A DNA stretch of 8,575 bases from Muribaculaceae bacterium (GTDB lineage: Bacteria; Bacteroidota; Bacteroidia; Bacteroidales; Muribaculaceae). The notes beneath the pieces are model-generated. The model was not told the DNA's origin and made no database searches. It was given only the letters and a program-made list of their open reading frames with translations. A program made the position numbers and the translations under genes. This document shows positions 1-8,575 of the stretch, one piece after another. The stretch spans positions 1 to 8,575 of the forward strand of contig JAIDKP010000041.1 of the NCBI GenBank assembly GCA_029051445.1, given 5' to 3'. How positions within the stretch are numbered: position 1 is the stretch's first letter; every line of letters begins with the position of its first letter.

Positions 1-1
1 G

Positions 2-27
2 CAAGCCGATTGGTACCAATCGGCTTG
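2..27. terminator. Perfect 26-bp palindrome, probable (bidirectional) terminator
   Basis: Positions 2-14 are the exact reverse complement of 15-27 (core AAGCCGATTG, then GTAC, then CAATCGGCTT). The transcript would fold into an 11-bp stem with a 4-nt GTAC loop. It lies 95 bp beyond the stop of the short RAYT gene, so it could end the minus-strand operon, or end a gene entering from the left on the plus strand. No clear T-run follows on the plus strand (TCAATTTATAA), and the minus-strand flank is outside the window. The terminator role is therefore inferred from shape and position. It shares no sequence with the REP-like hairpins in the window. Confidence 0.5.
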
Positions 28-60
28 TCAATTTATAAGGTCTCTCTTTCTTAAGTTAGT

Positions 61-87
61 GACATTGCACGAGCCGTACGTCCCTAC
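61..87 (-). repeat. REP-like element, downstream flank of short RAYT gene
   Basis: Read on the minus strand, this begins with the head GTAG (87-84) and continues GGACGTACG-GCT-CGTGC, then AATGTC. The core folds as a 5-bp stem (79-75 with 71-67, one G-T pair) around a GCT loop. An AAT bulge (66-64) separates it from a further G-A-C/G-T-C pairing (81-79 side with 63-61). A GTAG or GGAG head followed by an imperfect palindrome with a bulge is the known form of REP sequences mobilised by RAYT transposases. It points away from the RAYT gene, with its head 36 bp past the stop. The family call is by shape and by likeness to the copies at 601-625 and 667-703. Confidence 0.6.
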
Positions 88-122
88 TCTCAAGGATGTT
101 GATGACAAACTATCCTATTCTC

Positions 123-593
123 TCAGGAGTAGAAACAGTCGTCATCCCACCTTGCCACGTTGTTTGTTATGTATTCTTCGATCAGTTTTCCGTCGTGATT
201 TCCACGTATAATGTGGTCGTGATATCTTGTTTGCCATGCAAACTCATAATCATTGCGTTTAGCGTATAATGTAATGGAGCGTTTAAGCCCGCCAATAACT
301 ACAGATAGTGCCATGCGCTCGCATGGGGTATTCTTGTCTGTAATCTCGACAATAATGTGAATATGATTGGGCATTATAACCCATATGACAGGTGTACAAT
401 AGGGATAGTGCCGGTTTAGTTGGGATATTTGTGCATCGGCATACAATCCTACTTCAGTATATTTCATTTTACTGTTTTGGATACTACCAAAATAGTGTCG
501 TTTGTCAGCCGTACAGATTGTGACAAAATAGCATCCGCCGGAATAGTTGTGGAAAGTGGCTCTTGGAGATTTTCGGCAAGGATGATTTTGCAT
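123..593 (-). CDS. REP-associated tyrosine transposase (RAYT, IS200-like Y1 HUH family), 156 aa
   Basis: This is a single-strand DNA endonuclease/transposase of the Y1_Tnp (IS200/IS605-like) superfamily, RAYT branch. Such enzymes cut and join at REP hairpins through a 5'-phosphotyrosine link. Visible landmarks are the N-terminal strand GGCYFVTICT (19-28), the HUH-type motif MPNHIH (His77 and His79, metal ligands), the conserved WQTRYHDHIIR block (120-130), and YITNNVARW (141-149), where Tyr141 is the expected nucleophile. The length suits a compact but complete RAYT. The ATG at 593 places the start about 18 residues before the first conserved strand. No Shine-Dalgarno sequence is seen. It is the last gene of the minus-strand run, 114 bp after the DUF4493-PCMD gene. 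It has REP-like hairpins on both sides with heads towards the gene. Catalytic residues look intact, so activity is possible but inferred. Confidence 0.88.
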   Translation of the reverse strand: MQNHPCRKSPRATFHNYSGGCYFVTICTADKRHYFGSIQNSKMKYTEVGLYADAQISQLNRHYPYCTPVIWVIMPNHIHIIVEITDKNTPCERMALSVVIGGLKRSITLYAKRNDYEFAWQTRYHDHIIRGNHDGKLIEEYITNNVARWDDDCFYS

Positions 594-600
594 GATATTA

Positions 601-625
601 GTAGGGATGCAAGGTCTTTGTGTTC
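601..625 (+). repeat. REP-like element, upstream flank of short RAYT gene
   Basis: The head GTAG (601-604) is followed by GGATGCAAG-GTC-TTTGTGTTC. Positions 605-613 pair with 617-625 around a GTC loop, giving 9 pairs of which several are G-U. It shares the pattern GTAGGGA-G-A-GG with the element at 61-87 and looks like a version worn by C-to-T changes. It lies 8 bp upstream of the RAYT start codon and points away from the gene, so the two flanking copies are inverted. An alternative fold also exists: GGATGCAA (605-612) is the reverse complement of TTGCATCC (646-653). Confidence 0.5.
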
Positions 626-666
626 AGGTTGCTTATTGATACTTATTGCATCCTAAAACGAATTAG

Positions 667-703
667 AGTGAGGTGAGCGCACGGTTCGTGCGTCCACCTC
701 ACT
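667..703. repeat. Long hairpin with REP-like core, 3' end of the lipoprotein operon
   Basis: Arms 667-683 and 687-703 pair over 17 positions with one A-C mismatch (676/694) and one G-T pair (677/693), around a 3-nt GTT loop. The core CGCACG-GTT-CGTGCG resembles the elements at 61-87 and 601-625, but with a longer GTGAGGTG/CACCTCAC outer stem. It starts 4 bp after the stop codon of the DUF4493-PCMD gene. It could stop or attenuate transcription into the RAYT gene, or protect the mRNA 3' end. The minus-strand sequence after it is T-containing (CTAATTCGTTTTA) but is not a clean U-tract, so a terminator role is only possible. Confidence 0.65.
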
Positions 704-707
704 TAGA

Positions 708-2957
708 TCAGTAGACGAGCTCCAGGTCGTCGAGGTACATTATGGAGCCATCGGCACCGGCGAAGTAGTCGCCGCCTTTCGATGCCGATGCAGTGATTAT
801 GATATATTCCGGAATTTCTCCCTTACGGTAGTAGTCAAGATCGATTGTGAACTCAATCATGCCATCACCTCCAGTTTTATCAAAGACTTTTTCTCCGTAG
901 GCAATGACATTAGAGGCCGTTTTATCAAATAAATGAGCATCCTTTGTCCTTACTTCCACAGGATTAGTACCATTGCCTTGAACATTACAATCATCGTTCA
1001 GCAATGCGATATAGATGATTCCTTTGTCAGGTTGGCCTTTGACGATATCAGGAACGTTATTATTAGTAGAGCTAACTGTACCGGGATTGTATTTTACATA
1101 ACCTTTCAGCTGTTTTGGACAGTATTTAAGGCCTTCAAACTTGCGTCCCCAGCCGAGTACACCATTTGTGCCATCCGTTCTCAGATATTCTCCTATAAAT
1201 ATATTACCTGCTGCAAGTACGCCAAAAATTGATTGTGAATACAGCTTAACAGAATAATCACCTGAATTTTTTATTTCAGAAGAAAGTGTTGTAACATCAC
1301 GAGCTACAAATGCAACAGAGCATGAACCATGATTACCTGAATCCCAAAACATATTGGACTTATCCCCAGTATAAAAGACTGTAGGTTTGCTACCTTGTGC
1401 GATCTCAAAACCGGCATTAGGAAGCTGGGGATTGAGGGTTGTCTGTTGCATGGATGCAAGCCCCTCTTTTCTATTAAATGCTGCCTTGTATTCATATGTG
1501 CATCCCTGTTTGAGGTTGGTAACTGTTGCCTCAAATTCCTTATTTATCAAGATTGAGCGGGAAGCAACATTACCTTCAATATATTTCCACCCCGTTTCAC
1601 CTTCAGCTCGATAGTAGAAGCCGACTTCGTCGACATCATTTTTTGAAACTTTACCTCTGAATACGAGTGAAGTAGGTGTCTGAGCTTCAATATCGGGGTC
1701 AGTTGCAGGGAGTAGGATCGCGCCATCATCGGAGACAATCAGACGCAGCATGGTTGCTGTAGTCTTAGGATTTACATCCTCTGTCCCAAAATCGATATCA
1801 GTAGCCGATATCGTTATTTTGTACTCACCTTCTTTAAGTGTGTTTGTAAAACTATCAGAGAGCGTAATAAGGCATGTTGAGATTTCTTTTTCTTTATTGG
1901 AAGTGAAGCTGCCGATTATACCTTTAGACTTTAGAATATCAATATTTTTGTCATCGGAAGTCATGAAGTCTATAGTATTAGTTGAAGTACCGGTGAGGGC
2001 ACTCAGCTCATTCATATTCATTGTGACTGCATTCAGAGTGCCTGATGAGCGCACACTGATTTGAAGGTTGCCTACGTTGTTTGTCGCGCGACTAAACGGA
2101 GCATTTTCGCCAAGCTCAAAATCTTCATGTGCTTCATCAGAGTATCCCTTAATTTCAGGGGAGGTGCGGAAATGGATGTCGTGTCTTATGTCGAGCGACT
2201 CCTCGTCGATGCTGATGTCGAATGCTCCTGCTCCCATTTCGGTGTCGGGATCTTCATAGTTGATGCGGAAGCGGTATTTTGTAGATGCTTTCGCATCTTT
2301 TATCACGCCCTCATGGTAGTATGCTTTTTTGTTTTTGTCGATACCGTGGAAGACCCACTTCATGTCGTGGTTGCCTGTCGGGAGCATGAAGTAGCCGGTG
2401 CGTGTCTCGCGCCCCTCGAAGTTGAGCGATGTCGAGGCGGTTGTGACGACGAGCGAATAGTGTTCGAGCATATTGTCGATCTGGTCGGAATACACGACAT
2501 CGACGGCAGTGTTGGCTATCTTGCATGTCAGACGCACGTTGGTGCGTGTGTCGGGCTGCAAGGTCAATGTCTGTTTTCCCTTGAAGTATCGGCGTGTCCA
2601 CGATGCCGCGATGCTGTCGCCGGTCCATCCCTCGATAGTGTAGGTGCCTGAATTGAGCTTGAAGTCCATAGAACTCCCCGGACCGTTTCTCCACGGGAAT
2701 CCCGATGCGCTGTTCCAGTATCTGATGGCATTGCCTTTGGGTGTCGATACCACTATGTTGAGTTTCTGAATCAGATTCTCGGTATCTGATTCAGTGGTAC
2801 GGCTTACCGGCTGAGTGTCGACGGTGTCGTTGATATCAAGAGTGAGTGATACTTCGGCTTCGCCTTCGCCATCGGTGTAGATAGAGTCTTCGGTGCACCC
2901 CGACAGAGTTGCCGTTGCCAGAAGTGCAAGCGATATATATGTGTATTTGAGTCTCAT
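708..2957 (-). CDS. DUF4493 and PCMD domain-containing lipoprotein, 749 aa
   Basis: This is a predicted outer-membrane lipoprotein of unknown function. The signal peptide is MRLKYTYISLALLATATLSG, with lipobox L-S-G-C and lipidated Cys21 followed by Thr-Glu-Asp, an acidic start that may direct surface display. By eye the domains are: DUF4493 at about 32-290 (Ser-Arg near 52, RRYFKGKQTLTL at 122-133, TCKIAN at 144-149); an Ig-like segment at about 294-412; an FN3-like segment at about 425-507 (FYYRAEG at 447-453, TYEYKAAFNR at 487-496); and a PCMD domain at about 510-749. The PCMD domain opens with QLPNAGFE and ends YLDDLELVY. PCMD is a Pfam name only and no catalytic residues can be assigned. 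The gene starts 15 bp after the stop of the upstream gene, so the two are probably co-transcribed. DNA for residues 1 to about 269 is much richer in GC than the rest. Confidence 0.88.
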   Translation of the reverse strand: MRLKYTYISLALLATATLSGCTEDSIYTDGEGEAEVSLTLDINDTVDTQPVSRTTESDTENLIQKLNIVVSTPKGNAIRYWNSASGFPWRNGPGSSMDFKLNSGTYTIEGWTGDSIAASWTRRYFKGKQTLTLQPDTRTNVRLTCKIANTAVDVVYSDQIDNMLEHYSLVVTTASTSLNFEGRETRTGYFMLPTGNHDMKWVFHGIDKNKKAYYHEGVIKDAKASTKYRFRINYEDPDTEMGAGAFDISIDEESLDIRHDIHFRTSPEIKGYSDEAHEDFELGENAPFSRATNNVGNLQISVRSSGTLNAVTMNMNELSALTGTSTNTIDFMTSDDKNIDILKSKGIIGSFTSNKEKEISTCLITLSDSFTNTLKEGEYKITISATDIDFGTEDVNPKTTATMLRLIVSDDGAILLPATDPDIEAQTPTSLVFRGKVSKNDVDEVGFYYRAEGETGWKYIEGNVASRSILINKEFEATVTNLKQGCTYEYKAAFNRKEGLASMQQTTLNPQLPNAGFEIAQGSKPTVFYTGDKSNMFWDSGNHGSCSVAFVARDVTTLSSEIKNSGDYSVKLYSQSIFGVLAAGNIFIGEYLRTDGTNGVLGWGRKFEGLKYCPKQLKGYVKYNPGTVSSTNNNVPDIVKGQPDKGIIYIALLNDDCNVQGNGTNPVEVRTKDAHLFDKTASNVIAYGEKVFDKTGGDGMIEFTIDLDYYRKGEIPEYIIITASASKGGDYFAGADGSIMYLDDLELVY

Positions 2958-2972
2958 TGTTGTATCGTGGGC

Positions 2973-4550
2973 TTAATCGGTGACAATTGAAAGCACTACG
3001 GTTTTTGTATTGCCTTGGTTATCGGTCACTGAGATCTCGAAATTATGAGTACCGTGGAAACTCTCGAGCAGTCCCATCGGTTCGGTAATGTCGAATGTCA
3101 CATCGGTCTTGTCTTTGACCTGATCGCCGTAGGCTATGTGGAAGGTTTCGCCCAACTCTTTGGCATCGTCGGGTTTAGCGAAGTCAAGTCCCGACAAGCC
3201 GGCACCGATCATGGCGAAATCATCGTCGGTCGATGAAATGTTGAGTATTAGTCTTGCAATACCTGCATCGGCATGGATAAACACTTTTCCATCAAGGTCG
3301 GTGCTGAATTTGTTTGGAGTGTCAAATTTCAACTGGCTGGCCGAGAATGTGATCTGTGCCTGCGGCGGGGTGGGCTCTTCGGGCTCTTCCGGGTCGGGAT
3401 CCACTACCGGTGGTTCCGGATCCTCGGGCTTGGGATTCACGGGCTCGGCGGGGATAGCGTTGTCGTCGGTGAGATCCTGAGGGGGACGCTGCGGATCCTC
3501 GGGCTGTGCCGTCGGCGGTGTATAGTCGGGATCATCGTCGCCGGGGCGTATGATGCCTGTGATCGGATCATAGTATTCGCCCGGATAGCTCATGTTGAGG
3601 TTGACGGTCTTTATTGTAACGTCGAGATATAGTCCGTTGGAAAGTTCGATACGTCCGGTTGTCGGATCCTCGGGATCGGTTCCCGGTTTATCGGGATTCT
3701 CCGGGTCAGTTCCGGGCTTGTCGGGATCCTCCGGATCGGTTCCGGGATTGTTCGGGGCCTCGGGATCGGTTCCCGGTTTATCGGGATCCTCCGGGTCAGT
3801 TCCGGGATTGTCCGGATCCTCGGGATCGATTCCCGGTTTATTTGGATCATCGGGTGTTGTCGGATCGTTTACCGGCTTGAGCGAGTAATAGATTATGCGG
3901 TGCTGTCCCGGCTCAAGATCGGTGTAGACAGCCTGCAGGGTCAGCGGTTTTCCGCTGACGGTGCCGTTGAGTGTGGCGATGAGTGTCTTGCTGGCATCGG
4001 TGTATTGGAAATATCCGGCCTTGTTGGCATCAATGTCGGCAAGCGAGAAAGTCAGTTCGCCTTCGTCGTTGGCAATGACATGTACGTGGCAGTCCGATGC
4101 CATGAGCGGTCGAAGGTCTTTGGCGACGCTGACCGAAACTTTGATGTTGGCGAGCCGACATATGACCTTTTCAACTTCGGTAGTTGCGTCTTCGTTGATT
4201 GTCAGAACTTTTGTCCCCTCGTAGTATGGTGCTTCCCATGCTGCTTTCTGCACTTCGGATGTGCGTACGATTACAGAATAGTCACCTGTCTCAAGCTGAA
4301 GGTTGTCGGGCAGCTGGCTATAGGTGTATCGGTTGATGATTTTTGTGCCGTCGGTTACTTCTACCGTGAATTCATCGGAGTCGATTGTGCGGCCTATATT
4401 CTGTTCGCCTGAAATCTCGCAGACAATGGATTTGAACGACAGTGTCCCATATTTTTTGCCTGGTCCGTCGTGGTTCCATGTTTCATCTTTGCATCCGGTG
4501 GCGAGTGTAGCCAGTAGGCTTAAAATCAGAAAAATATGATATCTTTTCAT
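2973..4550 (-). CDS. DUF4493 lipoprotein with Asp-Pro-Glu repeat linker, 525 aa
   Basis: This is a predicted lipoprotein of unknown function. The signal peptide is followed by lipobox A-T-G-C, lipidated Cys20 and then Lys-Asp-Glu, which resembles the acidic export signal of surface lipoproteins in Bacteroidota. The DUF4493 core spans about residues 33-225 (KKYGTLSFKS at 32-41, AAWEAPYYEGTKVLTI at 103-118, VICRLANIKVSV at 129-140). A run of 10-residue units such as GTDPEDPDKP follows at about 231-296. Next come a short strand-rich piece (299-320) and a second acidic, Pro-rich linker (337-397). A C-terminal Ig-like domain (398-525) resembles the middle segments of the two PCMD proteins. There is no PCMD domain. 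The repeats would form a stiff, extended, negatively charged stalk. It is co-transcribed by position: 19 bp after the previous gene and 15 bp before the next. Confidence 0.85.
   Translation of the reverse strand: MKRYHIFLILSLLATLATGCKDETWNHDGPGKKYGTLSFKSIVCEISGEQNIGRTIDSDEFTVEVTDGTKIINRYTYSQLPDNLQLETGDYSVIVRTSEVQKAAWEAPYYEGTKVLTINEDATTEVEKVICRLANIKVSVSVAKDLRPLMASDCHVHVIANDEGELTFSLADIDANKAGYFQYTDASKTLIATLNGTVSGKPLTLQAVYTDLEPGQHRIIYYSLKPVNDPTTPDDPNKPGIDPEDPDNPGTDPEDPDKPGTDPEAPNNPGTDPEDPDKPGTDPENPDKPGTDPEDPTTGRIELSNGLYLDVTIKTVNLNMSYPGEYYDPITGIIRPGDDDPDYTPPTAQPEDPQRPPQDLTDDNAIPAEPVNPKPEDPEPPVVDPDPEEPEEPTPPQAQITFSASQLKFDTPNKFSTDLDGKVFIHADAGIARLILNISSTDDDFAMIGAGLSGLDFAKPDDAKELGETFHIAYGDQVKDKTDVTFDITEPMGLLESFHGTHNFEISVTDNQGNTKTVVLSIVTD
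3664..3854 (-). repeat. Tandem 30-bp coding repeat (about 6.3 copies)
   Basis: Consecutive 30-bp units begin at 3664, 3694, 3724, 3754, 3784 and 3814, with a partial unit from 3844. Units 1 and 4 are near-identical (GATCGGTTCCCGGTTTATCG in both), while units 2, 3 and 5 share a different 3' half (TTCCGGG followed by C/A-TTG). This hints at duplication of blocks longer than one unit. On the minus strand each unit encodes one Asp-Pro-Glu-Asp-Pro-Asp-Lys/Asn-Pro-Gly-Thr decapeptide. Units abut with no spacers. The copy number is a multiple of three bases and could change by slippage without breaking the frame. Confidence 0.9.
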
Positions 4551-4569
4551 GATTGTCGTGATGATAGTG

Positions 4570-5292
4570 TCATCTGCCGTCGGCAGTCTTTATCGAGAAT
4601 GTGAATATGTGGTGTTCCTTGCCCGGATTCTCGACAGTAACGGTTTTGGTCATTACGATTTTATTGCCGGATACTGTTCCGGTGAATGTTGCTGTGAGGG
4701 TATTTCCTTGCGTGACAAGAAAATATCCGGCTGAAGGCGCGTTCTCTGACTCATCAAGTTTGTGACCTCGGAAATCGAGGCTTTTTCCGTTCTCGTCAGC
4801 CACGATTCTTACGTCCCAGTCACCTTCGGTCTGTTGTTCAAGATAGTCGTCGATTACAATCGAGACTTTGGTATTGATGAGCCGGCAAATGACCGGATCA
4901 ACCTCTGTGATGAGGTTTTCTCGGATGGTAAAATTCTGAATGCCTTTGTAATATGGTGCATTGAATGCCGCACTCTCAAGTGTGTTGCGGCTGTGGACTT
5001 CAATCGTGTAGTCTCCTACAGGCAGCCGCACTACCTCCGGGAGGTTCTCGTAGGCATATTTTGTGATGGTATCGTTACCCTGCAATATTTCGACAGTCAT
5101 TAATACGTCGCCTGTGTTGCGGCTCATTGCATCGGCAATTTCGCTTACGTCGATAGAAAGCGATTTAGTCGACAGGGTTCCGTATGTTTTTTCGCTGTCG
5201 CTGATCGGTTCGTCGCTGCTGCACGACGTTGTCGCCGCCATGACGGTCAGCGCCGTTGCAAATGCGATAATATATTTATTTATCATTTTCAT
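4570..5292 (-). CDS. Short DUF4493 domain lipoprotein, 240 aa
   Basis: This is a predicted lipoprotein of unknown function made almost only of a DUF4493 domain. The N-terminal signal peptide runs to about residue 23. The lipobox is T-T-S-C, weaker than in its neighbours, with lipidated Cys24 and Asp-Glu four residues on. Family landmarks are TYGTLSTKSLSIDV (36-49), a Ser-Arg near 57, LPVGDYTIEV (90-99), APYYKGIQNFTI (112-123), VICRLINTKVSIVI (134-147) and a final HHIFTFSIK (227-235). It stops where the 525-aa paralogue runs on into its repeat linker. It therefore lacks the linker, Ig-like and PCMD parts. The start at 5292 lies 3 bp after the RAYT stop (5296-5298), which suggests translational coupling or a join left by the RAYT insertion. 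I saw no degraded downstream remnant in the 19 bp before the next gene, so a naturally short member is more likely than a truncated one. Confidence 0.85.
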   Translation of the reverse strand: MKMINKYIIAFATALTVMAATTSCSSDEPISDSEKTYGTLSTKSLSIDVSEIADAMSRNTGDVLMTVEILQGNDTITKYAYENLPEVVRLPVGDYTIEVHSRNTLESAAFNAPYYKGIQNFTIRENLITEVDPVICRLINTKVSIVIDDYLEQQTEGDWDVRIVADENGKSLDFRGHKLDESENAPSAGYFLVTQGNTLTATFTGTVSGNKIVMTKTVTVENPGKEHHIFTFSIKTADGR

Positions 5293-5295
5293 GAT

Positions 5296-6105
5296 TTATG
5301 AAATTTGTGTCATATTCTGTTTCGTATGGGTGTGCAAGAGTATGCCCTCATTGTTGTGTGAAATTTCTTTCATAATGGTTTCATGACATTCGATTTTGCC
5401 GTCCCATTTGGCTACATTGTCACGGATGTAGTCGGAAATGCGTGATGCTTCATACATGTTCCGTATGATTCTGTCATGGTATCTTGGTTGCCATGCAAAA
5501 TCGATTATATTGTTTTTTCTTGCGTAGGTTGTTACTGCAGATTTAAGGCAGCAGACCACTGTCCCCAATGGTGTGATCCTGAATGGTTTTTTGGGCGTAC
5601 TGTCGCACGCCCCTACGGCGTGTTGTTGAGGATCTGGTGTATGTGATAATATGGCTGCGTCAGGGTTTATCGATATGATTGCATGTATATGGTTTGGCAT
5701 TATTTGCCATTGGATCGGTTCACAGTAGGGGTGATGTGACTGAAGATCTGTGATAATCTCATTTGCATACTTGCCTATAGACGTGAATTTCATCTCGCCG
5801 TTACTGATTTTTCCGAAATGATGCCTCGCGTTTTTAGTGCATATTGTTATGAAGTAAATACCGCCGTCGTAATCATGCCCGTTGTGGCGGTATGATTTAC
5901 GGTCGTAGGTAACGAATGTTGGGTGGTTCGTGATTTCTGTGGGCGTACTGTCGCACGCCCATACGGCGTTGATGTAGTTTCTGTTATGATGGTTGGCGGT
6001 GCTGTCGTTGGTGGATGATGTAGGGGCGTGCGACAGTACGCCCACCACCGTGTTATTGGCGTGGATGGCTGATGAGTTGCAATATGTTACAGCTGTTTCA
6101 GTCAT
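5296..6105 (-). CDS. RAYT-type IS200-like HUH transposase carrying in-frame REP-like palindromes, about 269 aa
   Basis: This is a Y1 transposase of the REP-associated branch, predicted to nick and join single-stranded DNA at REP hairpins. Residues are numbered from the ATG at 6105. The conserved part begins near TYDRKSYRHNGH (66-77). It continues with GGIYFITICT (81-90), MPNHIH with His139 and His141, RYHDRIIR (208-215), and DYIRDNVAKW where Tyr226 is the expected nucleophile. Compared with the 156-aa RAYT it has about 65 extra N-terminal residues, about 23 extra residues between the HUH motif and Tyr, and about 35 extra at the C-terminus. The N-terminal and central extras are partly encoded by palindromes at 6020-6045, 5939-5964 and 5593-5616. 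The ATG lies 5 bp after the upstream stop; a TTG at 6114 would overlap that stop. No later ATG, and no GTG or TTG that I could find, precedes the core. Key residues are present, but activity is uncertain given the insertions. Confidence 0.8.
   Translation of the reverse strand: MTETAVTYCNSSAIHANNTVVGVLSHAPTSSTNDSTANHHNRNYINAVWACDSTPTEITNHPTFVTYDRKSYRHNGHDYDGGIYFITICTKNARHHFGKISNGEMKFTSIGKYANEIITDLQSHHPYCEPIQWQIMPNHIHAIISINPDAAILSHTPDPQQHAVGACDSTPKKPFRITPLGTVVCCLKSAVTTYARKNNIIDFAWQPRYHDRIIRNMYEASRISDYIRDNVAKWDGKIECHETIMKEISHNNEGILLHTHTKQNMTQIS
5593..5616 (-). repeat. REP-like palindrome inside the RAYT coding sequence (copy A)
   Basis: On the minus strand this is GTAG (5616-5613) followed by a hairpin, GGGCGTGC-GACA-GTACGCCC: 8 pairs including one G-U, with a GACA loop. 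It encodes the in-frame peptide HAVGACDSTP between the HUH motif and the catalytic-Tyr region of the enzyme. With its flanks it matches 5940-5969 in direct orientation over 30 bp with one difference. Confidence 0.8.
5939..5964 (-). repeat. REP-like palindrome in the RAYT 5' region (copy B, inverted to copy C)
   Basis: This has the same 20-nt hairpin as copy A (5941-5960), but the head is GTAT instead of GTAG (5964-5961). It encodes NAVWACDSTP. It is a 26-bp inverted repeat of 6020-6045 with one mismatch and a 55-bp spacer, so copies B and C form a BIME-like pair with heads facing inward. It lies about 30 bp upstream of the codons for the first conserved RAYT residues. Confidence 0.8.
6020..6045 (+). 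repeat. REP-like palindrome in the RAYT 5' region (copy C)
   Basis: Head GTAG (6020-6023), hairpin GGGCGTGC-GACA-GTACGCCC (6024-6043), then AC. It is opposite in orientation to copies A and B, so on the coding strand it gives the unrelated peptide VGVLSHAPTSS rather than ACDSTP. It lies 60 bp into the ATG-started reading frame. If the true start were further in, it would be untranslated leader. Confidence 0.8.
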
Positions 6106-6110
6106 CGGTA

Positions 6111-8575
6111 TCAATCGTAGTTGAGTTGGATGTCGTCGATATAGAGTTCAGAACCAACATATTCGCCGCCGGAAACATTTTTATTCCCAGGTCCATATAG
6201 CCAAGATTCGTTGTTTGTGAGACTCGGATTTGCCGATGACTTAAATCTTACCATGATTTTGGATGCAACTTTGTTTACGCGATAGTTGCCGTCATTGTTG
6301 ACAAACTTTGCCGTAACTTTGTTATAAGTGTTTTGGGCTTTGAATTCCAGTTTAATCGTTTCGGAAATCGGCTGATTGTTCTCATCTGTTATTACAGCTT
6401 CAAATTCACCATAATCACTGGAGTTGAATGGAACATATTTATAGTAAAATTCGATTGATATAGGACGTGAAGCAAATGGCATTCCTATATACTTGTCACC
6501 GTCTTTAGTGCCAATGAAGAGCTCGCCTGCTGCAACATTCTGGCAGGTTGAAAATCCGCTTGCGGGATTGCCTGTTCCTGCACCGGCTTTATTGCTTGAG
6601 CCATACCCTACTGTGCGTATTAAGGCTGCATTAGTCCCGGTATGAGATTTGTCGGTATGCAGACTTGCATTTCCTTCAGTGTGTCCGTCAGCATTCGTTG
6701 TAGTGCCCCAAAAGCCTCCATATGAATTGGAATAGTTTGATCTGGAATTTGCTGGAATTGTGCCGCTTGTCGCTTTATAAGCACACCCTCCAGTATTTGT
6801 GCCGTTACCAGATCCAGAGCCGTAAGTGGATATTGTTGTTTCATTAGCAGTCGACCATCCACTTATAGACCATAGATATTGATAGTCTCCCTTCTTGGTT
6901 GCAGACCAAGCTGCTGTTTCAAAACCGGAGTTGGGGAGCTGGAGTTTTTCTTCGGTGGTGAAGGGGCAGCGTGAAAGGTTTAGACCGTTGAGGCTTACAT
7001 TGGCAGTGTATTGCGTGTTGTGTGTGAGTCCTGTAATTTTATATGTCAGAGGGTCATCATCGGATTTTTGAAGCTGATTGTTTTCAAATCCGGTGATCCT
7101 GATGTTTTCAGCTATAATGTCCCGGTATTTAGCACTGTCCGGATTTATGTAAAGTTTGGCATAAGTAGTCCATGTGTCATAGTCGGGAGCTATAGCTTTG
7201 AATGCCGGAACGAAGATCTCGTCTTGCTGACTGATGTTTTCGCCAATGTCGCCGAACACGTTGAAGTATGGTGTTGTCAGCGGTGTGTTGAATGTGAAGA
7301 TGTATTCGTTTTCAGTGTCGCCGTTCTCTATCTTGGTTGGGGTAGCGGGGATGTCGGTGCCGGTATTTGACACGATGTGGAATTTCAGCCACTTTTTGAT
7401 GTTGCTGCCGTTGTAGATCGCTTTGACCTGATAGGTAGGATTGACGACAATGTCTTTTACGGCCTCGACCGAGAATGTCACTGGTGCGAGGTTGACTTTC
7501 AGTGTGTTGTTGTCGGCAAGGGTAGCATCGGTCGTGCGGCCGAGGCGGTCGGTCACTGCCAGTGTGATTGTCTTGGTCTCGCTACCTGCGTCGCGTGACT
7601 TGCATCGCAGCGCTGCCACAAAGTCCTCAAGATAGATTTTGGCAAACTCGCAGTCTTTTTTGAGGTTGAGCATGCGTAGCCCTTTCTGCTCGAGTGTCTT
7701 GACGTCAAGCTCGTCGAGAAGGTTGTAGGTGTCGGGAGCTTCGTCGCCGTCGGCTATAGAGAGTGTGGCTGTTGCGAGTCCCGATCGGGCTGCTATGTTG
7801 AATGCGTAGCCGTCGCTGTGTGTCTCGATAAGATTAACCGGCACTCCGCCTTCAAAGCCTTCGGGAATGATGACCGGTTCGGGAGGTGTGACGAGATCTT
7901 CGAGGTCTTTGGTGAGGTCAATTACGATCGGCTCAACATCGTTGAATGTGTCGTCGAAGCTGACGGTGAGTGTGGCGGTTCCTGTCGATGCTTCAACATC
8001 GAGGGCGACACGGTGGAGAGTGGCTTTCTTTGCAGTAAAATAGCCGATGGTGATGAGCGCGTCGGCCCCCGAAGGCATGACCACACGGGCATCGATGCGC
8101 GCGTTGCCCGGATTGATATATACCGGGCGTGTCTCGCCTGGATTGACAACGAGCGAGTTACCTTCGGCTGAATTGAGTACGATCTTTACCGACTGGAAAT
8201 AGTTTATGAACGATTCGGTCGGCTCAAACATCACCAGCGAGTTGGCGACTTTGGCGGTAAGCGAGACCGAGGTGCTTTTGCCGGCGACTACCGGAAATGT
8301 TGTCTCGCCATAGAGCTGGGGCGACTCGAATCCTTCGGCATTTGTGTTTCCGAAAGTCGCTGTCATCGTGTAGGTGTCGGCAGGAAAGTCCTTGTCGGCA
8401 GGAAATTCGTTGCGCGACGGCCATGTAGCGGAATATGATCCCGATTTATTGGTGAGCGATATAGTGAGCTTGTCGGCTGTCAGCGAGCTGAGTACCGGCA
8501 TGTAGGGTGTGGTGGTGCGTGAAACGACCGACTGTGTGATGGTCTTGTCGGCTTCAAGTGTCAGGTTTATAGCTG
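6111..8575 (-). CDS. DUF4493 and PCMD domain-containing protein, 5' end outside window (at least 820 aa seen)
   Basis: The frame stays open past the ATG at 8501 to the window edge (first whole codon at 8573). That extra stretch reads NLTLEADKTIT...VVSRTTTPY, a typical DUF4493 opening, so the real start and signal peptide lie to the right. Residues below are numbered from 8501. DUF4493 spans roughly the edge to 205 (SPQLYGETTFPV at 60-71, SLTAKVANSLVMF at 80-92). An Ig-like segment follows at about 230-340. A strand-rich part (340-470) precedes a short FN3-like segment (470-515). A PCMD domain occupies about 520-796, from QLPNSGFETAAW to ELYIDDIQLNYD, with an ISIEFYYKYVP block at 681-691. The Gly/Ser/Thr-rich stretch at 560-650 is unusually long. 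It is presumably a lipoprotein like its paralogues. The ligand or activity is unknown. DNA for the last 350 residues or so is AT-rich. Confidence 0.87.
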   Translation of the reverse strand, partial: AINLTLEADKTITQSVVSRTTTPYMPVLSSLTADKLTISLTNKSGSYSATWPSRNEFPADKDFPADTYTMTATFGNTNAEGFESPQLYGETTFPVVAGKSTSVSLTAKVANSLVMFEPTESFINYFQSVKIVLNSAEGNSLVVNPGETRPVYINPGNARIDARVVMPSGADALITIGYFTAKKATLHRVALDVEASTGTATLTVSFDDTFNDVEPIVIDLTKDLEDLVTPPEPVIIPEGFEGGVPVNLIETHSDGYAFNIAARSGLATATLSIADGDEAPDTYNLLDELDVKTLEQKGLRMLNLKKDCEFAKIYLEDFVAALRCKSRDAGSETKTITLAVTDRLGRTTDATLADNNTLKVNLAPVTFSVEAVKDIVVNPTYQVKAIYNGSNIKKWLKFHIVSNTGTDIPATPTKIENGDTENEYIFTFNTPLTTPYFNVFGDIGENISQQDEIFVPAFKAIAPDYDTWTTYAKLYINPDSAKYRDIIAENIRITGFENNQLQKSDDDPLTYKITGLTHNTQYTANVSLNGLNLSRCPFTTEEKLQLPNSGFETAAWSATKKGDYQYLWSISGWSTANETTISTYGSGSGNGTNTGGCAYKATSGTIPANSRSNYSNSYGGFWGTTTNADGHTEGNASLHTDKSHTGTNAALIRTVGYGSSNKAGAGTGNPASGFSTCQNVAAGELFIGTKDGDKYIGMPFASRPISIEFYYKYVPFNSSDYGEFEAVITDENNQPISETIKLEFKAQNTYNKVTAKFVNNDGNYRVNKVASKIMVRFKSSANPSLTNNESWLYGPGNKNVSGGEYVGSELYIDDIQLNYD

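What the first reader, a model, noticed from the sequence alone, without database searches (positions are those of the whole stretch)
5593..6045. Transposase gene with its own class of REP-like palindrome inside its reading frame, three times
Three copies of one GTAG-headed 20-nt hairpin lie within the RAYT ORF. Two are in the same orientation and reading frame, and both yield the peptide ACDSTP (HAVGACDSTP and NAVWACDSTP). The third is inverted. Copy A sits between the HUH motif and the catalytic-Tyr helix, a segment 23 residues longer than in the neighbouring RAYT (62 versus 85 residues from the second His to the Tyr). RAYTs are known to act on REP hairpins, so the gene may carry its substrate within its own coding sequence, transcribed as hairpins in its mRNA. 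This could allow self-targeting, autoregulation by binding its own message, or REP spread into a tolerant loop. The repeats and frame are seen directly; the roles are inference.
Basis: partly seen in the sequence, partly recalled or inferred. Interest (0 to 1): 0.75.

Follow-up and report, generated by a model that had tools for sequence, protein, structure and literature searches.

The report
Transposase gene carrying its own target
A bacterial transposase gene holds, inside its own protein-coding sequence, copies of a short DNA hairpin that is repeated through its genome and is likely the DNA its enzyme cuts; this is already reported for its enzyme group, and in a set of related genes such hairpins stay nearly unchanged while the rest of the gene diverges.

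Summary
Three near-identical copies of GTAGGGGCGTGCGACAGTACGCCC lie in frame inside a RAYT reading frame. The head of the middle copy has mutated to GTAT, and a likely fourth, decayed copy lies at 5324-5347. The hairpin is a dispersed repeat: 21 copies at <=3 mismatches in the 2.25-Mb own assembly, 0 in the reversed control.

It is not unique, and not new in outline: Quentin et al. [quoted passage not shown]

What I add is quantitative. In 43 of 107 RAYTs of one family such hairpins sit inside the conserved core (62 hits, 0.88 expected by codon shuffling; 4.1 per kb in the loop, 0.20 in other ORFs). They match the hairpins outside their own core (39 of 46). In one clade they stay 85-87% identical while fourfold sites are 28% identical. 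In 5 of 21 genome/hairpin cases every copy found lies in the RAYT frame. The DNA hairpin, not the peptide, is what is kept. RAYT-driven spread is likely; autoregulation is untested.

The parts
5296..6105 (-). RAYT1 gene (269 aa, ATG 6103-6105 to stop 5296-5298; TTG 6114 is an alternative start)
   Evidence: Pfam Y1_Tnp 23.5 bits, cut-off 23; profile match to PDB 4er8, E=1.4e-7; Foldseek 4er8, ISDra2 and IS608 transposases, probability 1.00; HUH at residues 139-141 and Tyr 226. It is not among the 3 Y1_Tnp matches of the own genome.
5593..5616 (-). REP hairpin copy in the loop after the HUH motif, residues 164-171 VGACDSTP, sense to the gene
   Evidence: the loop has pLDDT under 50 at 157-167 and 170-175
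5941..5964 (-). REP hairpin copy in the N-terminal extension, head mutated to GTAT, residues 48-55 VWACDSTP, sense to the gene
   Evidence: P0001 and P0002 encode G where the window has W
6020..6043 (+). REP hairpin copy in the N-terminal extension, antisense to the gene, residues 21-29 VGVLSHAPT; head-to-head with the 5941 copy, 55 nt between
5324..5347 (+). Likely decayed fourth REP copy in the C-terminal tail, antisense to the gene, residues 253-261 EGILLHTHT
   Evidence: pattern widened to fit it; folds no better than shuffles; P0002 encodes VGVLSHAPT here
6111..8501 (-). Upstream gene of a DUF4493 lipoprotein-like cluster; its stop (6111-6113) lies 5 nt before the RAYT1 ATG
4570..5292 (-). 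Downstream DUF4493 gene; its ATG (5290-5292) lies 3 nt after the RAYT1 stop
123..593 (-). RAYT2, the neighbouring RAYT, used for comparison: HUH-Tyr distance 62 residues, no internal hairpin found

Best explanation
This is a RAYT (REP-associated tyrosine transposase) gene whose reading frame holds, in frame, three near-identical copies and likely one decayed copy of a hairpin that is repeated through its genome and is likely the DNA its own enzyme binds and cuts. The copies were most likely put there by RAYT-driven REP insertion (inferred). They persist where 8-9 extra residues would do little harm: the N- and C-terminal tails and the loop after the HUH motif (low model confidence there is shown; tolerance is inferred). 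In a set of relatives the hairpin, not the peptide, is preserved: a gene's internal copies match that gene's own REP variant, including the unpaired loop bases (shown). The likely reason is that only hairpins that match the encoded enzyme are kept or renewed (inferred).
For: The hairpin is dispersed: 21 copies at <=3 mismatches, 0 in the reversed control. The protein is a RAYT by profile and fold. In 107 RAYT frames, 62 GTAG-hairpin hits fall in the cores of 43 against 0.88 expected; loop 4.1/kb, other ORFs 0.20/kb. Outside the family 19 of 28 RAYTs have them, all in the loop. Internal elements match a copy outside the core of the same locus (<=2 mismatches) in 39 of 46 cases; random other locus mean 2.5, at most 8 of 46. 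Loop and core2 copies in 10 genes differ by 2 bases in total against 30.9 permuted, 0 of 20000 permutations as low. Hairpins stay 85-87% identical among genes with 28% fourfold-site identity. Low pLDDT at the three tails/loop.
Against: No binding or cleavage was tested, and the window has no close relative with DNA in hand: P0001-P0003 are proteins only, and the nearest RAYT in the family sample is 55% identical over 132 columns. Genes for the conservation test were picked for having hairpins. The RAYT tree is weakly resolved: 12 of 104 inner branches starred. In 5 of 21 genome/hairpin cases there is no outside copy, so renewal from a resident pool cannot be the whole story. The core2 copies replace rather than lengthen a structured stretch next to WQ (by eye), so not every copy sits in a dispensable loop. 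The middle copy of the window has lost its GTAG head.
Confidence: 0.68

Rival explanations
1. Passive insertion: REPs land in the RAYT gene now and then, are neutral in loops, and look conserved only because RAYT genes with their REPs move by horizontal transfer or because REPs are re-inserted at the same sites. This is close to the reading of Quentin et al. 2018.
For: The loop label needs 25 changes on the tree, near the shuffled mean of 32.5; decayed copies exist (window 5324; L120, L123, L133); outside copies identical to the internal ones are common (27 of 46 at 0 mismatches).
Against: Hairpins 85-87% identical at sites shared by genes whose fourfold sites are near chance; paired copies that agree also in unpaired loop bases; 5 of 21 cases with no outside copy left.
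Confidence: 0.35
2. Cis regulation: the internal hairpins are binding sites on the gene or its mRNA by which the RAYT limits its own expression or activity.
For: Upkeep of the hairpin at DNA level and genomes in which all copies found are internal. PMC3733652 (passage) notes that REP hairpins may lower RAYT expression.
Against: Orientation to the transcript is mixed: loop hits 20 sense and 25 antisense, core2 14 of 14 antisense (palindromes with two feet count on both strands); PMC8266576 (passage) says the reverse strand is not bound in the RAYTs studied there, so a sense-mRNA role is not general. 64 of 107 RAYTs have no such hairpin in the core. No expression data.
Confidence: 0.25
3. The palindrome is a by-product of a conserved peptide motif (ACDSTP) needed by the protein.
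For: The same peptide occurs twice in the window protein and nearly so in P0001 and P0002.
Against: The third copy reads VGVLSHAPT; P0003 has VGARESTP and VGVQVHAPT; other RAYTs encode ADAPGCIPT, VGTRYIAS, CRDAINRVST and others at the loop; orientation and frame vary.
Confidence: 0.03

Closest known systems
TnpAREP/RAYT subclass 2.4 with REP insertions (Quentin et al. 2018, PMC6006769)
   Same: HUH-Y1 enzyme with NHIH and WQ; long HuH-Y distance (85 here, median 88 in the paper); REP hairpins inside the gene, in frame, between HuH and Y; stem foot of G-C pairs
   Different: Here all cognate copies in the window lie inside the gene, also in both tails, none flanking; upkeep and tracking of the hairpin are measured; Y motif reads YIRDNV rather than YIxNNP
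REPIN / BIME (PMC3116915, listing only; definition partly recalled)
   Same: Dispersed copies of this REP include head-to-head pairs with about 41 nt between
   Different: The pair inside the RAYT has a 55-nt spacer that looks unrelated by eye; the loop copy is single
Intragenic GTAG/CGTC REPs and Rickettsia palindromic elements (PMC3733652, passages)
   Same: Short palindromes read through in frame inside proteins
   Different: Those sit in unrelated genes; here the host gene encodes the presumed mobiliser of the repeat
IS200/IS605 TnpA (ISDra2, IS608)
   Same: HUH-Y1 fold and action on hairpins (recalled)
   Different: In those elements the hairpins lie at the element's ends, outside the transposase gene (recalled)

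Membership tests
RAYT / TnpAREP subclass 2.4 | HuH motif NH[IFV]H and WQ motif (Table in PMC6006769, passage) | tested here: met
   MPNHIH and FAWQ in the sequence
RAYT / TnpAREP subclass 2.4 | Y motif YIxNNP | tested here: not met
   YIRDNV: Tyr-Ile and the second Asn present, the NP part differs. I therefore call it a RAYT most like subclass 2.4, not a proven member.
RAYT / TnpAREP subclass 2.4 | HuH-Y distance, median 88 | tested here: met
   85 residues
RAYT / TnpAREP subclass 2.4 | REP insertions within the gene, in frame, generally between HuH and Y | tested here: met
   relatives
RAYT / TnpAREP subclass 2.4 | REPs flanking the gene (REPtron) | tested here: not met
   No cognate copy at <=3 mismatches elsewhere in the 8.6-kb window; one decayed copy lies in the tail of the frame
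RAYT / TnpAREP subclass 2.4 | Placement by the subclass profiles of the paper | not testable with these tools
   Those profiles are not held
RAYT (TnpAREP in general) | Binds and cleaves its cognate REP as single-stranded DNA | not testable with these tools
   Experiment needed
REPIN | Two inverted REPs with a spacer, present in several copies in the genome | tested here: inconclusive
   Genomic pairs on C37, C237 and C294 fit; the pair inside the RAYT differs in spacer length and, by eye, in spacer sequence

The most novel reading that the evidence does not exclude
RAYTs of this group keep a matched copy of their own substrate inside the coding sequence as a functional cis element that ties enzyme and target together: the hairpin is held by DNA-level selection, tracks the enzyme's changing specificity down to the unpaired loop bases, and persists even in genomes where no other copy remains.
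Probability: 0.28. Interest if true: 0.8.

Novelty: new member of a known kind. Interest (0 to 1): 0.5.

Why it matters
Why bacteria keep single-copy RAYT genes is an open question. Internal REPs give a record of enzyme-target co-evolution inside one gene: the enzyme sequence and the hairpin it would recognise are physically joined, so specificity could be read off many natural pairs. Genomes in which all copies found lie inside the RAYT gene make a clean system to test whether the hairpin does something for the gene itself.

Tried and rejected
Considered and rejected: chance palindromes; a conserved peptide; a general sense-strand mRNA hairpin (mixed orientation); the N-terminal pair as a plain genomic REPIN (spacer differs). 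A first region assignment by regular expression failed on many genes and was replaced by a profile-based one. One search (genome contigs) gave one distant relative only (L025). One search found no paper. (PMC3686654, three passages) had nothing on intragenic copies.

Rows dropped: 6 partial frames (L126 twice, one of two in L066, L079, L107, L135). Of the match rows I had 30 loci and took 80 further places; the remaining, mostly short or weak rows were not fetched. In one search the rows without a locus were not fetched, and L196 (the window's family) was left out. Searches used 10 and 13 of the 17 clade members listed, those with intact copies; left out were L098, L102, L109 (no core2 copy in the usual orientation) and L134 (ambiguous letters). 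One of the three core1 elements (L132) looks like a chance hairpin. Palindromes with a foot on both ends count on both strands; one search merges them for the main set only. In one search the pattern does not fit the hairpins of G131, G076 and G193, and fits that of G160 only at its limit, so these four are not counted. The 21 genome/hairpin cases are: own genome; G177, G389, G071; G058, G098, G218, G076, G150; G320, G213, G208, G250, G058, G395, G119; G680, G493, G757; G579, G545. G213 is the weakest of the five internal-only cases: one of its two copies is itself 2 mismatches from the pattern, so near variants of it could be missed, and that copy lies upstream of the core in an open frame whose start codon is not established.

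Full report
What is there. The window is one contig of a 2.25-Mb, 494-contig assembly, 88% complete. The minus-strand frame from ATG 6105 to 5296 encodes a 269-residue RAYT: Pfam Y1_Tnp at 23.5 bits, just over the cut-off of 23 (a genome scan with the same family, did not list it), a profile match to the solved RAYT 4er8 at E=1.4e-7, and Foldseek matches with probability 1.00 to 4er8 and to the ISDra2 and IS608 transposases. Three near-identical 24-mers lie in it: 5593-5616 (-), 5941-5964 (-, head GTAT) and 6020-6043 (+). All read through in frame. A likely fourth, decayed copy lies at 5324-5347 in the C-terminal tail; the related protein P0002 encodes the intact hairpin peptide there. The model has pLDDT under 50 at residues 1-76, 157-167, 170-175 and 252-269 (mean pLDDT 65), and the four copies encode residues 21-29, 48-55, 164-171 and 253-261. 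The gene is wedged between two DUF4493-family genes, with 5 nt before it and 3 nt after it; no cognate REP at <=3 mismatches lies elsewhere in the window.

It is a dispersed repeat. The own genome holds 21 copies at <=3 mismatches, the three of the window included, and 0 in the reversed control. Of the other 18 copies, 4 overlap a frame of 150 aa or more by a mechanical ORF test: two near the start of one 507-aa frame, one near the end of a 225-aa frame, one in a 156-aa frame; the rest lie outside such frames. Pairs on C37, C237 and C294 are head-to-head with 41 nt between, the REPIN arrangement. A second class, GTAGGGACGCACGGCTCGTGCGTCC, has 11 copies.

It is a general property of RAYTs here. 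Of 397 genomes of the same family (own included), 110 encode a relative at E<=1e-10. In 107 RAYT frames analysed, GTAG-headed hairpins fall within the conserved core of 43: 45 hits in the loop after HUH (11.0 kb), 14 in the second core half (17.7 kb), 3 in the first (24.6 kb). Codon shuffling predicts 0.88 in all, and 232 other ORFs in the same loci have 40 hits in 201.6 kb. Merged for palindromes that count on both strands, these are 59 elements. In other families of the order 19 of 28 RAYTs have them, 34 hits, all in the loop, against 0.19 expected for whole cores. The tree of the 107 is weakly resolved (12 of 104 inner branches starred) and needs 25 changes of the loop label, against 32.5 for shuffled labels, so gains and losses are frequent.

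The hairpin is cognate, and it is what is kept. Internal elements match a copy outside the core in the same locus within 2 mismatches in 39 of 46 cases; a random other locus gives a mean of 2.5 and at most 8 of 46. Of 17 within-gene pairs, 15 differ by at most 2 bases; the other two differ by 10, which I attribute to the chance core1 hairpin of L132. In one clade the loop copy (sense) and a copy directly before the WQ motif (antisense) change together: stems GGACGCGA, GGGCGCGA or GGGCGCAA with loops TATA, TACA, TTAA, TTCT or TATT agree within each of 10 genes apart from 2 bases in total (L124, L110), against 30.9 permuted. Because one copy is inverted, the same DNA gives TRYIAS in one place and TRCIAS in the other; in L098 the site before WQ holds the hairpin (head GTAC) in the other orientation and another frame. 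Outside the hairpins and the loop, fourfold sites of 13 such genes are 28% identical, near chance, while the core2 hairpins are 87% and the loop hairpins (10 genes) 85% identical; the sister genes L123 and L130 share 24 of 24 bases at both sites with 42% fourfold identity at 24 sites. A further copy in L123 that has lost its GTAG head also differs in stem and loop from the intact pair, though its own stem still pairs. Caveats: genes were picked for having hairpins, and the head and foot are part of the search rule.

Genomes without a pool. In 5 of 21 genome/hairpin cases examined at 2 or 3 mismatches, every copy found lies inside the open RAYT frame: G177 and G389, G098, 76% complete, G213 (weakest, see Tried and rejected) and G493. 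The other 16 have copies elsewhere. This argues against simple renewal from a resident pool, but recent arrival of the gene by horizontal transfer is not excluded.

What is known. Quentin et al. 2018 (PMC6006769; section 13 read; other passages) report REP insertions within tnpAREP genes as a unique feature of subclass 2.4, in frame and generally between HuH and Y, and suggest little effect on activity. PMC3733652 (passages) reports intragenic REPs in other genes and notes that RAYT expression may be lowered by REP hairpins. PMC8266576 (passages) shows strand-specific recognition involving GTAG, stem irregularities or loop in other RAYTs. In the open-access library I saw no account of internal hairpins tracking the outside ones, or of genomes with internal copies only (searches; passages read); supplements such as Figure S10 of PMC6006769 could not be read here, so they may hold part of this.

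Verdict. The DNA-level upkeep is the part worth following. That the enzyme acts on these hairpins, and that they regulate the gene, is inference.

Noticed in passing
window 61-96 and 667-703: RAYT2 (123-593) has palindromes on both sides that resemble the second REP class of the genome (GTAGGGACGCACGGCTCGTGCGTCC, 11 copies) but are degenerate: none within 3 mismatches in the window (one arm pair listed). It looks like an ordinary flanked RAYT beside the internal-REP one.
   Followed up: partly
G000:C373:542-599: One copy of each of the two REP classes of this genome lie next to each other in the same orientation, 9 nt apart.
   Followed up: no
window 3664-3854: A 30-nt tandem repeat lies inside the DUF4493 gene at 2973-4550 and encodes a Pro/Asp/Gly-rich stretch.
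   Followed up: no
window 708-8575: Four DUF4493 genes, two of them with a PCMD match (one of these below the Pfam cut-off), lie on one strand with the RAYT gene between two of them, 5 and 3 nt away: the RAYT may be co-transcribed with surface-protein genes.
   Followed up: no
L108, L117, L120 (core1 turn): A third landing place for the hairpin in a turn of the first core half (GxIVGTRFFASELG), intact in L108 and L117 and decayed in L120, with a peptide remnant in L133.
   Followed up: partly
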